This document shows, piece by piece, positions 1-64,000 of a stretch of DNA of 64,000 bases (position 1 is its first letter; each line of letters begins with the position of its first letter). The stretch is from an uncultured Microbacterium sp. (GTDB taxonomy: Bacteria; Actinomycetota; Actinomycetes; Actinomycetales; Microbacteriaceae), in the NCBI GenBank assembly GCA_913774665.1, contig CAJYHN010000007.1:49921-113920 (forward strand). Direction: 5' to 3'. Made by a program: the position numbers and the translations under genes. The notes under the pieces are model-generated. The model was not told the origin of the DNA. It did no database searches and was given only the letters and a program-made list of their open reading frames with translations.

Positions 1-2955
1 TGGTCGGCTCAGTCCAAGAGCCTGGTCGACCAGCTCAACGTCCACACCTACGGCACCGACGGTCGCCAGGTCGTGCGCGACATCGCCAAGGCCGCGGATA
101 AGCCGCTGTGGATGAGCGAGGTCGAGGGCAACTGGACCGCCCAGAACAAGGGCTTCGTCACCGACGACATCGAGAACGGCCTCGGCATGGCCCAGCACAT
201 CGTGGGCGACCTGCGCGAGCTCGAGCCCGACGCGTGGGTGTTCTGGCAGCCGGTCGAAGACCTCTACAACATGGAGAAGGTCGAGAAGCTCAACTGGGGC
301 AGCGTCTTCATCGACTTCGACTGCAACGCCCAGGGGCAGTCCGAGCGTCGTCTCAAGGACGGCGATGCCGACCCCTCCTGCCAGGTGCTGACGAACGAGA
401 AGTTCAACACCGTGCGCAACTTCACGCACTACATCGCCCCCGGCGATCACCTCATGGCGACCGACAACGCGCAGTCGACGGCGGCGATCGACGCCGACGG
501 CCAGGGGGCGACGATCGTGCACGTCAACTCCGAGGCCTCGGACCGCACCGTCGAGATCGACCTGCGCGACTTCGGCACCGTGGCGCCCGGGGCGACCGTC
601 ACCCCGATCGTCACGACCCAGTCGACGGCCGACGCCCCGTCGGTCAACGCGTTGAAGAAGGGACAGCCGGTCGTCGTCGACGCGGCATCCCGGACCGCCA
701 CGCTCACGATCCCCGCCAAGTCCGTGGTGACGTTCGAGATCGACGGCGTCTCGGGTGTCTCTCCCGACGCTGCCGCGTTCCGCGACGGGCAGACGGTGCA
801 GCTCACGGGGCTGCAGAGCGGCCTCGCCCTCGACGGCGGTTCGACGCTCGCCGTCCGTGCGCTCGGCACGACCACCGACGCGGCGCGCGCCCAGTCGTGG
901 ACCGTTCGCACGATCGACGGGGAGGGCACGAACCGCCACCGCTTCACCCTTCGGAACGGGAACGGGAAGTTCCTCGCCTCGAGCGGCAACGGCACGGCGT
1001 TGGTGGATGCCGATCCGGCCGCGGCCGCGTCGAACCCGGCGTTGCAGTGGATGGCGTCGACGACCGACGGCACGTACTACTCCGTCCTGAACGTCGCGAC
1101 CGAGCGCGTGCTCGACGTCAATGGCGCGAGCACCACTCCCGGCGCCTCCGTGGGGTTGTGGACCTCGAACGGCGGCGGCAACCAGCAGTGGCGCATCGCC
1201 GGCACCGCGATCGTCGGCGCCGAGCCGGTGGCGGTCGCGACGGCCGTGGGGGCGACGCCGACGATGCCGAACGAGGTCGAGCTCCGCTACGCCGGTCGCG
1301 TCGTTCGCGCAGCCGCGGTCACCTGGCAGCTCGACGGCGTCGACTTCTCGCGGCTGGGCACCGTCCAGGTGCGCGGGACCGGCACCGATCTGTTCGGGGC
1401 GTCCTTCGACGCCGCCGCGACGGTCGAGGTGGGCCCGTACACCGCCACCCGCCCGGCATCCGTCACCGTCCCCGCCGGAAGCGCGCTGGACGTGGTCAAG
1501 AGCCACGCCGACGGCAGCGTGCAGGCCGAGCTCAGCCCCTCGGGTTCGGGATTCTGGGTACCCGTCGAGTGGGCGTGGGACGGGCTGACCGACGAAGCCT
1601 TCGCCCAGACGGGAGCCGTGACCGTCACGGGCGTCGCAACCGGACCGAGCGGAGAGAAGCTCGACGCGCGGCTGACGGTCATCGTCACTGCCGCGTCGGA
1701 GCGCAACGTCGCCCCGCAGAGCCGGCCCTCGGCGACCTTCACCGAGAGCTCGCAGTACGGCGTGGCCAACACGATCAACGGCAGCTCCACCGACAAGGGT
1801 TGGTCGAACTGGAAGTCCGGCACGAAGAACGATCAGGACACGCTGAGCTACGTCCTGCAGCAGCGCGAGACCCTCACCCATGTCGCGGTGCAGTTCTACC
1901 GGGACGGCAGCACGTTGAGCTGGCCCGTCACCATGCGCGTCGATCGTCGTGTCAGCGGTGGCGACTGGATCCAGGGTGAGCTGGAGACCGTGCCCACCCC
2001 CGCGAGTGGTGCGCCGAGGGTGGACGTTGCGATCACCGGAGCGGCCGACGAGGTGCGCGTGGTCATGAACGCCCGTTCGCAGACGCACATGATCGTGTCC
2101 GAGGTCGAGATCTTCGCGGCGGCACCGGCCCCCGCGGGCATCGCCGACCTCGCCCGCCTGACCGTCGGCGACCGACCGGTCGAGGGGTTCGCTCCCGACA
2201 CGCTCGACTACACCGTCAGCTCGGTCGGTGCGGAGTGGCCGACGTTGCACGCCCTGGCCCTCGACGAGGACGCGAGCGTCGTCATCACCCAACCCGGCGC
2301 CTCCGAGGCGCCCGACACCGCCCGGGTGGCGGCGCTCGCCGCGGCCGGCAACGTCGGAACCGTTCGGGTGACCGCCCCCGACGGCGCGACGCGCACCTAT
2401 TCGGTCACCGTCAACCGGGCCGTCGGCGTCTCGAGCGTCACGGTGACGGGCGAGCCCCGGGTGGGCTCCACCCTGCGGGCAGCAGCCGTGACCGACCCGG
2501 CCGATGCGGCCGCGACGTACGTGTGGATGCGCGACGGCGTCGCCATCGCCGGCGCCGCCGCCGACAGCTACGTGTTGACAGCAGCCGACGAGGGTCGTCA
2601 CATCACGGTCGAGGCGACCGCGGCGGCGGCGGGCTTCGCCGCGGGCACCGCCCGATCGGCCGCGGTGGTCCCGACGGCGGCGGTGACCGACCCGGGAACG
2701 GGCGGCGGCACGGGGGGCGGCACGGGCGCCCCGGGCACGGGCTCCGGCTCGGCCGGATCGGGGGCCGGGGTGGGCAGCAGCGCGCCCGCGGGCTCCGTCC
2801 AGAGCGGGGCGGGTTCCACCGCGGCGAACGGCCGGGACCTGGCCACCACCGGCCAGAATACCGAGGGGCTGCTCGTCGTCAGCCTCGGCGCGTTCGTCCT
2901 GCTCCTGCTCGGAGCCGGGGCGATCGTGCTGCGGCGTCGCCGCTCGCGCGTGTGA
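1..2955 (+). CDS. Wall-anchored multidomain glycoside hydrolase (GH30-like), 5' end outside window
   Basis: The frame is open from base 1, so the start and signal peptide lie upstream. The visible part begins inside a GH30-like (endo-1,6-galactanase type) catalytic domain: WMSEVEG carries the probable nucleophile Glu (codon 118-120), and its beta-sandwich runs to about base 740. Then follow a ricin-type beta-trefoil (about 775-1200, ending in QQWRI), two Ig-like segments (about 1210-1690), an F5/8C discoidin-like domain (about 1700-2130), a cadherin-like beta-sandwich (about 2140-2420), an Ig-like repeat and a Gly/Ser linker. The C-terminus is a sorting signal: LATTG (codons from 2839), a hydrophobic helix and RRRRSRV, the LAxTG form used by class E sortases. 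It probably acts on galactan or arabinogalactan at the cell surface. The GH family is my reading of motifs; the exact substrate is inferred. Confidence 0.8.
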   Translation, partial: WSAQSKSLVDQLNVHTYGTDGRQVVRDIAKAADKPLWMSEVEGNWTAQNKGFVTDDIENGLGMAQHIVGDLRELEPDAWVFWQPVEDLYNMEKVEKLNWGSVFIDFDCNAQGQSERRLKDGDADPSCQVLTNEKFNTVRNFTHYIAPGDHLMATDNAQSTAAIDADGQGATIVHVNSEASDRTVEIDLRDFGTVAPGATVTPIVTTQSTADAPSVNALKKGQPVVVDAASRTATLTIPAKSVVTFEIDGVSGVSPDAAAFRDGQTVQLTGLQSGLALDGGSTLAVRALGTTTDAARAQSWTVRTIDGEGTNRHRFTLRNGNGKFLASSGNGTALVDADPAAAASNPALQWMASTTDGTYYSVLNVATERVLDVNGASTTPGASVGLWTSNGGGNQQWRIAGTAIVGAEPVAVATAVGATPTMPNEVELRYAGRVVRAAAVTWQLDGVDFSRLGTVQVRGTGTDLFGASFDAAATVEVGPYTATRPASVTVPAGSALDVVKSHADGSVQAELSPSGSGFWVPVEWAWDGLTDEAFAQTGAVTVTGVATGPSGEKLDARLTVIVTAASERNVAPQSRPSATFTESSQYGVANTINGSSTDKGWSNWKSGTKNDQDTLSYVLQQRETLTHVAVQFYRDGSTLSWPVTMRVDRRVSGGDWIQGELETVPTPASGAPRVDVAITGAADEVRVVMNARSQTHMIVSEVEIFAAAPAPAGIADLARLTVGDRPVEGFAPDTLDYTVSSVGAEWPTLHALALDEDASVVITQPGASEAPDTARVAALAAAGNVGTVRVTAPDGATRTYSVTVNRAVGVSSVTVTGEPRVGSTLRAAAVTDPADAAATYVWMRDGVAIAGAAADSYVLTAADEGRHITVEATAAAAGFAAGTARSAAVVPTAAVTDPGTGGGTGGGTGAPGTGSGSAGSGAGVGSSAPAGSVQSGAGSTAANGRDLATTGQNTEGLLVVSLGAFVLLLLGAGAIVLRRRRSRV

Positions 2956-2966
2956 CTCTCTGAATT

Positions 2967-3010
2967 CGAAGGCCGTGACGGTCGCCTCCCCGCGACTGCC
3001 ACGGCCTTCG
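2967..3010 (+). terminator. Stem-loop terminator after the GH30-like gene
   Basis: A perfect 11-bp inverted repeat (CGAAGGCCGTG at 2967-2977, complement at 3000-3010) starts 11 bases after the stop; its loop can pair further (GTCGC/GCGAC). No T-tract follows. Confidence 0.7.
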
Positions 3011-3135
3011 GCGTTCCGGAGGGCCGGGGTGCCGGCATCCCTTCCCCTTCGCGCACATCCGTGCAACCCCGACCTTTCGCACCCCGACCCGGGGGAGGAT
3101 GGACGAATCCGCATCAACCCCCACTGAGGAGACCC

Positions 3136-4182
3136 ATGCACGTCAACGCCTACGCGGCGTCGTCCGCGACCTCACCCCTCGAGCCCACGACCATCGAGCG
3201 CCGCGACGTCGGCCCGAAGGACGTCCTGATCGACATCGCCTACGCCGGCATCTGCCACTCCGACATCCACACCATCCGCGGCGAGTGGGGCGACGTGCCC
3301 TACCCCCTGACCGTCGGCCACGAGATCGTCGGCACGGTCGCCGAGGTCGGCTCCGAGGTCACCAGCCACAAGGTCGGCGACCGCGTCGGCGTCGGCTGCA
3401 TGGTCAACTCGTGCCGCGAGTGCGAGAACTGCCTCGCCGGCGAGGAGCAGTACTGCGAGAAGGGCAACATCGGTACGTACGGCGCCAAGGACGTCGACGG
3501 CACGATCACCCAGGGCGGCTACAGCGAGAAGATCGTCGTCGACGAGCACTTCGTGCTGCGCGTTCCCGAGTCGATCCCCTACGAGAAGGCCGCGCCGCTG
3601 CTGTGCGCCGGCATCACGACCTACTCGCCGCTGAACCACTGGAACGCCGGCCCCGGCAAGAAGGTCGCGGTCGTCGGTCTCGGTGGGCTCGGCCACATGG
3701 CCGTCAAGATCGCCCACGCCATGGGCGCCGAGGTCACCGTGCTCTCGCAGACGCTCAGCAAGAAGGACGACGGCCTGAAGATGGGCGCCGACCACTACTA
3801 CGCGACGAAGGACGAAGAGACCTTCGAGAAGCTCAAGAAGCACTTCGACCTCATCATCAACACCGTGAGCGCCCCGCTCGACCTCAAGCAGTACCTGGGC
3901 CTGCTCGCGCTGAACGGCACGATGGTCAACGTCGGCGCCCCGCCGGAGCCGCTGCCCATCCAGGTCTTCACGCTGTTCACCAACCGTCGTTCCTTCGCGG
4001 GTTCGTCCATCGGCGGCATCCGTGAGACCCAGGAGATGCTCGACTTCTGCGCCGAGAAGGGCATCGCGCCCGAGACCGAGCTCATCTCGGCCGACCAGAT
4101 CAACGAGGCCTACGAGCGCGTGCTGAAGAGCGACGTGCGCTACCGCTTCGTCATCGACGCGAAGACCTTCGCCCCCGCCTGA
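3136..4182 (+). CDS. Zinc-dependent NAD(P) alcohol dehydrogenase
   Basis: A 348-residue medium-chain dehydrogenase/reductase of the YahK/AdhC cinnamyl-alcohol type, expected to interconvert alcohols and aldehydes in the cytosol. Catalytic-zinc ligands are visible at C40, H62 (in GHE) and C157. Structural zinc is held by C93, C96, C99 and C107. The nucleotide-binding glycine motif GLGGLG is at 181-186. The ATG at 3136 is chosen because GAGGAG lies just upstream and the protein then begins as the family does; an in-frame upstream start would add unrelated residues. It stands alone, with a terminator before it and repeats after it. NADPH preference is typical of YahK relatives but cannot be read with certainty here. 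Confidence 0.93.
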
Positions 4183-4256
4183 CCTCGGCTCCGGCCCCGG
4201 ATGCCACGGCCCCGACGTTCCCCGGAGCGCCGGGGCCGCGGCATGCCCGCCCCCGC

Positions 4257-4337
4257 CCCCCGCCGATAAACGCTATTCGTGCGGAGAAACGCTGCGTCGC
4301 GGCGTGTTTCGGGAGGATCGGCGTTTATCGGCGGGGG
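4257..4337. repeat. Hairpin repeat, copy 1 (71-bp unit)
   Basis: Core unit 4262-4332. The outer arms GCCGATAAACGC (4262-4273) and its complement (4321-4332) are perfect and extend here to 17 bp (4257-4273/4321-4337). An inner imperfect palindrome GAAAC...GTTTC spans 4286-4310. Copies 2 and 3 follow. The family resembles REP/MITE-type intergenic repeats; no coding capacity. Confidence 0.85.
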
Positions 4338-4453
4338 CTGGGCTGGGGGCGCCTTCCGCAGCTTGCCGCGCCGCGTCGCGGCTTGCGCCGCCGCGCCGCG
4401 TCGCGCTGTCGCGCGCCGCGCTGCCGCCGCGGCCGCCCCCTCCTGCTCTTCGC
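4338..4453. other. GC-only spacer between repeat copies 1 and 2
   Basis: An extremely GC-rich stretch made of reiterated CTTGCCGCG/CGCCGCG words. No plausible start, ribosome-binding site or codon pattern. A related spacer lies between copies 2 and 3 (4525-4675), so repeat and spacer were probably duplicated together. The whole gap 4183-4848 holds only these elements and the pgm terminator. Confidence 0.6.
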
Positions 4454-4524
4454 GCCGATAAACGCTATTCGTGGGTAGAAACGCTGCGTCGCGGCGTGTT
4501 TCGGGAGGATCGGCGTTCATCGGC
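4454..4524. repeat. Hairpin repeat, copy 2
   Basis: Left arm 4454-4465 is identical to copy 1; the right arm (4513-4524) has one change (GCGTTCATCGGC) that still pairs as G-U. Internal sequence matches copy 1 apart from a few bases near 4471-4477. Confidence 0.85.
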
Positions 4525-4675
4525 GTGGGGTGGGCTGGGGGCGCCTTCCGCGGCTTGCCGCGCCGCGTAGCGGCTTGCGCCGCCGCGCCGGGTCCGCCGC
4601 GGCCTGCGCCGCCGCGCCGCGTCGCGCTATTGCGCGCCGGGTCCGCCGCCGAGGCCGCCTGCTCCTGCTCTTCGC

Positions 4676-4746
4676 GCCGATAAACGCTATTTGTCGGTAG
4701 AAACGCTGCGTCGCGGCGTGTTTCGCGAGGATTGGCGTTTATCGAC
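4676..4746. repeat. Hairpin repeat, copy 3
   Basis: Left arm 4676-4687 is identical to the others; the right arm (4735-4744) keeps GCGTTTATCG but loses the terminal GC. The inner palindrome is conserved, with a few internal substitutions. It is the most diverged copy. Confidence 0.8.
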
Positions 4747-4806
4747 CCGTCGTCGCCCCCCAGGCGTCGCCGAACTCTCTGCGCTCCGCAACCCCGTAGC
4801 CGCCGG

Positions 4807-4838
4807 AAGCGGCGCCGCCCCGAGGGGCGACGCCGCTT
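4807..4838 (-). terminator. Terminator of pgm
   Basis: AAGCGGCG (4807-4814) pairs with CGCCGCTT (4831-4838) and the inner CCGCCCC/GGGGCG extends the stem. It lies 11 bases past the pgm stop on the minus strand. Confidence 0.7.
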
Positions 4839-4848
4839 TGCGCGAAGG

Positions 4849-6495
4849 TCAGGCCTGACCCAACGCGGCGGAGACGACCGTGCGCGCTTCTTCCTGCACC
4901 TCGCGCAGGTGGTCCTCGCCGCGGAGCGACTCGGCGTACAGCTTGTAGACGTCCTCGGTGCCCGAGGGGCGCGCGGCGAACCACGCCGACTCCGTCTGCA
5001 CCTTCAGTCCACCGATCGCGGCGCCGTTGCCCGGCGCGTGCGAGAGCTTCGCGGTGATGGGCTCTCCCGCGAGTTCCGTGGCCGACACGGCATCCGGAGA
5101 CAGCTTCGACAGAGCCGCCTTCTGCGCGGACGACGCGGGCGCGTCGACGCGCTGGTAGGAGGACGAGCCGAACTGCTGCTCGAGCTCGGCGTAGCGCTGC
5201 GACGGGGTCTTGCCGGTGACGGCGAGGATCTCGGCGGCGAGCAGGCAGAGCAGGATGCCGTCCTTGTCGGTCGTCCAGACCGTGCCGTCCTTGCGCAGGA
5301 ACGACGCTCCGGCCGACTCCTCGCCGCCGAACGCGACGGAACCGTCGAGCAGGCCCGGGACGAACCACTTGAACCCGACGGGCACTTCGAGCAGCGTCTT
5401 GCCGAGGGCGTCGGCCACGCGGTCGATGATCATCGACGACACGAGCGTCTTGCCCACGGCGGCGTCGGTCGGCCAGTTCGGGCGGTGCGAGAACAGGTAA
5501 TCGATGGCGACCGCGAGGTAGTGGTTCGGGTTCATCAGCCCGGCGTCGGGGGTGACGATGCCGTGGCGGTCGGCGTCGGCGTCGTTGCCGGTGAGGATGT
5601 CGTACTCGTCGCGCGCGGCGACGAGCGAGGCCATGGCGGACGGCGACGAGGGGTCCATGCGGATCTTCTCGTCCCAGTCGAGCGTCATGAACTTCCACGT
5701 CGGGTCGACCTCGGGGTTCACCACGGTGAGGTCGAGGCCGTAGACCTCGGCGATGAGCGCCCAGTACTCCACCGACGCCCCACCCAGCGGGTCGGCGCCG
5801 ATGCGGACGCCGGCGCTCTTGATGGCGTCGACGTCGATGATGGATGCCAGATCTCTGACGTACACGTCGCGGAAGTCGTACTGGCCCAGGCCGTCGAGGT
5901 CGATGTCCGCGTGCCGCGTGCGGCGCACGCCCTCGAGACCCGCGGCGATGAGCTCGTTCGCACGGTCGGCGATCCAGCCCGTCGCGTCGGTGTCGGCGGG
6001 TCCGCCGTGCGGAGGGTTGTACTTGAAGCCGCCGTCGCGGGGCGGGTTGTGGGAGGGCGTGACGACGATGCCGTCGGCGCGGCCCGGGTCGTCGGCCGCG
6101 CGGTCGCGGTTGTAGGTGAGGATCGCGTGACTGAGCGCGGGGGTCGGCACCCACGCGTCGCGGGAGTCGACGCGCACGTCGACGCCGTTGGCGACCAGCA
6201 CCTCGATGGCGCTGCGCTCGGCGGGAAGCGACAGCCCGTGGGTGTCGCGGCCGAGGAACAGCGGACCGGTGATCCCCTGCGCGGCGCGGTAGTCGACGAT
6301 CGCCTGGGTCGTGGCGAGGATGTGGTCTTCGTTGAAGCTCGTGCTCAGCGACGAGCCGCGGTGGCCACTGGTGCCGAAGGCGACGCGCTGCTCGGGCACC
6401 GCGGCATCCGGCTTGCGGTCGTAATACGCCGCGATCAGTTCGTCGATGTCGATGAGATCGGATGCCTCTGCGGGCTGCCCTGCGCGACTGCTCAT
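4849..6495 (-). CDS. pgm: Phosphoglucomutase (alpha-D-glucose-specific)
   Basis: A 548-residue phosphohexomutase interconverting glucose-1-phosphate and glucose-6-phosphate, feeding glycogen and nucleotide-sugar synthesis. The phosphoserine loop is seen as [10 protein letters not shown] near residue 40. TPSHNPP is the metal/substrate segment, the magnesium loop is seen as [15 protein letters not shown] is the sugar-binding loop, and RPSGTED the phosphate-binding C-terminal motif. Length and order match the Pgm (not ManB/GlmM) branch. The ATG at 6495 ([12 protein letters not shown]) was chosen: the frame stays open upstream for 34 residues, but that part is Arg/Cys-rich and unlike the family. 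It is monocistronic and divergent from pheA. Confidence 0.95.
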
Positions 6496-6630
6496 GCGCC
6501 CAGTCTGCCCGCTCCCTCCGACATGCGCACACGCTGTGACGCATTCTGAGAGAATCCGTGGTCGCGCCGCATCCGCGGGGGTCGAGGACCGAGGCATCCT
6601 GAATCATTCCCCCGGTCTAGGCTGGACGCC

Positions 6631-7593
6631 GTGCTGCCCGACACAGAGACCGTGCCCGCCCGCCGTACCTACAGCTACCTGGGCCCGGCCGGCACGTTCA
6701 CCGAGGCGGCCCTGGCGCAGGTGCCCGAAGCGCGCGATCAGATCTGGCGTCCCGTGCGCAACGTCGGCGAAGCGCTCGCCGACGTCGTCGAAGGGCGGTC
6801 GGATGCCGCGATGATCGCGATCGAGAACTCCGTCGACGGCGGCGTCTCGACCGCGCAGGACGCCCTGGCCACGGTGCCGGGCCTGCGCATCGTGGGCGAG
6901 TACCTCGTTCCGGTGAACTTCGTGCTCGTCGGTCGCCCCGGAGCCACCCTCGCCGACGTCTCGCTCGTCGCCGCCCACCCGGTCGCCTACGGGCAGTGCC
7001 TCGGCTGGCTCAGCAAGAACCTCCCCGCCCATGCGCATCTCCCCGCCGAGAGCAATGTCGCGAGCGCGCTGGGTGTGCTCGACGGGACGAGTGCGGCGGA
7101 TGCCGCGGTGGCGGCGCCCGGCATCGTCGCCCACCACGACCTCTCGGTGCTGGCCGAGAACATCGGCGACAACCCCAACGCGGTGACGCGTTTCGTGCTG
7201 GTCAGCCGCACGGTCGCGCCGGCGCCGCCCACCGGTGCCGATAAGACCTCGCTCATCGTCGAGCTCCCCGAGGACCACCCGGGTGCCCTGCTCGAACTCC
7301 TCGAGCAGTTCGCCACGCGCGGGATCAACCTGAGCCTGTTGGCATCCCGCCCCATCGGAGACGCGCTCGGCCGCTACCGCTTCGTGATCGATGCCGACGG
7401 GCACGTGCTCGACGAGCGGATGGCGGACGCCCTGCTGGGGCTTCGCCGGTTCAGCCCGAAGGTCATCTTCTTGGGGTCGTACGCCCGCGCGGATCGCGCG
7501 ATCGTCCGATACCCGCAGCGCTACAGCGACGACGTGTTCGTCGAGGCGCGCGATTGGCTGCGCGGCCTGCTGAGCGGCGAGCCCGAGACCTGA
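6631..7593 (+). CDS. pheA: Prephenate dehydratase
   Basis: A 320-residue stand-alone prephenate dehydratase converting prephenate to phenylpyruvate in phenylalanine synthesis. GPAGTFTEAAL (near 18-28) opens the catalytic domain, IENSVDGGV is the substrate loop and NAVTRFVLVSR (about 190-200) holds the catalytic Thr-Arg-Phe. A C-terminal ACT domain (about 205-290, with LLASRPIGDALGRYRF) indicates feedback control by phenylalanine. There is no fused chorismate mutase, as is usual in actinobacteria. GTG at 6631 is the start that keeps the N-terminus compact; the ribosome-binding site is weak. No attenuator or leader peptide was seen upstream. Confidence 0.94.
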   Translation: MLPDTETVPARRTYSYLGPAGTFTEAALAQVPEARDQIWRPVRNVGEALADVVEGRSDAAMIAIENSVDGGVSTAQDALATVPGLRIVGEYLVPVNFVLVGRPGATLADVSLVAAHPVAYGQCLGWLSKNLPAHAHLPAESNVASALGVLDGTSAADAAVAAPGIVAHHDLSVLAENIGDNPNAVTRFVLVSRTVAPAPPTGADKTSLIVELPEDHPGALLELLEQFATRGINLSLLASRPIGDALGRYRFVIDADGHVLDERMADALLGLRRFSPKVIFLGSYARADRAIVRYPQRYSDDVFVEARDWLRGLLSGEPET

Positions 7594-7680
7594 CCCGTCG
7601 TCGGGTCCCGGAGCTCGTCGAAGGGCCTGCCCCCGTGACCGGTGCCTGCGACAGGCTCAGCCACCCCGCGGCGGCGGTGC
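7592..7680. repeat. REP-like intergenic palindromic element
   Basis: The gap between pheA and the convergent LLM gene starts with a small hairpin (GACCCG 7592-7597/CGGGTC 7602-7607), followed by two imperfect inverted arms, GAGCTCGTCGAAGGGCC and (further on) CCTGCGACAGGCTCAGCC. The core resembles the TTCGACAGGCTCAG motif seen in intergenic palindromes of many high-GC genomes. It may double as a bidirectional terminator. Confidence 0.5.
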
Positions 7681-7689
7681 CGCGGAGCG

Positions 7690-8727
7690 TCAGGCCGCGA
7701 CGGTCGCCGGAGCCGCGATGAGCTCGAGGGTCTGCACGCGCCCCTCCGAGCCCTCGCCCTCGTACGCTCCCGCCACCGGCGACACCATGATCTCGTCGAC
7801 GCCGTGCTGCGCGGCGAACGCGCTCAGCTGCGCGCGCACATCCTCGCCGGTGCCTACGAACCACTTCTGACGGGTCGACGCCATGATCGATCCGGCCATC
7901 GCGTCGAACGGCTCGGCCTTCGCCTGCTCGACCGTCTCGAGCGGCACCATGGGGCGGTTCGTCCGGAGTCTCGCCATCATGCGCAGCTGCGGCAGCGCGC
8001 GGTCCTCGGCCTCTTCGGCGGTCGGCGCGGCGACGACGTTGGCGGTGACGAAGGTGCGCGGGCCGTCACCCGACTCGTTGGGCACGAACTGGTCGCGGTA
8101 CACCCCGAGCGCGTGGGCGAGCCCCTCACCCGAGAAGTGGTTCGCGAAGACGTAGGGCAGACCGAAGCTGGCCGCGAGCTGCGCCGAGTAGTCGCTCGAC
8201 CCGAGAAGCCAGACCTGGGGCATTCCGGATGCCGCGGGCGTCGCCTTCACCTGATATTCGGTGCCCGAGGTGAAGCGCACGGTGGCGCCATCCGGCGACG
8301 TGAGCGCCATGATGTCGGTCACGTGGTCGGGGAAGCGCGACACGTCACTCGTGGTGCCCGAGCGGTTCAGCAGCTGCGTGATGACCGGGTCGCTGCCGGG
8401 GGCACGTCCGATGCCGAGGTCGATGCGCCCGGGGGCGATGGCCTCGAGGGCGGCGAACTGCTCGGCGACGATGAGGGGGGAGTGGTTGGGCAGCATCACG
8501 CCACCCGATCCGACGCGGATGCGCGATGTCCGCGCGGCGGCCGCGGCGATCAGCACGGGGGGCGTGGTCGACGCGACCGACGGCATGTTGTGGTGCTCGG
8601 CGAACCAGTACCGGCGATACCCGAGGCGGTCGGCGCGCTCGACGAGGTCGAGGGCGGCGCTCACCGCCTGCGCGCTGTTCTGTCCGCTGCGGACGGGGAC
8701 GAGATCGAGAACAGAGAGGGAGGGCAT
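7690..8727 (-). CDS. LLM-class flavin-dependent oxidoreductase
   Basis: A luciferase-like (TIM-barrel) monooxygenase of about 345 residues using reduced FMN or F420; the substrate is unknown. Typical landmarks are LSVLDLVPVRSG at the N-terminus, RYWFAEHHNMP near residue 45, GGVMLPNHSPL (about 78-88), PGRIDLGIGRAPGSD (about 101-115) and LLGSSDYSA. The ATG at 8727 gives the family's usual MPSLSVLDL start; an in-frame GTG at 8739 would add four residues. It is transcribed alone, convergent with pheA. The absence of a neighbouring flavin reductase means the flavin supply must come from elsewhere. Confidence 0.88.
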   Translation of the reverse strand: MPSLSVLDLVPVRSGQNSAQAVSAALDLVERADRLGYRRYWFAEHHNMPSVASTTPPVLIAAAAARTSRIRVGSGGVMLPNHSPLIVAEQFAALEAIAPGRIDLGIGRAPGSDPVITQLLNRSGTTSDVSRFPDHVTDIMALTSPDGATVRFTSGTEYQVKATPAASGMPQVWLLGSSDYSAQLAASFGLPYVFANHFSGEGLAHALGVYRDQFVPNESGDGPRTFVTANVVAAPTAEEAEDRALPQLRMMARLRTNRPMVPLETVEQAKAEPFDAMAGSIMASTRQKWFVGTGEDVRAQLSAFAAQHGVDEIMVSPVAGAYEGEGSEGRVQTLELIAAPATVAA

Positions 8728-8930
8728 GGCGTCGTTCACCCCGAAGAAAACGCTCGATCGCGTCCAGCTATTCCTCTCGGGGTGTCGCGTCGGGTGACGA
8801 GGGGGCAGGGCGAAGCGGCATCCTTCTTCAGCTTTCTCGCAGGAAAACGGCGTGACGAAAGCGCCGCTCGCCGCGTCTCATCTGTGACATCGCGGGACAC
8901 ACGGTCCCGGAACGACGGAAGGAAGCGAAC

Positions 8931-9350
8931 ATGGCTGAGAACACCACCACCACCGCCACCCCCACCACGAAGGACGGCGGCTCGACCGTCATCGTCGACG
9001 CCGTCGTCGCCAAGGTCGCCGGCATCGCCGCGGCCGAGGTCCCCGGCGTCCACGCCCTCGGCGGCGGAGCGGCCCGCGTCATCGGCAACATCCGCCAGGC
9101 CGTGGGCGCCAAGGACCACGCCCAGGGCGTGAGCGTCGAGGTCGGCGAGACCGAGGTCGCCGCCGACATCGCGATCCAGGTCGACTACCCCGAGCAGCTC
9201 CAGCGCGTGGCCTCGAACGTCCGCTCGGCCGTGCACCAGGCCATCACCGAGCTCGTGGGCATGAAGGTCGCCGAGATCAACGTCACCGTCGTCGACGTCT
9301 TCATCCCGGGCGACGACGAGGACGACGCTGACGAGCAGCGCGTCAACTGA
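8931..9350 (+). CDS. Asp23/Gls24 family envelope stress protein
   Basis: A 139-residue Asp23/Gls24-family protein. The domain runs from GGSTVIVDAVVAKVAGIAAAEVPGV (near 16-40) to INVTVVDVFIPG (about 115-126), with a Thr-rich N-terminal tail and an acidic C-terminal tail. In Firmicutes the family is induced by alkaline and envelope stress and is tethered to the membrane by partner proteins. Here it is alone, without the amaP-like partner often seen. The start is fixed by AGGAAG eight bases upstream of ATG. A strong terminator follows. Confidence 0.9.
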   Translation: MAENTTTTATPTTKDGGSTVIVDAVVAKVAGIAAAEVPGVHALGGGAARVIGNIRQAVGAKDHAQGVSVEVGETEVAADIAIQVDYPEQLQRVASNVRSAVHQAITELVGMKVAEINVTVVDVFIPGDDEDDADEQRVN

Positions 9351-9362
9351 CAACCGTCGATG

Positions 9363-9393
9363 AGGGGCGTCACCGTGAGGTGGCGCCCCTTTC
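9363..9393 (+). terminator. Intrinsic terminator of the Asp23 gene
   Basis: AGGGGCGTCACC (9363-9374) pairs with GGTGGCGCCCCT (9379-9390) with one G-U pair, followed by TTTC: one of the clearest terminators in the window. Confidence 0.85.
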
Positions 9394-9492
9394 GCGTACC
9401 CGGACACCGGCCCACGAGGTGTCCTCGGCGGCGAGGCGTCCCGCCGACGCTCCCGAAGCCGCCGACTCCGAGGCCCGCACGCCCCGCGCCGC

Positions 9493-10863
9493 TCAGCCCC
9501 CGTGCCGCACGTGCGCGTACGCGTCCAGCGCGCGCTTGCGCGTCTCACCGAGGTCGACCATCGGCTCGGGCGGGTTCTCACCCAGGTACTCCGGAGCCCA
9601 CTCGCGCACATACTCGTCGTGCGGGTCGAACTTCTTGCGTTGCGTGTCGGGGTTGAATACGCGGAAGTACGGGGCGGCATCCGCGCCGCTTCCCGCGACC
9701 CACTGCCAGTTGAAGGGGTTGCTCGCGGCATCCGCGTCGACGAGGCAGTCCCAGAACCACTGCTCGCCGTGGCGCCAGTCGATCAGCAGGTTCTTGATGA
9801 GGAACGATGCCGTCACCATGCGCACGCGGTTGTGCATGACGCCGGTCTTCCACAGCTGCCGCATCCCGGCATCCACCACGGCGACGCCCGTGTCGCCGCG
9901 CTGCCACTTCTCGAGGTGGGCGCGGTTGAGACGGGGCCAGGGGAAGGCGTCGAAGTTCTTCCGCCAGTTCGCGGTGGCGATGTCGGGGGAGTGGTAGGTC
10001 ACGTGCCATGCGAACTCGCGCCAGACGATCTCGGACAGGAAGCCGCTGGCGCTCTGCGCGTGCTGTCCCGAGCCCTTGTGCTCGAGGGTGTCGTGCCACA
10101 CCTGGTAGGGGCTGAGCTCGCCCCAGCGCAGGCGGGGGGACAGGTTCGAGGTGGCACCGCCGGCGAACTCATCGCGGTATTTCGAGTAGTCGCCGAGATC
10201 TTCGTCGAGGAACTCCCGCAGTCGCGCCTTGGCCGCCGGTTCGCCCGGTTCCCACATCTCGCGCAGGCCCCCGGCCCAGTCGGGTTTTGTGGGGAGCAAC
10301 TCCCACGACGCGAGGTCGTCGGAGTCGATGGATGCCGAGACCCCGGGCACCTTCCGCGCCTCGGGCATCGGCGGGCGCGGCGCCGGAAGCTTCTGCACCG
10401 CCCGCGAGAACGGGCTGTACACGCCGTACGGTTTGTCGCCCTGTGTGCGGACGGTCCACGGTTCGTAGAGGAGGTTCGCCGCGAACGAGGCGACGGTCAC
10501 CCCGTCGTCGCGCAGCTTCTCTTTGATGCCGGCGTCGATCTCACGCTCCGCACCGCCGTAGCGCCGGTTCCAGAACACCGCTCCGGCGTCGATCTCCTTC
10601 ACCAGTGCGGGGACGACCTGGGCCGCCGTGCCGCGGCGCAGTACCAGCGACCCTCCGCGCTCGCTGAGGCGCTCGCCGAGCGAGGTCAGGGACCCGTGCA
10701 GCCACCAGCGCGCCGCCCCGCCGATCTCGCGGACGCCGTCGGACTCCTCGTCCAAGAGGTACAGCGCGACGACCGGCTCGTCACGGTCGAGGGCCGCACG
10801 AAGTGCAGGGTTGTCGGTCAGGCGGAGGTCGTCACGGAACCACACGATCGAGGGCGAAGCCAT
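9493..10863 (-). CDS. phr: Deoxyribodipyrimidine photolyase
   Basis: A 456-residue class I DNA photolyase that uses blue light and FADH- to split cyclobutane pyrimidine dimers. The N-terminal antenna-binding domain starts SIVWFRDDLRLTDNPAL. The C-terminal FAD domain carries the conserved LSPRLRWGELSP, WREFAWH, DAGMRQLWKTGVMHNRVRMV and WRHGEQWFWDCLVDADAASN (about 265-400). The length is standard and both domains are complete. ATG at 10863 directly precedes MASPSIVWFRDD. It is flanked upstream by a large inverted repeat and is divergent from nothing close by. Confidence 0.95.
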   Translation of the reverse strand: MASPSIVWFRDDLRLTDNPALRAALDRDEPVVALYLLDEESDGVREIGGAARWWLHGSLTSLGERLSERGGSLVLRRGTAAQVVPALVKEIDAGAVFWNRRYGGAEREIDAGIKEKLRDDGVTVASFAANLLYEPWTVRTQGDKPYGVYSPFSRAVQKLPAPRPPMPEARKVPGVSASIDSDDLASWELLPTKPDWAGGLREMWEPGEPAAKARLREFLDEDLGDYSKYRDEFAGGATSNLSPRLRWGELSPYQVWHDTLEHKGSGQHAQSASGFLSEIVWREFAWHVTYHSPDIATANWRKNFDAFPWPRLNRAHLEKWQRGDTGVAVVDAGMRQLWKTGVMHNRVRMVTASFLIKNLLIDWRHGEQWFWDCLVDADAASNPFNWQWVAGSGADAAPYFRVFNPDTQRKKFDPHDEYVREWAPEYLGENPPEPMVDLGETRKRALDAYAHVRHGG

Positions 10864-10952
10864 CCTCCGACGCTATCCACCGCCGCATCCGCCCGTCCGG
10901 CCTTGACACCCTCTCTCTCTCCCCCCTCCGCCGCTCACCGCGCCGCGGGCGC

Positions 10953-11031
10953 CGAGATCACACGAACGGCGCGAGATCACCCGCTGCGGCCCCGCCGCTT
11001 CGTGTGCTCTCGCGCCGTTCGTGTGATCTCG
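10953..11031. repeat. 28-bp-arm inverted repeat
   Basis: Arms 10953-10980 and 11004-11031 are complementary with one mismatch over 28 bp, separated by 23 bases. Each arm carries an internal direct repeat (CGAGATCAC at 10953-10961 and 10972-10980, with ACGAACGGCG between). It sits in the gap between the lipid kinase stop and the photolyase start. It is too long and regular to be a plain terminator; it is probably a dispersed intergenic repeat. Confidence 0.8.
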
Positions 11032-11094
11032 CCGCGCACAGCGGCCCGCGACCAGCGCCTCGGCGGCGACGGAGGATGCCGCGAGGGTCGCGTG

Positions 11095-12384
11095 TCAGAG
11101 AGAGGAGGTGTCGTGGCCCTTCGGCAGCGCGACCACGAGCCCGCCGGCGATGATGCGCGTGTAGATGCGGGTCGCTTCGCCGAACTCGTCGCCGTCGAGC
11201 TCGATCGGCTGCGCGGGGGCCGTGGCCAGCTCGATCCCCGTGCCGCGGAGGTACCGGACCGACGTGTCCTTGCGGCGCTCGAGCACCCGCCGTCCGGCGC
11301 GGAACTTGCGCAGGACGGAGTTGTCCCACACGATCTTGCGCCAGACCCCCAGCCAGCCGAGCACGCCGCTCGGCTGCAGCACAGCGACATCGAGGCTGCC
11401 ATCGGCGATGGAGGCGTCGGGGATGAGCGCCACGCCGCCCTGCAGGGCACCGCAGTTCGCGAACAGCACGCTGTGCACCTTCGCCGAGTGCAGGCGGTGC
11501 CCGTCGAGCTGGTACATGACGCGGAAGGGCTTCGCCGAGACGAGCGACCGCGCCGCCCCGTCGACGTACGCGACCCACCCGACCTGCTTCTTCAGATCGT
11601 CGCGCGTGTTCTGGATCATCGCCGCGTCCAGACCGATGCCGGCCATGACCGAGAAGCCGTGCTCCTCGACCTCGCCGCTCGCGCGGCGGATGCGTGCGAT
11701 TCCGGTGTCGATCGAGAGGCTGTCGCCCTCGAAGGTCGCGCGGATCATCGTGTCGCTGTCGGAGAGGGGGAGGTTCAGATTGCGCGCGAGCAAGTTGCCC
11801 GTGCCGCTCGGAATGATCGTCAGCGGGATCCCCGTCGAGGTGAGAGCCTCGGCCACCGCCCGCACCGTGCCGTCGCCGCCCGCCACGAGCACGGCATCCA
11901 CTTTCTCGTCGAGCGCGGCGCGGGTCGCGTCGTCGCCCAGGTCGTCGACCGTCGTCTCGTAGAACAGGGGCTCGGCCCAGCCCGCCGCGGCCGAGAGCTC
12001 GGCGACGCGGGCACGCAGGGTCTCCGGGTCCACTTTGACGGGGTTGTAGACGAGAGCCGCCCTCTTGTCCTGCGTCGTCTCGGCGTCGATGGGCGCCTCT
12101 TCGCCCCCGGCGTCGACGCGCTGCGTCTTGCCGGGCATCTCCGACGACGAGTCCGGTTCGATGTCTTCGGGCTGATGAATGGTGTCATCAGGCTCGGCCG
12201 CGTCCTTCGGGTTCGGTACGTCCTTGCGCGGGTGGTCCGCGACGTCGTCGCCGAGGCGCGCAGCTTCGAAGTGCTCGTGGGAGCCGTCCGCGGCGGCGGC
12301 GTCGGCCTTCACCTCGGCGGGGGCTTCGGCGGGGACGTTCTCGGGGGATTCCGCGTCGTCACGCGGCTCGTCAGGGGCGGCCAT
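11095..12384 (-). CDS. Diacylglycerol/lipid kinase family protein with acidic N-terminal extension
   Basis: A 429-residue member of the DagK/YegS lipid kinase family, expected to phosphorylate diacylglycerol or a related lipid at the membrane. The catalytic domain begins near residue 108 (RAALVYNPVK), has the nucleotide motif GGDGT at 169-173, then PSGTGNLLARNL, and ends with IELDGDEFGEATRI. Residues 1-107 are an unusual low-complexity, Asp/Glu/Ala-rich extension. The start is ATG 12384, or ATG 12396 for four more residues. A small motif remnant of Q-rich DAGK regulatory domains is absent. It is divergent from serS. Confidence 0.88.
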   Translation of the reverse strand: MAAPDEPRDDAESPENVPAEAPAEVKADAAAADGSHEHFEAARLGDDVADHPRKDVPNPKDAAEPDDTIHQPEDIEPDSSSEMPGKTQRVDAGGEEAPIDAETTQDKRAALVYNPVKVDPETLRARVAELSAAAGWAEPLFYETTVDDLGDDATRAALDEKVDAVLVAGGDGTVRAVAEALTSTGIPLTIIPSGTGNLLARNLNLPLSDSDTMIRATFEGDSLSIDTGIARIRRASGEVEEHGFSVMAGIGLDAAMIQNTRDDLKKQVGWVAYVDGAARSLVSAKPFRVMYQLDGHRLHSAKVHSVLFANCGALQGGVALIPDASIADGSLDVAVLQPSGVLGWLGVWRKIVWDNSVLRKFRAGRRVLERRKDTSVRYLRGTGIELATAPAQPIELDGDEFGEATRIYTRIIAGGLVVALPKGHDTSSL

Positions 12385-12550
12385 GGCATCCACCATAGGA
12401 CCGCGGGGAGCCCGCGAACCGGCCCGAGGGGTGGGCTTGACGGCAGGATGCCGCGGACGCATGCGCCGCGCGTGTCGCCCGCCGTTCCGCGGCCGGGGCG
12501 GGCCGGGCCCGGCGCCCGGAAGCAGTCGGGCGCGACCGTAGGATGGACGC

Positions 12551-13819
12551 GTGATCGACCTGACTCTGCTGCGTGAAGATCCCGAGCTTGTGAAGCGCTC
12601 CCAGATCGCCCGCGGGGAGTCGCCGGATTCGGTGGACGAGGCCCTCGCCGCCGACCGCGACCGCCGCGCCGCCATCACCGCCTTCGAGGAGCTCCGCGCC
12701 GCGCAGAACGCGCACGGCAAGCGCGTCGCTCAGGCCCCGAAGCACGAGAAGGCCGCGCTCGTGGCCGAGGCCAAGCAGCTCAGCGAGCGGGTGAAGGCCG
12801 CGCAGCACGCCGCGACCGAGGCCGAGGCCGCCGCGGAGGCGGCTCTCGCGAAGATCGAGAACATCGTCATCGACGGCGTCCCCTCGGGCGGCGAAGAGAA
12901 CTTCGTCACCCTGCGCACGCACGGCGAGGTCCCCACCTACGACTTCACCCCGCGCGACCACCTCGAGATCGGCGAGATGCTCGGCGCGATCGACATGGAA
13001 CGCGGCACGAAGGTCTCGGGCAGTCGCTTCTACTTCCTCACCGGCATCGGCGCGCGCCTCGAGCTCGCGCTCATGACCCTCGCCCTCGACCGCGCTCTGC
13101 AGGCGGGCTTCACCCCGATGATCCCACCGACGCTCGTGCGTCCCGAGGTCATGCGCGGCACCGGGTTCCTCGGCCAGCACGCCGATGAGGTGTACCACCT
13201 GCCCAAGGAGGACCTCTACCTCGTCGGCACGAGCGAGGTGCCCCTGGCCGGATACCACATGGACGAGATCCTCGATTTCGAGCGCGGCGCCAAGCGTTAC
13301 GCCGGCTGGTCCACGTGCTACCGCAGCGAGGCGGGCTCGTACGGCAAGGACACCCGCGGCATCATCCGCGTGCACCAGTTCAACAAGCTCGAGATGTTCG
13401 TCTACACCGACCCGGCCGACGCCGAGGCCGAGCACGACCGTCTCGTCGCGATGCAGGAGCAGATGCTGCAAGACCTGGGCCTCGCCTACCGCGTGATCGA
13501 CGTGGCCGCCGGCGACCTGGGATCCAGCGCCGCGCGCAAGTTCGACATCGAGGCCTGGGTGCCCACGCAGGACGCCTATCGCGAGCTGACGAGCACCTCG
13601 AACTGCACGACCTATCAGGCCCGTCGCCTCGAGACCCGGTTCCGCCCGACCGACGGCGGCAAGACCCAGCCGGTCGCGACCCTCAACGGCACGCTCGCCA
13701 CCACGCGGTGGATCGTGGCGCTGCTCGAGACGCACCAGCGCGCCGACGGCTCGGTGACGGTTCCCGAGGTGCTGCGCCCGTACCTCGGCGGGCTCGAGGT
13801 CATGGAGCCCATCGCGTGA
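12551..13819 (+). CDS. serS: Seryl-tRNA synthetase
   Basis: A 422-residue class II aminoacyl-tRNA synthetase charging tRNA-Ser. The N-terminal antiparallel coiled coil (about 30-105, Ala/Glu/Lys-rich) contacts the tRNA variable arm. Motif 2 is seen around [14 protein letters not shown] (about 258-271) and motif 3 around [17 protein letters not shown] (about 378-394). The length is normal. The start is GTG 12551, giving the conserved [12 protein letters not shown]. It overlaps the following HAD gene by four bases. Two tRNA-Ser genes lie 7-8 kb downstream. Confidence 0.97.
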
Positions 13820-14715
13820 GCGACGAGGCCGCCCTTCCCCCCACCGGTGACGTCGAGAGCGCGCCGAAGCAGGAGGCGGCCGACCTGGTCGCCGATCTCG
13901 CCGACGCTCCTCACCTCGGGCGCCTGCTCATCGCCCTGGACATCGACGGAACGGTGCTGCTCGAGGACGACACCTTGAGCCCCGGGGTCGTGGAGGCGAT
14001 CGCGGACGCGCACCGCGCGGGCCACGAGGTCATGCTCGCCACCGGTCGCAGCTGGGACAGCACCCACACGGTCATGGACCGCCTCGGCATCCGACCCGAG
14101 TACGCCGTCTGCTCGAACGGTGCCATCGTGATGCGTCGGGTGGGGGGACCGGATGCCACGGAGTACGAGCGCGCGCACGTCGAGACCTTCGACCCCACCG
14201 AGGTGCTGACGCTGTTGGGCGAGCACCTGTCGGGTGCCCACTTCCTGGTGGAGCTGCCCGACGGTACGCGCAGGTTCACCGACTATCTCGACGACTGGAA
14301 TCTCGAGAAGGCGCACAAGGTGACCTTCGCCGAACTCTCCGCCGAACCGGTCTGCCGGGTGGTCGTCGTCGCTCCCGAGCAGACCGATCAGGACTTCCTC
14401 GAGTTGGTCGAACGCATCGGTCTGAACCAGGTGTCGTATGCCATCGGGTGGACGGCGTGGCTCGACATCGCCCCGCAGGGCGTCGACAAGTCGACCGCGC
14501 TCGAACTCGTGCGCGGATGGCTGGGCATCGCCCCCGGGCGGGTCCTGGTCATGGGCGATGGGCGCAACGACATCGAGATGATGCAGTGGGCCGTTCGCAA
14601 CGGCGGTCGGGCGATCGCGATGCACCAGGGCCCGCCCGAGGTGCACGCCGCCGCGGGAGAGGTCGGCCTTTCGGTGACCGAGGGCGGCGTGGCCGCGATT
14701 CTCCGCGCGCTCTGA
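13816..14715 (+). CDS. HAD-IIB (Cof-type) phosphatase
   Basis: A 299-residue haloacid-dehalogenase phosphatase of the Cof/sugar-phosphatase type. Motif I is LDIDGTVL (nucleophile and acid/base aspartates, about residue 43), motif II lies in LATGRS and motif IV is [11 protein letters not shown] (about 240-250). The C2 cap sits between. It starts with GTG inside the serS stop (GTGA overlap), so it is translated with serS. The first 35 residues are variable and acidic. The substrate cannot be told from sequence; phosphosugars or flavin/PLP phosphates are typical for the family. Confidence 0.88.
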
Positions 14716-14744
14716 CCGGTTGCGAGATCGGCCGTCCGCGGGCG

Positions 14745-15035
14745 TCAGACCCGTGCGGACCCGCCCGCCACGTGCGCGGCGCGGTCGGCGAGGTACGCCG
14801 TGCGATCCACGACGGTCATCGGCCGACGGGCGGCGCGGTTGTCGGCCGAGCGTGCAGCTTCCCACGCGAGGAGTCCGACCGGCGGCAACAGGAGCAGTGC
14901 GGCGACCCAGGTCGCCTTGAGGCCGGGGGACGCCTCTGGGTCGCGGACGGCGACGATCGCGGCGAAGACGGATGCCGCGTAGACGAGCGCGAAGACGGCG
15001 AGAACGATCTGCGCTGACAGCGTGGTGACGAGCAT
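14745..15035 (-). CDS. Small membrane protein (PLDc_N-like)
   Basis: A 96-residue protein with a hydrophobic helix at about 5-30 and a second at about 40-60, then a charged cytoplasmic tail. The spacing of VRDPEASPGLKATWVAALLLLPPVGLLAW resembles the phospholipase-D N-terminal membrane hairpin (PLDc_N) found as a stand-alone domain in actinobacteria. AGGAGG five bases before ATG 15035 fixes the start. It stands alone between two convergent or codirectional genes. Function unknown. Confidence 0.75.
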   Translation of the reverse strand: MLVTTLSAQIVLAVFALVYAASVFAAIVAVRDPEASPGLKATWVAALLLLPPVGLLAWEAARSADNRAARRPMTVVDRTAYLADRAAHVAGGSARV

Positions 15036-15162
15036 GATGACCTCCTCAACTCGGACGGCCCGACGGGTCGTCGTGATGTTCTCGGTCTACGCCTGGGGCG
15101 CTCGCGCGGCAATCCCTCCGCGCGGGGGCGCAGAAAGTCCATAGCTGGGGCGTAGACGAGGC

Positions 15163-16422
15163 TCAGACGCCCTCGTGGAACCAGGCCTGCCGCACGGCCG
15201 CACGCAGGGTGCGGGTGTCGGAGCGGTCGAGCTCCCGGCGGCTGCGGTCGAACGCGGCGCGCGCGGCCTCGCGGAAGAGAGGGGCGCGGTCGGGGGCGGA
15301 TGCAGCGAGCGACGCGAGGCACTTCTGCAGGCGAACCTGTACCTCGATCACGGCGGCGCCGTCGCGCGCCAACGGTCGGAAGGCGTCGTCGACGAGATCG
15401 GCGAGGCGTGCTGCCGGGACGAACACCCGCTCGAAATCCACCGTGGAATCGAGGGGGACGGCGAAGGCCCGCGAGAAGACGCGGTGGAGGGCCGCGATCA
15501 CCTCGATCGCCGTACCGGGGTCGTTCGTCGCGGACGAAAGAGCCCGACTGCCGATCTCGGTGAGGGCGATCACTCCGAATCGCGGGTCCTGCTCGTAGGT
15601 GCGGTGGTTCTCGATCCGGAACGCCCGCCGCACCCCCGCGGCGACGTCGGCGTCGACGGGGCCGTGGACGAGGGCGAGGGGGACTCGAGCATCGGCGACT
15701 CTGCCGGGGACGGCGCGGACGTGCACATCGATCTGGTGCTGGCGTGCCAGCCGGTCGAGCCCCGCGACGTCGACATGGGTGACGTACCCGACTCCGTCCG
15801 CGTGGACAGGCGCCGCCCCCGCTGGTGGCGTCGTGGCGGGTCGCGCGCCCAGCGTCGGCCGCGCTGCGTGCCACTCCAGTGAGGTCGTGGCCGCCTTCTC
15901 GACCCGATCGATGACGTCTGCCATCCGTCCGAAGGTCGACAGGTGCGCGATCCATCGCAGGAGCGTGACGACGACGATGGCGATGATGACGAGGGTCGCC
16001 ACGAAGAGGATCGTGCGTCCCTGACTCTCGTAATACCCGGTGGAGAGGGCGACGATGCCGACGAGCGAGAACGCGAAGGCACCGACGAACGTCGATACGG
16101 CATTCTGCGAGGTCGGGTCGGCGATCAGGAGCTGCGTCGATCGCGGGGTGGCGGTCGTGGTCGCCGACGAGAAGGCCGTGACCATCGCCGTGACCGAGAA
16201 AGTGCTCACGGTGAGCATCGCCGTGGCGATGATCTGCAGCAGCTCGTCGACGGAGCCGGCCGCGAGATCGAAGCTGAGCGAGAACGGCAGCAGAGGCCCG
16301 ACGAACCGTGCGGCGAGCGCCACCACGATCGAGATCGCGGTGAAGAGCGCCGCGCGCACCCACACCTGCCGTCCGAGACGGAGGAAGAAGGATGCCAGCG
16401 GACTTCGGGTCATCGTCGCCAT
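15163..16422 (-). CDS. DUF2254 membrane protein
   Basis: A 419-residue integral membrane protein with four predicted helices in the first half (about 20-43, 60-85, 110-130, 137-160) and a soluble C-terminal half. The segment TVSTFSVTAMVTAFSSATTTATPRSTQLLIADPTSQ (about 72-107, interrupted here only for description by its helix) is the signature of DUF2254. The role of this family is unknown. ATG at 16422 gives MATMTRSPLAS; an ATG three codons in is also possible. There is a 127-base gap to the small membrane gene downstream, so joint transcription is possible but unproven. Confidence 0.85.
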   Translation of the reverse strand: MATMTRSPLASFFLRLGRQVWVRAALFTAISIVVALAARFVGPLLPFSLSFDLAAGSVDELLQIIATAMLTVSTFSVTAMVTAFSSATTTATPRSTQLLIADPTSQNAVSTFVGAFAFSLVGIVALSTGYYESQGRTILFVATLVIIAIVVVTLLRWIAHLSTFGRMADVIDRVEKAATTSLEWHAARPTLGARPATTPPAGAAPVHADGVGYVTHVDVAGLDRLARQHQIDVHVRAVPGRVADARVPLALVHGPVDADVAAGVRRAFRIENHRTYEQDPRFGVIALTEIGSRALSSATNDPGTAIEVIAALHRVFSRAFAVPLDSTVDFERVFVPAARLADLVDDAFRPLARDGAAVIEVQVRLQKCLASLAASAPDRAPLFREAARAAFDRSRRELDRSDTRTLRAAVRQAWFHEGV

Positions 16423-16650
16423 GAAGGCGACGTTATCCGGCGCGTCTCCGCGAACCCGGGGGCTGGACGAGCATCGGATCCGCCTGAAAACGCCATCTCA
16501 TTCACCTACGGATATGCAATGGAAATCTGGGGCAACTTGTCCGACATGCCGCCCTGACAGGGTCGGGTCACCCAACGATCGTCGGATGCCGAGAGGCCCA
16601 CGCGGATCCCGGTCGTGCTCGTTCCATCACCCGAGGAGCCTGACCCCCGC

Positions 16651-17400
16651 ATGTCTGCACACAGCCCCGCATCACGCCCGAGAGCGTCACGCCGTCTCGG
16701 CGCCGCCCTCGTGGCGGCCCTGGCCCTGTTCGGGCCCGTGCTCGCCGCCCCCGCTGCGCACGCCGCCCCTCCCGCCGCGACCCTGTCGCTGTCGATGACA
16801 CCCACGAGTGTCACCGCCGGTGACGCGCTCGTCGCCACCATCACCGGATCCGGCGTGAGCGACCTCTTCTCCTACGACCTCGAGATCACGTTCGACCCGA
16901 CCCTGCTCGCCCCCGCGACCGATGCCCCGACCGGGCCCGCCGGTGGGTTCACCTCGACGGTCACGGGCCCCGGCTCCCTCACCGTCTCGCACACGCGCCT
17001 CGGCACTTCTCCGGGCCTGAGCGGCGCAAGCGGGGTCGTCCTGGCATCCATCCCCCTTCGGTCGCTCGCGGCCGGGTCGGCGCTCGTCACGCTGTCGTCG
17101 GCGCGCCTCGTGTCGTCGACCGGTGAGGTCGTGACGGCCGCAGCGGTGGCCTCCGGAACCGTCTCCATCGCGGCGGCGCCCGTCCCCGTGCCGCAGCCGT
17201 CCACGTCGTCGCCCTCGCCCTCGCCCGCGATGTCGGCGTCCCCGTCGACGGCTCCCGCGCCCGCGGCGAAGGGCCCCGGCGGCCTGGCCACGACCGGTGT
17301 CGACGCGACGCCGTGGTGGATCGCCGGTGCTCTCGGTGTCGCCCTCATCGCCGGAGGCGCCCTGTTCGTCCTCCGCCGCCGTCAGGCGGTGCAGGAATGA
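16651..17400 (+). CDS. Cohesin-domain protein with LAxTG wall anchor
   Basis: A 249-residue secreted surface protein. A signal peptide (RR then a hydrophobic stretch, AHA cleavage after residue 38) precedes one cohesin-like beta-sandwich at about 44-180: LSLSMTPTSVTAGDALVATI, then LFSYDLEITFDPTLLAP, then GVVLASIPLRSLAAGSALVTL, matching the cohesin strand order. A Pro/Ser/Ala linker (about 181-210) leads to LATTG (212-216), a membrane helix and RRR, i.e. a class E sortase signal. The gene 41 bases downstream encodes a dockerin-bearing amidase, so this protein probably displays that enzyme on the wall. GAGGAG sits 13 bases before ATG 16651. Cohesin assignment is by motif reading and the neighbour. 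Confidence 0.8.
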   Translation: MSAHSPASRPRASRRLGAALVAALALFGPVLAAPAAHAAPPAATLSLSMTPTSVTAGDALVATITGSGVSDLFSYDLEITFDPTLLAPATDAPTGPAGGFTSTVTGPGSLTVSHTRLGTSPGLSGASGVVLASIPLRSLAAGSALVTLSSARLVSSTGEVVTAAAVASGTVSIAAAPVPVPQPSTSSPSPSPAMSASPSTAPAPAAKGPGGLATTGVDATPWWIAGALGVALIAGGALFVLRRRQAVQE

Positions 17401-17441
17401 CCGCGTCCCGTTCGTCCGTGCTCTCCCGCGAAGGATCTGTC

Positions 17442-19265
17442 ATGACCCCCCTGGCCCGTCGTGTTCTGGCCGTGTCCGCCTCGATCGGTGTCGTCGTCGC
17501 CGGGGCCGTCGTCGTCCCCACCGCGGCGCTCGCCGCTCCCGCGCCCGCACCGTCGACCGCGCCTTTCCTCGCGCCGTATTACACCGAGCTCGACGTCACC
17601 GGCGATGCCCAGGTGACGACGGCCGACCTCGAGGCCCTCGCCCCCCATCTGGGGATGACCTCGAGCGATGCCGGATGGGCGGATGCCGCGGGCTTCGACC
17701 TCGACGAGGACGGTGCCGTGACGGCATCCGATCTCGCCCTGCTGTCGGAACGCATCATCTACGACGACGGTCCCTTCCAGATCGTCGAGGCCGATGCCGT
17801 GGCGATGCAGGCGGCGATGAACGCGGGCGTGATCACCTCGGTGTCGCTCACCCAGCAGTACCTCGACCGCATCGCGGCGTACGACAAGGTCGTGCGTCCG
17901 ACCGGCGTGCGGCCGCTCAACTCGATCATCACGACGAGCAAGGTCGCGCTCACGGCCGCCGCGGAAGCAGACGCCATCCGCGCCGAGAAGGGAATGACCG
18001 GCATGCTTCTCGGCATCCCGGTGGCGTTGAAGGACAACTACAACACCGCCGACATGCCCACCACCGCCGGCTGCGGCTGCTGGAGCGGCAACCAGACCTC
18101 GAGCGACGCGACGATGGTCACGGGGCTCCGCGCCGACGGAGCCGTCATCGTGGCGAAGGCGTCGATGGACGAGTTCGCGATCAATCTGTCGTCGCAGTGG
18201 TCGGCGTTCCAGCCCGACGGAACGGCCCTGACCGTGTCGAGCCCGTACGACACGACCCAGACCTCGGGGGGATCGAGCGGCGGCACGGGAGCCGCGATCG
18301 CGGCGAACCTCGCCGGCATCGGCTTCGGCACCGACACCGGCGGGTCGATCCGCATCCCCTCGACCTACAACCAGCTGGTGGGCGTGCGCCCGACGGTCGG
18401 TCTCGCCAGTCGCGACGGCATCGTTCCCCTCGCCCTCTCGCAGGACACCGGCGGTCCGATCGCTCGTTCGGTCCAGGATGCCGCGATCGCCCTCGACGCG
18501 GTCGTCGGCGAGGACGCGGGTGATCCGATCACCGCGCGCCAGGCCGGAAAGGTCCCCGAGACGTACACGTCGTACCTCGACGGGGAGTCGCTGAAGGGCA
18601 AGAGGATCGGCTACATCGCGTCGATGCTGGGGACGAATCCCATCACCCAGCGTCTCTTCGCGCAGGCGAAGGCGGCCATGGAGGCACGGGGCGCGACGGT
18701 GGTCGCCGTCACCGCTCCCGACGGGTTCTCGGCGATCGTGGGCGAGGGCAGCGGCAGCGGCCCCGAGTTCAACCACGACCTGCAGAACTACATCACGGCG
18801 TACCTCGACCCGTCGGTGAGCGCGCGCAGTCTGCTCGCCATCTCGCAGTCGCCGAACATCGTGCCGGGGCGCGCGAGCAACCCCTACGGCCAGCGCGCCG
18901 CCGTCACCGAGTCGACCTATCAGGCCTGGGCGGGTCCGCAGGGCTCGCACACCCTGCAGCTCGCGAAGGGCAAGCAGATCATGACCGCGTTCCTGGATGA
19001 CCAGAAGCTGGATGCCGTCGTCTACCCGACCGGCAACCCCTACGGCACCATCGGTACGAACATGCGCCTCAGCCCGAACACGGGTCTGCCCGCCGTTACG
19101 GTGCCCATGGGGCAGGGGCTCTCGACCGAGGCGTCGACCGGGGGAGTGAACCTCGAGTTCCTCGGCCGCGACTTCGCCGAGGGTCCCCTCCTGGGCCTCG
19201 CCTACGGCTTCGAGCAGGCGACCCACGCCCGCACGACGCCCGCGGCGTACGGCCCGCTGGGCTGA
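17442..19265 (+). CDS. Secreted amidase-signature hydrolase with N-terminal dockerin
   Basis: A 607-residue exported enzyme. Signal peptide 1-32 (TAALAAP) is followed by a type I dockerin-like module at about 49-106: two calcium loops, DVTGDAQVTTAD (51-62) and DLDEDGAVTASD (86-97), each followed by the L..L helix. The rest is an amidase-signature fold with triad K197 (in VALKDNY), S278 (in GGSSGG) and S302 (in TDTGGSIRIPS), so it should hydrolyse an amide by a Ser-cisSer-Lys mechanism. It lies 41 bases after the cohesin gene and ends at a terminator, suggesting a two-gene operon. The substrate is unknown. The ATG at 17442 is chosen because the signal peptide starts there. Confidence 0.88.
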   Translation: MTPLARRVLAVSASIGVVVAGAVVVPTAALAAPAPAPSTAPFLAPYYTELDVTGDAQVTTADLEALAPHLGMTSSDAGWADAAGFDLDEDGAVTASDLALLSERIIYDDGPFQIVEADAVAMQAAMNAGVITSVSLTQQYLDRIAAYDKVVRPTGVRPLNSIITTSKVALTAAAEADAIRAEKGMTGMLLGIPVALKDNYNTADMPTTAGCGCWSGNQTSSDATMVTGLRADGAVIVAKASMDEFAINLSSQWSAFQPDGTALTVSSPYDTTQTSGGSSGGTGAAIAANLAGIGFGTDTGGSIRIPSTYNQLVGVRPTVGLASRDGIVPLALSQDTGGPIARSVQDAAIALDAVVGEDAGDPITARQAGKVPETYTSYLDGESLKGKRIGYIASMLGTNPITQRLFAQAKAAMEARGATVVAVTAPDGFSAIVGEGSGSGPEFNHDLQNYITAYLDPSVSARSLLAISQSPNIVPGRASNPYGQRAAVTESTYQAWAGPQGSHTLQLAKGKQIMTAFLDDQKLDAVVYPTGNPYGTIGTNMRLSPNTGLPAVTVPMGQGLSTEASTGGVNLEFLGRDFAEGPLLGLAYGFEQATHARTTPAAYGPLG

Positions 19266-19271
19266 TCCCGA

Positions 19272-19307
19272 CGGTGGCCCCGGGCGCGTGATCGTGCGGG
19301 GCCACCG
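19272..19307 (+). terminator. Terminator of the cohesin-amidase operon
   Basis: CGGTGGCCCC (19272-19281) pairs with GGGGCCACCG (19298-19307), seven bases past the amidase stop. Confidence 0.75.
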
Positions 19308-19341
19308 CTCGTCGCCGTGTCGCGGTGCGTTCGCGGCTCGG

Positions 19342-19347
19342 TAGACT
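19342..19347 (+). promoter_or_regulatory. Likely -10 element of tRNA-Ser(UGA)
   Basis: TAGACT, 11 bases before the mature 5' end. No good -35 hexamer is visible at the right distance. Confidence 0.4.
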
Positions 19348-19358
19348 CGGTGCGTTCA

Positions 19359-19446
19359 GGAGGGTTGTCCGAGCGGCCGATGGACCTGGTCTTGAAAACC
19401 AGTGGGCAGCAATGTCCCGTGGGTTCGAATCCCACACCCTCCGCCA
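19359..19446 (+). tRNA. tRNA-Ser (anticodon UGA)
   Basis: An 88-base class II tRNA. Acceptor GGAGGGT pairs with ACCCTCC, discriminator G and CCA are encoded. The anticodon stem CTGGT/ACCAG holds the loop with TGA. A long variable arm (TGGGCAGCAATGTCCC) and the T arm GTGGGTTCGAATCCCAC complete it. It reads UCN Ser codons. Confidence 0.97.
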
Positions 19447-19447
19447 C

Positions 19448-19484
19448 GACGAACGCGGGCCCCGCAGGGGTCCGCGTTCGTCCG
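19448..19484 (+). terminator. Terminator after tRNA-Ser(UGA)
   Basis: GACGAACGCGG (19448-19458) pairs perfectly with CCGCGTTCGTC (19472-19482); the loop has a further CCCC/GGGG pairing. It begins two bases after the tRNA. Confidence 0.8.
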
Positions 19485-19635
19485 TTTCGACCGGCCTCCC
19501 GCACCTCACCCCCCGGCGAAACGCCCGATCCTCACGGGATTCACAGAACCTGATCCCTAGTATTGCTGCGACCTCCGGCGGTGCCGTGGGTCGACGTGCT
19601 GCCGGGCCGGTGGCATCCGTCTCGAAAGGACCCGA

Positions 19636-20925
19636 GTGAGCAAGACCTCCACCCCGCGCGGTCAGCGGACCGTCGCGCGCCACGGCCGACTCACCTCCCC
19701 GGGGCCGTTCGCACAGCTGTTCCGCGGCGTGGCGATCGCCCTCGCCGTCCTCCTCGTGTCGGGCGGTGCGGTCCTCGCGTACGCCGCGGTCGACCTCACC
19801 CAGAGCTTCACCGCGGACGCGGTCGAGCTCAAGGGTCAGCCGGCGGTCCCGCCGGACCTCGGCGAGCTCAAGGGCGGCGTCAACATGCTCCTCGTCGGCA
19901 CCGACGAGTGCGAGCCCAGCTTCGCCCAGCTGTTCGGCGACCGCTGCACCGGCGCCGACTCCGAGGGCAGCCTCAACGACGTCAACATGCTCGTCCACAT
20001 CTCCGACGCGCCTCGCCGGGTCACGGTCATCTCGTTCCCGCGCGACCTGATGGTGCCGATCCCTTCGTGCACCGACAAGGACGGCAACGAGACCTCGGCG
20101 ATGAGCAAGCAGCAGATCAACTCCGCGTTCTCGTACGGCGGCCTCTCGTGCGTCGTGCAGACCATCTCGGAGCTCAGCGGCCTCGAGATCCCCTTCGCCG
20201 CCAAGGTCAGCTTCGGCGGGGTCATCAACATCACCGACGCGATCGGCGGCGTCGACGTCTGCATCGCGAACGGAATCAAGGACCGCTACACCGGTATCGA
20301 CTGGCCCGCCGGCATGCGCACGGTGCAGGGGCTCGACGCCCTGCAGTTCCTCCGCACCCGTCACGGCGTCGGCGACGGAGGCGACCTGGGGCGCATCTCG
20401 AACCAGCAGCAGTACATGTCGCGACTGGCGAACAAGCTGAAGAGCCAGGACGTGCTGTCGAACCCGGCCACGCTCTACAAGCTCGCCTCGACGGCGCTGC
20501 GCAACGTCGACCCGTCGACGTCGCTGACGAACCCGCTGACGCTCGTGCAGATCGCCTCCGCGGTCAAGGACGTGCCGTTCAACGAGATCGTGTTCATCCA
20601 GTACCCCACGTACACCGATCCCTCGAACGCGAACCGTGTCGTGCCCGACCGCACCGACGCCGACACGCTGTGGGCGGCCCTCGCCGCGAACCAGCCGCTG
20701 GAGCTCTCGGGCAACCTCAGCGACGGCAACGGTGTCGTCGTCGACCAGAACGCCACCCCGGCACCCACGCAGGCTCCTGCGCCGGTCGACACCGCCAGCC
20801 CCGCGCCCACCCAGACGGCCCAGGCCTCCCCGGCCCCGACGTCGGACGCGATCCAGCTGCCGAGCGGCATCGCCGGACAGACCGCCGCGCAGGCGACCTG
20901 CTCGAACGGAAACGTCCGCGGCTGA
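19636..20925 (+). CDS. LytR-CpsA-Psr (LCP) family wall-polymer transferase
   Basis: A 429-residue membrane protein that should transfer lipid-linked glycopolymers to peptidoglycan outside the cell. A cytoplasmic basic N-terminus precedes one helix at about 28-50. The LCP domain (about 80-245) shows VNMLLVGTDE, SLNDVNMLVHI with the metal Asp, VISFPRDLMVPIP with the catalytic Arg, INSAFSYGG, and ALQFLRTRHGVGDGGDLGRISNQQ with conserved arginines. The C-terminus is a Pro/Ala/Thr-rich tail with two cysteines spaced at the end. GTG 19636 follows AAAGGA at normal spacing. It is flanked by tRNA-Ser genes and transcribed alone. Confidence 0.93.
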   Translation: MSKTSTPRGQRTVARHGRLTSPGPFAQLFRGVAIALAVLLVSGGAVLAYAAVDLTQSFTADAVELKGQPAVPPDLGELKGGVNMLLVGTDECEPSFAQLFGDRCTGADSEGSLNDVNMLVHISDAPRRVTVISFPRDLMVPIPSCTDKDGNETSAMSKQQINSAFSYGGLSCVVQTISELSGLEIPFAAKVSFGGVINITDAIGGVDVCIANGIKDRYTGIDWPAGMRTVQGLDALQFLRTRHGVGDGGDLGRISNQQQYMSRLANKLKSQDVLSNPATLYKLASTALRNVDPSTSLTNPLTLVQIASAVKDVPFNEIVFIQYPTYTDPSNANRVVPDRTDADTLWAALAANQPLELSGNLSDGNGVVVDQNATPAPTQAPAPVDTASPAPTQTAQASPAPTSDAIQLPSGIAGQTAAQATCSNGNVRG

Positions 20926-20930
20926 CCCTC

Positions 20931-20970
20931 GCCGCCCGGCATGTCGGACGTGGTTCGAATGCCGGGCGGC
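20931..20970 (+). terminator. Terminator of the LCP gene
   Basis: GCCGCCCGGCAT (20931-20942) pairs with ATGCCGGGCGGC (20959-20970), 12 perfect base pairs, with three more possible across a one-base bulge. Confidence 0.8.
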
Positions 20971-20983
20971 ATCCGGTTAGTAT
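20954..20983 (+). promoter_or_regulatory. Possible promoter of tRNA-Ser(GCU)
   Basis: TTCGAA (20954-20959) and TAGTAT (20978-20983) with an 18-base spacer; the -35 overlaps the preceding terminator's right arm. Confidence 0.35.
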
Positions 20984-21020
20984 GGACCGGTGTGTTCGCG
21001 CCGCAGGGCGTCGATCACCT

Positions 21021-21109
21021 GGAGACGTCGCATAGTCAGGCCTAGTGCACCACCCTGCTAAGGTGGAGTCCCCGTAAGGGGACCGAGGGTTCAAATCCCT
21101 CCGTCTCCG
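21021..21109 (+). tRNA. tRNA-Ser (anticodon GCU)
   Basis: An 89-base class II tRNA. Acceptor GGAGACG pairs with CGTCTCC, discriminator G at 21109; CCA is not encoded. Anticodon stem CCACC/GGTGG encloses the loop CTGCTAA (GCT). The variable arm AGTCCCCGTAAGGGGACC forms its own hairpin. It reads AGC/AGU. Confidence 0.95.
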
Positions 21110-21115
21110 CAGCAG

Positions 21116-21139
21116 AAGCCCCGGTTCGCCGGGGCTTTT
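21116..21139 (+). terminator. Terminator after tRNA-Ser(GCU)
   Basis: AAGCCCCGG (21116-21124), loop TTCG, CCGGGGCTT (21129-21137), then TT: a compact intrinsic terminator. Confidence 0.9.
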
Positions 21140-21191
21140 CTGGTTCCTGCCGACGGCGTCCGCGGGTGTCGCGAGCGCCGTCGGGTGCGGG

Positions 21192-21296
21192 TCAGGAGCG
21201 GATGAACGCCAGGATGTCGGGGTTGAGCACGTCGGCGTGCGTGGTGAGCATGCCGTGCGGGTAGCTCTCGTAGATCTCGTCCGTCGTGACGTACCC
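21192..21296 (-). pseudogene. C-terminal fragment of an alpha/beta hydrolase
   Basis: On the minus strand, 34 codons before the stop at 21194-21192 read as the end of a chloroperoxidase-like alpha/beta hydrolase: YESYPHGMLTTHADV followed by LNPDILAFIRS. The His of PHG would be the catalytic-triad His. The similarity stops abruptly at 21296-21297, exactly where a 9-bp inverted repeat begins, and no nucleophile-elbow part of the gene exists upstream. So it is a truncated remnant. Confidence 0.6.
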
Positions 21297-21297
21297 G

Positions 21298-21365
21298 TGA
21301 GTGAACCTTCCGTGTTCTGCTGCTCGGTGGTGAGGCGAGAAAGCCCCCTGGGGAGCGTTCACTCA
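21298..21365. repeat. 68-bp segment bounded by a 9-bp inverted repeat
   Basis: TGAGTGAAC (21298-21306) and GTTCACTCA (21357-21365) are perfect inverted termini. They bound the point where the hydrolase fragment is cut off. It could be a mini-element or the scar of one. No target duplication was recognised. Confidence 0.45.
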
Positions 21366-21416
21366 ACAGCATGAAACCCCCCTCGTCGCCTCGTATCCAG
21401 CATGATCGCGAAGTGT

Positions 21417-21677
21417 TCAGTCGCGGTGCATCTCCACCGCACTCACGCCGGAGAGCCCGAGCCACGCGCGGCCGTCGGGACCGTCGACCACGGTGAGGAG
21501 CACGGCCTCGCACCCGCGGCACCGCACGACCACCCCCATGGCCGAGGCGTAGACGGCTGCCGTCGCGAGCATTCCCGTGAGTCCGCAGTGGGTGCATCGC
21601 ACCCCGGATGCCGTTGCGTCCCAGCCGAGCAGATCGTCGAGGCGACCGGCCAGGGAATTGCCGTCGAGAAGCGTCAT
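21417..21677 (-). CDS. DUF6510 family protein (zinc-ribbon-like)
   Basis: An 86-residue cytosolic protein with two CxxC pairs (CTHC near residue 28 and CRGC near 53) that could bind zinc or iron, and a hydrophobic middle. It matches the DUF6510 proteins found next to ferredoxin reductase and sulfite-oxidase-like genes. Its ATG overlaps the reductase stop by one base (TGATG), so it is the third gene of a coupled operon. Function is unknown; a role in maturing or docking the partner enzymes is only a guess. Confidence 0.82.
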   Translation of the reverse strand: MTLLDGNSLAGRLDDLLGWDATASGVRCTHCGLTGMLATAAVYASAMGVVVRCRGCEAVLLTVVDGPDGRAWLGLSGVSAVEMHRD

Positions 21678-22408
21678 CAGGAACCTCCGAATCGCTCGGT
21701 GCGGATGCGGGCGGATGAGTGACCCGCCTCAAGGAGCCAGCCCGCGACCGCCTCGACGAAGGGAGTCGGTCCGCAGACGAAGACGCGTGGTTGCTGCTCG
21801 GCGGGGACGACGGCCGCGCGGAGGCTGTCGCTGGTCAGCCGCCCGGGCGCTCGTTCCGCGTCGGCCGGCGCCCGGCGCGTATAGACGAGGTCGAGGACGA
21901 AGCGGTCGTCGATGAGCGTCGCGAGTTCGTCGGCGAAGAACACATCGTCCGGCGAGCGGACGGAGTACAGCAGCCGGAAGGGGGTCTCGTCGGCGCTCGC
22001 CGCGTGCGCCGAGGCCATGGCGAAGAGCGGGACGATTCCCGAGCCGCCCGCGATCAGCTGCACCGGGGCGGGGTCGTCGGACGGCCTCCACACGAAGAAC
22101 GCCCCGAGCGGCCCGTGCACCTCGATCCGATCGCCATCGCGCAGATCGTGGACGAGGAACGGCGAGACCTCCCCGTCGGGCACCTCGTCGACCGCGAGGA
22201 CGATACGCGTGCCCGGGCCCGCCGATGCGATCGAGTACGACCGGCTCGCCTGGTAGCCGTCCGGTGCGGTGAGGCGCACGTCGAGGTGCGAACCCGCCTC
22301 GTTGCCCGGCCACGTGGGCACGTCGAGCTCGATGCGTCGGGCGGTCGCTGTCTCGGCGCGCGAGGCGACGACGGTCGCGGTGTGCCAGGCCGCGCTGCGC
22401 GTGGTCAC
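21677..22408 (-). CDS. Ferredoxin-NADP reductase-like flavoprotein
   Basis: A 243-residue FAD/NAD(P)-binding oxidoreductase without a ferredoxin domain. The FAD motif is RSYSIAS (near 63-69), the phosphate-binding GGSGIVPLFAM follows near 125, and the pyridine-nucleotide end motif is VFVCGPTPF (about 205-213). It should pass electrons between NAD(P)H and the molybdopterin partner encoded just before it. The start is GTG 22408, overlapping the partner's stop by four bases (GTGA); an open frame extends upstream but runs into that gene. Confidence 0.87.
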   Translation of the reverse strand: MTTRSAAWHTATVVASRAETATARRIELDVPTWPGNEAGSHLDVRLTAPDGYQASRSYSIASAGPGTRIVLAVDEVPDGEVSPFLVHDLRDGDRIEVHGPLGAFFVWRPSDDPAPVQLIAGGSGIVPLFAMASAHAASADETPFRLLYSVRSPDDVFFADELATLIDDRFVLDLVYTRRAPADAERAPGRLTSDSLRAAVVPAEQQPRVFVCGPTPFVEAVAGWLLEAGHSSARIRTERFGGS

Positions 22409-22995
22409 CCGTACCGTTCCTCGCGCCAGGGGTCGCCGTGCAGGTGGTAGCCGTTCTGCTCCCAGAATCCGGGCTTGTCGGCGGGCATCGTGATGAGCCC
22501 CTGCACCCACTTCGCGCTCTTCCAGAAGTACAGGTGCGGCACCAGCAAGCGGGCAGGTCCCCCGTGCTCGGGCGTCAGGGGCGCCCCGTCGGCCTCGAAG
22601 GCGATCCAGCTCTTGCCGCCGAGCAGATCGTCGAGGGCGATGTTGGTCGTGTACCCGCCGAAGGAGTGCACCATCGCGAAGCGGTGCGAGGTGTCGACCT
22701 CAGCGAAGAGGCGATCGAGGGAGACGCCGCGCCATGGCATGTCGAGCTTCGTCCAGTGCGTGACGCAGTGGATGTCGACGGTGACGTCCTCGACCCCGAG
22801 GGACTCGAGCTCTGCCCGCGTCCAGCGGTGCACGCCGTTCTCGGTGCCGATCGCGAACTCCCAGCCGTCGTCGGCGATGCGGGGTGTCGGGCCGGCCGAC
22901 AGCACGGGCCAGTCCGCGACGAGCGTCTGACCGGGAGGGAGTCGGGGGTCGCGCTCGCGTCGTCGTCCCGAGAATCCGCGTGTGATGAACGACAT
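22405..22995 (-). CDS. Sulfite-oxidase-like molybdopterin oxidoreductase
   Basis: A 196-residue soluble protein of the YedY/MsrP and sulfite-oxidase core fold. The molybdenum ligand Cys is C77 in DIHCVTHWTKLD; GGKSWIAFEADG, then GPARLLVPHLYFWKSAKWV and GFWEQNGYH are conserved surroundings. There is no Tat signal peptide and no dimerisation domain, so it should work in the cytoplasm, unlike periplasmic MsrP. ATG 22995 follows GAGGAG. It leads a three-gene coupled operon with the reductase and DUF6510. Substrate unknown. Confidence 0.9.
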   Translation of the reverse strand: MSFITRGFSGRRRERDPRLPPGQTLVADWPVLSAGPTPRIADDGWEFAIGTENGVHRWTRAELESLGVEDVTVDIHCVTHWTKLDMPWRGVSLDRLFAEVDTSHRFAMVHSFGGYTTNIALDDLLGGKSWIAFEADGAPLTPEHGGPARLLVPHLYFWKSAKWVQGLITMPADKPGFWEQNGYHLHGDPWREERYG

Positions 22996-23234
22996 GGGTC
23001 TCCTCTACGGGTGGCGGTGGCTTCACCCTAGCCACGGTGCCGCGGCGACGACAGAGCGCGCGCGGGAGGCCCTCGTCGAGCGGGGGAGGGAGGGGGCGGC
23101 ATCCGAAATCCGGCTCGCGCGATCCGCGCACGTCATCGCCGCGCGGCGCCACCCCGGCGGTCCGCACCCCGCGTCCCGATAGGGTCGTGCCTGCGGTGCG
23201 CACCTCGCGCGCCCTCGCACCCCGGGAGAAGCGC

Positions 23235-24122
23235 ATGTCCGTCGGACTCCTCGCCGTCGTCGATGACATCCTCAGCGCCGCGATGCGCGCGAGCGCCAAG
23301 ACGGCCGGCGTCGTGATCGACGACGCCGCCGTCACCCCGCAGTACGTGCAGGGGCTGACGCCCGCGCGCGAGCTGCCCGTGGTCTGGAAGATCGCGCTCG
23401 GCAGCATCATCAACAAGTACGTGATCATCATCCCGATCGCGCTGCTGCTCACCACGTTCGCCCCCTGGGTGCTTCCCTATCTGTTGATCCTCGGCGGCGG
23501 GTTCCTCTGCTTCGAGGGCGCCGAGAAGGTGCTCGAATGGTTCGGCATCCACCACTCCGAGGGCGACGTCGACGAGCCGCGAGACGAGAAGAAGCTCGTC
23601 CTGGGGGCCGTGCGCACCGACCTCATCCTCAGCACCGAGATCATGCTCATCGCCCTCTCGAGCCTCGACCCCGACTTCGGCATCTGGATGACGCTGGGGG
23701 CGCTGCTCATCATCGGTTTGGCCATGACGGTGGTCGTCTACGGCGCGGTCGCGCTCCTCGTCAAGATCGACGACATCGGCCTACGCTTCATGAAGAGCGA
23801 GTCGCGGGGGGTCCGTCGGTTCGGCGCCCGGGTCGTGGCATCCATGCCCACCGTGTTCCGCGTGATCAGCATCATCGGCACGGTCGCCATGCTGTGGGTC
23901 GGCGGGCACCTGGTGCTGCAGAACCTCGCTGAGACTCTCTGGTCGGGTCCCTACGACCTCGTCCACGTCGTCACTCACGCGATCGAGGCCGCCGGCCCGG
24001 TCGTCGAGTGGATCGTCGAGACGGCGATGTCGGCGGTGTTCGGGCTGATCCTGGGGCTGATCATCGTGGGCGTCGTGACCGGCATCTCGCGACTGACGCG
24101 TCGCGGCGCAGCGGCGCACTGA
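23235..24122 (+). CDS. DUF808 (YedI-like) membrane protein
   Basis: A 295-residue integral membrane protein of the DUF808 family. The N-terminal SVGLLAVVDDILSAAMRASAKTAGVVIDDAAVTP is partly diagnostic, then LPVVWKIALGSIINKY. About six hydrophobic helices follow (about 58-90, 125-175, 205-235, 262-285). Family function is unknown. ATG 23235 follows GGGAGA; the open frame runs further upstream without a ribosome-binding site. It is convergent with the CoA ligase, three bases apart, with no terminator between. Confidence 0.88.
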   Translation: MSVGLLAVVDDILSAAMRASAKTAGVVIDDAAVTPQYVQGLTPARELPVVWKIALGSIINKYVIIIPIALLLTTFAPWVLPYLLILGGGFLCFEGAEKVLEWFGIHHSEGDVDEPRDEKKLVLGAVRTDLILSTEIMLIALSSLDPDFGIWMTLGALLIIGLAMTVVVYGAVALLVKIDDIGLRFMKSESRGVRRFGARVVASMPTVFRVISIIGTVAMLWVGGHLVLQNLAETLWSGPYDLVHVVTHAIEAAGPVVEWIVETAMSAVFGLILGLIIVGVVTGISRLTRRGAAAH

Positions 24123-24125
24123 CGC

Positions 24126-25661
24126 TCAGGCGCGGGCGCTCGAGAATCGCTCGCGCAGTTCGGCCTTGATCACCTTCCCCGACGCCGTGCGGGGGAGGGC
24201 ATCGACGATGACGACCTCTTTCGGCAGCTTGTAACGGGCCACCTGGCCGTCGAGATGGGCGCGGACGGCGGCGGTGTCGACCTGTGCGCCGGGAGTGACG
24301 GTGACCACCGCGAGGGGCACCTCGCCCCACCGGTCGTCCGGGATGCCGACGACCGCGACCCCCGTGATTCCCGGGAGGTCCGCGATGAGCGATTCGATCT
24401 CGGCGGGGTAGATGTTCTCTCCCCCCGAGATGATCATGTCCTTCGACCGCCCGCACACGTACAGGTAGCCCTCGACGTCCAGGTAGCCGAGGTCGCCGGA
24501 GCGGAACCAGCCGTCGGCGGTCGTGGCCGCGCGGGTGGCGTCATCGAGCCCGTGGTACCCGGCGAACACGTTCGGCCCACTGATCTGGATCTCACCGATC
24601 GTCCCGGACGGCACCGGTCGCTGCTGCTCGTCGACCACGCGGACCTCGGTGAAGAAGTGGGGCAGCCCGACGCTGCCCCGCTTCGACCTCGTCATGTGCG
24701 AGCCCAGAGAGGTGGCGCCGGGGGAGGTCTCGGTCATGCCGTATCCCTGCGAGAACGACAATCCGCGGGCCTCCCACGCGCTCAGGATGCGGTCCGGAAC
24801 GGCGGAGCCGCCGCAGGTGAGGGTGCGCAGACTCGAGACGTCCGAGTCGTCCCATGCGGGGTGGTCGGCCATCAGCTGGAAGGTCGTGGGGACTCCCGAG
24901 ATCATCGTCACCCGGTGGCGCTCGACGAGGTCGAGAGCGCGCCCCGCTTCGAAGCCCTTCTCGAGCACGAGGGTCGCGCCCTTCAAGACCACCGGGAGGG
25001 CTCCCATCCCCAGGGATGCCACGTGGAACAGGGGCGAGATCATCAGCGCGACGTCGTCGGAGACCACGTCGTAGTCGATGACGGTGTTGACCGCGACCGA
25101 GGTGAGGTTGTCGTGCGTCAGCACGGCACCCTTCGGCCGCCCGGTGGTCCCCGAGGTGTAGACGATCGCCGCCGGGGTGGCGGGGTCGGCGACCACGAGC
25201 GCGGGCACCGGGCCCGCGGCATCCAGGAGTCGGGACAGGCCCGGTTCGCCGTTCCGACCGGATGCGCCGGTGCGGATGCGCGGCGGCGTCTGCTCGGGCG
25301 ACGGCAGCGCGTCGAGGCGGTCGTCGAAGGCGGGATCGTGCACGAGGGCGCGCGCGCCGCTGTCGCTGAGGACGTGAGCGATCTCGCGACCGGCGAGTCG
25401 GGTGTTCACCGGCACGAACACCGCGCCGATCCGCGCCGCGCCGAACAGCGTGATCAGGAAGTCGGGGCTGTTCTCGCCGAGGTAGGCGACCGCCTCGCCC
25501 GCGCCGATCCCGCGCGAGACGAGGACGGCCGAGAAGGCCTCCGCCGCATCCGCGAGCTGGGCGTAGGTGAGGTGCTGATTCTCGCCGTAGACGACAGCGG
25601 CCTTGTCGGGTGAGCGGAGACGCCGGCGGGGGAGCCAGGCTCCGAGACCTTGGGTTCTCAT
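24126..25661 (-). CDS. Acyl/aryl-CoA synthetase (AMP-binding)
   Basis: A 511-residue acyl-adenylate-forming enzyme, expected to activate a carboxylic acid to its CoA thioester using ATP. The P-loop is YTSGTTGRPKGA (about 168-179), A5 is QGYGMTETSPG (near 313-323), A7/A8 are WFRSGDLGYLD and GRSKDMIISGGENIYP (about 390-425), and the catalytic lysine is in LPRTASGKVIKAELR near the C-terminus. It is the last gene of an operon with MaoC hydratase, amidohydrolase and SDR, so the acid it activates is probably processed by a beta-oxidation-like route. Its acid substrate (fatty or aromatic) cannot be told. Confidence 0.9.
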   Translation of the reverse strand: MRTQGLGAWLPRRRLRSPDKAAVVYGENQHLTYAQLADAAEAFSAVLVSRGIGAGEAVAYLGENSPDFLITLFGAARIGAVFVPVNTRLAGREIAHVLSDSGARALVHDPAFDDRLDALPSPEQTPPRIRTGASGRNGEPGLSRLLDAAGPVPALVVADPATPAAIVYTSGTTGRPKGAVLTHDNLTSVAVNTVIDYDVVSDDVALMISPLFHVASLGMGALPVVLKGATLVLEKGFEAGRALDLVERHRVTMISGVPTTFQLMADHPAWDDSDVSSLRTLTCGGSAVPDRILSAWEARGLSFSQGYGMTETSPGATSLGSHMTRSKRGSVGLPHFFTEVRVVDEQQRPVPSGTIGEIQISGPNVFAGYHGLDDATRAATTADGWFRSGDLGYLDVEGYLYVCGRSKDMIISGGENIYPAEIESLIADLPGITGVAVVGIPDDRWGEVPLAVVTVTPGAQVDTAAVRAHLDGQVARYKLPKEVVIVDALPRTASGKVIKAELRERFSSARA

Positions 25662-25719
25662 GCGCGTTCTCTTCGTCGAGGGTGCGGGACGGAGGCGGAG
25701 GGGTCCGTGCCCCTGCCGC

Positions 25720-26172
25720 TCAGGCGTAGAAGCGGTAGAGGCCGCGTGCGACCACGGCCGGCTTGCCGCCGCCGTCGATCTCGATCGTCTGGTCGACGGC
25801 GAGCTGGTAGCCCCCGGCGATCTCGGTGACCTCGGCGATGACGGCGTTCATGCGCACGCGGGCGCCGACCTTCACCGGTGAGATGAACCGCACCTTGTCG
25901 AGGCCGTAATTGACCTTCGTGGTCACGCCGGTGACGTCGAGCAGCTCGGTCCAGAACTTCACCGCGAGCGAAAGACTCAAGAATCCGTGGGCGATGGCGC
26001 CGCCGAAGGGGCCGTCCTTCGCGCGCTCGGGATCGGTGTGGATCCACTGGTGGTCGTCGGTGGCATCGGCGAAGAGGTTCACGCGGTCCTGCGTGACCTC
26101 GAGCCACTCCGACCAGCCGAGATCGGTGCCGGGGAGGCCGGCGATGTCGTCGAACGAGACGGTGGTGCTCAT
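25720..26172 (-). CDS. MaoC-like enoyl-CoA hydratase
   Basis: A 150-residue hot-dog-fold hydratase. The catalytic Asp/His segment is seen as FADATDDHQWIHTDPERA (about 34-51) followed by GPFGGAIAHGFLSLSL, the R-hydratase signature. It should add water to an enoyl-CoA to give the (R)-3-hydroxyacyl-CoA that the SDR of the same operon can oxidise. Its ATG (26172) overlaps the amidohydrolase stop by four bases and follows AAGGAGAA. The open frame upstream belongs to the neighbour's shadow. Confidence 0.9.
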   Translation of the reverse strand: MSTTVSFDDIAGLPGTDLGWSEWLEVTQDRVNLFADATDDHQWIHTDPERAKDGPFGGAIAHGFLSLSLAVKFWTELLDVTGVTTKVNYGLDKVRFISPVKVGARVRMNAVIAEVTEIAGGYQLAVDQTIEIDGGGKPAVVARGLYRFYA

Positions 26173-27080
26173 GAGTTCTCCTTGGAGGGGGTGGTCAGGC
26201 CGAGGAGGCGCGCGGCGTTGTCGCGGACGATGCCGGGCATGACCTCGGTCTTGAGGGGGGTCTGCTCGACGTCGCGCAGCCAGCGGTCGGGCGTGAGCAG
26301 AGGGAAGTCGGACCCGAAGAGGACGCGGTCCTTCAGGAACGAGTTGGCGGCGCGCACGAGCTGCGCGGGGAAGTACTTCGGGCTCCAACCCGACAAGTCG
26401 ATCCAGGTGTTGTGCTTGTGCGTGGCCACCGAGATCGCTTCGTCCTGCCACGGCACCGAGGGATGGGCCATGATGATCTGCAGGTCGCCGAAGTCCGCCG
26501 CGACGCCGTCGAGCAGCATGGGGTTCGACAGCCCCAGGCGCAGACCCCTGCCGCCCTTCATCCCCGCGCCGATGCCCGTCTGCCCCGTGTGGAACAGGGC
26601 GACGACCCCTGCCGCCTGCAGCGTCTCGTACAGCGGATAGTGCCGCTCGTCGCTCGGGTCGAATCTCTGCACCGTGGGGTGGAACTTGAACCCGCGCACG
26701 CCGGACTCCTCGACGAGGCGCTGCGCGCGCTGCACGGCATCCGCGCGGTTCGGGTCGACGGAACCGAACGGGATGAGCACGTCGTTATGGCGGGCCGCGC
26801 CGGCGGCGACGTCGGCGCTCGAGAGGGGCGGGTGATCGAGGTTGCCCTCGGCATCCACCGTGAAGACCACCGCCGCCATCGAGCGCTCGCGGTAGTACTC
26901 CGCGATGCTGTCGAGATCGGGACGCGCGGCATCGGTCGCGAAGTAGCGACTCGCGGCCGCCGCGAGGTCATCGGGAAGCGAGGAGTGCCCGTGCCCGTCG
27001 ACCTCGACGTGCACGTGCACGTCGATCGCCGTCAGGGCTCCGACGTCGATGGCGGGTTCGTAGCGGGTCACGGTCGTCAC
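26169..27080 (-). CDS. Amidohydrolase-family (ACMSD-like) protein
   Basis: A 303-residue amidohydrolase-2 family TIM barrel. Metal-site motifs are DVHVHVE (near residue 18), FKFHPTV, ALFHTGQTG, IMAHPSVPW and the terminal Asp in LFGSDFPLL (about 258). The family includes decarboxylases such as ACMSD and gamma-resorcylate decarboxylase as well as hydrolases, so a ring- or chain-shortening step in aromatic acid breakdown is plausible. GTG 27080 overlaps the SDR stop (GTGA). No ribosome-binding site precedes it, consistent with translational coupling. Confidence 0.85.
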   Translation of the reverse strand: MTTVTRYEPAIDVGALTAIDVHVHVEVDGHGHSSLPDDLAAAASRYFATDAARPDLDSIAEYYRERSMAAVVFTVDAEGNLDHPPLSSADVAAGAARHNDVLIPFGSVDPNRADAVQRAQRLVEESGVRGFKFHPTVQRFDPSDERHYPLYETLQAAGVVALFHTGQTGIGAGMKGGRGLRLGLSNPMLLDGVAADFGDLQIIMAHPSVPWQDEAISVATHKHNTWIDLSGWSPKYFPAQLVRAANSFLKDRVLFGSDFPLLTPDRWLRDVEQTPLKTEVMPGIVRDNAARLLGLTTPSKENS

Positions 27081-28006
27081 GCGGGGGGAGCGGGGCGCTG
27101 GAGCTCGACGGGGAGGGCCGGGAAGCGCTCGCCCACGCTCTGCAGGTCGCCGACGGCCTCGGCGAAGCCCGCGGCCAGGGCCTCGGCGGTCCAGCCGCCG
27201 TCGCGGTAGGCGGTGGCGACGGGCTCGGGGTGCGACCACAGCTGCAGGCGGTCACCGCCGATGCCGATCGCCTGGCCGCTCACCCCGGCTGCCGCATCGG
27301 AGGCGAGGAAGGCGATGAGTCCCGCGACGTCGTCCGAGGTGCCGAATCCCAGGTCGTGTCGGAAGAAGGCGGGCATGGGCTCCCCCGCGGCCTCCGCCTC
27401 GACGGCCGCGGCGAAGTAGGGCACCGTCGCGGTCATGGCGGTGGCCGCGACGGGGATGACCGCGTTGACGGCGATCCCGGCCTTCTTGAGCTCGAGCGCC
27501 CAGGTGCGCACCATGCCGACGATTCCGGCTTTGGCCGCCGCGTAGTTCGTCTGGCCGAAGTTGCCGCGCTGGCCGGTGGGCGAGCCGATGCAGACGATGC
27601 GGCCGGCGATCTCGTTCCGTCGCATGTACGTCGCCGCGGCGCGCACCGTGGTGAAGGTCCCTCTCAGGTGCACGCCGATGACGGTGTCGAAGTCGTCGTC
27701 GCTCATCTTCCACAGCACGGTGTCGCGCAGGACGCCTGCGTTGGTGACGAGGATGTCGAGTCGGCCGTAGGCGTCGACGGCTGCGGCGACGAGGGCGTCG
27801 GCGGTCTCGGTCGGTCCGACCGGTGCGACGACGGCGACCGCCTGGCCGCCCGCATCGACGATGGTCTTCACCGCGGCGTCGGCGGTGGCGGCGTCCACGT
27901 CGTTGATGACGACGGCCGCCCCCTGGCGGGCGAGCTCCTGGGCGTAGGCGAGGCCCAGGCCGCGGCCCGAACCGGTGACGATGGCGACTTTGCCGGTGAG
28001 CGTCAT
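27077..28006 (-). CDS. SDR-family 3-hydroxyacyl-CoA dehydrogenase-like enzyme
   Basis: A 309-residue short-chain dehydrogenase. The NAD(P) motif is TGSGRGLG (about 11-18), NDVD (after strand 2) selects cofactor, NAG occurs in LVTNAGVLRD and the catalytic pair is in TNYAAAKAG. The N-terminal half resembles the dehydrogenase domain of peroxisomal multifunctional beta-oxidation enzymes, which works with MaoC-type hydratases. It is first in a four-gene operon divergent from marR. ATG 28006 follows AAGGAG; upstream in-frame codons cross the regulatory region. Confidence 0.9.
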   Translation of the reverse strand: MTLTGKVAIVTGSGRGLGLAYAQELARQGAAVVINDVDAATADAAVKTIVDAGGQAVAVVAPVGPTETADALVAAAVDAYGRLDILVTNAGVLRDTVLWKMSDDDFDTVIGVHLRGTFTTVRAAATYMRRNEIAGRIVCIGSPTGQRGNFGQTNYAAAKAGIVGMVRTWALELKKAGIAVNAVIPVAATAMTATVPYFAAAVEAEAAGEPMPAFFRHDLGFGTSDDVAGLIAFLASDAAAGVSGQAIGIGGDRLQLWSHPEPVATAYRDGGWTAEALAAGFAEAVGDLQSVGERFPALPVELQRPAPPA

Positions 28007-28039
28007 GGTGACTCCTTCAATCGGTGACATCGTGGCATC

Positions 28040-28064
28040 CAATCGTTGAAAATGTCAATGATTG
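28040..28064. promoter_or_regulatory. Probable MarR operator
   Basis: CAATCGTTGA (28040-28049), spacer AAATG, TCAATGATTG (28055-28064): a 25-bp palindrome with one mismatched position per arm, in the 78-base gap between SDR and marR. It is well placed for the divergent MarR protein to control both directions. Confidence 0.7.
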
Positions 28065-28072
28065 TTCCTCGC

Positions 28073-28078
28073 TACACT
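28073..28078 (+). promoter_or_regulatory. -10 element of marR, probably leaderless
   Basis: TACACT ends six bases before the marR ATG (28085) and no Shine-Dalgarno exists, so transcription would start at or next to the ATG. No convincing -35 is visible. Confidence 0.5.
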
Positions 28079-28084
28079 TACGGC

Positions 28085-28558
28085 ATGACCTCCGTGGCTC
28101 CCGACGACTCCTCGGGCTCGTCGCGCCTGGAGCACTCGCCCCTGGCCGAGGACCTCGGCTTCCTCCTCGCGCGGGCCTCGGCCGTCTCGCAGGCGGCGGC
28201 CAACGAGGCTCTCGCCGCGCACGAGCTCAAGGTGCGCTCGTACTCCGTGCTCGCTCTCGCGGTGACCGGCGGTCGGCCCTCGCAGCGTGAGCTCGCCGCG
28301 TTCCTGCGCCTGGATCCGAGTCAGGTGGTCGCCCTCATCGACGATCTCGAGCGTCGCGGTCTCGTCACGCGCGAGGCCGACCCGCGGGATCGCCGAGCCA
28401 ACGTCGTGGCGGCCACGCTCGCCGGGCGTTCGCTCTACCGGCGCGCGCAGGTCGACGTCGAGACGGGCGAACGCCGCGCTCACGCCGGGCTCTCGATCGC
28501 CGATCGCGCCGAGCTGACGCGCCTGCTGCGGGTGGTCGCCTTCCCCGGCGGGGAGTGA
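28085..28558 (+). CDS. MarR-family transcriptional regulator
   Basis: A 157-residue winged-helix regulator. The DNA-binding region spans about 60-115: SQRELAAFLRLDPSQVVALI is the recognition helix pair and DDLERRGLVTREADPRDRRA the wing, typical MarR. A variable N-terminus rich in Ser/Pro precedes it. It is divergent from the SDR-amidohydrolase-MaoC-ligase operon and a palindrome lies between, so it probably represses that operon and itself until an aromatic acid or acyl-CoA binds. ATG 28085 has no ribosome-binding site; the transcript is probably leaderless. Confidence 0.9.
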   Translation: MTSVAPDDSSGSSRLEHSPLAEDLGFLLARASAVSQAAANEALAAHELKVRSYSVLALAVTGGRPSQRELAAFLRLDPSQVVALIDDLERRGLVTREADPRDRRANVVAATLAGRSLYRRAQVDVETGERRAHAGLSIADRAELTRLLRVVAFPGGE

Positions 28559-28618
28559 CGGCGCCCCCGCGACGCATCCGAGCAGCCCCGCGCCCCGGGC
28601 CGGTGCCGTTCCCGATGT

Positions 28619-29206
28619 TCAGTCGCGCGGGTGCAGACGATCCAGCAGGTCGAGGCCGTGGCGCGCCCAGGCGATCTCGCCCTCGGCGCGGTCGAGGAAT
28701 CCCTCGTACGTGAACACCTTGAACTCCACCACCGCGTCGGGGTCGTGGCGGGTGTCGGTCTCGAGGCGGCGCGCGAGGATCGGGTGCGAGCGCGTCCGGA
28801 TGGCATTCAGCTGGGACTGCCATTGCGCGCGGCGTAACTCGTAGTGGGCGATGTGCTCGTGCAGGTGCCGGCGGGCGACGTCGGGATCGGCCCACTCGAA
28901 GTAGGCGGAGCGCAGGTGTGCGGGGTCGCGTTCCCGCGCGTATTCGATGGGCTCGTCCATCCACGCCCGGAAGGCGTCGACCCCCTCGTCGGTGACCGTG
29001 TACTGGGTCTTCGTGGAGCTCGCCCCCCACGGTACCGACTCGTCGCGCAGGAGCCCGTCGGCGACCATGCGCTTGAGTTCGGGGTAGATCTGCGAGTCGG
29101 GTGCGTGCCAGACGTGACCGACGGACACGTGGAAGGCCTTGGCCAGGTCGTAACCGGTCATGGGTTGCGCGGTCAGGAGGGCCAGGAGGGCGTACCGCAG
29201 GCTCAT
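28619..29206 (-). CDS. PadR-family regulator (VanR-like)
   Basis: A 195-residue PadR regulator. The N-terminal winged helix is SLRYALLALLTAQPMTGYDL, then SQIYPELKRMVADGLL and TVTDEGVDAFRAW; the C-terminal Vir_C-like dimerisation helices span about 90-190. ATG 29206 follows GAGGAG. It is divergent from vanA with a small palindrome between. In corynebacteria a PadR protein (VanR) represses vanABK and is released by vanillate; the same control is likely here. That role is inferred from position and known precedent. Confidence 0.9.
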   Translation of the reverse strand: MSLRYALLALLTAQPMTGYDLAKAFHVSVGHVWHAPDSQIYPELKRMVADGLLRDESVPWGASSTKTQYTVTDEGVDAFRAWMDEPIEYARERDPAHLRSAYFEWADPDVARRHLHEHIAHYELRRAQWQSQLNAIRTRSHPILARRLETDTRHDPDAVVEFKVFTYEGFLDRAEGEIAWARHGLDLLDRLHPRD

Positions 29207-29265
29207 CGGCGACTCCTCGGGGTGCTTGCGGATGCTCGGCATCCACCGTATCTTCTCGGCTATAT

Positions 29266-29277
29266 CTATCCAGATAG
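29266..29277. promoter_or_regulatory. Candidate PadR operator at vanA
   Basis: CTATC-CA-GATAG, a perfect short palindrome inside the AT-rich patch TATATCTATC of the vanA promoter, between the divergent padR and vanA. Confidence 0.5.
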
Positions 29278-29298
29278 TGAGTGGACGAGGGAGTTCCC

Positions 29299-30408
29299 AT
29301 GCAACAGACCGTGACCGCCAAGCTGCTCGATCACCCGCGCAACGCCTGGTACGTCGCCGCGTGGGATCACGAGGTCGGACGCAAGAAGATCCTCGCGCGC
29401 ACGGTCGCGGGCAGGCCCCTGGCGCTCTACCGGACCGAGGACGGTCGTGCCGTCGCCCTCGCCGACGCGTGCTGGCACCGCCTCGCGCCGCTGTCGCAGG
29501 GCGCTTTGGTCGGCCGCGAGGACATCCGCTGCCCCTACCACGGCATCACCTACGACGCCCGGGGTCGCTGCACCTCGATGCCCGCGCAGGAGACCATCAA
29601 CCCGAGCGCTCTCGTCCCCTCGTTCCCGGTGGTCGACCGCTACCGCTACGTGTGGGTCTGGGTGGGCGACCCGGCGCTGGCCGACCCCGACCTCATCCCC
29701 GACATGCACCAGATGACGGATGCCGCCTGGACCGGCGACGGCCTGACGATCCATGCCCCGTGCAACTACCAGCTCATCCTGGACAACCTGATGGACCTCA
29801 CGCACGAGGAGTTCGTCCACTCGAGCAGCATCGGTCAGAAGGAGCTCAGCGAGAGCGAGTTCGTCACCAGCCACACCGACACCACGGTGACGGTCGAACG
29901 GTGGATGCACGACATCGAGGCCCCGCCCTTCTGGCTGAGGAACATGAGAGACAAGTTCCCCGGCTTCGAGGGGCGAGTCGACCGCTGGCAGATCATCCAC
30001 TTCGAGGCGCCGTCGACCATCTGCATCGACGTCGGCGTCGCCAAGGCCGGCACGGGTGCGCCCGAGGGCGACCGGTCGCAGGGGGTCAACGGCTACGTGA
30101 TGAACACCATCACGCCCGAGACCGCGCGAACGAGCCACTATTTCTGGTCGTTCCAACGCAACTACCGCCTCGACAGCCAGCTCATCACGACGCAGCTGCG
30201 TGACGGCGTGCACGGGGTGTTCGGCGAAGACGAGGCGATGCTCTCCGCCCAGCAGTCCGCCATCGACGCCAATCCCGATTACGAGTTCTACAGCCTGAAC
30301 ATCGACGCGGGTGGCATGTGGGTGCGCCGGATCCTCGAGCGGATGCTGCTCGCCGAGGGCCGCGATCACGCCCCGGCACCGCGTGCGGGCGCGCGGGTGG
30401 TGCGCTGA
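29299..30408 (+). CDS. vanA: Vanillate O-demethylase oxygenase subunit (VanA-type)
   Basis: A 369-residue Rieske oxygenase that would demethylate vanillate to protocatechuate with release of formaldehyde. Rieske ligands are C58, H60, C78 and H81. The mononuclear-iron motif is seen in LDNLMDLTHEEFVH, with NLMD and the two histidines, near 160-175. Together with the reductase subunit one base downstream and the PadR regulator, the VanA assignment is favoured over other class IA oxygenases, but related methoxy- or chloro-aromatics are possible. ATG 29299 follows GAGGGAG; a GTG six codons upstream is also in frame. Confidence 0.87.
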   Translation: MQQTVTAKLLDHPRNAWYVAAWDHEVGRKKILARTVAGRPLALYRTEDGRAVALADACWHRLAPLSQGALVGREDIRCPYHGITYDARGRCTSMPAQETINPSALVPSFPVVDRYRYVWVWVGDPALADPDLIPDMHQMTDAAWTGDGLTIHAPCNYQLILDNLMDLTHEEFVHSSSIGQKELSESEFVTSHTDTTVTVERWMHDIEAPPFWLRNMRDKFPGFEGRVDRWQIIHFEAPSTICIDVGVAKAGTGAPEGDRSQGVNGYVMNTITPETARTSHYFWSFQRNYRLDSQLITTQLRDGVHGVFGEDEAMLSAQQSAIDANPDYEFYSLNIDAGGMWVRRILERMLLAEGRDHAPAPRAGARVVR

Positions 30409-30409
30409 G

Positions 30410-31393
30410 GTGGCGGTCTCGCGCACCGAGATCTGGCAGCACGGCACCGTCGCGGCATCCCGTGCCCTGACGCCCGAGATCCGCCGCATCGAGATCGATG
30501 TCGATCAGCCCGCGCCGGTGAGTCCCGGCGCGCACGTCGACGTGCGTCTGACCGTCGCGGGGGAGCGCGACCGCCGGTCGTATTCGATCGTGGATGCCAC
30601 GGACGACGGCCGCCGTATCGCCCTCAGCGTCTACACGTCGCCGGTGAGCCGCGGAGGCGCGGCGGTGATGAACGCCCTCGTGCCGGGCGACCGGCTGGAG
30701 CTGACCCAGCCCCTGAACGACTTCCCGCTCCGGCCCGGCGCCGACCGCTACGTGCTGATCGCCGGCGGCGTGGGCATCACCGCGATGGTGGGCATGGCTG
30801 CGCGTCTGCGGGACCGGGGGGCCGACTACCGACTGCTCTACGCCGGTCGCAGCCGACCGCTCATGGCCTATGTCGACGACCTGCGCGAGGCGCACGGCGA
30901 GCGACTGCGGTTGCACGTGCGCGACGAGGGCACGTCGTTGTCGATCCCGGACCTGGTCGACGGCGTCGCGGTGGGGACGGAGGTCTACGTCTGCGGGCCG
31001 ATCCGTCTGATGGATGCCGTTCGGAGGGAGTGGATGACGCGGGGTCGCCCCCTCGCGGATCTGCGCATGGAGACCTTCGGCAACAGCGGCTGGTTCGACG
31101 CGCAGGAGTTCGTCGTGCGCGTGCCGGCGAGCGGCATCGAGGCGCGCGTCCGGCCGAATCAGTCGATGCTCGAGGCCCTCGAGGCGGCCGGGGCCGACAT
31201 GATGTGGGACTGCCGCAAGGGGGAGTGCGGCCTGTGCGAAGTGCGCGTCCTGGGTCTTTCGGGCGACATCGACCACCGCGACGTGTTCTATAGCGAGCGC
31301 CAGAAGGACGCACGCTCGAAGATGTGCTGCTGCGTCTCTCGGGTCGTCGCTCCGTCGGACGGCGCGGCGGTGGTGGAGATCGTCACGAGCTGA
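30410..31393 (+). CDS. vanB: Vanillate O-demethylase reductase subunit (VanB-type)
   Basis: A 327-residue phthalate-dioxygenase-reductase-type protein: a flavin domain with RRSYSIVDATDDGR, an NAD domain with IAGGVGITAMVGMA and VYVCGPIRLMDAV, and a C-terminal plant-type [2Fe-2S] domain with the cysteines in DCRKGECGLCE and SKMCCC. It passes electrons from NADH to VanA. GTG 30410 begins one base after the vanA stop and continues in its own frame. Domain order and length are standard. Confidence 0.9.
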   Translation: MAVSRTEIWQHGTVAASRALTPEIRRIEIDVDQPAPVSPGAHVDVRLTVAGERDRRSYSIVDATDDGRRIALSVYTSPVSRGGAAVMNALVPGDRLELTQPLNDFPLRPGADRYVLIAGGVGITAMVGMAARLRDRGADYRLLYAGRSRPLMAYVDDLREAHGERLRLHVRDEGTSLSIPDLVDGVAVGTEVYVCGPIRLMDAVRREWMTRGRPLADLRMETFGNSGWFDAQEFVVRVPASGIEARVRPNQSMLEALEAAGADMMWDCRKGECGLCEVRVLGLSGDIDHRDVFYSERQKDARSKMCCCVSRVVAPSDGAAVVEIVTS

Positions 31394-31495
31394 GGGCCGG
31401 GCGGTGCGCCTTCGAGAAGACGGGCGCCGCGCGAGATGACGGCGGATCGCGGATCAGCTCGCGCATCGCGGGTGATCTAGCCGTGACCCCGTGCG

Positions 31496-32059
31496 TCAGT
31501 CGTCGAGGCGCGAGTGCTCGCCGAGTCGGTGCCACGCGCGGTTGTGGTACACCAGCGCGGCACCGGATTCGCCGGGCTCGAGGTCGCGTTCGACATCGAC
31601 CTGCAGGGCTTGAGCGGCGATGACCGTGGAGCCGCCGGCATCCATTCTGCTGACGACCTTGCACCGCAGCCACGCGCGCACGCCGTGGTAGACCGGCTCT
31701 CCGGTGGGCAGGCGCGACCACGTCGAGGTGTCGGCGAAGCGGTCGAGACCGCTGGTGGCCCCGGCGCGGGCGAGCGAGATGTCTTCGGCGTCGAGCAGGT
31801 GCACCACGATCGTGTCGGCCGCGATGATCGTGGGCGTCGCCGACGACAGCGCCGACACCGAGAAGATCAACAGCGGCGGGTCGGCGCTCACCGACGACAC
31901 CGACGAGGCGGTGAGGGCGACGGGGCCGTTCTCGCCGAACGCGGTGATCACGGCGATGCCGCCGGGGTGGCCGCGGAAGGCCCTCTTGAAGTCGTCCGCC
32001 GAGACGGAGGTGCCGATGGCGGGGGTGCTCTCGGGGGTGCCGTGCGGAAGCGAAGTCAT
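31496..32059 (-). CDS. Flavin reductase family protein
   Basis: A 187-residue FMN-binding split-barrel reductase (FlaRed/HpaC-like). Key segments are FKRAFRGHPGGIAVITAFG (about 18-36), ALTASSVSSVSADPPLLIFSV (about 42-62) and VYHNRAWHRL at the end. It would provide reduced flavin for a monooxygenase; it is convergent with vanB but may not be functionally tied to it, since VanB has its own flavin. The ATG 32059 lacks a Shine-Dalgarno, and TACCGT seven bases upstream could be a -10 for a leaderless transcript. An in-frame upstream extension exists but is unlike the family. Confidence 0.87.
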   Translation of the reverse strand: MTSLPHGTPESTPAIGTSVSADDFKRAFRGHPGGIAVITAFGENGPVALTASSVSSVSADPPLLIFSVSALSSATPTIIAADTIVVHLLDAEDISLARAGATSGLDRFADTSTWSRLPTGEPVYHGVRAWLRCKVVSRMDAGGSTVIAAQALQVDVERDLEPGESGAALVYHNRAWHRLGEHSRLDD

Positions 32060-32203
32060 GAATACGACGGTAGGCGCTCGCGCGGTGCGAAGGCTCCGCC
32101 GACGCAACACGGCGAAACGCTCTGAGCGATCACGTCCGTGGTGATCTCCGTCGTGTGAGGCTTCACATTTATCAATCCGTGACATTTCGAGCCCACGGAC
32201 TAC

Positions 32204-32234
32204 TTGACACAGCGCATTCTGTGAGCGCTAACAT
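32204..32234 (+). promoter_or_regulatory. ytfQ-type promoter with LacI-type operator
   Basis: -35 TTGACA (32204-32209) and -10 TAACAT (32229-32234), 19-base spacer. The operator TGTGAGCGCTAACA (32220-32233) covers the -10. The same 14-mer appears at 39918-39931, and its near-reverse complement at 37135-37148. Confidence 0.8.
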
Positions 32235-32306
32235 TCACACACGGCTCACCCGAGGGGCTGCATCACATGACCGGCATCGGAGCCGGCGAAACGAGGAGGT
32301 TTCATC

Positions 32307-33290
32307 ATGAAGGCGAACAAGATCATCGCGGGCATCGCGCTCGTCGGCGCGATCGCGTTCACGGCCACCGGCTGCGCCGGAGCGGGCGGCGGCGGAAACG
32401 CCGGCAGCGGCAGCGGCGACAAGATCACGGTCGGCTTCGCCCAGACCGGTTCCGAGAGCGGATGGCGCAGCGCCAACACCGAGTCGATGAAGGAGGCGTT
32501 CAGCGAGGCGAACGGCTTCAACCTCGTCTTCAACGCGGCCGACAACAAGCCCGAGGCGCAGATCGCCGCCGTCCGCAGCTTCATCAACCAGGGCGTGGAC
32601 GCCATCGTCCTCGCCCCGATCGTCAGCGACGGCTGGGACGACGTTCTCAAAGAGGCCAAGGACGCCAACATCCCCGTGATCCTCGAGGACCGCACCGTCT
32701 CGGCGTCGAAGGACCTGTACGCGAGCTGGATCGGCCTCGACTTCAAGAAGGAGGGCGAGACCGCCGGCAAGTGGGCCGCCGACAACTTCGGCAAGACCCC
32801 CACCAACCTCGTCGTGCTCGAGGGCACCACCGGTTCCTCCGCCGCCACCGACCGCGCCACCGGCTTCAACGACGCGATCAAGGGCACCGACATCAAGGTC
32901 CTCGACTCGCAGACCGGCAACTTCACCCGTGCCGACGGCAAGACGGTCATGGAGGGCTTCCTCCAGAAGTACGGCTCGCAGATCAACCTGCTCTTCGCCC
33001 ACAACGACGACATGGGCCTCGGCGCCCTCGAGGCGATCAAGGCCGCCGGCCTCAAGCCCGGCACCGACATCAAGATCGTCACGATCGACGCGGTGAAGGA
33101 CGGCATGACCGCCCTCGCGAACGGCGAGTTCAACTACATCGTCGAGTGCAACCCGCTCCTCGGTGAGAAGACCGCCGAGGTCGTCAAGAAGGTCGTCGCC
33201 GGCGAGTCCGTCGACAAGAGCTACATCGTCGAGGACCAGGCGTTCGACCAGGAGCAGGCCAAGAAGGTCCTGGACAGCCGCCCCTACTGA
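32307..33290 (+). CDS. ytfQ: Galactofuranose-type ABC transporter binding protein
   Basis: A 327-residue lipoprotein of the periplasmic-binding-protein-like family (YtfQ type). The lipobox is TATGC with Cys near residue 23, followed by a Gly/Ser linker. The fold starts DKITVGFAQTGSESGWRSAN, then LAPIVSDGWDDVL, then AHNDDMGLGALEAIKAAG, the sugar-binding landmarks of YtfQ. E. coli YtfQ binds galactofuranose; arabinofuranose is a fair alternative here given the wall-anchored GH43 in the same regulon. GAGGAGGT precedes ATG 32307. It leads the YtfQ-ATPase-permease-permease operon. Confidence 0.9.
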   Translation: MKANKIIAGIALVGAIAFTATGCAGAGGGGNAGSGSGDKITVGFAQTGSESGWRSANTESMKEAFSEANGFNLVFNAADNKPEAQIAAVRSFINQGVDAIVLAPIVSDGWDDVLKEAKDANIPVILEDRTVSASKDLYASWIGLDFKKEGETAGKWAADNFGKTPTNLVVLEGTTGSSAATDRATGFNDAIKGTDIKVLDSQTGNFTRADGKTVMEGFLQKYGSQINLLFAHNDDMGLGALEAIKAAGLKPGTDIKIVTIDAVKDGMTALANGEFNYIVECNPLLGEKTAEVVKKVVAGESVDKSYIVEDQAFDQEQAKKVLDSRPY

Positions 33291-33303
33291 TCCGCAGGGA
33301 TCC

Positions 33304-33325
33304 GTCGCCGACTCCCCTCGGCGAC
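33304..33325 (+). terminator. Hairpin after the binding-protein gene (attenuator)
   Basis: GTCGCCGA (33304-33311) pairs with TCGGCGAC (33318-33325). No T-tract. It probably trims read-through so the binding protein is made in excess of ATPase and permeases. Confidence 0.6.
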
Positions 33326-33367
33326 ACCCCGTCCGATCGCCCCGGCAGCGACGGAACATCCTCCCCG

Positions 33368-33401
33368 GCGTGCGGGGTCGGTACCCACCGGCCCCGCACG
33401 C
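33368..33401 (+). terminator. Second hairpin before the ATPase gene
   Basis: GCGTGCGGGG (33368-33377) pairs with CCCCGCACGC (33392-33401), and CGGT/ACCG inside extends it: strong stem 26 bases before the ATPase ATG. Confidence 0.6.
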
Positions 33402-33426
33402 TCCCGATCCGAGAAAGCGATCGACA

Positions 33427-35030
<1,604 letters not shown>

Positions 35031-35034
<4 letters not shown>

Positions 35035-36074
35035 AGAAATTCCTCACCCACCGCCTCGTGTGGCCGATCGCGGCTCTGCTCGCGCTCATCGCCATCAACA
35101 CGATCTCGCGGCCGTCCTTCCTCAGCATCACCATGCAGAACGGTCAGTTCTACGGGTCGCTGATCGACATCCTGCGCAACAGCGCGCCACTCATGCTCGT
35201 CGCCCTCGGCATGACCCTGGTCATCGCCACCCGAGGTATCGACCTCTCGGTCGGCGCGATCATGGCGGTCTCGGGGGCTGTCGCCCTCACCGTCATCGAG
35301 GCCTCGCCCGATCCCGGCAACCTCGGCGTCGTGTTCACGGCGATCGCCGCGGCCGTCGGCGTGGCCCTGCTCCTCGGCGTCTGGAACGGCTTCCTCGTGT
35401 CGGTGCTCGGCATCCAACCGATCATCGCCACGCTCGTGCTGATGCTCGCCGGTCGCGGCGTGGCCCTGCTCATCACGGGCGGCTTCATCACCACCATCAA
35501 CAGCGATCCCTACAAGTTCGTCGCCGGCGGATACGTCCTCGGGCTGCCCTTCGCCTTCTTCGTGGCGATCTTCGCGGTGATCGTGGTCGGCGTGCTCGAG
35601 CGTCGAACGGCCCTGGGCATGCTGACCGAGGCGGTGGGCATCAACCCCGAGGCCAGCCGACTCGCGGGAGTCCGTTCGCGCGGCATCATCTGGGGCGCCT
35701 ACATCGCCAGCGGCGCTCTCGCGGGTATCGCGGGCATCCTCTACAGCTCGAACATCATGGCCGCCGACGCCAACGCGGCGGGGCTGTACATCGAATTGGA
35801 TGCCATCCTCGCGGTCGTTCTGGGCGGAACCTCCCTCGCGGGTGGCAAGTTCAGTCTCGCCGGCACGGTCGTGGGCGTCTTCACGATCCAGACGCTGAAG
35901 AGCACCATCACGTTCCTCGGCGTCCCCCCGGCTGTCAGCCCCGTGTTCATGGCCGCGGCCGTGCTCATCGTCGTGCTGCTGCAGTCGCGTCGCTTCCGCG
36001 CGTACTTCCACACGGCGGGGCGCAGTGCCCTCCGTCCGATCACCCGACGTCCTGACGCAAAGGTGCTGTCCTGA
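35031..36074 (+). CDS. ytfT: Sugar ABC transporter permease (YtfT-type)
   Basis: A 347-residue permease of the BPD_transp_2 family with eight to ten hydrophobic helices. GMTLVIATRGIDLSVGA (near 60-76) is the signature of ribose/galactofuranose permeases, and AVGINPEASRLAGV (about 200-213) marks the cytoplasmic coupling loop facing the ATPase. It overlaps the ATPase gene by four bases and the next permease by one base, so the complex is made stoichiometrically. It pairs with YjfF-like as a heterodimer. Confidence 0.92.
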
Positions 36075-37093
36075 TGGCCACTCTCATCGAAGAACGACGC
36101 TCGGCGTCGTCGTCCGCGGTCTCGTACCGCCGCTTCCTCAGCCGTCACATCTCCTGGGTGCCGGTCTTCGCCGCGGTGATCATCCTGGTCGTGATGATCG
36201 CGGGAGCGATGTGGTACTTCCCGAACTTCCAGCTGAACCGCATCCTGTCGTCCATCCTTCTCGACAACGCGTACCTGCTCGTCCTGGCCGTGGGGATGAC
36301 CTTCGTCATCCTCACCGGGGGCATCGATCTGTCGGTGGGCGCGGTCATGGCCTTCACCGGCATCCTCTGCGCGAAGATGCTCGGCGACGGCGTGCCGGTC
36401 GCGGTGGCGATCCCCGCGATGGTGCTCATCGGCGCGGCGATCGGTCTGCTCATCGGCATCCTGGTGCAGTTCTTCGACGTGCAGCCGTTCATCGCTTCGC
36501 TGATCGGGATGTTCCTCGCTCGCGGTCTCGCGTTCGTCGTCAGCCTCGAATCGATCAAGGTCGACAACGAGGGTCTGCTGTGGCTCCAGTCGACGCGCTT
36601 CTCGTTCGCGGGGTGGTACATCACCCCCACCGGGATCATCGCGTTGCTGACGGTCGCGCTCGCCGCGTTCGTGCTGCGCTACACGCGCTTCGGCCGCACG
36701 GTGTACGCCGTCGGCGGCAACGAGCAGTCGGCTCGCCTCATGGGACTCCCCGTCGTCCGCGCGAAGCTGTCGGTCTACGTCATCAGCGGCGTGTGCGCGG
36801 GACTGGCCGGGATCGTCCTGACCGCGTACTCCGGCGCCGGCTACCCGCTGAACGGTGTCGGCACCGAGCTCGACACGATCGCCGCGGTGGTCATCGGCGG
36901 AACCCTTCTGACCGGAGGCAGCGGGTTCGTCGTCGGGTCGATGATCGGCGTCTTCGTGTACGGCCTGATCCGCACGATCATCTCGTTCTCGGGAGCTGAG
37001 CAGTCGTGGACCCGCATCACCGTCGGTGCCCTGCTGCTGCTGTTCGTCGTCGTGCAGCGGGTGATCGTCTCGCGCTCCGCCCTCAGTCGATGA
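36074..37093 (+). CDS. yjfF: Sugar ABC transporter permease (YjfF-type)
   Basis: A 339-residue second permease of the same family: GMTFVILTGGIDLSVGA (near 74-90) and AVGGNEQSARLMGL (about 214-227) repeat the partner's landmarks. Its ATG overlaps the ytfT stop (TGATG). A very strong terminator follows directly. The pairing of two distinct permeases is typical of the YtfT-YjfF system rather than RbsC homodimers. Confidence 0.92.
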   Translation: MATLIEERRSASSSAVSYRRFLSRHISWVPVFAAVIILVVMIAGAMWYFPNFQLNRILSSILLDNAYLLVLAVGMTFVILTGGIDLSVGAVMAFTGILCAKMLGDGVPVAVAIPAMVLIGAAIGLLIGILVQFFDVQPFIASLIGMFLARGLAFVVSLESIKVDNEGLLWLQSTRFSFAGWYITPTGIIALLTVALAAFVLRYTRFGRTVYAVGGNEQSARLMGLPVVRAKLSVYVISGVCAGLAGIVLTAYSGAGYPLNGVGTELDTIAAVVIGGTLLTGGSGFVVGSMIGVFVYGLIRTIISFSGAEQSWTRITVGALLLLFVVVQRVIVSRSALSR

Positions 37094-37100
37094 GGCCCTC

Positions 37101-37138
37101 ACACCGCCGCGGCGCGAAACTCGCGCCGCGGCGGTGTT
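37101..37138 (+). terminator. Strong terminator of the transporter operon
   Basis: ACACCGCCGCGGCGCG (37101-37116) pairs perfectly with its complement (37122-37137), 16 bp with a five-base loop. The right arm overlaps the operator of the next unit. Confidence 0.85.
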
Positions 37139-37148
37139 AGCGCTCTCG
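37135..37148. promoter_or_regulatory. Third LacI-type operator
   Basis: TGTTAGCGCTCTCG matches the reverse complement of the operator at 32220-32233 at 11 of 14 positions, including the whole TGTTAGCGCTC core. It lies 26 bases before the second ATPase start. Confidence 0.6.
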
Positions 37149-37173
37149 CCCCGTCGCGGGCATGATGGACCCC

Positions 37174-38709
37174 ATGCCCGCCGCCGTCGCCCCGCCCCTC
37201 CTCGAGGTGCGCGGGGCGTCGGTGCGTTTCGGGGTCGAGGCGGCTCTATCCGGAGTGGACTTCCGCTTGCGAGCCGGCGAGGTCCACTCGTTGATGGGCG
37301 AGAACGGGGCCGGCAAGTCGACGCTGATCAAGGCGATCACCGGGGCGTTGCGTCTCGACGACGGCGAGATCCTCATCGAGGGACGATCGGTGCGGCTGTC
37401 GTCTCCGGCCGAAGCCCAGGCCGTCGGCATCTCGACGGTCTACCAGGAGATCGACCTGCTCCCCAATCTCACGGTCGCCGAGAACATCTCCCTCGGACGT
37501 GAGCCCCGCCGGTGGGGGATGATCGACCACGCCGAGATGCGCCGCCGTGCCTCGTCGGCTCTGGCGGCGCTCGGCGTCGATGTCGACCCGGCGTCGGTCC
37601 TGTCCTCCCACCCGCTCGCGGTGCAGCAGCTCGTCGCGATCGCCCGCGCGGTGTCGGTCGAGGTGAAAGTGCTCGTCCTCGACGAGCCCACCTCGAGTCT
37701 CGACGCCGACGAGGTCGCCGAGCTCTTCCGCGTCATCCGCGAGCTCAAGGACACCGGTATCGCGGTGGTGTTCGTCTCGCACTTCCTCGATCAGGTCTAC
37801 GAGATCTGCGATCGCGTCACCGTGCTGCGCGGCGGCCATCTGGTCGGCGAGTACGCCACGCGCGAGCTTCTGCGGATCGATCTCGTCGAGAAGATGCTGG
37901 GCGCCGCCGCGGGGGTCCTCGCCCCGCTCGGGCAACGCACCGTCGACGACAGCGAGGGGCCGGCCGTGGTCAGCGCGCGCGGACTCACCGCCGGACCGCG
38001 GCTGCGCGAGGCCGACCTCGACCTCGCCGAGGGCGAGGTCATCGGGGTCGCGGGCCTGCTCGGGTCGGGTCGCAGCGAACTCGCACGGGCGTTGACCGGG
38101 GTCGACCGCCCGGGATCGGGCGAGGTGTTCGTCGACGGATCTCCCGTGCGCTTCGGCTCGCCGCGCGAGGCGATGAGCCGTCGCATCGCCTACTCGTCCG
38201 AGAACCGGCGCACCGAGGGCGTCATCGGCGACCTCAGCGTGCTCGACAACATCAGTCTCGCCCTCCAGGCGCAGCGCGGCATCCTGCGCCGGATGAGCAC
38301 GGCGCGACGCCGCGAGTTGGCCACGAGCTGGGTCGAGGCTCTGCACATCCGCCCCGCGGACATCGATCGCCCCGTCTCGACGCTGTCGGGGGGCAACCAG
38401 CAGAAGGTCCTCCTCGCGCGGCTCCTCGCGCTCTCTCCCCGCGTGATCGTGCTCGACGAACCCACGCGCGGCATCGACGTCGGTGCCAAGGCCGAGATCC
38501 AACGCCTCGTGGGGGAGCTGTCCGACAACGGTCTGTCGATCATCTACATCTCGGCAGAGCTCGACGAGGTGCTTCGCGTCGCCCACCTGGTGGCCGTCAT
38601 GCGCGACGGCGTCCTGGCGCAGATCGTCCCCGCCGTCGACCTCACCCCCGATGCCCTCCTGGCTCTCGTGGCCAAGCCCGAGAGTCCCGGTGAGGCGGCG
38701 AATGGCTGA
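37174..38709 (+). CDS. Second sugar ABC ATPase (RbsA/YtfR-type), no permease of its own
   Basis: A 511-residue twin ATPase closely similar to the one in the transporter operon: GENGAGKST, VLVLDEPTSSLD, then GLLGSGRSELARAL (degenerate second P-loop), LSGGNQQKVLLARLL and VIVLDEPTRGIDVGAK. No binding protein or permease accompanies it; the gene is followed directly by the LacI regulator (8-base overlap). It may serve as an alternative motor for the same permeases or pair with permeases elsewhere. ATG 37174 is preferred (CATGAT seven bases upstream could be a -10 of a leaderless message); ATGs at 37162 and 37165 are also in frame. Confidence 0.9.
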   Translation: MPAAVAPPLLEVRGASVRFGVEAALSGVDFRLRAGEVHSLMGENGAGKSTLIKAITGALRLDDGEILIEGRSVRLSSPAEAQAVGISTVYQEIDLLPNLTVAENISLGREPRRWGMIDHAEMRRRASSALAALGVDVDPASVLSSHPLAVQQLVAIARAVSVEVKVLVLDEPTSSLDADEVAELFRVIRELKDTGIAVVFVSHFLDQVYEICDRVTVLRGGHLVGEYATRELLRIDLVEKMLGAAAGVLAPLGQRTVDDSEGPAVVSARGLTAGPRLREADLDLAEGEVIGVAGLLGSGRSELARALTGVDRPGSGEVFVDGSPVRFGSPREAMSRRIAYSSENRRTEGVIGDLSVLDNISLALQAQRGILRRMSTARRRELATSWVEALHIRPADIDRPVSTLSGGNQQKVLLARLLALSPRVIVLDEPTRGIDVGAKAEIQRLVGELSDNGLSIIYISAELDEVLRVAHLVAVMRDGVLAQIVPAVDLTPDALLALVAKPESPGEAANG

Positions 38710-39739
38710 CGACAAAGCGGCGCGCACGGCGAACATCTTCGATGTGGCCCGACTGGCGGGCGTCTCGCACCAGACGGTCTCGCGCGTGCTCAACAACATG
38801 CCGAACGTGCGTCCGGCCACCCGAGCGCGCGTCGAGCAGGCCATCGCCCAGCTGCGATACAGCCCCTCGCCGGCGGCGCGCGCCCTCGTGACACGGCGCA
38901 CCCGCACGATCGGTCTGGTCACCCCGGGCAACGTCGACTACGGGCCCTCGTCGATCGCCATGAATTTCAACTTCGCCGCGCGCGCCGCGCGGTACAACGT
39001 GGACGCCATCAGCTCCCCGCAGAGCGACGCGGTCGCTGTGCGCGCTGCGATCGATGGTCTTCTGAAACAGCGCGTCGATGCGATCGTGCTCATCGTCGTC
39101 GACACCGAGGTGCTGGCATCCGTCCAGGCCCTCGATCTGGACATCCCCGTCGTGGCCTCAGCCACGACCAGTCGTCCGCACCCCCGACTCGTCGCGATCG
39201 ACCAGTACCGCGCGGGCCGCAGCGCCGTGCGGCACCTGCGCGAGGCGGGGTACGGCCCGATCCGCCACATCGCCGGTCCCGCTCGCAACCCCGACGCGGT
39301 GGAGCGCATCCGCGGCTGGCGCGAGGAACTCGCGTCCTCGCGAAGCGAATCGACCGCCCTCGTCCACGGCGACTGGTCGGCCGAGAGCGGTTACCGCATC
39401 GCGAGCGAGGCCGACATCGCCCCCGGCGAGGGGATTTTCGTCGCCAACGACCACATGGCGATCGGCGTTCTCTCGGCCCTCCGTGAACGCGGACTGCGGG
39501 TGCCCGAAGACGTCGGGGTCGTCGGAATCGACGACGTCCCCGAGGCGGCGTTCCTCTACCCGTCGCTGACGACCGTGCGGCAGGACTTCGCCGCCCTGGG
39601 CGAGATCCTCATGCAGAAGGTGCTGCTGGCCGTCGAAGAGCCCGACACGGTGAGCGAGAGTACGCCCCTGCCCACGCGCCTCATCGTGCGCGACTCGGCG
39701 CCGGTCGAACGGCCCGTCGGCTCACGCCGCTCCCGCTGA
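38702..39739 (+). CDS. LacI-family regulator of the furanose-sugar regulon
   Basis: A 345-residue LacI/GalR repressor. The N-terminal HTH reads IFDVARLAGVSHQTVSRVLN (about 12-31), then the hinge helix SPSPAARALVTRRT. The sugar-binding domain (about 62-335) has ATTSRPHPRLVAIDQ and VANDHMAIGVLSALRERGL. It lies downstream of the second ATPase with the ATG at 38702 inside that gene's last codons. Because one operator motif occurs three times around this locus, it is the likely repressor of the transporter, of the second ATPase and its own gene, and of the GH43 gene. Confidence 0.92.
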   Translation: MADDKAARTANIFDVARLAGVSHQTVSRVLNNMPNVRPATRARVEQAIAQLRYSPSPAARALVTRRTRTIGLVTPGNVDYGPSSIAMNFNFAARAARYNVDAISSPQSDAVAVRAAIDGLLKQRVDAIVLIVVDTEVLASVQALDLDIPVVASATTSRPHPRLVAIDQYRAGRSAVRHLREAGYGPIRHIAGPARNPDAVERIRGWREELASSRSESTALVHGDWSAESGYRIASEADIAPGEGIFVANDHMAIGVLSALRERGLRVPEDVGVVGIDDVPEAAFLYPSLTTVRQDFAALGEILMQKVLLAVEEPDTVSESTPLPTRLIVRDSAPVERPVGSRRSR

Positions 39740-39917
39740 CCTCGAGCCCACCGCTGGCGTGTCGGGGCGATCGGGGCGGCCCCGCGACCCCACCGCCGCC
39801 GTGCCGACCACGTCTGCGGAGCGGGATTCCGCGCCGGCCGGGAAACGCGATGTGACGACAGGCCATCGGGGCGCCGGTCCCGCCGCTGTTGACGTAACCA
39901 TGCTGGTGTTCCGGTTG

Positions 39918-39931
39918 TGTGAGCGCTAACA
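39918..39931. promoter_or_regulatory. LacI-type operator upstream of the GH43 gene
   Basis: TGTGAGCGCTAACA, identical over 14 bases to 32220-32233, about 60 bases before the GH43 start. TAACAT (39927-39932) may be the -10, with a weak -35 TGGTGT (39904-39909). Confidence 0.8.
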
Positions 39932-39993
39932 TGCGAGGACTGTCGAAGACGACGGTTCCTGCAATGACGCACCCACGAGAGGACCCCACCCCC

Positions 39994-42900
39994 GTGACCC
40001 CTTACGATCGCTCGGCGCCGCCCCGACGCCGTTCTCGCTGGACGCTCGCCGTCCCGGTCATCGCCGCCCTCGTCGCGGCGCCCCTCACCGCCCCCGTGAT
40101 CGCCGGTGCCGCAGCCGCCGACGCGGGCCTCATCGCCGCCTACCCCCTCGACGAGACCTCCGGAACCGTCGCCCGCGACACCTCCGGCAACGGCCACGAC
40201 GCCACGTTCGAAGGCGGACCGACCCTGACGGGCGCCGACGGTGTCCGCCTCGACGGCAAAGACGACGACGTCAAGCTGCCGAACGACATCCTCAAGGGAC
40301 TCGACTCGATCACCGTCACCGCAGACGTGATCGTGCGCCCCGAGCAGAGCGGCAATTACTTCATCTGGGGTCTCGGCAACACCAAGGCGCCGAACGGCGA
40401 CGGTTACCTCTTCTCGACGGGCAACCCGGCGCGCACCGGCATCGCCCTCGGCAACTGGACCACCGAGCAGAGGGCCGACAGCACCACCGCCCTCGAGCGC
40501 GGGGTCTGGAAGAAGCTGACCTACACCCTCGACGCGGCGTCGAAGACATCGCGTATGTATATCGACGGCGCTCAGATCGCCGAGAACACCAACACGACCA
40601 CGCTTCCGAGCATGATCGGCGGCGGAACCACCACGGCGAACTACCTCGGCCGGTCCACCTACACCGCCGACAACCGCCTGGCGGGAAGCCTGCGCGACTT
40701 CCGCATCTACAACCGCGCGCTCTCGGCTACCGAGGTGAAAGCCCTCGTGAAGACTCCCGAGGACAGCACGGCGGTGGAGTCCGCTCTCCGTGCGCTCTCG
40801 GTCACGAACATCGACGACGTCCGCGGCAACCTCACCCTCCCGGGGGCCTCGCAAGGGCTCCCCGTGACGTGGACGACCTCGAACGCCACGGTCGTCACGG
40901 CTGACGGCGTCGTCACCCGACAGAGCGCGGATGCAACGGTCACGCTCACGGCATCCGTCACGAAGAACGCGGCCACCTCGACGCGAGCGTTCACCGCGAC
41001 CGTCCGCAAGGCCGCGCAGATCGGGCCCTTCGAGGGCTACACCTTCGCCTACTTCACGGGCAACTCCGTCGCGGGCGAGAACATCTACTTCGCCGCGAGC
41101 AACGGGAACGACGCGCTGTCGTGGACGGAGCTCAACAGCGGCCAGCCGACGCTCACCTCGGCGTACGGCGAGAAGGGCCTTCGCGACCCGTTCCTCATCC
41201 GCTCCCCCGAGGGCGACACGTTCTACCTCATCGCCACCGATCTCTCGATCGGCCGCGACGGCAACTGGGACCGTGCGCAGCGCACCGGATCCCGGTACCT
41301 CGAGGTGTGGGAGTCGCACGACCTGGTCACCTGGAGCGCGCAGCGCCACGTGAAGGTGTCGCCGGACACGGCGGGCAACACCTGGGCTCCCGAGGCGTAC
41401 TGGGATGAGTCGCTCGGCCAGTACGTGGTCTTCTGGGCGTCGAAGCTCTATCCCGAGAACGACCCCAACCACACCTCGAACGTCGCCAACAGCATGCTGT
41501 ACGCCACCACGCGCGACTTCGTCACCTTCAGCGACACGAAGGTCTGGCAGAGCGGCATGTCGCGCATCGACTCCACCGTCATCAAGGCGAACGGCGTCTA
41601 CCAGCGCTTCACCAAGGACGAGGGCGCCGGCACCACCGGGTGCAGCGACATCATCCAGGAGAGCTCGGCCGTGCTGACGGCGCCGCTCGATCAGTGGAAG
41701 CTCGTCACGTCGTGCATCGGCAAGAAGGCCGGGACCCAGGCCGTCGAGGGTCCGAGCATCTTCAAGGCGAACCCGGGCGACGTCAACGGGGAGAAGTACT
41801 ACCTGTTCGTCGACGAGTACGGGGGACGCGGGTACATCCCCCTCGCGACCACCGACATCGCGAACCCCGATTGGAAGGTCCCCGCCTCGTACAGCCTGCC
41901 CGGGAGCCCGCGGCACGGAACCGTCATGCCCGTCACCCAGGCCGAACTCACCGCGCTGCGCGCCAACCTCCCGCAGCCGCTCGCGGCCAACGAGAAGGGC
42001 GAGCTCCTGCGGTACGACTTCACCGACGGCTCCGGATCGACCCTGCACGACCGCTCCGGCGCGGGGCGCGATGCGCAGATCAAGGGCAATGCCGTGTGGA
42101 ATGGCGACGCCCTGACCTTCGACGGCGCCGACGACTACGTCGACCTGCCCGACAACGTGCTCGCCGGAACGACCGACATCACGGTGCAGGCCGAGATGCG
42201 CGTGGACGCGGCGCAGAAGAACCCGTACTTCCTGTACGCGTTCGGAAACACCGCGCAGGACGGCACCGGCAACGGCTACCTCTTCGCGACGGGGGACAAT
42301 CAGTTGCGCGGGGCGCTCACGGCGGGCAACTGGACGGGCGAGCAGAACGCGCAGTCCTCGGCCGCCATCCCGCGGGACCGGTGGGTCACTGTCACCTACA
42401 CGCTCAGCGGGTCGACGGCGCGTCTCTACCTCGACGGGCAGCAGGTGGCGGAGAACACCAACGTCACGGTGCGCCCCGGGGGCATCGGCGGTGGTCGCAC
42501 CCTCGCCAACTACATCGGCAAGTCGGTCTACAACGCCGACAACCTGCTCCGCGGACAGGTTCGCGAGTTCGCGCTCTACAACCGGGCACTGAGCGCTGAC
42601 GAGGTCGCCGCCGCAAGCCCCGGCGTGCTGTCGAAGATCAGCCTGCAGGATCCCCGTGCCCTGAAGGTCGCACCGATCATCGACTCGGCGACGCAGACGG
42701 TGACGTTCCCGGTGGTGCCGGGCACCGATCTGAAGACGCTCCGTCCGACTTTCTCCACGGCGCCGGGGACGACGGCGACCCCGGCTTCCGGGACGCTGCG
42801 CGACCTCAGCTCTCCGGTGACGGTCACGCTGAAGACGCCGGGGAAGGCCGATTCGGTCTGGACGCTGACGGCGATCGAGATGAAGAGCCCGGTCCTGCCG

Positions 42901-44250
42901 GGGCTGTACGCGGATCCGAACATCGCGGTGTTCGGCGACACGTACTACATCTACGCCACGACCGACGGCACCCCCGGATGGGGCGGCAACACCTTCTACG
43001 TCTGGACGTCCAAGAACCTCGTGGACTGGACGCGGTCGGACAAGCCGTTCCTCACGCTCGACGGTGCGAACGGCAACGTTCCCTGGGCCACCGGCAACGC
43101 GTGGGCTCCGACGATCATCGAGAAGGGCGGGAAGTACTACTTCTACTTCAGCGGTCACGAGCCGAACGCCAACCGCAAGATGATCGGCGTCGCCGTGGCG
43201 GACAGCCCCGAGGGGCCGTTCACCGCCGAGACGCAGCCGATGATCACGAACGGCGAGAGCGTCAACAGCGGCCAGGCGATCGATCCCGCGGCCTTCCGCG
43301 ATCCTCAGACGGGCACGTACTACCTGTTCTGGGGCAACGGTCGACCGGTCTACGGAGAGCTCTCGGATGACATGAAGAGCATCAAGGCGGGCACGATCAA
43401 GCCGATCACTGGGCTGCCGGACTTCCGCGAGGGGCTCTTCATGAACTTCCGGGACGGGACCTACCACCTGACGTACTCGATCGACGACACCGGATCCCCC
43501 GACTACCGGGTCGGCTACGCCACGTCGACGAGCATCGACGGACCATGGACCTACCGCGGCATCCTGCTGCAGAAGGATCCTTCGCTGGGCATCCTGGGAA
43601 CGGCGCACAGCTCGATCATCAACGTGCCCGGGACCGACGAGTGGTACATCGCGTATCACCGCTTCGCGATCCCCGGCGGCGGCGGGACCAACCGGGAGAC
43701 GACGATCGACCGGGTCCAGATCGGTTCCGATGGGTTGTTCCAGCCCGTGAAGCCGACACTCACCAGTGTCGCCCCGCGCGCGGTTCCCACGGAGACGAAC
43801 CCGGAGCCGAGCCCGTCGCCGACCGTCGCCCCGACGGGTCAACCGTCGGCATCCCCGGCCGGGCCTTCGGCCTCGGTGTCGACCTCGACCGTCGAGCGCG
43901 GCGGCACGGTGCGGGTGACCGTGACCGGGCTGAAGGCCGGTGAGCAGGTCACCGCCGAACTGCGCAGCACGCCGATCCGCATCGCCGGCATCCCCGTCGC
44001 CGACGCCGCAGGTCGGGTCGTCTTCGACGTCCGCATCCCCGCGGACCTCGAGGCGGGAGCGCACACGATCGTCGTGTTCGCGGCGGATGGCTCGCTCATC
44101 CAGCGCCTCCCGATCACGGTCGTGGCGAAGGGTCAGCTTGCCGCCACCGGCGCTCAGGGCCCGCTCGGGGGAGCACTGATCGCGGCGTTCCTGCTGGTCG
44201 CGGGCGCGGCGGTCTGGGCGACGCGCCGATCGCGAGGTGCCCTGGTCTGA
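39994..44250 (+). CDS. Wall-anchored tandem GH43 glycoside hydrolase
   Basis: A 1418-residue secreted enzyme with two catalytic modules. Signal peptide (about 1-40), LamG-like jelly roll (about 48-250), Ig-like linker, first five-bladed GH43 (about 345-650: RDPFLIRSPEGDTFYLIATD, TWAPEAYW, AVEGPSIF), second LamG (about 669-870), second GH43 (about 966-1260: GLYADPNIAVFGDTYYIYAT, AWAPTIIEKGGKYYFYFSG, EGLFMNFRDGTYHLTYS), Ig-like tail, LAATG (1382-1386), helix and basic end. Targets are probably arabinan or galactofuranosyl polymers. The GTG 39994 follows GAGAGG; ATG 39964 would add ten residues. A LacI operator upstream ties it to the sugar transporter. Confidence 0.87.
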   Translation: MTPYDRSAPPRRRSRWTLAVPVIAALVAAPLTAPVIAGAAAADAGLIAAYPLDETSGTVARDTSGNGHDATFEGGPTLTGADGVRLDGKDDDVKLPNDILKGLDSITVTADVIVRPEQSGNYFIWGLGNTKAPNGDGYLFSTGNPARTGIALGNWTTEQRADSTTALERGVWKKLTYTLDAASKTSRMYIDGAQIAENTNTTTLPSMIGGGTTTANYLGRSTYTADNRLAGSLRDFRIYNRALSATEVKALVKTPEDSTAVESALRALSVTNIDDVRGNLTLPGASQGLPVTWTTSNATVVTADGVVTRQSADATVTLTASVTKNAATSTRAFTATVRKAAQIGPFEGYTFAYFTGNSVAGENIYFAASNGNDALSWTELNSGQPTLTSAYGEKGLRDPFLIRSPEGDTFYLIATDLSIGRDGNWDRAQRTGSRYLEVWESHDLVTWSAQRHVKVSPDTAGNTWAPEAYWDESLGQYVVFWASKLYPENDPNHTSNVANSMLYATTRDFVTFSDTKVWQSGMSRIDSTVIKANGVYQRFTKDEGAGTTGCSDIIQESSAVLTAPLDQWKLVTSCIGKKAGTQAVEGPSIFKANPGDVNGEKYYLFVDEYGGRGYIPLATTDIANPDWKVPASYSLPGSPRHGTVMPVTQAELTALRANLPQPLAANEKGELLRYDFTDGSGSTLHDRSGAGRDAQIKGNAVWNGDALTFDGADDYVDLPDNVLAGTTDITVQAEMRVDAAQKNPYFLYAFGNTAQDGTGNGYLFATGDNQLRGALTAGNWTGEQNAQSSAAIPRDRWVTVTYTLSGSTARLYLDGQQVAENTNVTVRPGGIGGGRTLANYIGKSVYNADNLLRGQVREFALYNRALSADEVAAASPGVLSKISLQDPRALKVAPIIDSATQTVTFPVVPGTDLKTLRPTFSTAPGTTATPASGTLRDLSSPVTVTLKTPGKADSVWTLTAIEMKSPVLPGLYADPNIAVFGDTYYIYATTDGTPGWGGNTFYVWTSKNLVDWTRSDKPFLTLDGANGNVPWATGNAWAPTIIEKGGKYYFYFSGHEPNANRKMIGVAVADSPEGPFTAETQPMITNGESVNSGQAIDPAAFRDPQTGTYYLFWGNGRPVYGELSDDMKSIKAGTIKPITGLPDFREGLFMNFRDGTYHLTYSIDDTGSPDYRVGYATSTSIDGPWTYRGILLQKDPSLGILGTAHSSIINVPGTDEWYIAYHRFAIPGGGGTNRETTIDRVQIGSDGLFQPVKPTLTSVAPRAVPTETNPEPSPSPTVAPTGQPSASPAGPSASVSTSTVERGGTVRVTVTGLKAGEQVTAELRSTPIRIAGIPVADAAGRVVFDVRIPADLEAGAHTIVVFAADGSLIQRLPITVVAKGQLAATGAQGPLGGALIAAFLLVAGAAVWATRRSRGALV

Positions 44251-44270
44251 GTCGCGACCCCGCAACGCGG

Positions 44271-44302
44271 AGGACCCCGGATGCCATGGCATCCGGGGTC
44301 CT
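44271..44302. terminator. Bidirectional terminator between GH43 and CitMHS genes
   Basis: AGGACCCCGGATGCC (44271-44285) and its exact complement (44288-44302) form a 32-bp palindrome between the two convergent stops. Confidence 0.85.
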
Positions 44303-44317
44303 CCCACGTTCCGGGTC

Positions 44318-45844
44318 TCAGCCCAGCAAGGGCACCGCGCCCACGAGCACGCCCACCGCGAGCATGACGAGCGAGACGACGGTCGCACGCCAGAGCACCT
44401 TCTTGTGGTGGTCGCCGAGGTTCACGCCGGCGAGCGAGACGAGCAGCAGGATCGCGGGGACCAGCGGGCTCTGCAGGTGCACCGGCTGGCCGGTGATCGA
44501 GGCGCGGGCCATCTCGACCGGGGCGATGCCGTAGTTCGCCGCGCTCTCGGCGAGCACCGGGAGGATGCCGAAGTAGAACGCGTCGTTCGACATGAAGAAC
44601 GTGAACGGAATCGACAGCACGCCCGTGATGACGGCGAGGAACGGGCCCATCGACGAGGGGATGACCTGGGTGATCCACGCCGCCATCGCGGTGACCATGC
44701 CGGTGCCGTTCAGCACGCCGACCAGCACACCGGCGGCCAGCACCATCGACACGACCCCGACGATGCTCGGTGCGTGCGCGACGATCTCGTCGGCCTGCGA
44801 GCGGAGCTTGGGGAAATTCACGATCAGCGCGATCGCGGCGCCGACCATGAACACGAAGGCCAGCGGGAAGAGGTCCATCACCAGCAGCACCATGACCGCT
44901 GCCGTGAGCGCGAGGTTGAACCAGATCAGTTTGGGGCGCAGCGTCGCGCGGTTGGGGTCGAGCATCGTGTCCGCCATCGCGGTGTCGGCGGTGTCGACCA
45001 GCTGGGCGGCGGCGACGGCGTCGCGTCCGCCACGGACGGTGACGACGTTGCCGGTGCGCAGCGAAGCCACCGCGCCGGGCTTCGGCTCGGCGCCGCGGAA
45101 GATCTTGGGGGCACCGAGGCGACCGAAGCCTCCGGCACCATCGATCTTGGCGGTGTCGATCGAGCCGGCCAGGCGCTTGCGCTCGGACAGACCGAGGAAC
45201 CAGGCGAAGGCGAGCGAGACGACCAGGCCCGCGAGGAGCGAGGGGATCATCGGCACGAAGACGTCGGTGGGCTGAAGGCCCAGGGCGGTCGCGGCGCGAA
45301 CGGTCGGGCCACCCCACGGGACGATGTTCATCGTGCCGTTCATGAGGCCCGCGACGCAGGTGAGCACGACCGGGCTCATGCCCAGGCGGAGGTAGAGCGG
45401 AAGCATCGCCGAGGTCGTGATGATGAAGGTGGTCGAGCCGTCGCCGTCGAGCGAGACGGCGCCCGCGAGAATCGCCGTGCCGAGCACGATCTTGGCCGGG
45501 TCTTTCCCGAGGACGCGCGTGATGACGCGGATCAGCGGGTCGAACAGGCCGACGTCGATCATGATGCCGAAATACATGATCGCGAACATCAGCAGCGCGG
45601 CCGTCGGCGCCATCTTGCTGATCGCGTCGATCACCATGTCCCCGAGACCGAGGCCCGCGCCGGCGATGAGGCCGAACACGGTGGGGACGACGATCAGGGC
45701 GACCATCGGTGTCAGGCGCCGCGTCATGATGAGGGCCATGAACGACAGGACCATGAGGAAGCCGAGGGCTACGAGCACCCCGTCGGCGGGCGTGTAGGCC
45801 ACCGGGTACTCGGCCGCATCGGCGGCAAGGATCAGGGGGGTCAT
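44318..45844 (-). CDS. citM: CitMHS-family citrate transporter
   Basis: A 508-residue transporter of the citrate-Mg2+:H+ (CitMHS) family with about twelve hydrophobic helices. The core motifs are SKMAPTAALLMFAIMYFGIM (about 74-93), LDGDGSTTFIITTSAMLPLY (about 133-152), and FTFFMSNDAFYFGILPVLAE (about 428-447). Relatives import metal-citrate complexes. It is divergent from a CitAB-like two-component system 167 bases away that should control it. Which metal is preferred cannot be judged from sequence. Confidence 0.93.
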   Translation of the reverse strand: MTPLILAADAAEYPVAYTPADGVLVALGFLMVLSFMALIMTRRLTPMVALIVVPTVFGLIAGAGLGLGDMVIDAISKMAPTAALLMFAIMYFGIMIDVGLFDPLIRVITRVLGKDPAKIVLGTAILAGAVSLDGDGSTTFIITTSAMLPLYLRLGMSPVVLTCVAGLMNGTMNIVPWGGPTVRAATALGLQPTDVFVPMIPSLLAGLVVSLAFAWFLGLSERKRLAGSIDTAKIDGAGGFGRLGAPKIFRGAEPKPGAVASLRTGNVVTVRGGRDAVAAAQLVDTADTAMADTMLDPNRATLRPKLIWFNLALTAAVMVLLVMDLFPLAFVFMVGAAIALIVNFPKLRSQADEIVAHAPSIVGVVSMVLAAGVLVGVLNGTGMVTAMAAWITQVIPSSMGPFLAVITGVLSIPFTFFMSNDAFYFGILPVLAESAANYGIAPVEMARASITGQPVHLQSPLVPAILLLVSLAGVNLGDHHKKVLWRATVVSLVMLAVGVLVGAVPLLG

Positions 45845-46011
45845 CGCGACTCCTTCGTCGTGGATGCCGGCACGGGGCGCGCCGTCGATTCGGTGACACT
45901 ACGGACGCGGGGTCTTCGGGCGCGCGCTTGCTCGCATTGCGGCGCGTTATGCGCGTACCGTGTGTTCTGCGCATTTCGCGCACGATGATGTCGCGGAGCG
46001 AGGAGGTGAGC

Positions 46012-47643
46012 ATGAGGTTCGCCACACGGATGCTCCTCGTGCAGATCGCCACCCAGCTCGTGGTCGTAGCCGTCTGCACCGCCGTCTTCGCGTGGCTCGG
46101 CGTGCAGCAGCTCCGGGCCGAGGCGGATTCGTCCGCCCTGAACATCGCCCGGTCCGTCGCGGAGGCGCCTGACGTCCGCGAGCGCGTGGCCCAGTACTCC
46201 GAAGATCCCGGCACTCCGGATGCCGCGAGCCTGCGCGGTGGCGCCCTGCAGCGGTACGCGGCGGAGGTGACCGCCCGCACGCAGGGCCTGTTCGTCGTCA
46301 TCACCGACGATCACGGCATCCGCCTCGCCCACCCCGATCCGAACCGTCTGGGCGAGGTCGTCAGCACGAGCTTCGCCGACGCGCTCGCCGGCCGCGAGGT
46401 CGTGACGTGGGAGACGGGGACGCTCGGCGAATCGGCCCGCGCCAAGGTGCCGGTCTATCCGCCGGGCGGGGGAGCGCCCGTGGGCGAGGTGAGTGTCGGC
46501 TTCGAGCGCGCGAGCGTGTTCGACGACCTCCCGGCCCTGATCGGCGGCATCGCCGTCGCGGTGGCGCTCGCCGTGGCGATCGGCACTCTCGTGGCCCTCC
46601 TCATGCGCCGCCGGCTCGAGCGATTGACCCTGGGTGTGCAGCCCGAAGAGCTGGTGTCGCTCGTGCAGACGCAGACGGCCGTGCTCGAGAGCGCCGACGA
46701 GGGGGTGCTCGCCCTCGACGACGCCGGTGTCGTTCGGGTGTGCACGCCCTCCGCCGAGCGGCTTCTCGGGATCGCGGATGCCGTCGGCCGCCGTCTCGAC
46801 GAGCTCGGGCTCCCGCCGGCCGTCGTCGCCGCCCTGTCGGGTTCGGGGTCGTCGAGCGGTCTTCCTCTGGGCGATCGCGTGGTCTTCCTCGACGTGCGTC
46901 CGGTGCGCCGGGGCACGCGCACCCTCGGCCGGGTGGCGACGCTGCGCGACCGCACCGACGTCATCGCCCTGTCGGGACGCCTCGACAGCGTGCGCGCCAT
47001 GGGGGATGCCCTGCGCGTGCAGCGCCACGAGAACGCCAACCGCCTGCACGCTGCGGTGGGTCTTCTCGATGCCGGCCGCACCGAGGAGGCGCGCTCATTC
47101 CTCGCCGATCTCGTCGATCGCGGGTCGGTGGACTGGGCGGTGCCCGGCATCGAACTCGTCGGCGACCCCATGCTGCAGTCGTTTCTCGGAGCCAAAGCGC
47201 TGTCGGCGCGGGAGCGCGGGGTCGCGCTGCGCGTGGCCGACGACACGTTCTCGACGGCCTCCATCGATGACGTCGAAGACGTGGTCGCCGTGCTCGGCAA
47301 CCTCATCGACAACGCGGTGACGGCCGCAGCGTCGGCTCCGGAGCCCCGCGGGATCGAGGTGAGCGTGCTCGACGACGCGGACGCGGTCGTGCTGACGGTG
47401 GCCGACACGGGACCTGGCATCACCGACGTCGAGGCGATCTTCGCGCCGCGCGAGCGCGAGGACGATCCGGATGCCGTGCACGGGCTCGGCATCGGCCTCC
47501 CGCTCTCGCGCGAGTTCGCCCGGCGCCGGGGCGGCGAGGTGTGGGTGGTCGACACGGGCGGCGTCGGCCACGGCGCGGTGGTGGCGGCGCGACTGCCGGG
47601 CGTGCGGGGCGGGACGAGCGAGCGAGAGGGAACGAGCGAGTGA
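46012..47643 (+). CDS. CitA/DcuS-type sensor histidine kinase
   Basis: A 543-residue sensor. TM helix 1 (about 7-27), an extracytoplasmic PAS-like (PDC) domain (about 30-170: GLFVVITDDHGIRLAHPDPN), TM helix 2 (about 178-202), cytoplasmic PAS (about 215-320), the H-box QRHENANRLHA (near 342) and a HATPase_c domain with NLIDNAVTAA, DTGPGI and GLGIGLPLSRE. The family binds extracellular C4/citrate ligands. GAGGAGGTGAGC gives the ribosome-binding site of ATG 46012. It overlaps the response regulator by four bases, and the divergent neighbour is the citrate transporter. Confidence 0.92.
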   Translation: MRFATRMLLVQIATQLVVVAVCTAVFAWLGVQQLRAEADSSALNIARSVAEAPDVRERVAQYSEDPGTPDAASLRGGALQRYAAEVTARTQGLFVVITDDHGIRLAHPDPNRLGEVVSTSFADALAGREVVTWETGTLGESARAKVPVYPPGGGAPVGEVSVGFERASVFDDLPALIGGIAVAVALAVAIGTLVALLMRRRLERLTLGVQPEELVSLVQTQTAVLESADEGVLALDDAGVVRVCTPSAERLLGIADAVGRRLDELGLPPAVVAALSGSGSSSGLPLGDRVVFLDVRPVRRGTRTLGRVATLRDRTDVIALSGRLDSVRAMGDALRVQRHENANRLHAAVGLLDAGRTEEARSFLADLVDRGSVDWAVPGIELVGDPMLQSFLGAKALSARERGVALRVADDTFSTASIDDVEDVVAVLGNLIDNAVTAAASAPEPRGIEVSVLDDADAVVLTVADTGPGITDVEAIFAPREREDDPDAVHGLGIGLPLSREFARRRGGEVWVVDTGGVGHGAVVAARLPGVRGGTSEREGTSE

Positions 47644-48290
47644 ACGGCATCCGGGTTCTGGTCGTCGACGACGACTTCCGCGTGGCGGGACTGCACCGCG
47701 ACGCGGTGGCGGCGCGGCCGGGGTTCGTCGCACTCGAGCCCGCGCGCACGGTGGGTGAGGCGCGCGCCGCGGTGGCCGCGCATGCTCCCGACCTCGTGCT
47801 GGCCGACGTGTACCTGCCCGACGGCGACGGCATCGAGCTCGTGCGCTCGCTCGACGTCGACGCGTTCGTGCTGTCGGCGGCGACGGATTCCGCGACCGTG
47901 CGCCGCGCGTTCTCGGCCGGTGCGCTGGCCTATCTCGTCAAACCGTTCGACACCCGGGTCCTCGCCGAGCGCCTCGACCGCTTCGCGCGCTACCGCAATC
48001 TGCTGTCGAGCCCGCGCCCGCTCTCGCAGGACGACATCGACCGAGCGGCCGCCGCGATGCGGGGCGAGCGCGACGGGCCCTCGCTCGCGCGCTCGGCGAC
48101 CGAGCAGACCGTCCTCGCCGCCCTCGGCGCCGACGAGGCGTCGGCGACCGAGGTGGCCGAACGCATCGGGGTCTCGCGCGCGACCGCCCAGCGTCACCTC
48201 ACCGCCCTCGCCGAGCGCGGACTCGTGCAGGTGAGCCTGAGGTACGGCTCGACCGGCCGTCCCGAACACCGCTTCCGCGGCGGCCTGTGA
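47640..48290 (+). CDS. CitB/DcuR-type response regulator
   Basis: A 216-residue response regulator. Receiver: DDD at 10-12, phospho-acceptor D56 in LADVYLP, Ser/Thr in LSAATDS and Lys in LVKPFD. The C-terminal DNA-binding part (about 150-205) uses SATEVAERIGVSRATAQRHL, the HTH of the CitB/DctR class. GTG 47640 overlaps the kinase stop (GTGA). Probably activates the divergent citM when citrate is sensed. Confidence 0.92.
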   Translation: MNGIRVLVVDDDFRVAGLHRDAVAARPGFVALEPARTVGEARAAVAAHAPDLVLADVYLPDGDGIELVRSLDVDAFVLSAATDSATVRRAFSAGALAYLVKPFDTRVLAERLDRFARYRNLLSSPRPLSQDDIDRAAAAMRGERDGPSLARSATEQTVLAALGADEASATEVAERIGVSRATAQRHLTALAERGLVQVSLRYGSTGRPEHRFRGGL

Positions 48291-48293
48291 GGC

Positions 48294-49580
48294 TCAGCCC
48301 TCCAGCACCGCCCACCCGCGCGGGCCGAGCTCGACTCTGCCCTCGGCGAGGGTCCCGTCACCGGCGACGACCGCGCGCGCGTCGGCGCCCGGCACCGACG
48401 CGGGCTCGCCGCCGATGTTCAGCGCCACCACCACCGCGTCGTCTCCGACGGCGGTGCGCAGCACGATCGTGGCGTTGGCGACCTCGACGAGGTCGGTGTG
48501 CGCCCGCCAGAGCCACGGCTTGCGGCGGCGCAGCGCGATGAGCGCCCGGTGCGCCTCGAGGATCCGCTCGTCGACGTCTCCGACTTCCGCGGCGGACGCC
48601 GGGAATTCCGGCCGGACCGCGTCGTCGCCGCCCTCGCGCTCCTCCTTCACCCCGGTCCAGCCGAACTCGTCGCCGGCATAGACGGACGGTGTTCCGGCGA
48701 CGGTGAAAAGCACGGCGAGGGCGTGCGGCACGAGATCGGACCCGATGGCCGAGGCGATGCGGGTGACATCGTGATTGCCGACGAACGTCTGCGGGGCGAA
48801 GGTCGCGAGCAGCTCGTCGTGCCGCTCGATCGCGTGGCTGAGCTCGAAGAGGTTGCCGTCGGCGATACCGTGCCAGATGCCCTGCCACAGTTCGTACTGC
48901 GTGAGCGCGTCCATCGTCGACGCGCGCACGATCGCGGGTCCGTCCCCGTGGATGACCTCGCCGACGAACCACGCCTCCGGGAATCTCTCACGCACGCGCG
49001 GCAGCACCTCGGCCCAGAACTCGCTCGGCACCGCGTAGGCGGCATCCAGCCTCCACCCGTCGATCCCGCGCTCGAGCCAGTGGGACATGACATCGACGAC
49101 GAGGTCGGCGACGGCGGGCGACGAGTGATCCAGAGCGACGAGCGCGCCGTGACCCTCGAACACCTCGGCCTCGAACCTTCCGTCGACCCACTGCCCGCGG
49201 AACAGCTGCGGCCCGTCCTCCGACGCGTCGCGGAAGGCGGGGTGCGCTCGCCCGACGTGGTTGAACACCCCGTCGAGCAGCACCCGGATGCCGCGCTCCC
49301 GCGCTCCCGCGAGCAGGCGGTCGACATCCTCGTCGTCGCCGAGACGCGGGTCGATGCGGAGGTGATCGACGGTGTCGTAGCCGTGGGTCTCCGACGCGAA
49401 CACCGGTCCGAGCAGCAGCCCGTTCAGGCCGAGTTCGATGACGTGGTCGAGCCAGGGCTCGAGCCGGCCGAGGCGGTGTTCGATCTCGGCATCCGGCCCC
49501 TCGCCGTCGCGGATCGGCGCGCCGACGAAGCCGAGCGGGTAGACGTGCCACCACATGACGTGTTCGGGCCATTCGGGCAT
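48294..49580 (-). CDS. GH13 alpha-amylase-family enzyme
   Basis: A 428-residue single-domain (beta/alpha)8 GH13 hydrolase with a short C-terminal beta-domain. Catalytic residues appear as GWRLDAAYAV (nucleophile Asp), WFVGEVIHGD (acid/base Glu) and TFVGNHDVTRIAS (transition-state Asp). DGVFNHVG is the conserved region I. There is no signal peptide or starch-binding module, so it is intracellular, like cyclomaltodextrinases or oligosaccharide hydrolases. It is convergent with the response regulator. ATG 49580 gives MPEWPEHVMWWHVYPLGF. Confidence 0.9.
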   Translation of the reverse strand: MPEWPEHVMWWHVYPLGFVGAPIRDGEGPDAEIEHRLGRLEPWLDHVIELGLNGLLLGPVFASETHGYDTVDHLRIDPRLGDDEDVDRLLAGARERGIRVLLDGVFNHVGRAHPAFRDASEDGPQLFRGQWVDGRFEAEVFEGHGALVALDHSSPAVADLVVDVMSHWLERGIDGWRLDAAYAVPSEFWAEVLPRVRERFPEAWFVGEVIHGDGPAIVRASTMDALTQYELWQGIWHGIADGNLFELSHAIERHDELLATFAPQTFVGNHDVTRIASAIGSDLVPHALAVLFTVAGTPSVYAGDEFGWTGVKEEREGGDDAVRPEFPASAAEVGDVDERILEAHRALIALRRRKPWLWRAHTDLVEVANATIVLRTAVGDDAVVVALNIGGEPASVPGADARAVVAGDGTLAEGRVELGPRGWAVLEG

Positions 49581-49686
49581 GAGCCGACGCTATCGGGGGA
49601 CGGGCGATCTCGGAGCGGGGTTGCGGTGCGGATCGCCGTGGCCGTGGACCCTCGGCAGCGGCGCGCGCCGGGTGCCGCCGCGCGCC

Positions 49687-50709
49687 TCACACACGGCGGA
49701 TCGACTCGCGGATCACCACCGGCATCTCCACGAGGTGCTGCCCCTCGGGCGGTCCGCCGGGGGCGAGCAGGAGTTCGACGGCGCGGCGACCCATGTCCTC
49801 GTGCGGCAGGCCGATCGTCGTCAGCCCCGGACGCAGGTAGGCCGCCAGTTCGTCGTTGTCGAACGACACCAGCGACACGTCCTCCGGCACGCGCAGCCCG
49901 GCGTCGCCCAGGGCTTGGAGGGCGCCGAAGGCGAGTCGGTCGTTCAGGCAGACGATCGCGCGAGGGCGCATCCCCCGAGCGAGCAGGCGCGCCGTGAACT
50001 CGTAGCCCGGAGCGGGCTCCCACAGCCAGATCGACTCCTCGTGCAGAAAGGTCGCACCCGCATCGGCCATGGCCGCGGAGATGCCGCGGACGCGCGCGGC
50101 CACGGTGGCGGAGCGGAAGAGATCGCGCTCGGCATCCGCGTCGTAACCGAGCAGCAGGATGCCGTCGCGGATCCCCGCCTCGAGGAGCAACTCGATCGCG
50201 CGTCGGCCTCCGGTCTCCTCGTCCGGGAGCACGCTGCACCGGTGCAGTTCGTTCGTGGCGTTGAGCATGACCGTGCGCAAGCCCGAGGGAAGGGTGGGGA
50301 CGAAGGTCTCGCGCGCCCGCATGGAGGCGAAGATGATGCCGTCGACCTGTCGATCGAGCAGGGCCGAGACCGCCTCGGCCTCGCGCTCGGGCTCCCCGCC
50401 GGTCTCCGCCACCAGGACGACCTGACCGGCGGCCTCCGCCGCGCCGAGCGCGCCCTTGATGAGTCCGCTCGCGAAACGCGTGGTGGCGACCAGGTCCGAC
50501 ACGAAACCGACGGTGTGCGAGGTGTCGGTGCGCAGCGCGCGGGCCGACATGTTGGGGCGGTATCCCAGCTCCGCGGCGGCCGCGTGCACTCGCTCGTGGG
50601 CGTCTTGCGAGAGGCGGGTGTCGGGGCGGCCGTTCAAGATCATCGAGGCCGCCGCGGGCGACAACCCCGCTCGCCGGGCGACGTCGGCCAGGGTGACCCT
50701 CTTGCCCAT
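49687..50709 (-). CDS. LacI-family regulator of the adjacent sugar ABC operon
   Basis: A 340-residue LacI/GalR protein. HTH: VTLADVARRAGLSPAAASMI (about 4-23), hinge YRPNMSARALRT, then a periplasmic-binding-like effector domain ending SLVSFDNDELAAYLRPGLTT. It is divergent from the SBP-permease operon; the palindrome TGCTAAA...TTTCAGCA at the operon promoter is its likely operator. ATG 50709 is the only sensible start. Confidence 0.92.
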   Translation of the reverse strand: MGKRVTLADVARRAGLSPAAASMILNGRPDTRLSQDAHERVHAAAAELGYRPNMSARALRTDTSHTVGFVSDLVATTRFASGLIKGALGAAEAAGQVVLVAETGGEPEREAEAVSALLDRQVDGIIFASMRARETFVPTLPSGLRTVMLNATNELHRCSVLPDEETGGRRAIELLLEAGIRDGILLLGYDADAERDLFRSATVAARVRGISAAMADAGATFLHEESIWLWEPAPGYEFTARLLARGMRPRAIVCLNDRLAFGALQALGDAGLRVPEDVSLVSFDNDELAAYLRPGLTTIGLPHEDMGRRAVELLLAPGGPPEGQHLVEMPVVIRESIRRV

Positions 50710-50762
50710 CGGTGCTTCCGTTCTGCGGCATCGGCGCCGCGGTCACGATCTTCGCAGTGATC

Positions 50763-50792
50763 TTGACAGCGCTCCGCGCGTCTGCGTAAATG
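50763..50792 (+). promoter_or_regulatory. Promoter of the second sugar ABC operon
   Basis: -35 TTGACA (50763-50768), -10 TAAATG (50787-50792), 18-base spacer; close to the sigma-70 consensus. Confidence 0.7.
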
Positions 50793-50796
50793 ATCC

Positions 50797-50814
50797 TGCT
50801 AAATCCTTTCAGCA
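50797..50814. promoter_or_regulatory. Likely operator of the second LacI regulator
   Basis: TGCTAAATCCTTTCAGCA: half-sites TGCTnAA and TTnAGCA in inverted orientation, just downstream of the -10. Confidence 0.6.
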
Positions 50815-50887
50815 CAGATTAGCGCACCAGCAGTCCGCCGCCGGAACAGCCCGAGCGCCGGCCCGCAGCACAGACGAAGGAGTCGAC

Positions 50888-52240
50888 ATGAACACCCGTA
50901 CCCCACGCCGGCGCCGAGGGGCATCCCTGGCCCTGCTCGCCATCGCCGGGCTCACCGGCGCCGCCCTCACCGGGTGCGCGCCCGGAAGTGCGGCCCCGGC
51001 CGCGCAGAACGACGTCGAGGTGAGCACCGAGCTCACCAGCGACCCCGTACAACTCACGATCGCCGACGAAACGGGCTTCCCCGTCACCGACAAGCTGACC
51101 GAGGAATTCACGAAGCAGCACCCGAACGTCACATTCACGATCAACCGCGACACGTTCCAGAACCTCACCGCGAACGCGCCCAAGCTGCTCGCCAGCTCCA
51201 CCCCGCCCGACCTCATCCGCCTCCCCACCCTGGGCGACACGGTGCGCGACGGCCTCGTGGCGAACCTCGACCCCTACTTCGACGCCTACGGCTGGGACAA
51301 GTGGCCGGCCTCGCAGCTCGCGCCGCTGCGCATGAGCGACCAGGGCGTGCGCGGCTCCGGCTCGCTGTACCAGCTGGGCCTGGGCTACAGCATCACCGGC
51401 ATCTACATGAACACGACCCTCGCCGATCAGCTGGGCATCACGGCGGCGCCGCAGACCCTCGGCGAGCTCGAGGACGACATGGCGAAGGCCAAGGCCGCCG
51501 GCGTGCTGCCGATCATGGCCGGCGACAAGGACGGCGTCGTGAACTTCGTGGTGCAGGCCGCGATGAACCAGTACGTCGACAAGGACCAGTTCCTGTCCTG
51601 GATGTTCAACGAGCCGAACGCCCGCTACGACGAGCCCGGCAATGTCCAGGGTGCCGAGCTCGTCCGGAAGTGGGCGGATGCCGGATACTTCCCGTCCGAC
51701 ATCAACGCGATCGACTACTTCACCTTCACCAGCCGCTTCTCGGCGGGCGAGGGCCTGTTCACTTTCAACGGCAACTGGGAGGCGGCGAACTACCAGAAGG
51801 CGCTCGGCTCGAACGTCCAGTTCTTCCTCGTCCCGCCGGCCAAGGCCGGGGCCGACCACGTGGCCATGGGAGCGGCGAACTCGTTCTCGGTCGCGGCGAA
51901 GTCGCCGCACATCAACGAGGTCGCGTACTTCCTCAACTGGGTGCACACCGACCCCACCGCGCGTCAGATCATCGTCGACGTGACAGGTGCCTCTCCCGGT
52001 GGTGACCCGGCGCAGGAGCTGCCCTCGGTCCAGTCGGGCTCGCTCATCGAGAACGCCCTGAAGATGTCCGCCCAGATCGGCGCCGAGAACGGCCAGGTCG
52101 ACTTCATGGCCAACACCACCGCCGGCATCTACGCGGGGTCGATCATCCCCGAGTCGCAGCTGCTGGTGACCAGTCAGATCACCGGCCAGGAGTTCGTCGA
52201 CCGCGTGCAGAAGTTCTACGAGAGCGAGGTCGGCAAGTAA
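50888..52240 (+). CDS. Sugar ABC transporter extracellular binding lipoprotein
   Basis: A 450-residue family 1 extracellular solute-binding protein. Lipobox: TGAALTGC with Cys near 30. SDPVQLTIADETGFPVTDKL starts the mature fold; YQLGLGYSITGIYMN is the hinge region and LFTFNGNWEAANYQKAL is the typical family 1 signature. It probably captures an oligosaccharide for the MalF/MalG-like permeases that follow. GAAGGAG precedes ATG 50888, and its stop overlaps the next start (TAATG). No ATPase is encoded in this operon, so a shared MsiK-type ATPase is likely. Confidence 0.92.
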   Translation: MNTRTPRRRRGASLALLAIAGLTGAALTGCAPGSAAPAAQNDVEVSTELTSDPVQLTIADETGFPVTDKLTEEFTKQHPNVTFTINRDTFQNLTANAPKLLASSTPPDLIRLPTLGDTVRDGLVANLDPYFDAYGWDKWPASQLAPLRMSDQGVRGSGSLYQLGLGYSITGIYMNTTLADQLGITAAPQTLGELEDDMAKAKAAGVLPIMAGDKDGVVNFVVQAAMNQYVDKDQFLSWMFNEPNARYDEPGNVQGAELVRKWADAGYFPSDINAIDYFTFTSRFSAGEGLFTFNGNWEAANYQKALGSNVQFFLVPPAKAGADHVAMGAANSFSVAAKSPHINEVAYFLNWVHTDPTARQIIVDVTGASPGGDPAQELPSVQSGSLIENALKMSAQIGAENGQVDFMANTTAGIYAGSIIPESQLLVTSQITGQEFVDRVQKFYESEVGK

Positions 52241-53211
52241 TGACCGACCGTGCGGTCGCCGTCGCGGCGGCCCCTCGACCAGGCGACGCCCCCTCGGCGA
52301 CGGCGACCGCACCCGTTCGCCGGGCTGCTGCACGCGCAGTGGCCCGGCGGGCGACCCTCGCCGGATGGCTGCTTCTGATTCCCGCGCTCGCGTTCTACGT
52401 CGGATTCGTCATCTGGCCCCTGATCCAGGGCGTGCAGTACTCCTTCTACGACTGGAACGGCATCGGTCTCGCCCGCTGGGTCGGCCTCGAGAACTACCTC
52501 ACGGTGTTCACCGATCCCGATCTGCTCGGCGCGATCCGCAACGCCTTCATCCTCATCGCGTTCTTCACCGTCATCCCGGTGGGGCTCGGTCTCGTGCTCG
52601 CGACCCTGATCCGCGGCATCCGGAACAAGGGCTTCGCCGCGGCGGCGCAGACAGTCCTGTTCCTCCCCCAGATCATCCCGCTCGCGGCCGCCGGTATCGC
52701 CTGGTCGTGGATGTACGCCCAGACCGGCGCGGTCAACCAGATCCTCGGGTGGGTCGGACTCGGCTGGATCACCCGTCCGTGGCTCGCCGACTACGGTACG
52801 GCGCTGCCCGCCGTGGGCCTGATCGGATCGTGGGTGCTCACGGGTCTGTGCACCGTGCTGCTTCTGACCGGCCTCGGCAAGATCGACGTGTCGCTCTACG
52901 AGGCCATCCGCCTCGACGGCGCCGGGTGGTGGCGCGAGTTCTTCACCATCACGCTCCCCGGTCTGCGACAGGAGATCGCGGTGCTCGTGACCGTCACGGT
53001 GATCGCCGCACTGTCGAGCTTCGACATCATCTACACCTCGACCCAGGGCGGCCCCGGCCGCGCGACCCTCGTGCCGGGCCTGTCGATCTTCCGCATCGGC
53101 TTCACGCAGAGCGACGTGGGCCTGGCCTCGGCGTTCGGCATCGTACTCATGGTGCTGGTGCTGATCGTGGTCCTTCCCATCCAACGCCTCTCGAGAGCGA
53201 GCGACTCGTGA
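52240..53211 (+). CDS. Sugar ABC permease (MalF/UgpA-type)
   Basis: A 323-residue permease with six helices, the first at about 43-66. EAIRLDGAGWWREFFTITLPGL (about 222-243, shortened here) is the EAA loop that contacts the ATPase. The N-terminal 40 residues are Ala/Arg-rich and cytoplasmic. It overlaps the binding-protein stop by one base and the next permease by four. Confidence 0.92.
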   Translation: MTDRAVAVAAAPRPGDAPSATATAPVRRAAARAVARRATLAGWLLLIPALAFYVGFVIWPLIQGVQYSFYDWNGIGLARWVGLENYLTVFTDPDLLGAIRNAFILIAFFTVIPVGLGLVLATLIRGIRNKGFAAAAQTVLFLPQIIPLAAAGIAWSWMYAQTGAVNQILGWVGLGWITRPWLADYGTALPAVGLIGSWVLTGLCTVLLLTGLGKIDVSLYEAIRLDGAGWWREFFTITLPGLRQEIAVLVTVTVIAALSSFDIIYTSTQGGPGRATLVPGLSIFRIGFTQSDVGLASAFGIVLMVLVLIVVLPIQRLSRASDS

Positions 53212-54032
53212 TCGCCAGCCGTACCGAGCGTCTGCTCGGCATCGTCCTCCTCAGCGTCGCCGCGATCGTGACGCTTCTGCCGCTGATCAGCATGTTCTCC
53301 GCGGCTCTCCAGCCGGCCGATCAGAATCCGACCGGTCTGACCTGGCCGACCGACCCGCAGTGGGGCAACTTCGCCACCGCTTTCGAAACCGGCCACGTCT
53401 GGCAGCTCATGGGTTCGAGCCTCGTGATCGTGCTGGGCGTCGTGCCGCTGAGCCTGGTCGCCGCCACCCTCGCGGGCTTCGCGCTGGGCTCGCTCCAGGT
53501 GCGCTTCGGCCGCGGCATCCTGGTGTTCTTCGTGCTGGGGCTGACGATCCCGTTCGAGGCACTCATCATCCCGCTCTACTACCAGGCGCAGTCGATGGGC
53601 ACCGTGAACACCCCGTGGGCGGTGATCTTCCCGCTCATCGGGCTGTACATGCCGTTCGGGGTGTTCTGGATGCGCGCGCACTTCATCAACGTCCCGCGCG
53701 AGCTGTCCGAAGCAGCGCGCGTGGACGGGGCGTCGCTCTGGCGCGAGTTCCGCAGCATCCAGCTTCCGCTCGCTGCCCCGGCGCTCTCGGCATTGGCGAT
53801 CCTGCTGTTCATCTGGACGTGGAACCAGTTCCTGCTCCCGGTCGTGCTCATCGCCGACCCCCTGCAGCGCACGGTCGCGGGAGCGCTGACCTTCTTCCAG
53901 GGTCAGTACTCGCTCAGCATCCCGCTGCTGAACGCGGGAGCGCTGATCATCATCACGCCCGCCGTGCTGCTGTTCCTCGTGTTCCAGCGCCAGTTCATCC
54001 GCGCCCTCGTGCAGGGCGCGGTCAAGGGCTGA
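53208..54032 (+). CDS. Sugar ABC permease (MalG/UgpE-type)
   Basis: A 274-residue permease with six helices. The EAA loop reads ELSEAARVDGASLWREFRSI (about 165-184). GTG 53208 overlaps the partner's stop (GTGA); the reading frame continues upstream but only through the partner. It completes the importer with the preceding gene. Confidence 0.93.
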   Translation: MIASRTERLLGIVLLSVAAIVTLLPLISMFSAALQPADQNPTGLTWPTDPQWGNFATAFETGHVWQLMGSSLVIVLGVVPLSLVAATLAGFALGSLQVRFGRGILVFFVLGLTIPFEALIIPLYYQAQSMGTVNTPWAVIFPLIGLYMPFGVFWMRAHFINVPRELSEAARVDGASLWREFRSIQLPLAAPALSALAILLFIWTWNQFLLPVVLIADPLQRTVAGALTFFQGQYSLSIPLLNAGALIIITPAVLLFLVFQRQFIRALVQGAVKG

Positions 54033-54059
54033 CCGCCCCCTCCTTTCGAAACGGATCTC

Positions 54060-55019
54060 ATGACGTTCACGCTGCCCGACCACTGGGTCTGGGATTTCTG
54101 GCTCGCCCGCGACGGCGACACCCACCACATGATGTTCCTGCAGGCGCCGACCAGCCTGGGGGATCCCGACCTGCGACACCGCAACGCAAGTGTCGGCTAT
54201 GCCACGAGCGACGATCTGCGCTCGTGGACGGTCCACGGCACGGTGCTGGAGCCCTCCGGGGGAGAAGCTCCGGATGCCACGGCCACCTGGACCGGAAGCA
54301 TCGTCGGGGCGGACGCCGACTGGCGCATGTTCTACACGGGCTCGCGCTTCCTGCGCGATGGCGAGATCGCGAATGTCGAGACGGTGCTCGCGGCCTCCTC
54401 GACCGATCTGGCGACGTGGACCAAAGAACCCGAGGTCATGGTGGGGGCGGATCCGCGCTGGTACGAGACGCTCGAGACCGGCACATGGCACGAGGAGGCC
54501 TGGCGCGACCCGTGGGTGTTCGCCGACCCCGACGGCGATGGATGGCACATGCTCGTGACGGCCCGTGCCCGCGACGGCCTCGAGCGCGATCGCGGGGTCA
54601 TCGGTCACGCGTGGTCCGCCGACCTGCGGCACTGGGAGGTGCGTCCGCCGCGCAGCACGCCGGGTGCCGGGTTCGCGCACCTCGAGGTGCCGCAGGTGGT
54701 GCAGATCGAGGGTCGATGGACCCTCGTCTTCTCGTGCGACGCGACGCACCTCGCCGGCGACCGCGCCGGCCGAGCGGGAGGGATCTGGGCCGTCGCCCTC
54801 GACGATCCGCGCGGTCCCTATCCGGTCGAGCGAGCGACCCTCGTCGCCGACGAGCGGCTGTACAGCGGCCGCGTGGTCGCCGACGGCGCCGATGGTCGAG
54901 CGGTCATGCTGGCTTTCGAGAACGTCACGACCGAGGGGGCCTTCGTCGGCACCCTGTCCGATCCCATCCCGCTCGAGTGGGACGGCGACCGGCTCGTCGT
55001 CGCGGCGGTCGTCCGATGA
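54060..55019 (+). CDS. GH32-like (GH-J clan) glycoside hydrolase
   Basis: A 319-residue single five-bladed propeller of the GH32/GH68/GH43 superfamily with no signal peptide. The probable nucleophile Asp is in HWVWDFWLARDG (near residue 10); RDPWVFADPDGDGWHML gives the RDP motif (about 145); the acid/base Glu is in AHLEVPQV (about 203). This most resembles GH32 beta-fructosidases and related enzymes, so the operon may handle a fructoside. It lacks the C-terminal GH32 beta-sandwich. ATG 54060 follows the permease after 27 bases. Substrate uncertain. Confidence 0.82.
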   Translation: MTFTLPDHWVWDFWLARDGDTHHMMFLQAPTSLGDPDLRHRNASVGYATSDDLRSWTVHGTVLEPSGGEAPDATATWTGSIVGADADWRMFYTGSRFLRDGEIANVETVLAASSTDLATWTKEPEVMVGADPRWYETLETGTWHEEAWRDPWVFADPDGDGWHMLVTARARDGLERDRGVIGHAWSADLRHWEVRPPRSTPGAGFAHLEVPQVVQIEGRWTLVFSCDATHLAGDRAGRAGGIWAVALDDPRGPYPVERATLVADERLYSGRVVADGADGRAVMLAFENVTTEGAFVGTLSDPIPLEWDGDRLVVAAVVR

Positions 55020-56173
55020 CCGCGGTGCAGGGCGTCGTCGCGCCCGGGTTCGAGGCCGTGGGCGCCGCGTTCGCCGCCGCGTTCGAGGGACTGCCCGACA
55101 TGGGTGCCGCCCTCGCGATTCGCGTGGACGGGCGCACCGTCGTCGACGTGTGGGGCGGGACGGCCGACAGTCGCGACGGCCGAGCCTGGGAGCGCGACAC
55201 TCCGTCGGTGGTGTTCTCGTGCACGAAGGGGCTCATGTCGATCCTGGCGGCGCGCCTCGTCGAAGACGGGATGCTCCACCTGGATCGCCCTCTCGCCGAA
55301 CTGTGGCCGGAGTTCGGGGTGCGCGGCAAGGACCGGGTGAGCGTCGGCGACGCCCTCGCTCACCGGGCGGGCGTCTCGGCGCCGCGGGTCGACGTCACGC
55401 GCGCGCAGCTCCTCGATTTCGACGCGATGGCCCGGATCGTCGCCGCGCAGGAGCCGCTGTGGGAGCCCGGCGCCGGCTGGGCCTACCACGCGCTCACGCA
55501 CGGGTGGCTGTCTGGCGAGATCGTGCGTCGGGCCGGCGGGGTCGCTCCCGGTGCCGCGTTCGCGGCGATGGCCGAGGCCGTCGGCGGCGGGGCGTGGCTC
55601 GGAACGTCCGCCGAGGTCGCGGCATCCGCGGCTCACCTGCGCGTGGGGCCGACGCTCAACGCCCTCGTGGCGCGGCAAGCGGCCGAGCGCGACCCGCACA
55701 CGGTCGATTGGCTGGACCGGGCGATGACCCTCGGCGGCGCACTCCCGGCCACGCTGGTCGCCGACGACGACGGATTCAACGCCGACGACGTCCGCGGCGC
55801 CGTCATCCCCGGTGCGGGCGCCGTGGCCACCGCGCGAGCGGTGGCGGCGATGTGGTCGGCGACGGTCGTCGAGACCGACGGCATCCGTCTCCTGCACGAT
55901 GACACGCTCGATGTCGTCACGCGCGAGCGTACGGCGGGTGCTCCGGTCTTCGCCGCGCCCCCGCCGTGGCCGCGCTGGGCGGCGGGCTTCCAGCTCGACT
56001 CCGAGGCGCGTCGCTACCTCGGGCCGACGAGTTTCGGTCACGACGGAGCCGGCGGTCAGGTCGCCTTCGCGGATCGCGCCGCCCGCGTCGGGTTCGCGTT
56101 CGTCACGAACTGGATGGAGGCCGACGACGCGCGCGCGACGCGCATCGTCGACGCCCTCCGCTCCCTGCTCTGA
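55016..56173 (+). CDS. Serine beta-lactamase-fold hydrolase (esterase EstB-like)
   Basis: A 385-residue serine hydrolase of the beta-lactamase/transpeptidase-like class C fold. The catalytic SxxK is SCTK (near 69-72), the Tyr of the second motif is in GWAYHALTHG (about 160) and the third motif is HDGAGG (about 343). No signal peptide, so intracellular; it may remove acyl groups from the imported sugar. ATG 55016 overlaps the hydrolase stop (ATGA), the last gene of the sugar operon. It could equally be a general esterase. Confidence 0.87.
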   Translation: MTAVQGVVAPGFEAVGAAFAAAFEGLPDMGAALAIRVDGRTVVDVWGGTADSRDGRAWERDTPSVVFSCTKGLMSILAARLVEDGMLHLDRPLAELWPEFGVRGKDRVSVGDALAHRAGVSAPRVDVTRAQLLDFDAMARIVAAQEPLWEPGAGWAYHALTHGWLSGEIVRRAGGVAPGAAFAAMAEAVGGGAWLGTSAEVAASAAHLRVGPTLNALVARQAAERDPHTVDWLDRAMTLGGALPATLVADDDGFNADDVRGAVIPGAGAVATARAVAAMWSATVVETDGIRLLHDDTLDVVTRERTAGAPVFAAPPPWPRWAAGFQLDSEARRYLGPTSFGHDGAGGQVAFADRAARVGFAFVTNWMEADDARATRIVDALRSLL

Positions 56174-56174
56174 C

Positions 56175-56990
56175 TCAGGCGCGGACGCGCGTCCAGACGC
56201 CGTCGCGGCGCTCGATCGCCCCGGCCGCCGCGAACGCGTCGAGCCATCCGCCCATCGGCCACGATCCCCACCGTTCGTGGAAGGTCGCCCCGTTGCGCAG
56301 GATGTCGTCGAGGTGCTGCCACGGCGGAGAAGACACCGGATGCCACTGGTGAAAGGCGTCCGCACCCCCCACCCAGAGCATCTCGACGTCGGCCGCACGC
56401 GCGGTCCAGGCGAGGTCGGTGTCTTCGGCGCCGTATCCCTCGTATCCGGTGTGGAAGCCGCCGATGCGGCCCCAGGTCGAGGAGGTCACCGCGAATGACA
56501 GCGACCAGAACAGGTCGTATTCGTCGCGCGACGCGGCGCGGGTCTCGCCCGCGGGAAGGGCGGGGCGGGCGCGGTGCGGCCGGATGAGGAAGGGCAGATC
56601 GGATGCCGTTTCCGGGCGCTGCACGCTCGAGAGGTACGTCACCGCTCCGCAGAGCACGGCGTCGGGGTTCACCCGCGCGGCCGCCCGGTAGGCGGGGAGC
56701 AGTCCTGCGCCGGGAAGGCAGTCGACGTCGAGGAACACCAGCAGCTCAGCGCCGGCGTCGAGGGCGGCGGCAGCGGCGCGGTTCCGCCCCTCGCCTACCC
56801 GCAGGCCGCTCGGCCCCGGCGGCACGTGGAGCGTCAGGGTCTCGGCATCCGGGGCATCCTCCGGGGGCGTCTCGTCGAGCCACGCCTCGACCCGCACGAT
56901 TTCGCCACCGACCTCCGCGAGGATGCGGCGCTGCCGCTCGAGGTGCTCCCGGCGAGCGGCCGAGGCCACCGTGATGACGGCGGTCCTCAC
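56175..56990 (-). CDS. Glycosyltransferase family 2-like protein
   Basis: A 271-residue GT-A enzyme. TAVITVASAARREHLERQ starts the fold; VFLDVDCLPGAG has the metal DxD; GFHTGYEGYGAEDTDLAW is the C-terminal galactosyltransferase-like motif with the ED pair. It probably adds one sugar to a growing surface glycan. GTG 56990 overlaps the previous gene's stop by four bases, so it is the last of a four-gene coupled run on this strand. Convergent with the serine hydrolase. Donor and acceptor cannot be told. Confidence 0.85.
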   Translation of the reverse strand: MRTAVITVASAARREHLERQRRILAEVGGEIVRVEAWLDETPPEDAPDAETLTLHVPPGPSGLRVGEGRNRAAAAALDAGAELLVFLDVDCLPGAGLLPAYRAAARVNPDAVLCGAVTYLSSVQRPETASDLPFLIRPHRARPALPAGETRAASRDEYDLFWSLSFAVTSSTWGRIGGFHTGYEGYGAEDTDLAWTARAADVEMLWVGGADAFHQWHPVSSPPWQHLDDILRNGATFHERWGSWPMGGWLDAFAAAGAIERRDGVWTRVRA

Positions 56991-57991
56991 GGGAGGACCG
57001 CCTCGACCGCGGCGGCCATGCGGCGCGCGCCGCCTGCGACCTGCCAGCGCGACCAGCCCGGCTCGTCGCGGGCCGCTCGTTCCACGAGGTCCACCAGGTC
57101 GACGGGTTCGATCTCCGTCGTCGCCCGCCGTGCGAGCCCCCAGCGCTCCAAAGCCTCGGCCGTGTGGTGCTGCTCGTCGAACGGGCGCTCTTGCGAGATC
57201 ACGACGGTGCGGGCGCCGGATGCCGCGAGATCGGCGACGCTGTTCTGCCCGGCAGCGCTGATCACGACCGTGCTGCGGGCCAGGAGCGGCCACGGATCGT
57301 CGACGCGCGACGCGGCATCGTGACCGACGGCGGTGACGTCCCACCCGCGCTCGCGCAGGAGCGAGACGACCGCGTGACGGGAGTCGTCGTCGAGCATGCG
57401 TCCGAGCAGTAGGACGCTCCGGTCATCGCGCGTGCCGTCGAAGTCGCGTCCGTCGAAGCGCGAGATCCCACCCGTCCACACGACGCGATCGGAGTGCTCG
57501 GACAGTGCCGGGGTCGCCACGGCCCCGTGCGCCCACGGCGCGACGATGCGATCGGCCAGGGAGTAGGCGAGGGCGTGCGGGGCGTCGGTTCGCGCGCCCG
57601 GCTGGGTCACGGCGATCGTGCGCAGCCCCAGGAGGCGCGCGAACGCGACCACCTCGGCGCTCACGTCGACGACGAACACCTGCAGGTCGCGGGCGGCGGC
57701 TGCGGTGGCGATGGCCGCCAGGCGGGCGCGGTGCCCGGGGTGGCCGTGCGGGGCCCAGTGCAGGGCGCCCCGAGCGGTCGGCTCGGTATCACGGGGGTCG
57801 ACGATGGTGCCGTCCGCGGACTCGAAGGGGTCGGCGTCCGGGGGCAGGTCGACCCATTCGATGTCGGCGGCCAGCTGTGCGGGCCGCGGCATCGACGAGA
57901 ACGCCACGACCGACTCCCGCAGGTGCGGCGCCACGGCGAGGAACCGCGAGAGGTGGCCGAAGCCGTGGTGGTGGATGTACCAGCCGATCAC
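56987..57991 (-). CDS. Glycosyltransferase (GT-B, MurG/UGT-like)
   Basis: A 334-residue GT-B protein. The N-terminal GWYIHHHGFGHLSR is the acceptor-side Gly/His loop; the C-terminal half shows VLLLGRMLDDD and VISAAGQNSVADLAA and ISQERPFDEQHH, resembling UDP-sugar binding in MurG-like enzymes. GTG 57991 overlaps the next gene's stop (GTGA); the long open frame upstream is another gene's shadow. A UDP-sugar donor is likely; the acceptor is unknown. Confidence 0.83.
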   Translation of the reverse strand: MIGWYIHHHGFGHLSRFLAVAPHLRESVVAFSSMPRPAQLAADIEWVDLPPDADPFESADGTIVDPRDTEPTARGALHWAPHGHPGHRARLAAIATAAAARDLQVFVVDVSAEVVAFARLLGLRTIAVTQPGARTDAPHALAYSLADRIVAPWAHGAVATPALSEHSDRVVWTGGISRFDGRDFDGTRDDRSVLLLGRMLDDDSRHAVVSLLRERGWDVTAVGHDAASRVDDPWPLLARSTVVISAAGQNSVADLAASGARTVVISQERPFDEQHHTAEALERWGLARRATTEIEPVDLVDLVERAARDEPGWSRWQVAGGARRMAAAVEAVLP

Positions 57992-59124
57992 CACGACACC
58001 GCCGGCATGCGGCGGGCCGACACCGGCTGCGCGCTGTGCGCGAGAACGCGTTCGACCTCGCGATAGCGCTGCGCGAGCGAGTGCTGACGGATGGTCGCGC
58101 GGCGCGTCCACACGCGGGTGAGGGGCTCGCGCGCACCGGTCTCGGCCAGGTGCGCGGCGGCCTTGGCGAGAGCGACGACGTCCCCGGGCATGACCGTGGT
58201 GGTCCCCGGGATCCCGGCCACCACCTCGGACACCCCGCCGATGTCGAACGCGGCGACGGGCGTTCCCGTGGCGAGGGCTTCGACGATGACGAGGCCGAAC
58301 GGTTCCTCCCACATGGGGGTCACCAGAGCGACCGCCGAGGATCCCACGAGGCGGCACAGGTCGGGCTGTCGCAGGGGACCCACGTATCGCGCGTGCGCGC
58401 CGAGGCGCGGCACGATCTCCTGCTCGAAGTAGTCCACGTCGCCGATACGGCCGGCCAGAACGATGTGCGCCCCGGCCTCGCGAGCGGCCTCGATGGCCAG
58501 GTGCGGGGCCTTCTCGGGCACGACGCGCCCCGACCACACCCACGAGCGTCCGCCATCGCCGCGGGTCCACTGTTCGGTGTCGACGCCGTTGGGGAAGACG
58601 AACGCGTCGACGCCCTCGACCGACCAGGCTCGGGCGGTGGCCTGACTCACGGCCACGAAGCGGTGCGAGCTGTCGCGCACCTCCGCCGCCGCTTCGAGCA
58701 GCGGCTCGAGCGGAGGGGTGTGGAGGGTCGTGATGACGGGGATATCGGCCTCGAGGCTCCACCGGATGGGGGCCGGGTGGAGGCTGTGGTTGTCGACGAC
58801 GTCGTAGAGGTGGCGGTCGGCGATCAAGCGCTCGCGCGCAGCGTCGAAGGCGGCGTCGACGGCGGCGGCGTACCCGGACGGGTAGTCGGTGTCCGAGGCA
58901 TCCTCGGGGCGGGTCCATTCGGGTGTCGGCAGACGGAACTCGTCCATGTCGCCGAGGAAGTCCGAGCCGTCGGCGGCGCACAGGGTCACATCGTGACCGC
59001 GGGCCCGCAGCCAGCGCACGCGATCCCAGACGGCCGCTTCGAGGCCGCCGGCGTGCGGCTGCCGGAGTGCGTAGCGCGAGGGGGCCACGACGAGCACGCG
59101 GAGGGGACGTTGATCGCGGATCAT
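57988..59124 (-). CDS. Glycosyltransferase family 4
   Basis: A 378-residue GT4 retaining glycosyltransferase. PHAGGLEAAVWDRVRWLRARG is the N-terminal Rossmann acceptor region, HLYDVVDNHSLHPAPIRW follows, VSQATARAW and FPNGVDTEQW are the hinge, and EEPFGLVIVEALATGTPVAA (about 270-290) holds the E-x7-E donor motif. ATG 59124 overlaps the upstream gene's stop by four bases. Third in the coupled run. Confidence 0.9.
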   Translation of the reverse strand: MIRDQRPLRVLVVAPSRYALRQPHAGGLEAAVWDRVRWLRARGHDVTLCAADGSDFLGDMDEFRLPTPEWTRPEDASDTDYPSGYAAAVDAAFDAARERLIADRHLYDVVDNHSLHPAPIRWSLEADIPVITTLHTPPLEPLLEAAAEVRDSSHRFVAVSQATARAWSVEGVDAFVFPNGVDTEQWTRGDGGRSWVWSGRVVPEKAPHLAIEAAREAGAHIVLAGRIGDVDYFEQEIVPRLGAHARYVGPLRQPDLCRLVGSSAVALVTPMWEEPFGLVIVEALATGTPVAAFDIGGVSEVVAGIPGTTTVMPGDVVALAKAAAHLAETGAREPLTRVWTRRATIRQHSLAQRYREVERVLAHSAQPVSARRMPAVSW

Positions 59125-60329
59125 GCTGCCAGCTCCCGTGCGAGGACCCTGCGGTAGATCTCGACGTGCGCGTCGCGCACGTGTTCGAGCTCGCTGAGGC
59201 GTTCGGTTCGTCGGCGTTCGACTTCGGCCGCGCGTCGGCGCGAGCCGGGTACCGACCAGGCGGGGTTCGTGGCGTCGATGACGGCGCGCTCGAGCGAGAG
59301 CGGTTCACCGAGGTCGAAGGTGTGGAAGTCGCTCGGGTGCTGAGCCGCCATGTGGCCCACGCGCGTCCCGACCACCGGCACCGCGAGGTCGTAGCAGAGC
59401 TCGGCCCAGCCCGACTGGGTGCCGTGGCGATAGGGGAGCAGGCACACGTCGAGATCCGCGAGCCAGGCGGCGAGCTCGTCGTCGTCCTGCCGCGGCCCTC
59501 TCTCGATGCGTACGCCGTCGCATCCCTCGGCGAGGAGGACGATGGATGCCGCGGCCTCCTCGTCGCGGACGCGCTCGTTCATGCGGACGACGCCCTCGAT
59601 CCGCGCGCCCTGTGCCCGCAGGTCCGCGATCGCGCGCACGAGTGTCGCCGTGGTCGCGACGCCGTCGATGTTGGGCCGGAGGTCTCGCAGATGGACGCCG
59701 ACGCGCACGGTGTCGTGGGCGGTGCCCACCGGTCGCTCCGCCTCTCCCAGCAGCGTGGGGTGGGGGACCACGGTGGCCGTGCGCCCGGTGATCGCGGCCA
59801 CCTCGTCGCCGGCGGAAGCCGTCAGGGTGATCAGCTCGTCCGCGGCGCGCGCCAGCACGGCGAGACCGGCCCGGTGGGCCTCCTGCGACGAGAGCTGCGG
59901 GTTCTCGAGGTCGTGCACCGTGTAGACGAGCGGCTTGCTCAGACGCTCGAGTGCGGCGACGGTGAGCGCGAGCTCGTCCGCCGTGTAGGACTCGATCCCG
60001 AAGTGGACGTGCACGAGGTCGAACTCCGCGGCGTGGGCTTCGAGCCACCCGGGGAGCAGAATCTGCGGCGGCCACCATTGACCGGCAGGCGCGCCGGGCG
60101 GGGGCGGGTCGGCGAGAAGCCTCACGCGGGCGGGGTCCGCGACGGCGGCCACGTAGGGGTGGGCCGAGGGCACGGCGGCGACTCGGACCGGGGGGACGGT
60201 GATGGCGACGATCTTCTCCTCCTCGAAGCGTTGCGTGCGTAGGGATGCGCGTACCGCATCACCAGGCGCATCGCAATGCAACGGGGCGGTTGTGACGACG
60301 ATGGCACCGACGGATACGTTCCTCATCAT
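59121..60329 (-). CDS. Glycosyltransferase (GT4-like), start uncertain
   Basis: A GT-B protein of up to 402 residues. FDLVHVHFGIESYT, YTVHDLENPQL, then VVPHPTLLG and CLLPYRHGTQSGWAELCYDL carry the family features; the C-terminal EhxxhE-like helix is weak. Family similarity seems to begin at RVAAVPSAHPYV. The best Shine-Dalgarno, GAGGAGGAGAAG, ends at 60213, but no ATG/GTG/TTG follows at the proper distance. Candidates are ATG 60329 (overlapping the divergent gene by two bases), TTG 60281 and GTG 60173, which would lose conserved residues. First of the coupled run on this strand. Confidence 0.8.
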   Translation of the reverse strand: MMRNVSVGAIVVTTAPLHCDAPGDAVRASLRTQRFEEEKIVAITVPPVRVAAVPSAHPYVAAVADPARVRLLADPPPPGAPAGQWWPPQILLPGWLEAHAAEFDLVHVHFGIESYTADELALTVAALERLSKPLVYTVHDLENPQLSSQEAHRAGLAVLARAADELITLTASAGDEVAAITGRTATVVPHPTLLGEAERPVGTAHDTVRVGVHLRDLRPNIDGVATTATLVRAIADLRAQGARIEGVVRMNERVRDEEAAASIVLLAEGCDGVRIERGPRQDDDELAAWLADLDVCLLPYRHGTQSGWAELCYDLAVPVVGTRVGHMAAQHPSDFHTFDLGEPLSLERAVIDATNPAWSVPGSRRRAAEVERRRTERLSELEHVRDAHVEIYRRVLARELAA

Positions 60330-61269
60330 GAGTGGGGAGACGGCGGGGCTCGAGAGCCTTGCGGACCACGGTGACGCGGTGATAGCGCGCCGAGCGCACT
60401 ACGCCGCCTTCTTCGGCGACGAGACGCCGCCGGAGGACTACGGCATCGTCGTCGGCAACTGCCAGGCAGAGTCGCTGCGCATCGTCATCTCGTCCGATGC
60501 GCTACCCGCCATCCGGGTGCCCGCCGTGCACGAGCTCGACGCCGCCGACGCCGACCGACTCCACGCGCTGCTCTCGAAGGCGGCCTTCCTGGTCGCCCAG
60601 CCCATCCGCGACGACTATCGCGGCCTGCCCCTGGGAACCGCGCAGTTGCGCGGGTCGCTCCCTGCCGGAGCGCGGTCGGTGACCGTCCCCGCCATCCGCT
60701 ACGCGGGACTGCACCCCTTCCAGGCCGTTCTGCGCCTTCCCGAATTCCCCGAGGACCCGCCGCTGGTCGCCTATCACGACGTGCGCACCGTCGCCGAGGC
60801 GTCGGGGCTCTCGGTCCCCGCGATGCTCCCCCCGGCCGCGGTCCGCTCGATCTCGGACGCCTCCGTCGGCGAATTGCGGCGCCGTGAGGCGAGGGGCCTC
60901 GACATCGTGGCATCCGACCTCTTCGTTCCCGCCGTCGCGGACCTGATGCGGACCGTCAACCACCCGGGCAACGCCGTCTTCCTGCCGCTCGGAGAGCGCA
61001 TCGCCTCGGCTCTGGGAAACCCCGGCGGCGGTGTCGATCCCGGTCGCCCGATCCTCGCCTCGGTGCGTGCACCGCTCGAATCCTGGGTCGTCGACGCGTG
61101 GGGACTCGATGAGGCCCCTCGACACGACTGGATCGTCGCCGGCGAGACGCTCGCCGCGCCCGTCGTGCGCGAGGCGCACCTCGCCTACTACCTTGAACGG
61201 CCCGCCCTGCTCGCCGCTGTCGCCGAGCGCATGACGCCGCTCCTGCGCACCTGGGCGGCCGCGGCGTGA
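60328..61269 (+). CDS. WcbI-family polysaccharide acetyltransferase-like protein
   Basis: A 313-residue protein with VVGNCQAESLRIVISS (about 41-56), the signature loop of WcbI-type enzymes, which act in capsule acetylation in Burkholderia. The rest shows YAGLHPFQAVLRL, DVRTVAEASGL and MRTVNHPGNAVFLPLG, typical of the C-terminal half. The start is ATG 60328 (MSGETAGL); an ATG at 60301 is possible. It is divergent from the GT4-like gene and coupled (GTGA) to the next glycosyltransferase. It may decorate the glycan made by this cluster. Confidence 0.8.
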   Translation: MSGETAGLESLADHGDAVIARRAHYAAFFGDETPPEDYGIVVGNCQAESLRIVISSDALPAIRVPAVHELDAADADRLHALLSKAAFLVAQPIRDDYRGLPLGTAQLRGSLPAGARSVTVPAIRYAGLHPFQAVLRLPEFPEDPPLVAYHDVRTVAEASGLSVPAMLPPAAVRSISDASVGELRRREARGLDIVASDLFVPAVADLMRTVNHPGNAVFLPLGERIASALGNPGGGVDPGRPILASVRAPLESWVVDAWGLDEAPRHDWIVAGETLAAPVVREAHLAYYLERPALLAAVAERMTPLLRTWAAAA

Positions 61270-62261
61270 CGGCTTCGATGTCGGAAGCGGATGCCACGCC
61301 CGTGATCCTGGTCCAGCCGGGGACGCACGGGGTCGCCGTGTACGCCCGTGAGATCGCGGTCGAGGTGCGGCGCGCGAGCCCCGGAACCCGCGTCGTGACT
61401 CCCGACGCGATCGCCGAGCTCGTCCCCGGCATCCCCGTGCACGCCCACGTCACGGATCGTCTGTGGGGCGCCTCTCCCGAGGAGGCCACGGAGCGCGTCC
61501 GAGAGCTGGCGCGGCGCCACCCCCTCCTCGTCACCCTTCATGACGTGCCCCAGTCCTCCGACGGACCGCGCAACCTCCCTCGTCGCCGGGCGTTCTATCG
61601 CGCGGTGACGGAGGCGGCCGTGGGTGTCGCTGTGAACAGCGCCCATGAGCGGAGCCTTCTCCGCGAAGAAGGAGTCTGGACCGGCCCGGTCGAGGTCGTC
61701 CCGTTGCCGGTGGAGTCCTCGCCGGTCGGAGAGCGCCCCGTTCCCGACGCGTCCGTCGGGGTGCTCGGCTACTTCTACCCCGGCAAGGGGCACGACGAGG
61801 CGCTCGTGGCTGCTGCCGAAGCGGGTCTGAACAGGCTGACCGTCCTCGGTCGAGCCTCGGACGGCCATGCCGACGACCTCTCGGCCTTCGTCGGGCGCGC
61901 CGCGGCAGCCGGAGTCGCCGTCGAGGTCACCGGCTGGCTCGACGAGGCCGACATGGCCTCCCGCGTCCGGCGCATCGCCGTCCCCGTGATCGCGCACCGC
62001 CATGTCTCCGCTTCCGGCTCTCTCGCCTCGTGGATCGGCTGGGGGCGTCGTCCCCTCGCCGTGCGCAACCGGTACGTGGACGAGATGGCAGCTCTCCGCC
62101 CCGGCACGGTGACCCTGGTCGATGACGCGGGACTCGCCGACGCCGTCGCGTCCGCGCAGGCCACCGACGACAGCACGTGGCACGGCATCCACCCCGTGCC
62201 CTTCGGGCGAGCCGACGCCGCTCGCGCCTATCTGAACTGGTGGGAAGCCCTCACCGCATGA
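61266..62261 (+). CDS. Glycosyltransferase (GT4-like, short)
   Basis: A 331-residue GT-B-like protein: VQPGTHGVAVYAREIAVEV is the N-terminal loop, LLVTLHDVPQSSDG, VAVNSAHERSLL and VLGYFYPGKGHDEALVAA mark the two halves. The C-terminal donor motif is atypical (SGSLASWIGWGRRPLAV), as in DUF-type glycosyltransferases. GTG 61266 overlaps the WcbI stop; the gene overlaps the following GT2 by four bases (ATGA). Confidence 0.8.
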   Translation: MTASMSEADATPVILVQPGTHGVAVYAREIAVEVRRASPGTRVVTPDAIAELVPGIPVHAHVTDRLWGASPEEATERVRELARRHPLLVTLHDVPQSSDGPRNLPRRRAFYRAVTEAAVGVAVNSAHERSLLREEGVWTGPVEVVPLPVESSPVGERPVPDASVGVLGYFYPGKGHDEALVAAAEAGLNRLTVLGRASDGHADDLSAFVGRAAAAGVAVEVTGWLDEADMASRVRRIAVPVIAHRHVSASGSLASWIGWGRRPLAVRNRYVDEMAALRPGTVTLVDDAGLADAVASAQATDDSTWHGIHPVPFGRADAARAYLNWWEALTA

Positions 62262-63568
62262 GCGACACCTGGAACGACCGGATGCCATGGGTCCCCGGCA
62301 ACCGCTGGGACCTGCTCGCCCACCGAGAGCCCGAGCCTCCGCGCGTGAGCGTCATCGTCACGCACTACGCCCAGCCGGCCGAGCTGCAGCGCACTCTCAT
62401 CGCCCTTGCTCGCCAGGATCACCCGGCTGAGCGCCTCGAGGTCATCGTGGCCGACGACGGTTCGCCCGAAACGCCGGTCGTACCCGCGGGGGTGCGTCTG
62501 GTCCGCCAGGAGGATCGCGGCTTCCGCGCCGCCGCGGCGCGCAATCTCGGAGCGGCGGCAGCATCCGGTGACGTGCTGTGCTTCCTCGATGCCGACACGA
62601 CCCCGGAGCCTGATTACGTCCGGCAGCTCACGCGCCTGCCCGCGTTGCTGCGCGAGGCGGTGACCGTGGGGCGGCGCCGTCATGCCGATCTGGCGGGCTC
62701 GAGCGTCGACGCCCCGATCGCCGTGCTCGGTCCGGACCGCGAGCTGACCGAGCCGGCCTGGCTCCGCGATGCCTATGCCGCGAGTCGAAATCTGCTGGAC
62801 GCCGACGACCGGTCGTACCGCTACGTCATCAGCGCAGTACTCGCGTGTTCTCGGGCCTTCTTCGAAGAGGTGGGCGGGTTCGACGAGACGTTCTCGGCCT
62901 ACGGCGGGGAAGACTGGGAGTGGGCGCACCGGGCGTGGCAGGCGGGGGGAGTGCTCGCTCACGTTCCGGATGCCGTGGCCTGGCACGACGGTCCCGATTG
63001 GGCAGGCCGCCCCGAGGATCACGCCGCACAGGGCAACAGACAGACCCTCAGCCTGGCGGCGAAGATCCCGACCGAGGGATCGCGTCCACGCGGACTGCTG
63101 TCGCGAGCCGTCGACGTAGAGGTACACCTTCCCGCGGGGACCCCCGCCGATGTCGCCTTCCTCTCCGTGGACTCCTTGCTCTCGGCCCTGCCTCACCTGC
63201 GCGTCGTGACGGATGCTGACCAGCCCCTGTTCGCGAGCGACCCTCGCGTGGTCCGCGCTCCCGCTGTCGACCCGCGGGTGAGTCTCCAGCTCGAGCAGCC
63301 GATCGTGATCCTGGACGCCGCCCCCCTCGCGCGGGCTATCGACCTGCTCTCGAGCGCCCGGGTCGGAGGGCTCGTGCTCGTCTCCGGCGAGAGCGAGACA
63401 GTGGGCCGAGCGATGAGTCGACGGGCGCGTCGTCGCGCGAAGCGCTGGGGCACAGATCGCTCACTCGAGACGGTGACCGTGCGCCTGGATGGCGCTCACA
63501 TCGTCGGCGCTCGGCCGCATCTCGAAGCCTGGGTCGGCGGTTGGGGCGGGCCCGACAGGTATCTCTAA
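62258..63568 (+). CDS. Glycosyltransferase family 2 with extra C-terminal domain
   Basis: A 436-residue GT2. The GT-A domain (about 28-270) has VSVIVTHYAQPAEL, IVADDGSPETP, then FLDADTTPEPDY (DxD), and the catalytic base segment FSAYGGEDWEWAHRAW (about 207-222). A further 160 residues form a second region of unknown fold ending MSRRARRRAKRW. ATG 62258 overlaps the previous gene. It is the last gene before the rRNA operon. Confidence 0.88.
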   Translation: MSDTWNDRMPWVPGNRWDLLAHREPEPPRVSVIVTHYAQPAELQRTLIALARQDHPAERLEVIVADDGSPETPVVPAGVRLVRQEDRGFRAAAARNLGAAAASGDVLCFLDADTTPEPDYVRQLTRLPALLREAVTVGRRRHADLAGSSVDAPIAVLGPDRELTEPAWLRDAYAASRNLLDADDRSYRYVISAVLACSRAFFEEVGGFDETFSAYGGEDWEWAHRAWQAGGVLAHVPDAVAWHDGPDWAGRPEDHAAQGNRQTLSLAAKIPTEGSRPRGLLSRAVDVEVHLPAGTPADVAFLSVDSLLSALPHLRVVTDADQPLFASDPRVVRAPAVDPRVSLQLEQPIVILDAAPLARAIDLLSSARVGGLVLVSGESETVGRAMSRRARRRAKRWGTDRSLETVTVRLDGAHIVGARPHLEAWVGGWGGPDRYL

Positions 63569-63620
63569 GTCGCGTCGTGTCGTCCCGGACGCGCGCGACA
63601 CGCCCGGGACGAGCGTGGAT

Positions 63621-63649
63621 TCGACGGGTCGGTCGTTCCCGCGTAACTT
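63621..63649 (+). promoter_or_regulatory. Possible upstream rrn promoter
   Basis: TCGACG (63621-63626), 17-base spacer, TAACTT (63644-63649). The -35 is weak. Confidence 0.35.
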
Positions 63650-63735
63650 ATTACTTGTTCGCCCCACAGGGGAGAGCGGAGCGGCCGAAAGGCCCCGCGT
63701 CCTCTCAAGCAGCGAACCGCCCCCAACATCAGCAC

Positions 63736-63764
63736 TTGAGAGTTTCGACTCTTTGGTCTACAGT
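63736..63764 (+). promoter_or_regulatory. rRNA operon promoter
   Basis: -35 TTGAGA (63736-63741), 17-base spacer, -10 TACAGT (63759-63764) in an AT-richer stretch upstream of the rRNA leader. Confidence 0.6.
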
Positions 63765-64000
63765 TGGGATCCTGCCAATCGGCACACACCCTCACTGCAG
63801 CGAAGGCCTGTCTTAGTCTTTGCAAGACGTGATCGGTTTGCTGCCTTGGTGGACATATTGATGTGAACTGCCTCACGGGTAGGTCGAGAGATCGTTTCTG
63901 TGGGTGCGTCCGTTCCTTGAGAACTCAACAGCGTGCACTTGTCAAATGCCAATTTATTCCTCGTCGGTCTGACTTTTGTTGGATTGCGAGAAATTCCTTT
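63765..64000 (+). other. rRNA operon leader (5' of 16S rRNA)
   Basis: The sequence drops in GC and contains TTGAGAACTCAA (63917-63928), part of the CCTTGAGAACTCAACAGCGTGC stretch typical of Microbacteriaceae pre-16S leaders and spacers, followed by an AT-rich tract. The 16S rRNA gene should begin just past the end. No gene was supported between 63569 and 64000. Confidence 0.65.

Follow-up and report, generated by a model that had tools for sequence, protein, structure and literature searches.

The window, a stretch of 64,000 nucleotides from an uncultured Microbacterium sp., carries a pair of adjoining genes that probably make up a dedicated, one-to-one cohesin-dockerin display unit on the cell wall: a small protein with a single cohesin and a sortase-type sorting signal, and a secreted amidase with a dockerin near its N-terminus. 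An initial annotation, made from the letters alone, had proposed such a pair, and its interpretation is partly supported by the analysis described here; both reading frames are as it gave them (16651-17400 (+), 249 aa, and 17442-19265 (+), 607 aa).

The cohesin protein and its anchor

The cohesin gene (16651..17400, +) encodes in its 249 aa a signal peptide (residues 1-38 in a by-eye reading), a single cohesin, a linker rich in Pro, Ser and Ala, the sorting motif LATTG, a hydrophobic stretch and an RRR tail. The cohesin domain itself (16798..17169, +; residues 50-173) was placed by its match to PF00963, which scores 27.2 bits on the product against a cut-off of 24.1 (E 5e-6); the outcome named beforehand as refuting the assignment, a first domain matching no cohesin profile, did not occur. 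At E <=0.1 the same Pfam model matches 31 of 33 aligned relatives, and a profile made from 33 cohesin relatives finds 15 PDB sequences (best E 6.7e-9), all of them cohesin or scaffoldin entries. The AlphaFold model of the domain (136 residues, pLDDT 86.9, pTM 0.83) has the cohesin beta-sandwich fold: cohesin or scaffoldin entries make up 49 of the 50 PDB matches listed, with a top TM-score of 0.79, to the non-cellulosomal GH33 cohesin 2vo8 of Clostridium perfringens. These results, from sequence profiles and fold alike, all speak for a display unit. A TRLGTSPG motif begins at residue 115, and its first G and its S are invariant across the 52 loci compared. A chance or compositional artefact was ruled out by the curated profiles, the fold match and the conserved partner. 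A plasmid search with the cohesin protein gave no match at E 1e-5.

The LATTG motif of the initial annotation is present (17284..17298, +; residues 212-216), and the hydrophobic stretch and RRR come after it. The LPXTG_anchor model TIGR01167 scores 18.6 on the cohesin protein against a cut-off of 15.9, and the other anchor models fall below their cut-offs, given here in brackets: LAVTG 26 (27), GVDTG 20.8 (29) and Gram_pos_anchor 11.8 (20). The genome has three sortase matches. One scores 169 against a class E cut-off of 160, which counts in favour of a display unit, a second scores 173.4 against a class F cut-off of 166, and the third falls short of both. Actinobacterial class E sortases display proteins with LAXTG signals, according to one published account (PMC5148588), and the LATTG of the cohesin protein fits this specificity. 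The cohesin protein has the features of a class E substrate, namely LATTG, the hydrophobic stretch and the basic tail, and the genome encodes a class E sortase; from sequence we infer covalent attachment of the cohesin protein to the wall at LATTG.

Surface display, as initially proposed, is supported in the window by the sorting signal and the class E sortase, and in the wider set of 53 loci described below it holds for most members but not in one form for all. An L[A/S/P]xTG motif lies close to the C-terminus in 45/53, whereas six lack such a motif but carry a hydrophobic tail with basic residues, and two have no recognisable anchor and keep both modules, which argues against a display unit. 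One of these two is a gene fusion (L012); the other, from Aeromicrobium (L015), has a cohesin protein with neither sorting motif nor hydrophobic tail and a weak Ig-like match under cut-off.

The gene junction

The 41 bases first placed between the two genes are real if the amidase begins at the ATG at 17442, which is preceded by AAGGA, by eye a ribosome-binding-like sequence; an in-frame ATG at 17397, however, overlaps the cohesin stop codon (ATGA). A possible amidase start overlapping the cohesin stop is found in 50 of the 50 loci that have two genes with the cohesin first, so that the gap may be no real gap, and this too favours a display unit. The start is an ATG or GTG with a four-base overlap in 48 of them and an ATG with a one-base overlap in the remaining two. 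Two loci (L057 and L081) have the overlapping start as their sole in-frame ATG, GTG or TTG in the stretch scanned, which begins 31 bases ahead of the cohesin stop codon and ends at the dockerin. Judging from these features the amidase may be translated from 17397, from 17442 or from both. Where the gene order is reversed, the amidase stop overlaps a possible cohesin start (ATGA) in L015, in line with a display unit, and in L147 a 3-base gap takes the place of any overlap, which counts against one. The overlapping arrangement suggests translational coupling and hence equal amounts of both proteins. A promoter and terminator scan found nothing and was uninformative.

The dockerin-bearing amidase

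Counted from the ATG that overlaps the cohesin stop, the dockerin-amidase gene occupies 17397..19265 (+) and encodes 622 aa; the alternative start at 17442 gives the secreted protein of 607 aa in which residues are numbered here. A signal peptide was read by eye at residues 1-31 from that start (17442..17534, +). The type I dockerin follows at residues 51-105 (17592..17756, +), with calcium loops at 51-62 and 86-97, so that the N-terminal, two-loop dockerin of the initial annotation is borne out; over these residues Dockerin_1 (PF00404) scores 28.8 bits against a cut-off of 22.9, which favours a display unit. With the module taken alone the Dockerin_1 score is 33.7 bits vs 14.5 for EF-hand_7. 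Among 33 aligned dockerins, at a Pfam E <=0.1, Dockerin_1 matches all 33 (best E 5.7e-9), again in support of a display unit, and the best EF-hand family matches 26 (best E 1.7e-5).

Some other comparisons of the module are less favourable. The family's dockerin profile finds calmodulins as its best PDB matches, among the best 60 of 213, and in the genus survey seven of 21 dockerin matches, one of them outside the pair, lie under the Pfam cut-off, both of which count against a display unit. The single window dockerin sequence gives weak PDB matches to calmodulins and to cellulosomal dockerins, none of them under E 0.03. A type I dockerin has two 12-residue calcium loops, acidic at positions 1, 3 and 5 and with D at position 12, and any dockerin would be expected to have its calcium loops intact. 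Both loops are conserved over the 52 loci compared, where positions 1, 3, 5 and 12 are D/E, T, D and D in loop 1, and D, D/N, D/N and D in loop 2; the T at position 3 of loop 1, found in 52/52 dockerins, departs from the acidic pattern.

The catalytic domain belongs to the amidase signature group (17772..19241, +; residues 111-600; Pfam Amidase), and PF01425 scores 259 bits on the product, above its curated Pfam cut-off, which upholds the original reading of a dockerin carried by an amide hydrolase and not by a cellulase. Candidate triad columns K, S and S are without variation in 32 sequences; in the window these are presumably the K197, S278 (or S279) and S302 of a Lys/cis-Ser/Ser triad, assigned from motif and recall. 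The best-scoring solved relative of the domain is 1m21/1m22 (E 9.7e-71), which we take to be the peptide amidase of Stenotrophomonas maltophilia, acting on the C-terminal amides of peptides. Residues 5-490 of its 503-residue chain match residues 111-600 of the window amidase, leaving no room for a dockerin in the solved chain. The window enzyme is probably a peptide-amidase-like hydrolase that acts on amides at or near the cell surface; to name its actual substrate would be only a guess. The window amidase is 94-97% identical to Microbacterium testaceum records, and on this ground the genome was judged close to M. testaceum.

Occurrence of the two modules across genomes

A whole-genome search at E <=1 found one PF00404 and one PF00963 match, both in the pair, and the family's own cohesin and dockerin profiles likewise give one match each; the first result supports a display unit, and the initial statement that there are no other scaffold genes agrees with it. 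With one cohesin and one dockerin found in the genome, and an amidase as the partner, the system does not have the make-up of a cellulosome. Among 299 genomes of the family, which we take from the genus name to be Microbacteriaceae, a cohesin was found in 23, a dockerin in 24 and both in 22, again in favour of a display unit (hypergeometric 5e-30, relatedness ignored), and the pair thus does co-occur in other members of the family, as had been predicted; at genus level the figures are 15/85, 16/85 and 14 common to both. One of the 22 genomes with both (G302) has the modules at contig ends on different contigs. The discordant cases include G204, whose dockerin sits at a contig start, and G427, a weak match. 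Two other genomes count against a display unit: G223 has a cohesin fragment containing a stop, without a dockerin, and G071 has a dockerin with no cohesin found. Dockerin matches outside the pair occur in three of 149 genomes of the genus (G071, G136 and G127, the last under cut-off), and those of G071, G136, G127 and G427 were set aside as such.

Of 396 genomes of the phylum, only the window genome and one weak case match the family cohesin profile, and Pfam cohesin is present in at least three, all of one other genus; counts made with Pfam are minimum figures, since the first-look filter used, in the phylum survey as well, missed the window genome's own cohesin. A weak cohesin match in G108 was set aside because its reading frame looks by eye to be from a foreign contig.

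Named genomes contain 16 loci that encode a relative of the amidase, 14 of them close (L003-L016, 57-97% identity). The cohesin adjoins the amidase in 13 of these 14, the exception being L010, where the cohesin, the dockerin and the N-terminus of the amidase are all lost; the other two, L017 and L018, encode distant amidases (28-32%) without a cohesin match and were set aside. The 149 genus genomes give 28 amidase matches at E <=1e-60, in 25 genomes. In two of these matches (37-40% identity) the dockerin region is missing, and no dockerin was found in amidase loci L114 and L115. The cohesin is adjacent in 25 of the 26 genus amidases whose flanks were examined; in the remaining case, G137, half a dockerin is left and a cohesin could not be detected. 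The pair with its dockerin-amidase is also present in Aeromicrobium (L015).

Linkage of cohesin, dockerin and amidase

In 53 contiguous loci, the window included, cohesin, dockerin and amidase are adjacent and on one strand without exception, which argues for a display unit. This set omits duplicates (L068, L070, L071, L075 and L076, each the same locus under a second id), and as the loci share ancestry the counts are non-independent. It is made up of 50 two-gene loci with the cohesin first, two with the amidase first (L015 and L147) and one fusion, L012 of Microbacterium sp. 2FI, in which a single frame of 773 codons runs from cohesin through a short linker to dockerin and amidase, without a sorting signal; the joining of the modules in one chain likewise favours a display unit. 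Dockerin-amidases without a contiguous cohesin were found at two contig ends (L167 and L172) and in L113. Both of the loci that keep the amidase and lack the cohesin have lost dockerin too, the whole of it in L010 and half in L113, as a display unit would have it.

When flanking proteins are compared, the 53 loci form 24 groups under the loosest threshold, at which one shared protein with 45% identity over 120 residues places two loci together, and 34 under a stricter one; the flanks reach about 5-7 kb per side at most, and longer ones might merge groups. Synteny alone was ruled out as the cause of the linkage by the 24 groups without a shared flanking protein, which indicate that the pair tends to stay together when its surroundings differ, again in favour of a display unit. 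A tRNA-Ser gene lies near the pair, among the loci scanned, only in the close relatives of the window and in L156-L158.

Proposed mechanism and alternative readings

If the pair is a display unit, the two genes would be translated together to give a secreted cohesin protein and a secreted amidase bearing a dockerin. With LATTG as its target, the class E sortase would fix the cohesin protein to the cell wall, and the calcium-loaded dockerin would bind the single cohesin, with the result of one enzyme per wall-anchored receptor, held by a calcium-dependent plug and socket and hydrolysing amides at or near the surface. Both the binding of cohesin to dockerin and its 1:1 stoichiometry we infer; release of the enzyme upon loss of calcium is a guess only.

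The cohesin might instead act mainly as a subunit of the amidase, structural or regulatory, serving its folding, stability, activity or access to substrate, with anchoring optional. The unanchored fusion, which keeps both modules, and the Aeromicrobium cohesin without motif or hydrophobic tail agree with such a role, as do the overlapping start codons, which would suit an obligate heterodimer, but an anchor is recognisable in 51 of the 53 loci, as a sorting signal in 45 and as a hydrophobic tail in 6, and the related amidases without dockerin in the same genus imply that the fold need not have a cohesin, so that we think this unlikely. An unlikely further reading is that the cohesin-dockerin contact holds together, as a fixed interface, the two chains of an enzyme encoded by overlapping genes, and does not link a scaffold to an enzyme; the anchor would then have been swapped freely, between sortase signal, hydrophobic tail and none, and in one strain the chains would have been fused. 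Were that true, the plug and socket of the cellulosome would have been turned into a permanent subunit interface.

It is also conceivable, and quite improbable, that the cohesin serves as a receptor for dockerin proteins made by neighbouring cells, or for others of the same cell, the amidase being only one client. Cohesins elsewhere do serve several dockerins, and the dockerin matches outside the pair in 3/149 genus genomes could be such clients, but no other dockerin was found in the window genome and across 24 groups whose neighbourhoods differ the cohesin goes with one amidase. That the modules no longer bind, the operon being merely inherited and the dockerin by now an ordinary calcium-stabilised EF-hand pair, seems to us more improbable still. 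The likeness of the dockerin profile to calmodulin EF-hands would suit this, and so would two computed tests of the contact. AlphaFold gave no confident docking for the cohesin-dockerin part of L012 (pTM 0.56, with pLDDT averaging 36-63 in ten-residue stretches of the dockerin), a result against a display unit, obtained from a shallow, unpaired alignment in which two residues of one row were misplaced. Distance matrices for 52 loci (L013 was left out as a fragment) correlate at r 0.78 for cohesin and amidase, 0.82 for dockerin and amidase and 0.70 for cohesin and dockerin; the cohesin-dockerin correlation beyond the amidase is 0.18 (permutation p 0.002), and two of 14 control amidase blocks are higher, up to 0.25, for which reason specific co-variation was not counted as evidence. 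Against a loss of binding stand the adjacency, which outlasts changes of neighbourhood, reversal of order and fusion, the departure of the dockerin, whole or half, with the cohesin in 2/2 decayed loci, and the count of 33/33 for Dockerin_1 vs 26/33 for the best EF-hand family.

Relation to known systems

One of the closest parallels to the proposed display unit is with the X82 cohesin and dockerin glycoside hydrolases of C. perfringens, which are non-cellulosomal and use single cohesins; strain ATCC 13124 is described in one paper as having five single-cohesin proteins and five glycoside hydrolases that carry a dockerin (PMC12997984). There several glycoside hydrolases are involved, whereas here two overlapping genes encode a single cohesin, a single dockerin and a single amidase. 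In its sortase-type wall anchoring, which here is read from sequence, the window protein resembles ScaE of Ruminococcus flavefaciens, a wall-anchored cohesin protein that a published account describes as attached through sortase (PMC4081043). ScaE, however, anchors a large cellulosome by way of other scaffoldins, and the window genome yielded no second cohesin or dockerin. The cohesin 2xdh of Archaeoglobus fulgidus, labelled non-cellulosomal in the PDB, is matched by the window model at TM 0.72, and is archaeal. We know of no sortase-anchored amidase pair in A. fulgidus.

In the main text of a 2024 census of bacteria with cellulosomes, no word begins with "actino" or "microbacter" (PMC11557425), and the one paper found to contain both "Microbacteriaceae" and "dockerin" uses them separately (PMC12915301). 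Among the matches listed from the cohesin and dockerin literature, in a search that covered few subscription journals, no title or opening of an abstract describes the pair. Single cohesins with glycoside hydrolase partners and sortase-anchored cohesins are already known; on our best reading, the dedicated cohesin-amidase pair is a further form of the non-cellulosomal cohesin-dockerin systems.

Cohesins otherwise look rare in actinobacteria, and the display unit, with one socket and one plug encoded by two overlapping genes, would be very small for a natural cohesin-dockerin system. It would offer a clean setting, free of a surrounding cellulosome, in which to study specificity, calcium dependence and display on the wall, and possibly orthogonal parts for surface display.

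In Microbacterium sp. 2FI (locus L012), cohesin, dockerin and amidase are joined as a natural fusion in a single reading frame (4377-6695, + strand), which retains both of the dockerin's calcium loops and encodes a protein without a sorting signal. Decay is seen at two other loci, both on the + strand: L010 (4821-6281), from a close named genome, and L113 (6930-8660), from genus genome G137. The amidase domain is mostly or wholly kept in both, while the cohesin is lost and the dockerin wholly or half lost.

A divergent group of the cohesin/dockerin-amidase pair occurs at loci L073, L079, L080, L081, L152 and L159, with amidases about 39-46% identical to that of the window and a longer cohesin protein, whose C-terminus carries a hydrophobic tail and basic residues in place of the sorting signal.

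Upstream of the window's pair, and divergently oriented, lies a gene for a DUF2254 membrane protein (15163-16422, - strand; 294.8 bits). Of the 10 close named relatives, 8 have a homologue of this gene in the neighbourhood of the pair, though in L007 it lies on the other side; none of the remaining loci scanned has one there.

Genome G071 has, at locus L077, an apparently secreted reading frame of 1356 codons (2889-6956, + strand) with a dockerin match close to its C-terminus (24.5 bits); no cohesin is among the matches listed for this genome in the Pfam search, where cohesin counts are lower bounds. Cohesin matches also lie within reading frames of 2131-2209 codons at L189, L190 and L191, from three genomes, all of one other actinobacterial genus.
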